From contig JAPPMR010000923.1 in assembly GCA_028818995.1 (NCBI GenBank), positions 1 to 9,326 on the forward strand: a stretch of DNA of 9,326 nt, in the 5' to 3' direction. The notes below the pieces were generated by a model. The model worked only from the letters and a program-made list of their open reading frames with translations, was not told where the DNA came from and ran no database searches. This DNA comes from Candidatus Poribacteria bacterium (GTDB lineage: Bacteria > Poribacteria > WGA-4E > WGA-3G). Positions 1-9,326 of this stretch are shown piece after piece (position 1 is the stretch's first letter; the number at the start of each line of letters is the position of its first letter). Both the position numbers and the translations under genes were made by a program.

Positions 1-22
1 GCGATTCGGAGATCGCTCCTAC
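1..22. repeat. REP-like palindromic repeat, copy 1
   Basis: This copy starts at the window edge, so it may be truncated. It is identical over 22 nt to 4474-4495. It folds as GCGAT (1-5), loop TCGGAG, ATCGC (12-16), followed by CTCCTAC. A diverged third copy lies at 6990-7009. Short intergenic palindromes of this type are common in large environmental bacterial genomes. The function is unknown. Confidence 0.7.
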
Positions 23-179
23 AGAAATGTGTCTCTTTAATTTCAAAGTTCACCACAGTTGGCACAAATCTGATACCATATAGACTATAGTAAAACGAGC
101 GTGGTATGGATCACATCACCACTATAGTGTATGCGCCTTTGTATGTATCGGAGGCATGCTACTACAAATAAACTATAGG

Positions 180-197
180 AAAGACTGCGAAGTCTTT
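180..197. terminator. Possible weak terminator hairpin downstream of nadA
   Basis: AAAGACT (180-186), loop GCGA and AGTCTTT (191-197) form a perfect 7-bp stem. It lies about 83 nt past the nadA stop codon. The arms supply A and T tracts on both strands, but the T run is only three or four bases, so termination in either direction is a weak inference. Nothing else was recognised in the non-coding stretch 23-279. Confidence 0.3.
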
Positions 198-279
198 TGG
201 AGATTTATGTTTGAAACTGTGGGATGGGAAACTGCATAATCCTAAGTCCAAAACGGCTAACTGCGAATAAATTTTGTTT

Positions 280-1398
280 CTATACGCTTGCTTCAAGCAT
301 ACGCTCAATTGGCAAGCGAGCTTTGTCAATCACTTCGGGGTCCAACGTAACTTCATATTCGTTGAGGTCTTCACCACTATCAATCGCTTCTAAAATATTC
401 GCAATCTTATCCAAACGGACTTTTGCCATGTGTGAACATCGCACCGAACACGCTGTCCAAAATTCTACTTTTGGAAATTCTTGTGCTAAATTGGAGGTTA
501 ATTCACACTCCGAGGCAACAAACGCCCGTTCTAATTGATTATTTTCTACACGTGCCGCTATATCCTTCATTATTTGGCTGGTGCTACCGTAAAAATCGGC
601 TTCTTTCAAGACATTTGGACGGCATTCCCAATGTGCATATAATTTTCGTTTTGAATGTCCTTTTGGAATCTCAAAAGATTCGCGTATCGCAAGTAGGTCT
701 GAGAGTGTAAATCTTTCGTGAACTTCACAAACTGCACCGCGTGCTGTGTTATCTTTACCGGGATAAACTACATTTTTTTCACCCTTCAACTCTTCTTCTA
801 AATTTTGTGCGAAGAAGATATCAGGAACGAAAATTATTGTATCTCCGGGCATAGTTTTGGCAATGTGTGCAGCATTGGCAGACGTACAACAGATATCGGA
901 TTCCGCTTTAGCGTCTGCATAACTATTCACATAAATCATGACGGGGGCACCTGGGTAAAGTTCTTTTAACTTTCGGACATCTTCAGCACCGAAGTTATCA
1001 GCAAGTGAACACCCCGCTGTTTTATCTGCTACTAATACAGTTTTGTCTGGACTCAGGATTTTTGCCGTTTCTGCCATGAACGGCACACCGTTAAAGATGA
1101 GATACGGTGCTTCTGTCTTTGCAGCAAACATGCTCAGTCCCAACGAGTCACCTTGTTCCTCTTTTTCGGATAATCCGAAAACTAACGGCTCCATGTAGTT
1201 GTGACCTAACATCACAACATCATGTTTTTTCTTCAACGTTCTTATCTTGTGTATGGTTTTGGCATGTACCTCTATATCAAGAGATGTTAAACTCGGGTGA
1301 TGTCGATTATACAACTCGTTTTTAACGTCTTCAAACGTTAGTTCCTTACTACCATTCAGCGCATTTTCTACTGGAGGACTTTTTCCTGTAGGATGCAT
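280..1398 (-). CDS. nadA: Quinolinate synthase NadA
   Basis: NadA condenses iminoaspartate with dihydroxyacetone phosphate to give quinolinate in de novo NAD synthesis. It is a cytoplasmic [4Fe-4S] enzyme. The protein has the usual NadA landmarks: GHNYMEP, AGCSLAD, SDICCTSANA, HWECRP and CSVRCSHM. The expected three cluster ligands are Cys130, Cys259 and Cys321, counted from the chosen ATG. Length is 372 residues, normal for the longer NadA subtype. I chose ATG at 1396-1398 because GGAG (1409-1412) is 10 nt upstream. A GTG three codons earlier (1405-1407) would sit only one base from that GGAG. No nadB or nadC is adjacent in this window. A strong promoter lies at 1480-1508, and the leader carries a long hairpin (1421-1460). 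Confidence 0.96.
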   Translation of the reverse strand: MHPTGKSPPVENALNGSKELTFEDVKNELYNRHHPSLTSLDIEVHAKTIHKIRTLKKKHDVVMLGHNYMEPLVFGLSEKEEQGDSLGLSMFAAKTEAPYLIFNGVPFMAETAKILSPDKTVLVADKTAGCSLADNFGAEDVRKLKELYPGAPVMIYVNSYADAKAESDICCTSANAAHIAKTMPGDTIIFVPDIFFAQNLEEELKGEKNVVYPGKDNTARGAVCEVHERFTLSDLLAIRESFEIPKGHSKRKLYAHWECRPNVLKEADFYGSTSQIMKDIAARVENNQLERAFVASECELTSNLAQEFPKVEFWTACSVRCSHMAKVRLDKIANILEAIDSGEDLNEYEVTLDPEVIDKARLPIERMLEASV

Positions 1399-1420
1399 GC
1401 TAATCACGCTCCAAACTATT

Positions 1421-1460
1421 TACTAATAAATGGGTAATGTCTATAAACCCATTTTTAGTA
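1421..1460 (-). promoter_or_regulatory. Long hairpin in the nadA leader (candidate regulatory element)
   Basis: The arms 1421-1435 and 1447-1460 pair as a 14-bp stem with one bulged base around an 11-nt loop. The core is AAATGGGT/ACCCATTT and the outer part TACTAA/TTAGTA. It lies between the predicted nadA start site (about 1473) and the ribosome binding site (1409-1412), so it would be transcribed in the 5' leader. It could be an RNA control element or a repressor operator for NAD control. I do not recognise it as a known NAD riboswitch or as an NrtR or NiaR site. Seen: the palindrome. Inferred: its role. Confidence 0.5.
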
Positions 1461-1479
1461 GGACTTCTTTATTCTTATT

Positions 1480-1508
1480 AGGATACCCACAAATTCTTTT
1501 TTTGTCAA
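1480..1508 (-). promoter_or_regulatory. nadA promoter (sigma70-type)
   Basis: On the minus strand, TTGACA (1503-1508) is followed by a 17-nt spacer and TATCCT (1480-1485). The -35 box matches consensus at 6/6 and the -10 at 4/6. The start site is predicted near 1473, giving a leader of about 75 nt before the nadA ATG. Confidence 0.6.
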
Positions 1509-1549
1509 GTTTAACACACAAAAACGCTAAATATTTGCCAAATTTTAGT

Positions 1550-2110
1550 ATGAACATAAAAAAAATGCTTTGTCTTATTCTTATTACGTGTTTAATTTTG
1601 AATTTGAGTTTAGCTGCGGAGGGTTTTTCGGTTAAACTTAGGGGAAAACTTGCTCTTGCCGGAATTCTCTCAGGAGTAGCATATCTTACATACACGTTTG
1701 TTAAACGCGATATGCATGCTGCGGAAGATTTACAGATACAACTCGGTCCTCCCGAACGTATCATCCAATTTGAACGTGGATTTGACCAGTGGGATGTCCA
1801 TTACTACCGTGAACATTCGTATTTTTTTCTAAACAACCGCTTTATAAGGAAAAAGACTCAGAAAGCCTTTTTCCTCAATCAAGCATCTCCAGACTTAGCG
1901 TTGATGGGACAAGGTTTTTTCCTTCATAGAACAGGACGATCAGATAATCCATTTTCTCTTACTTATAAGCCTTTTTCAATGAACCCCAGGTGGTTGTCAC
2001 TTTACCCTTTGCATCAACGGCGAGCCCCTCAACCTGTCTCTTTCTATCCTCGTCTGTTGGAAGACGGACGTTTGCCTGTCCTGCTGCAGCGGCACCCGTT
2101 TTTGAAGTAA
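1550..2110 (+). CDS. Exported or membrane protein of unknown function, 3' end antisense to neighbour
   Basis: I do not recognise the family. The chosen ATG gives 186 residues. A basic start (MNIKK) is followed by a hydrophobic segment (about 6-22) ending near LAAEG, a plausible signal peptide, and by a second hydrophobic segment (about 34-51). A soluble part rich in aromatic and charged residues follows (LGPPERIIQFERGF, WDVHYYREH, FFLNNRFIRK). The frame stays open upstream to 1430, but that part is antisense to the nadA leader hairpin and lacks a signal-peptide start. From 1959 (residue 137 on) it runs antisense inside the convergent CBM-like gene, so the last 50 residues are probably not ancestral sequence. 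No clear ribosome binding site precedes the ATG. It may be a gene that lost its original stop, or a partly decayed one. Confidence 0.5.
   Translation: MNIKKMLCLILITCLILNLSLAAEGFSVKLRGKLALAGILSGVAYLTYTFVKRDMHAAEDLQIQLGPPERIIQFERGFDQWDVHYYREHSYFFLNNRFIRKKTQKAFFLNQASPDLALMGQGFFLHRTGRSDNPFSLTYKPFSMNPRWLSLYPLHQRRAPQPVSFYPRLLEDGRLPVLLQRHPFLK
1848..1874 (-). terminator. Likely rho-independent terminator after the CBM-like gene
   Basis: On the minus strand GGAAAAAGGCT and AGTCTTTTTCC pair over 11 positions, including one G-U, around a TTCTG loop. An A tract leads in and a T tract leads out, as in an intrinsic terminator. It is about 85 nt beyond the stop codon at 1959. On the plus strand the same fold has an A-C mismatch. 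It lies inside the convergent plus-strand open frame, which weakens the case that the distal part of that frame is a real gene. Confidence 0.45.
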
Positions 2111-2633
2111 CAAAAATTGCATCTAACTTTGTAGCATCTTCACGGACTGCTATGCGCAGAATTGTCTCGCCAGCTTTATCAAACTTCCATTCCCTGTCAA
2201 AAGTTCCGGCATCTAACCAGTGATTGATACGGTCCCAGTGCCATATATTTTTTGTGCCGATACTCCATCGGTACTCAGTATTTTTTGTTACCTGAGCATT
2301 TTCGTTTGGGTCAGCAGGTTGCCATGTCACCCAGAAAGAATCACTGTTACCATCCCACGCGAAAACATGACCCCATAGTGCATACTTCCCGCTTTCAGGA
2401 ATGTTGATAATGAATTCTACCCAACCTTTGTCGCCACCACCAGTCAACGGTGCACCTTCCATCCAGACATATTTTCCATCGGATGCCAGTTCATCATCTG
2501 CAATAACCATTGGCTCTTGGAGGACATTTGCTAATTCTGCTTCAAGTGCAATTTCAAAATCAGCACCATGTCCCACAGATGTTAACAAAAATACTGGAAC
2601 TATAAGCATTGAAAAAAGAATACCGTATTTCAT
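1959..2633 (-). CDS. Secreted CBM-like protein (tandem paralogue 1)
   Basis: 224 residues. A signal peptide (about 1-24, cleavage after GHGA) is followed by one beta-sandwich-like domain (about 27-176), then a linker and a conserved C-terminal tail. The domain opens with EAELANV and ends LRIAVREDATKLDAIFV, the layout of carbohydrate-binding modules of the CBM6/35 type. The fold call is by pattern only, and the ligand is unknown. The centre is very rich in tryptophan (for example WHWDRINHWL). Residues 90-149 are identical to the next gene upstream at 55 of 60 positions. The tail TTTWGSLKK ends the protein. The start is set by AAAGGAG at 2640-2646, six bases before the ATG. A TTG seven codons upstream (2652-2654) would put that site inside the gene. 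Confidence 0.85.
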   Translation of the reverse strand: MKYGILFSMLIVPVFLLTSVGHGADFEIALEAELANVLQEPMVIADDELASDGKYVWMEGAPLTGGGDKGWVEFIINIPESGKYALWGHVFAWDGNSDSFWVTWQPADPNENAQVTKNTEYRWSIGTKNIWHWDRINHWLDAGTFDREWKFDKAGETILRIAVREDATKLDAIFVTSKTGAAAAGQANVRLPTDEDRKRQVEGLAVDAKGKVTTTWGSLKKAYK

Positions 2634-2639
2634 TAAAAA

Positions 2640-2646
2640 CTCCTTT
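2640..2646 (-). promoter_or_regulatory. Ribosome binding site that fixes the start at 2633
   Basis: AAAGGAG on the minus strand, with six bases to the ATG at 2631-2633. The neighbouring paralogue has the same AAAGGAG and the same 6-nt spacing. Confidence 0.8.
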
Positions 2647-2662
2647 CTGTTCAAGATATGTT

Positions 2663-2703
2663 AGAAAAAGAGGTTGAGATAACCTAAAAGATTGTCTCAA
2701 CCT
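2663..2703 (-). terminator. Intrinsic terminator between the two CBM-like genes
   Basis: AGGTTGAGA (2671-2679) pairs perfectly with TCTCAACCT (2695-2703), a 9-bp stem with a 15-nt loop. On the minus strand it is followed at once by CTTTTTCT. It starts about 8 nt past the stop codon at 2711. It would end most transcripts after the upstream CBM-like gene, so the downstream paralogue is either read through at lower level or has its own weak promoter. Confidence 0.65.
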
Positions 2704-2710
2704 ATGGCTG

Positions 2711-3361
2711 CTATCTTTGCGCTTTAATTTTTCCCCACGTTGTTGTGAGTTTATCTTGCGGTTCAACGGGGGTAATTTTATCTTCCGGACCAGGAAAACG
2801 CGGGTTGACATCTGCCGCATCTGCAGAGAGGTTGTCGGTGACAAAGACGACATCTAATTTCGCTCCGTCTTCTCGAACAGCAATACGTAGGGTTGTTTCT
2901 CCAGCGGGGAGTTCCCATTCTCTGTCAAAGGTTCCACCATCCAACCAGTGATTGATACGGTCCCAGTGCCATGCGTTTTTTGTGCCAATACTCCATCGGT
3001 ATTCGGTATTTTTCGTTACTTGCGCGTCTTCATCTGGATCGGCAGGTTGCCACGTCACCCAGAACGAGTCGCTGTTGCCATCCCACACAAAGACATGAGC
3101 CCACAATGCATAGGTGCCTGCTTTTGGGATATTGATTACGTATTCTGCCCAACCTTTGTCGCCACCACCCGTTAAAGGTTCACCTTCCATCCAGATATAT
3201 CTTTCGCCAGACGCTTCACCATCTTCGGCAACTACCATCGGTGCTTCAAGTGTGTTTGCCATTTCAGCCTCAATTGCCCGATCATAACTGTAACTGATAC
3301 CATTTGCCAGTAGTAAACCGACTATAAAAAGCATAGAAAAAAACAACATATTGTAACGCAT
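2711..3361 (-). CDS. Secreted CBM-like protein (tandem paralogue 2)
   Basis: 216 residues. A signal peptide (about 1-25, hydrophobic FFSMLFIVGLLLANG) is followed by the same CBM6/35-like domain (about 28-175, from IEAEMAN to LDVVFVTD), a Pro- and acid-rich linker, and the tail EPQDKLTTTWGKIKAQR. It aligns without gaps to paralogue 1 from the EAE motif through residue 149, while signal peptides and linkers differ. That fits an older tandem duplication with the domain held by selection. AAAGGAG (3368-3374) is six bases before the ATG. It lies 77 nt downstream of the propeller gene and 77 nt upstream of paralogue 1. No catalytic motif is seen. A binding role for sugar or another ligand is inferred only from the fold resemblance. 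Confidence 0.85.
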   Translation of the reverse strand: MRYNMLFFSMLFIVGLLLANGISYSYDRAIEAEMANTLEAPMVVAEDGEASGERYIWMEGEPLTGGGDKGWAEYVINIPKAGTYALWAHVFVWDGNSDSFWVTWQPADPDEDAQVTKNTEYRWSIGTKNAWHWDRINHWLDGGTFDREWELPAGETTLRIAVREDGAKLDVVFVTDNLSADAADVNPRFPGPEDKITPVEPQDKLTTTWGKIKAQR

Positions 3362-3387
3362 AAATATCTCCTTTATATTTTAAATTC

Positions 3388-3434
3388 GGCACAAAATATG
3401 TGCCACTTGTTTGCCGTCATTTCATATAGACGGC
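3388..3434 (-). other. Two small hairpins between the propeller and CBM-like genes
   Basis: GGCACA (3388-3393) pairs with TGTGCC (3399-3404), and GCCGTC (3413-3418) pairs with GACGGC (3429-3434). Neither is followed by a clear T run, so a full terminator is doubtful. They could reduce read-through or mark an RNA processing site between co-transcribed genes. Confidence 0.35.
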
Positions 3435-3438
3435 GATC

Positions 3439-4425
3439 CTATTGGGCTTTAAGTTTGCCCCATTGTTGATATTGCAAAGGCGACGGTTCTATTGATAACA
3501 TGGTAGAACTACGCTGCCATTTTGGTTGTGCTGCCCAAGCACCGTTGTCAATTAGCTCACGGCGTTCGCTTCCGTCAGCATTCATCAGATGGATAACCCA
3601 TCTCCCATCCTGTTCAGATTGAAAAGCGATCATGCTGCCATCCTGCGACCACGCTGCGACCGCTTCGTCTATTGGCGTATCAGTGAGTGGTTTTTTGTTA
3701 CCACCATCCGCAGCATCCATTAGGTAAAGGTCAAAGTCTGCTTGATCAACGCCCTGTCGCATTGAGGAATACACAATATGTTTCCCATCAGGCGACCACG
3801 TAGGATATGTATCCATCAAAGGTTGATGTGTTAATCGTTGTTCCTTACGGGTCGTTATGTTAATGGTGTAGATGTCCCAATTCAACTGACGTTTTGAGTG
3901 GAAAACCAAACTGTTTCCATCAGGTGACCAAGACGGAATCTCATCTTCAAACGAGTTTGCAGTAAGGTTTTTCACAATGCCACCTTCCAATACTAAAATA
4001 TAAATATCAAAATGACCTTTGCGATTTGAGATAAAAGCAAGGTGTTTACCATCTGGTGACCAAGAAGGTGCTTTATCTGTTGCCGGGTGGTATGTCAACC
4101 TTCTCTGATGCGTGCCATCAGAGTGCATCACATAAATTTCGTGATTGTCATCGCGCTGTGAGAAAAAAGCAATCTCTGTTCCGTCTGGCGACCACATTGG
4201 ATAGTAATCCGCTGCAGGGTTAAGCGTCAGATTCACAGGTAACTTTCCGAGAGAATCTGTCAAATAAATCTCCCAATTTCCACTGATATCCGAAGCAAAC
4301 GCAATTGGCACAGCATGTGGTTGGCTGCATGCACTCTCTGTCCTAAATAAGAGTGCCAACATCAGAAAAAATACAATCAATATGCTAATAGGATTCGCAT
4401 TTTTTGTCAATATTTTATTTTGCAT
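3439..4425 (-). CDS. Exported TolB-like six-bladed beta-propeller protein
   Basis: 328 residues. A basic start and a hydrophobic segment (about 13-27) indicate export. Cys33 follows it (ESACSQ), but the lipobox is poor, with Glu at -3. The rest is a WD40-like/PD40 propeller. Six IY- or IH-type strands (NWEIY, NHEIY, HFDIY, NWDIY, DFDLY, RWVIH) alternate with WSPDG turns at about 78, 122, 166, 210 and 259 (WSQDG), plus a degenerate sixth at W303. This is the repeat of TolB, but the N-terminal TolB domain and a tol/pal neighbourhood are absent, so it is not called tolB. The protein ends SIEPSPLQYQQWGKLKAQ, a tail shared with the two genes downstream. No ribosome binding site is visible before the ATG at 4423-4425. 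A role in periplasmic or surface binding is inferred. Confidence 0.88.
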   Translation of the reverse strand: MQNKILTKNANPISILIVFFLMLALLFRTESACSQPHAVPIAFASDISGNWEIYLTDSLGKLPVNLTLNPAADYYPMWSPDGTEIAFFSQRDDNHEIYVMHSDGTHQRRLTYHPATDKAPSWSPDGKHLAFISNRKGHFDIYILVLEGGIVKNLTANSFEDEIPSWSPDGNSLVFHSKRQLNWDIYTINITTRKEQRLTHQPLMDTYPTWSPDGKHIVYSSMRQGVDQADFDLYLMDAADGGNKKPLTDTPIDEAVAAWSQDGSMIAFQSEQDGRWVIHLMNADGSERRELIDNGAWAAQPKWQRSSTMLSIEPSPLQYQQWGKLKAQ

Positions 4426-4470
4426 TTGCAGGGTTATTTAATCTGGTTTTTAATTCGTTTTAGTTGTAAA

Positions 4471-4497
4471 GTCGCGATTCGGAGATCGCTCCTACCG
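4471..4497. repeat. REP-like palindromic repeat, copy 2
   Basis: It contains 22 nt identical to the sequence at the left window edge. Stem GCGAT (4474-4478) and ATCGC (4485-4489), loop TCGGAG, then CTCCTACCG. It lies between the SDR gene and the propeller gene. Confidence 0.75.
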
Positions 4498-4563
4498 AAG
4501 AAAGCCCGTGATCAGAATTCAGCAATTATCGGAGAATTAAATGGCTATGTTGAATTCAGTATA

Positions 4564-5583
4564 TCAGAATTTACCATCGCGCACCTCAAAATGGGTCGGT
4601 TTTTGCAGTGTCCTCCCACCTATCCGAACCCATTCTGCCACCCACTCAATCATCTGACCTAAAGGCACGCACGGATACCCAAACAATTGGTGACATAGCG
4701 AAGCATTGCTCAGCAGTGCTGTTTCTGCCTCTTCTCCCTCAAAACGGACAGGTTTCTTAAGAATTTCACCGAAACGTATCGCTGTGTATCTTATAGAAAC
4801 AGTCTCCGGTCCCGTCACGTTTAGTGTTAAAGGTGGACTTTGGCAGTGTGTGAAAGAACGTAATGCTATAGCGTTTGCATCTCTTTGCCATATTACATTT
4901 ACATTTCCCATCTCAAGAGATATAGGTTCTCCAGTGTAAACTTTTTGTGCTATATCAAGTAGTATTCCATATCGGAGTTCAATTGCGTAATTCAATCGGA
5001 GAATCGCCATCGGTGTTCCGAATTGTTCCGAGAAATAGCAACATATCCGCTCCCTACCGAGACACGATTGGGCATATTCACCTATTGGCGCAACGGTGGA
5101 ACTTTCTGTCGCACCGCCCTGTGAAATAGGTGTCAACGGATTGACATTGCCTGTTGAAAAGATAACCAATCGGGAGTCCCGAAACTTTTCTGCAACACGT
5201 CCCGGCATGTAAGTGTTTAACGCCCATGTCAAATCCTCGTTCCCGGTTGCACCGAATTTCCTACCTGCCATAAAAACCACATTTTGAACATTGGGTAGGT
5301 TTTGTAGGTTGTTTTCCGAAAGTAGGTCCGCGACAATTGTTTCAACCCCGACTTCATGCAGGAATTCCTGTATACCGGGATTTGAAAAACGGGATACACC
5401 GATAACCTTTTTAGCGACACCCGCACAATCAATAGCACGTTTTGCCAGTTTTGAAAGCGACGGTCCCATCTTCCCACCAACACCAAGAATAAGGATATCA
5501 CCCTCTAAAGAATCGATTGCCGATATTACCTCGGTTGTTGGTTCTGATAGATATGATTCTAACTGAGATTCCGTTTTTATCAA
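4564..5583 (-). CDS. NAD(P)-dependent epimerase/dehydratase-like (extended SDR) protein
   Basis: 339 residues. After a 27-residue lead comes a Rossmann start, DILILGVGGKMG, with the G-x-G-G-x-x-G nucleotide-binding pattern at 34-40. An acidic VADLL (84-88), VVFMAGRKFG (102-111) and LVIFSTGNV (139-147) follow, as in extended SDR proteins acting on nucleotide sugars or similar substrates. At the catalytic Tyr position it reads EYAQSCLGRER, so the usual YxxxK is Y170xxxC174. Either the lysine has been replaced, or the protein binds cofactor without classical SDR catalysis. The substrate is unknown. The start is TTG (5581-5583) with no Shine-Dalgarno, chosen because the Rossmann motif leaves little room for a later start. 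A promoter lies at 5646-5674. The gene is 138 nt upstream of the propeller gene, with a REP-like repeat between. Confidence 0.85.
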   Translation of the reverse strand: MIKTESQLESYLSEPTTEVISAIDSLEGDILILGVGGKMGPSLSKLAKRAIDCAGVAKKVIGVSRFSNPGIQEFLHEVGVETIVADLLSENNLQNLPNVQNVVFMAGRKFGATGNEDLTWALNTYMPGRVAEKFRDSRLVIFSTGNVNPLTPISQGGATESSTVAPIGEYAQSCLGRERICCYFSEQFGTPMAILRLNYAIELRYGILLDIAQKVYTGEPISLEMGNVNVIWQRDANAIALRSFTHCQSPPLTLNVTGPETVSIRYTAIRFGEILKKPVRFEGEEAETALLSNASLCHQLFGYPCVPLGQMIEWVAEWVRIGGRTLQKPTHFEVRDGKF

Positions 5584-5645
5584 AGCGATATAAAGTTAAG
5601 TGGTTAAATTTCTGAAAGCGGTTAAAACAATCAACAATATAACAC

Positions 5646-5674
5646 ATCGTATCAACATGATTAATTATTGTCAA
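5646..5674 (-). promoter_or_regulatory. Promoter of the SDR gene
   Basis: Minus strand TTGACA (5669-5674), 17-nt spacer, TACGAT (5646-5651, 4/6). The start is predicted near 5639, about 56 nt before the TTG start codon. The rest of the gap 5584-5974 holds the hairpin at 5748-5789 and the tandem array at 5797-5894. Confidence 0.5.
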
Positions 5675-5747
5675 GGAAAAGGCAGAGTTATCAGGGTTAT
5701 TTAGTTTTAAGAATTATCGGCTAATAGTTTATACTGAGAGTTTATAT

Positions 5748-5789
5748 TGTAGGTCGGGTTGAGTTTCGCTTCGCCCTTCCCGATCTACA
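5748..5789. repeat. Long intergenic hairpin (REP/ERIC-like palindrome)
   Basis: TGTAGGTCGGG (5748-5758) pairs with CCCGATCTACA (5779-5789) over 11 positions with one G-U. The 20-nt interior contains TTGAGTTTCGCTTCGCCC. It resembles a family of GTAGGTTGGGTTGAG-type palindromes that I recall from many bacterial genomes. No open frame crosses it convincingly. Confidence 0.6.
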
Positions 5790-5796
5790 CATTGAA

Positions 5797-5894
5797 TTAG
5801 GACGTTTGCACGTCACATTTAGGACGTTTGCACGTCACTTTTAGGACGTTACACGTCACATTTAGGACGTTTTGCACGTCACAGTGACGTGCAA
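5797..5894. repeat. Tandem array of four ~22-bp palindromic units with an inverted cap
   Basis: Four units begin TTAGGACGT at 5797, 5819, 5841 and 5862, spaced 22, 22 and 21 bp. Each has invariant arms GACGT and ACGTC around a loop of 4, 4, 3 or 5 nt (TTGC, TTGC, TAC, TTTGC), followed by ACNT or ACAG. The last unit joins an inverted half: TTGCACGTCAC (5872-5882), A, GTGACGTGCAA (5884-5894), a perfect 11-bp inverted repeat. One further GTGACGTGA is at 5917-5925. There are no unique spacers, so it is not CRISPR. A spacing of about two helical turns suits a protein-binding array. It lies upstream of the SDR promoter and past the 3' end of the gene at 5975. Confidence 0.85.
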
Positions 5895-5974
5895 GAAGTC
5901 AAGCGGTACAAGGAATGTGACGTGATTTTCAGCTTTTTTTAGTTCAGGTGTGAAACCCACTTATTGCTTTAGCG

Positions 5975-6589
5975 TCAAGTATCTGGTGCGTTCGCGTTGA
6001 CAGTCGGCATATCAACTGTAGCGGTTGATTCGGATTCATCTTCTTTCTTTGGCAGATTCTTAATTGCACCAAACATATCTGGATGGAGATTTATAACATA
6101 TCTGAGATCAATTATCTCGTTTTGTCCGGGTGGGTCGATTACCTCAAACACATGAGGTTCAATTTCTTTTACTTTGACAATTTCGCGTATCTCTTCTTGT
6201 CCGGATAGTGTGATTTTCTCCATAACACCGGGTTCTATTTCACTAACATATAGAATTTCGTTTGTCTTGTTTTGCTCATGTGAGTTGGCTTGCGGCCTTG
6301 AAGTGTTGCTGTCTTGCTTGGCTTGTGCCATGCGAACGCTGCTGTCGTATCCTTTATGCGTGATATTCCAGCGCCGCATCAGCGGATTTACGATAGCAGT
6401 AAGTTGCTTGAGGAGATTAAGTTTTTCAACATACGTGGGACTCCCCTCATATTCAGGTTCTTGCATGAGGATGATGAATTCATCCAACATTATGTCATAT
6501 AGGTTGAGGAGGCGATTGATAGTGCGCTTGTTATCTTCTTCGGCGCGCGTATCAAGTTCTGATATGTTAGGTTTTTCTTTTTCTTTCAT
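5975..6589 (-). CDS. Hypothetical acidic protein with 25-residue internal repeats
   Basis: Not recognised. 204 residues, with no signal peptide or membrane segment. Residues 15-75 look helical (NRLLNLYDIMLDEF, YVEKLNLLKQLTAIVNPLMRRW). Residues 85-110 are a polar, Gln/Asn/Ser-rich linker. Residues 112-176 hold tandem copies of a unit: SEIEPGVMEKITLSGQEEI, then KEIEPHVFEVIDPPGQNEI, then a partial NLHPDMFGAI. The Pro residues at 120, 145 and 170 give an exact period of 25. The last 25 residues are acidic and low-complexity. The helical N-terminus could suggest DNA binding or a phage-type accessory role, but that is a guess. Upstream is only a poor AGGG one base before the ATG. No promoter is obvious, and it stands alone between repeat-rich gaps. 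Confidence 0.65.
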   Translation of the reverse strand: MKEKEKPNISELDTRAEEDNKRTINRLLNLYDIMLDEFIILMQEPEYEGSPTYVEKLNLLKQLTAIVNPLMRRWNITHKGYDSSVRMAQAKQDSNTSRPQANSHEQNKTNEILYVSEIEPGVMEKITLSGQEEIREIVKVKEIEPHVFEVIDPPGQNEIIDLRYVINLHPDMFGAIKNLPKKEDESESTATVDMPTVNANAPDT

Positions 6590-6808
6590 ACCCTATATTC
6601 TATCTGATAATGGGGCAGATTTTGTAAGTAATCAGTGATTAGAACAATAGATATCCAATAAATATCCAATAGGTTTGCAAAAAAGGTGGGTTTGAAAGAA
6701 AATCGGGGTTGGAAAGCCAGATATTGTGAGATTTAATCAGAAAAATCGGGGTTTAAACCCGCCAAATGCCAAAATCGCATTGGCGTTGATTCACTCCAAC
6801 AAGAAGAA
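6590..6808. other. Non-coding gap with short repeats and palindromes
   Basis: No convincing gene. Visible structure: ATATCCAATA twice (6651-6660, 6662-6671); AAAATCGGGGTT twice (6699-6710, 6742-6753); the perfect palindrome GGGTTTAAACCC (6749-6760); and an imperfect hairpin CGCCAAATGC (6760-6769) with GCATTGGCG (6777-6785), one bulged base. This looks like accumulated repeat debris. Confidence 0.55.
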
Positions 6809-6875
6809 ATATCCTTAAGTTGACACCTAATGAGTTCTTGGCAAAATTAAACTATAGGTGTCAATTTAAGAATAT
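6809..6875. repeat. 67-bp inverted repeat (21-bp arms), MITE-like or stem-loop
   Basis: Arms 6809-6829 and 6855-6875 are complementary at 19 of 21 positions around a 25-nt centre. The core is TTGACACCTA/TAGGTGTCAA. It is too small for a gene. It could be a miniature inverted-repeat element, a relic of transposon ends, or a strong hairpin. No target-site duplication was recognised at the edges. Confidence 0.6.
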
Positions 6876-6910
6876 GAATCGGTTTTTTAGAAGTTAAGTG
6901 TTGTGTTGTT

Positions 6911-6965
6911 TGAGCCAAGATTCACAGGATTTCCAGGATTGTGCGTCTCTGCACAAATTAGGAGG
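6911..6965 (+). repeat. Flanking hairpin repeat, copy L (left of the Rpn gene)
   Basis: It starts TGAGCCAAGATTCACAGGAT and contains TTGTGC (6939-6944), GTCTCT, GCACAA (6951-6956). It matches copy R at 8210-8260 in the same orientation: TGA-CCA, TTCACAG, AGGATTGTG, a hairpin, CACAA, TTA-GGA. The two copies bracket the Rpn gene. Confidence 0.65.
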
Positions 6966-6989
6966 GAACACCTATTCCCGGCGTGGTCT

Positions 6990-7009
6990 CGATTGGCAAT
7001 CGCTCCTAC
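6990..7009. repeat. REP-like repeat, copy 3, carrying the rpn stop codon
   Basis: CGATT (6990-6994), GGC, AATCG (6998-7002), then CTCCTACC, as in copies 1 and 2. Stem and loop sequence differ but the hairpin is kept. The CTA of CTCCTACC (7006-7008) is the TAG stop of the minus-strand Rpn gene. Confidence 0.6.
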
Positions 7010-8136
7010 CGCTGCGTTTCTAAGTCAACATCGTCAAGGGTTGCAGCATTGTACACCTGTTCAAAGAGTGTGTCAAGGCGTGAAAGGTCATTGATCTCAG
7101 TAATCTGCTTGATGACAACAGCGTCTGAAACATCGGGGAACTGTAAACGCAGTAATGTGAGGATAGAATCCTGTTTTGCCCGGATCTCACCTTCAACTTT
7201 TCCTTCAACTTTTCCCTGTTCAATGCCTTCAACTTTTCCCTGTTCAATGCCTTCAACTTTTCCCTGTTCAATAAGCACTTCTGCACTTGTCAAGACCATG
7301 TTTCTAACCTCCTCGTTGTGTGTGTATGTGTTCACCAATTCTAATAAATCGTGGCGTTCATTTTCGGGTCGTCTAAAAAATATAAGATGACACAAATAGA
7401 GTATCGCATTGCGATATTGTGCTGCATCTATCGGTTCTAACTGCTGAATATGTGATAGTGCTCTCTGTAGTGCGTCGAGCATCACATTTTTATCAGCGTG
7501 TTCCTGTTGTAGCACGGTAAGCAACCATCCGAGCGGATGATCTGTTTTTGTCAAATCTGCTGTATCGGTATCCTTGACACCGAGAAAAAGCGTCTCAAAT
7601 GATGGGACAAACCTTTCCAATATAGTTGGCATTTCCATAGATGTCGTCAGCGATAGTGGTGTGTGCCACTTTTGCGATCCCGTGTAATACACGATGGGCA
7701 GGATAGGACGCAACCACCATTCGCTTCTCGGCACTTTTGCGGATTCTAAATCGCGCCGCTGTTCGTCCCATATCTGACACATATAGAACAGCAACCGAAA
7801 TGCCATCAACGGGTCAACTGTGGATTGATGTTCAAGCAGGATATAGATCAGCAACTCCTCTGTGTCTTCTCCCGTTTTGAACGGCACACTGAACACTATG
7901 TCGGATTCCAACTCTCGCAGTGTCCCAGTAATAAAACTCCTATTCAACTCTACAAGTTTCTCAAAATCAAGGTAGTCAACAAGTTCGCTTGCGACGATCT
8001 CCACTAAACCGCGCACATTCTCTTTCTCTTTGAATAACCACCGAGCATTCCTGTCGGCAAAGTGCGAAATAGGATGCTTGAAAAGATCCCGTATCTCTTG
8101 CGTCAATGTATCCTGTGTGTCTGCTTCTCTCGGCAT
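7006..8136 (-). CDS. Rpn-family recombination-promoting nuclease/putative transposase
   Basis: 376 residues from the chosen start. It opens with HPISHFADRNARWLF, the usual Rpn N-terminus. The PD-(D/E)XK core follows: Asp79 in LRELESDIVFSV and E102-x-Q104 in YILLEHQSTVDP, then PILPIVYYTG (144-153). Family members are DNA endonucleases linked to RecA-independent recombination and were formerly filed as transposases. Near the C-terminus the IEQGKVEG octapeptide repeats three times, with a further GKVEG (about 289-316), encoded by a 24-bp DNA repeat. Two ATGs lie in tandem (8134-8139). GGAGGG at 8140-8145 touches the first and is four bases from the second, so I use the second. The frame stays open to 8196 but overlaps the promoter. 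The gene ends inside a REP-like repeat and is bracketed by repeats L and R. Confidence 0.9.
   Translation of the reverse strand: MPREADTQDTLTQEIRDLFKHPISHFADRNARWLFKEKENVRGLVEIVASELVDYLDFEKLVELNRSFITGTLRELESDIVFSVPFKTGEDTEELLIYILLEHQSTVDPLMAFRLLFYMCQIWDEQRRDLESAKVPRSEWWLRPILPIVYYTGSQKWHTPLSLTTSMEMPTILERFVPSFETLFLGVKDTDTADLTKTDHPLGWLLTVLQQEHADKNVMLDALQRALSHIQQLEPIDAAQYRNAILYLCHLIFFRRPENERHDLLELVNTYTHNEEVRNMVLTSAEVLIEQGKVEGIEQGKVEGIEQGKVEGKVEGEIRAKQDSILTLLRLQFPDVSDAVVIKQITEINDLSRLDTLFEQVYNAATLDDVDLETQR
7190..7273. repeat. 24-bp tandem repeat inside the Rpn gene
   Basis: Three near-perfect 24-bp units (7202-7225, 7226-7249, 7250-7273), each starting CCTTCAACTTTTCCCTG on the plus strand, and a 12-bp partial at 7190-7201. 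It encodes IEQGKVEG. Being a multiple of three, copy number can change without a frameshift. Confidence 0.9.
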
Positions 8137-8139
8137 CAT

Positions 8140-8145
8140 CCCTCC
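8140..8145 (-). promoter_or_regulatory. Ribosome binding site of the Rpn gene
   Basis: GGAGGG on the minus strand directly before ATGATG. Its spacing favours the second ATG (8134-8136). Confidence 0.6.
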
Positions 8146-8155
8146 GAACACGTGA

Positions 8156-8196
8156 ACTATAGCGTATAGTGTAACATAATTGAAGCACCATGTCAA
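8156..8196 (-). promoter_or_regulatory. Rpn gene promoter with overlapping palindrome (candidate operator)
   Basis: Minus strand TTGACA (8191-8196, 6/6), 17-nt spacer ending TGT, TACACT (8168-8173, 4/6 with extended TGn). The start is predicted near 8161. The perfect palindrome ACTATA-CGC-TATAGT (8156-8170) overlaps the -10 box and start site, where a repressor would block transcription. Confidence 0.55.
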
Positions 8197-8209
8197 GTTG
8201 TGTTCTGCC

Positions 8210-8260
8210 TGAACCAGGCTTCACAGATTTTAGGATTGTGTGTATCCACACAATTAAGGA
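8210..8260 (+). repeat. Flanking hairpin repeat, copy R (right of the Rpn gene)
   Basis: It starts TGAACCAGGCTTCACAG and contains ATTGTGTG (8235-8242), loop TATC, CACACAAT (8247-8254), a perfect 8-bp stem. It aligns with copy L at 6911-6965 in direct orientation. The stem base that differs from L is compensated on the other arm. Confidence 0.65.
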
Positions 8261-8333
8261 TCGCCCTGAAAACTCTATAATCCGGGAATGCCTTTGTAAT
8301 GCTGCATGATTCATATTTGTGTGAAAAAAGAAA

Positions 8334-8362
8334 TTGACAAACTTAATAGTTTTTTGTAAAAT
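8334..8362 (+). promoter_or_regulatory. Promoter of the M20 peptidase gene
   Basis: TTGACA (8334-8339, 6/6), 17-nt spacer, TAAAAT (8357-8362, 5/6). The predicted start site is 8369-8370, at the A of the ATG, so the transcript would be leaderless. Confidence 0.7.
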
Positions 8363-8369
8363 TGAAACT

Positions 8370-9326
8370 ATGAATACAATAGAATTGACCAAAACACTCA
8401 TCGGATATGACACAGTAAGCCCTAAAAGCAATGTTGAGGTAATGGACTTCCTTACTGAAACGTTGGAATCTGTCGGATGCGAAGTTGAACGGGTTGAATA
8501 TAACGATCCAGCAGGCACGTTAAAAGTTAATCTGATTGGTCGTAAAGGACAGAATACAGGTGAGCGTGGACTTGCCCTTCTCGGACACATTGATACCGTA
8601 CCTGCTATCGGTTGGTCAGAAAATCCTTTTGAGGCGCGGATTGTCGGGGACAAGATGTATGGACGCGGCAGCTGCGATATGAAAGGAAGTGTCGCCTGTA
8701 TGATTGAGGTCGCGTCTCGATACGATGCCTCTGAACTCCATGCCCCGCTCTATGTGGTGATTACGGCTGATGAAGAAGTGGGTTATTTCGGTGCACGTGC
8801 TGTTGCCGAAAAATCGGAGATGTTTAAACAACATGGGTTTCCGCAATACGGAGTTGTCGGTGAACCGACCGAACTGAAGGCTGTTTATGCACATAAAGGG
8901 GCAGTTAGATTTTCTGTCACAGCACACGGGCGCGCAGCACATAGCAGCACAGGTGAAGGAGATAATGCGAACCTTAAACTTATTCCGTTTCTTTCAGAAA
9001 TGCGGGAAATACATCAGGAATTGACAACCGATACGCAATACTACAATTCTGAATTCACTCCTCCTTTTACAGACTGGAATATTACTATAAGTGATGGAGA
9101 ATGCACGGCAAATATCACTGCACCGCGAAGCGTATGTACTATTAATTACCGTCCGATGCCGGGTGATGATCCGCGGGTATGGATAGATCGGGGACGCGAT
9201 GCTGCGGAAAAATATGGATTGGAGTTTGACCTATTCATCAATGCTGGTCCTGTGCGTACTCCACCCGATGCTGACATCATCCAAGCAGCACTTGAAATTA
9301 CTGGAGACACGAAACCGCATACTGTT
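8370..9326 (+). CDS. M20-family metallopeptidase, ArgE/DapE type (3' truncated by window end)
   Basis: 319 residues are visible and the frame is open to the edge. The M20 zinc site is intact as far as it goes: GHIDTV (His73 metal ligand, Asp75), GRGSCDMKG (bridging Asp103), TADEEVG (Glu135 general base, Glu136 ligand) and GEPT (Glu165 ligand). HGRAAHSS with His191 marks the inserted dimerisation domain. The last metal-binding His should lie just past the window. The family removes acyl groups from small amino-acid compounds. HKGAVRF and GRAAHSS make acetylornithine deacetylase (ArgE, arginine synthesis) or a close relative the best guess, but DapE or another M20 amidohydrolase is possible, so no symbol is given. 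No Shine-Dalgarno precedes the ATG. It is divergent from the Rpn gene. Confidence 0.92.
   Translation, partial: MNTIELTKTLIGYDTVSPKSNVEVMDFLTETLESVGCEVERVEYNDPAGTLKVNLIGRKGQNTGERGLALLGHIDTVPAIGWSENPFEARIVGDKMYGRGSCDMKGSVACMIEVASRYDASELHAPLYVVITADEEVGYFGARAVAEKSEMFKQHGFPQYGVVGEPTELKAVYAHKGAVRFSVTAHGRAAHSSTGEGDNANLKLIPFLSEMREIHQELTTDTQYYNSEFTPPFTDWNITISDGECTANITAPRSVCTINYRPMPGDDPRVWIDRGRDAAEKYGLEFDLFINAGPVRTPPDADIIQAALEITGDTKPHTV

Follow-up and report, generated by a model that had tools for sequence, protein, structure and literature searches.

In cellulosomes, one docking module, the dockerin, is carried by many carbohydrate-binding proteins; dockerins are built of calcium-binding repeats and are about 60-70 residues long. 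The tags of the PEP-CTERM, GlyGly-CTERM, MYXO-CTERM and LPXTG class give unrelated exported proteins a short C-terminal homology, and the available portions of two reports describe several to dozens of PEP-CTERM-class tags per genome and families with swapped tails (PMC3237569, PMC11980579). The C-terminal signal of the type IX system is about 80 residues according to the accessible part of PMC7468200. For the Poribacteria, which have eukaryote-like binding proteins to display, the available text of a 2014 study reports type IX sorting domains and does not report structural genes (PMC3909097). Neither that text nor the literature searched, a set outside subscription journals, preprints and supplements, yielded a description of the tail that is our subject.

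This tail looks like an undescribed address tag that would deliver or fix proteins at the cell surface, and it is best read as a surface-sorting or docking tag formed by a short detached segment. We put at about 0.6 the probability that the tail, some 15-20 residues long, is a C-terminal address by which Sec-exported binding proteins are delivered or attached to the outer surface.

Tails of the window proteins

The window is the whole 9,326-nucleotide stretch of poribacterial DNA that was analysed. Its protein ends were scored with a tail profile built from another Poribacteria genome (the 2.0-Mb sample of G002), and the relevant features are as follows.

280..1407, minus strand: nadA (quinolinate synthase; PF02445, E 1.3e-82), an untailed neighbour with an end score of -20.5
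1959..2654, minus strand: paralogue 1, CBM-like exported protein, 231 aa from TTG with an in-frame ATG 7 codons downstream; C-terminus VDAKGKVTTTWGSLK-KAYK
1974..2018, minus strand: tail core of paralogue 1, VDAKGKVTTTWGSLK, 4 residues before the stop; profile score 40.5
2711..3361, minus strand: paralogue 2, CBM6/CBM35-like jelly-roll exported protein (AlphaFold2 model, Foldseek), 216 aa; C-terminus VEPQDKLTTTWGKIK-AQR
2723..2767, minus strand: tail core of paralogue 2, VEPQDKLTTTWGKIK, 3 residues before the stop; profile score 44.0
3439..4425, minus strand: exported PD40/TolB-like beta-propeller, 328 aa (PF07676, E 2.2e-56); C-terminus IEPSPLQYQQWGKLK-AQ
3448..3492, minus strand: diverged tail core of the propeller, IEPSPLQYQQWGKLK, 2 residues before the stop; profile score 6.3

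An earlier note on this DNA had proposed that the three exported proteins share one tail. The overall observation holds, and the minus strand encodes each of the three tails exactly as described. With 63% identity the two CBM-like proteins are paralogues, which leaves the comparison of the propeller with them as the one independent case; of the three copies, the propeller's is the weakest. That copy is diverged yet significant, since the best score among 1602 untailed protein ends of the profile genome is 2.6; the ends of five other window ORFs score between -12.5 and -20.7 with the same profile. The motif lies closer to the stop than the 4-7 residues given in the note, with its last conserved lysine 2-4 residues away. 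The window nadA, the neighbour that served to place the window, is 99% identical to that of Candidatus Poribacteria L001.

Conservation in relatives falls on the same few residues. Among 12 propeller orthologues WGxxK keeps its W, G and K throughout while the remainder of the tail varies, and in 52 CBM-like homologues, a set that contains both window paralogues, K204, W209 and K213 never change; paralogue 2 has 482 homologues at E 0.001. Paralogue 1 has no Pfam match at E 0.1 and no NCBIfam match at E 1, and none of the three window proteins matches FlgD_ig or TIGR04183. The AlphaFold2 model of paralogue 2 (mean pLDDT 81.6) has CBM6 as its best Foldseek match (E 8.5e-7; TM-score 0.40 by query and 0.66 by target), and the propeller model is of similar quality (mean pLDDT 82.6). 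In both models the tail lies outside the folded domain as a low-confidence helix, at residues 204-215 of paralogue 2 (pLDDT below 50 at 197-216) and 316-326 of the propeller (pLDDT below 50 at 320-328). The helical hydrophobic moment of the tail core is not above that of shuffled sequences (0.327 versus 0.302, s.d. 0.15), so the case for a helix rests on low-confidence models and residue spacing.

Carriers and their distribution

In 2.0 Mb of the relative G002, 49 of 1651 ORFs end in the tail, with the consensus V-[EDS]-[PA]-x-[GD]-K-L-[AT]-T-T-W-G-x-[LI]-K followed by 1-11 residues. Carriers are set off by a gap in score, with 48 ORFs reaching at least 16; among the 1651 shuffled ends one reaches 10 and none 12, and internal stretches score at least 12 in only two ORFs. 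A search of this sample, along the lines suggested in the earlier note, found W-G-x-[LIVM]-[KR] within the last 18 residues of 30 of the 1651 ORFs. The other 570,005 residues hold two such sites, from which about 0.1 C-terminal occurrences would be expected by chance. The tails are real, and their frequency far exceeds chance. Of 293 ORFs in 400 kb of the genome nearest the window, 15 are tailed, and one whole Poribacteria genome gives 116 matches at E <= 0.1, of which 112 at E <= 1e-3. At the other end, 400 kb of G003 gave one scoring ORF among 304, a weak one (15.2) that has no export signal.

ORFs and export signals were called with home-made tools, the signal predictor being crude. With these, the enrichment that the note asked about is strong: 45 of 49 tailed ORFs in the G002 sample have an export signal, against 470 of all 1651 (Fisher p 4e-21), and in the genome nearest the window all 15 have one, where the overall figure is 107 of 293 (p 1e-7). 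By eye, three of the four signal-less G002 carriers have a hydrophobic stretch further in, behind a mis-called start. We also considered the tail as a lipoprotein mark and rejected this, because a lipobox-like sequence occurs in 3 of 49 tailed and 36 of 307 untailed signal proteins.

The carriers are mostly predicted sugar-binding, exported proteins, in dozens to more than a hundred copies per Poribacteria genome. By Pfam they belong to 3-keto-disaccharide-hydrolase-like, CBM_4_9, CBM9, PD40, LTD (lamin-tail) and LamG classes, and the Foldseek result for paralogue 2 adds the CBM6/35 fold. This brings the classes to seven, counted by Pfam or fold, and at least three of these have clearly distinct folds. 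In the proteins scanned, the tail is not covered by any Pfam or NCBIfam model. A tail-only homologue search of a large protein set returned 11 proteins, all LamG, of which the two with a named source are from Poribacteria, and thus gave no new carriers.

Every one of the 84 Poribacteria genomes examined has a tail match, so the phylum offers no presence/absence contrast for a co-distributed sorting protease. Outside it, in up to 355 genomes searched, real copies occur in G402 only.

Readings of the tail

In the mechanism that we propose, Sec would export the tailed protein. The tail, in the models a helix outside the folded domain, with the pattern Lxxx[WF]xx[LI] and two nearly invariant flanking lysines, would then be bound by one common envelope receptor. 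This receptor would display or anchor lectin, CBM, propeller and lamin-tail proteins, and the displayed set may coat the cell and bind glycans. A bolder version, which we rate at slightly less than even odds, is that a dedicated envelope receptor reads an undescribed, soluble, helix-prone tag of 15 residues, with neither transmembrane anchor nor folded domain, in Poribacteria and perhaps one outside relative. The receptor would assemble glycan-binding proteins, up to a hundred or more per cell, into a surface coat, and the arrangement would run parallel to a divergent type IX system and be exchangeable with it. Our confidence in the surface tag overlaps with that in the two rivals taken up first, because both are specific versions of it.

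The first of these makes the tail a miniature dockerin-like docking peptide, which would have no role in secretion and would attach binding modules to a shared scaffold or surface-layer protein. Most carriers are short proteins (in the G002 sample 41 of 49 have fewer than 350 aa), the Lxxx[WF]xx[LI] spacing would suit a helix in a groove, and one PD40 relative has, by eye, a dockerin-like end in place of the tail. Moreover, a tail-like stretch directly precedes a type IX-like domain in G002 g1934201 and G003_375411, which look orthologous, so tail and domain can coexist. Against it, a listing of neighbour families, made with no statistic, suggested no scaffold or receptor and no convincing partner of any kind; the commonest neighbours of tailed genes are large, widespread families (for example 23 members near a tail in a family of 98, and 13 in one of 25). 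We regard this reading as rather unlikely.

The second takes the tail as a type IX signal. On homologous proteins the tail alternates with a type IX-like C-terminal domain: in the G002 sample the LTD model has seven hits, six tailed and one with a FlgD_ig/type IX-like domain, and the PD40 model has 12, comprising three tailed proteins, six with the FlgD_ig/type IX-like domain, the one with the dockerin-like end and two others. None of the 18 G002 ORFs that end in the domain also ends in the tail. Candidate components are present too, namely a large SprA-like ORF in 8/8 Poribacteria genomes tested, C25/PorU-like proteins in 7/8 and PorV-family matches in 6/6 (16-19 matched stretches each, several below cut-off). 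By sequence, the SprA-like ORF matched no solved structure. In G402 a protein ending in a type IX-like domain is encoded near a tailed gene, with a single gene in between (L216). However, the poribacterial SprA matches fall below the curated cut-off. G402 itself has no SprA or PorV match, but its 1.7 Mb may be an incomplete genome, as its domain-bearing protein suggests. Five SprA-bearing genomes outside the Poribacteria have no tail match, neither model gives the tail an Ig-like fold, and gene order links the tail significantly neither to PorV (15 loci, median distance p 0.11) nor to C25 or SprA. Nothing ties the tail to the SprA-, PorV- and PorU-like genes of Poribacteria, and we consider this version unlikely.

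Retention in the periplasm, with the tail as an amphipathic helix on the membrane surface, we find improbable. The two flanking lysines, the conserved L, W and L/I and the low-confidence helix of the two models are consistent with it, but the hydrophobic moment argues against it, as does a hydrophobic face that in the sequence is only three residues wide.

That the tail is a passive, functionless relic of common descent in a LamG-dominated paralogue set is very improbable. One LamG cluster does supply about half of the G002 carriers (25/49), and all 27 LamG model hits in the sample are tailed. Yet the tail is conserved across its several folds: a profile made from LamG tails recovers 17 of 18 other tails as well as 4 of 6 LTD tails, while one made with LamG and LTD left out recovers 25 of 25 LamG tails. 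The K, W and K invariant in CBM-like homologues argue the same way, as do residues kept while codons are near random (agreement at same-amino-acid sites 0.440, against 0.410 expected from codon usage, over 8998 site pairs).

Recent spread of a 3' DNA module by recombination or gene conversion, which the earlier note had offered beside a sorting, anchoring or docking signal, is scarcely credible: tailed genes do lie in clusters (32 gaps shorter than 3 kb, where 7.75 would be expected), and the alignment of paralogue 2 with the propeller over their last 60 coding bases has a score unmatched in 500 shuffles, but the near-random synonymous codons speak against recent DNA copying and for a tail held at the amino-acid level, and the similarity noted around the stops is confined to the coding DNA upstream, the 60 bases past them being unrelated save for a marginal resemblance between paralogues 1 and 2 (5/500 shuffles). 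The sorting, anchoring or docking half of that interpretation is the part our results support.

Comparison with known systems

The surface tag that we favour resembles the type IX C-terminal domain (TIGR04183 Por_Secre_tail type, FlgD_ig-like) in being C-terminal, on exported proteins and on many carriers per genome, and domain and tail occur on homologous proteins within one genome. Like type IX cargo, the tailed proteins have a Sec signal peptide, in 45/49 by the crude predictor. Type IX cargo is characterised further by cleavage by PorU and attachment to lipopolysaccharide. In the proteins analysed here the type IX-like domain, counted from NYPNPF to the C-terminus, spans about 90 residues, whereas the tail has 15-20 residues, no confident fold and no Ig-like domain.

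With PEP-CTERM, GlyGly-CTERM, MYXO-CTERM and LPXTG tags, as described in the reports cited above, the tail shares short C-terminal homology on otherwise unrelated exported proteins, a number of copies per genome from several to dozens, and families whose members have swapped tails. Those tags combine a motif with a transmembrane helix and a basic cluster, whereas the tail has no transmembrane segment; among the 49 G002 carriers no hydrophobic stretch follows the core, which ends 1-11 residues before the stop. We found no paired processing or anchoring enzyme in a search that lay outside the sortase and exosortase families. The likeness to dockerins is that of a single docking module on many carbohydrate-binding proteins. 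The tail sequences differ in having no duplicated calcium-binding loop-helix repeats, and no tailed protein scanned has a dockerin Pfam match.

If the tail is a tag, it would single out surface candidates, up to a hundred or more in each genome, making the poribacterial surface proteome predictable from sequence and open to tests with peptides or antibodies. As a C-terminal sorting or docking signal it would differ from the known ones named here in having neither a transmembrane anchor nor a folded domain.

The shared tail in the window

The earlier note described three adjacent exported proteins of two unrelated folds that share one C-terminal tail, and rereading the window sequence returned the same proteins and ends exactly. 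The tail is a 15-residue core closing on W-G-x-[LI]-K and followed by 1-11 residues.

Genes in the window and beside nadA in L001 (the Candidatus Poribacteria stretch with the nadA closest to the window's)
Window 1959..2654 (-): CBM-like paralogue 1, tailed
Window 2711..3361 (-): CBM-like paralogue 2, tailed
Window 3439..4425 (-): propeller, tailed
Window 7006-8196 (-): Transposase_31/YhgA-like gene (PF04754), in-frame EQGKVEGI repeat near the C-terminus
L001:11252-12244: PorV-family gene next to nadA, on the opposite side from the tailed genes (the C9:131024-131917 PorV-family match)
L001:12284-20764: ORF of ~2800 aa, same side of nadA

Because the CBM-like proteins are paralogues (63% identity), they were counted once, which leaves the propeller versus the CBM-like pair as the independent comparison. 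The closest folds to the CBM-like protein are CBM6/CBM35 jelly rolls (AlphaFold2 model, Foldseek; best E 8.5e-7), and the propeller is PD40/TolB-like in Pfam and NCBIfam scans. A 15-column profile derived from G002, another Poribacteria genome, scores the ends of paralogue 1, paralogue 2 and the propeller at 40.5, 44.0 and 6.3, against 2.6 for the best-scoring untailed G002 end. On these scores the propeller tail is a real, though diverged, copy, and all 12 orthologues compared keep the W, G and K.

The window belongs to Candidatus Poribacteria, as its nadA, 99% identical to that of JAPPIG010000115.1, shows. ORFs like the two L001 entries stand at the same place beside nadA in all five loci compared. 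On the plus strand, an ORF whose start is signal-like (1550-2110) overlaps paralogue 1 at its 3' end, in antisense; it may be a real gene, since by eye a similar ORF adjoins nadA in another locus (L009:9253-9822). The epimerase-like gene, intact in the window (4564-5583), is broken into two ORFs in L001 (5955-6973), the closest relative. Visual inspection of intergenic positions 5800-5885 of the window shows a short AGGACGTTTGCACGTCAC-like repeat in several near-identical copies.

Frequency, carriers and distribution

The census was made in relatives of the window genome, chiefly in 2.0 Mb of a 5.01-Mb G002 contig, where a naive ORF caller gave 1651 ORFs of at least 80 aa. In 30 ORFs, 28 of them signal-like, the final 18 residues contain W-G-x-[LIVM]-[KR]; the other 570,005 residues hold it at 2 sites. 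The profile iterated from these ends finds 49 tailed ORFs, 48 scoring at least 16; among shuffled ends, 1 of 1651 reaches 10 and none of 1651 reach 12, and internal stretches scoring at least 12 occur in 2 ORFs. An earlier sample, biased to the nadA neighborhood and including the window, had 86 of 851 ORFs tailed, 82 of them signal-like.

The association with export proposed in the earlier note holds by a crude hydrophobic-stretch predictor: 45 of the 49 tailed G002 ORFs are signal-like versus 470/1651 overall (p 4e-21), as are 15/15 tailed ORFs versus 107/293 in a 400-kb sample of G004, the closest genome to the window. Of the four unsignaled G002 carriers, visual inspection shows in three a more internal hydrophobic stretch, with the start probably miscalled ahead of it; the fourth, a LamG-cluster ORF, has none. 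A 400-kb sample of a third genome, G003 (304 ORFs), gave a single weak match without a signal; its whole genome has 49 tail matches.

With their last 30 residues removed, the 49 carriers form 16 BLAST clusters: one of 25, one of 6 large lamin-tail (LTD) proteins, one of 3 propellers, two of two and 11 singletons. The largest was named LamG after a database protein that carries PF13385 and agrees with one member at every one of the 40 residues compared. Pfam scans of 18 tailed proteins from the remaining clusters, which also took in two untailed relatives, gave LamG, 3-keto-disaccharide-hydrolase-like, CBM_4_9, CBM9, PD40 and LTD families; at E 0.01, 6 of the 18 remained without a match, and the sole match of another fell below its curated cut-off. 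When families were left out, a LamG-only profile detected 17/18 other tails and 4/6 LTD tails (the G002 LTD proteins carry F in place of the tail W), and a profile built without LamG and LTD detected 25/25 LamG tails. A 3' module spread by recombination, also raised in the earlier note, fits poorly with codon agreement of 0.440 versus 0.410 expected over 8998 same-residue site pairs: the tail residues have been kept while the DNA drifted, which points to selection on the protein and not to recent copying.

With a 34-tail alignment, matches occur in 84/84 Poribacteria genomes examined, 31 to at least 103 each at E <= 0.1. G002 has at least 116, 112 at E <= 1e-3 (150 of 194 candidates scored), with C-terminal position checked within the 2.0-Mb sample. 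Outside the phylum, weak matches in 1/6 genomes (earlier alignment, E 0.84) and, within frames of 24-51 residues, in 2/149 and 2/97 are taken as chance. A further 109 relatives, a set that may overlap the earlier ones, gave matches in G352, an internal stretch likewise taken as chance, and in G402, which has three C-terminal tails, two on LTD-like ORFs and one on a propeller-like ORF. In three G402 stretches, 26/36 ORFs are unmatched in the 2.0-Mb G002 sample, yet one protein ending in a type IX-like domain is 67% identical over 120 residues; thus either a separate lineage or contamination by poribacterial DNA is possible.

Relation to type IX secretion

A link between the tail and type IX secretion is favored by the tail-less homologues, which often end instead in a FlgD_ig/type IX-like domain. 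In the G002 sample, the LTD model matches 6 tailed proteins and 1 with the domain (7 in all), and the 12 PD40 matches comprise 3 tailed, 6 with the domain, 1 dockerin-like and 2 other. The domain-like pattern ends 18 ORFs of this sample, of which 0/18 end in the tail as well, and in one apparent orthologous pair a tail-like stretch with L for W immediately precedes the domain. The dockerin-like end (DLNGDGIVNILDL), on a 698-aa propeller relative (G002 g177085_179181-), adds a third type of C-terminal module to those of these genomes.

Type IX-related genes
G002:C2:26198-32998 (L067:6198-12998): divergent SprA-like ORF
L216:9915-11645 (in G402): protein with type IX-like domain end, near the tailed propeller-like gene

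In the text retrieved from Kamke et al. 2014 (PMC3909097), TIGR04183 domains are reported in Poribacteria and type IX structural genes are not. Contrary to that account, 8/8 Poribacteria genomes have an SprA-like ORF of 1946-2312 aa that matches SprA collinearly at scores below the curated cut-off (in G002, Pfam SprA_N E 1.5e-5, below cut-off). C25 (PorU/gingipain-like) proteins occur in 7/8, the G002 one scanned ending in FlgD_ig, and 6/6 have 16-19 PorV-family stretches each, several below cut-off. However, tail-bearing G402 has no SprA or PorV match; this genome may be incomplete, because one of its proteins has a type IX-like end. Five SprA-bearing outgroup genomes gave no tail match, and tailed genes lie at unremarkable distances from PorV, C25 and SprA. 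Type IX secretion is therefore kept as a rival reading.

A candidate docking segment among C-terminal tags

The tail may be a docking segment that would be read by a shared receptor. In both structure models it lies outside the fold and is helical, spanning residues 204-215 in paralogue 2 (pLDDT <50 there) and 316-326 in the propeller (pLDDT <50 from 320 on). The Lxxx[WF]xx[LI] spacing would place three residues on one helix face; the hydrophobic moment is not above that of shuffled tails. Pfam scans and an NCBIfam scan (8 proteins) gave no family for such a tail, none of the best stretches among the matches listed extends to it, and the retrieved text of the literature searched holds no description of it. 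C-terminal tags are already known as a kind (PMC3237569, PMC11980579). As far as the retrieved text of those reports describes them, they have a transmembrane part, which the Poribacteria tail lacks.
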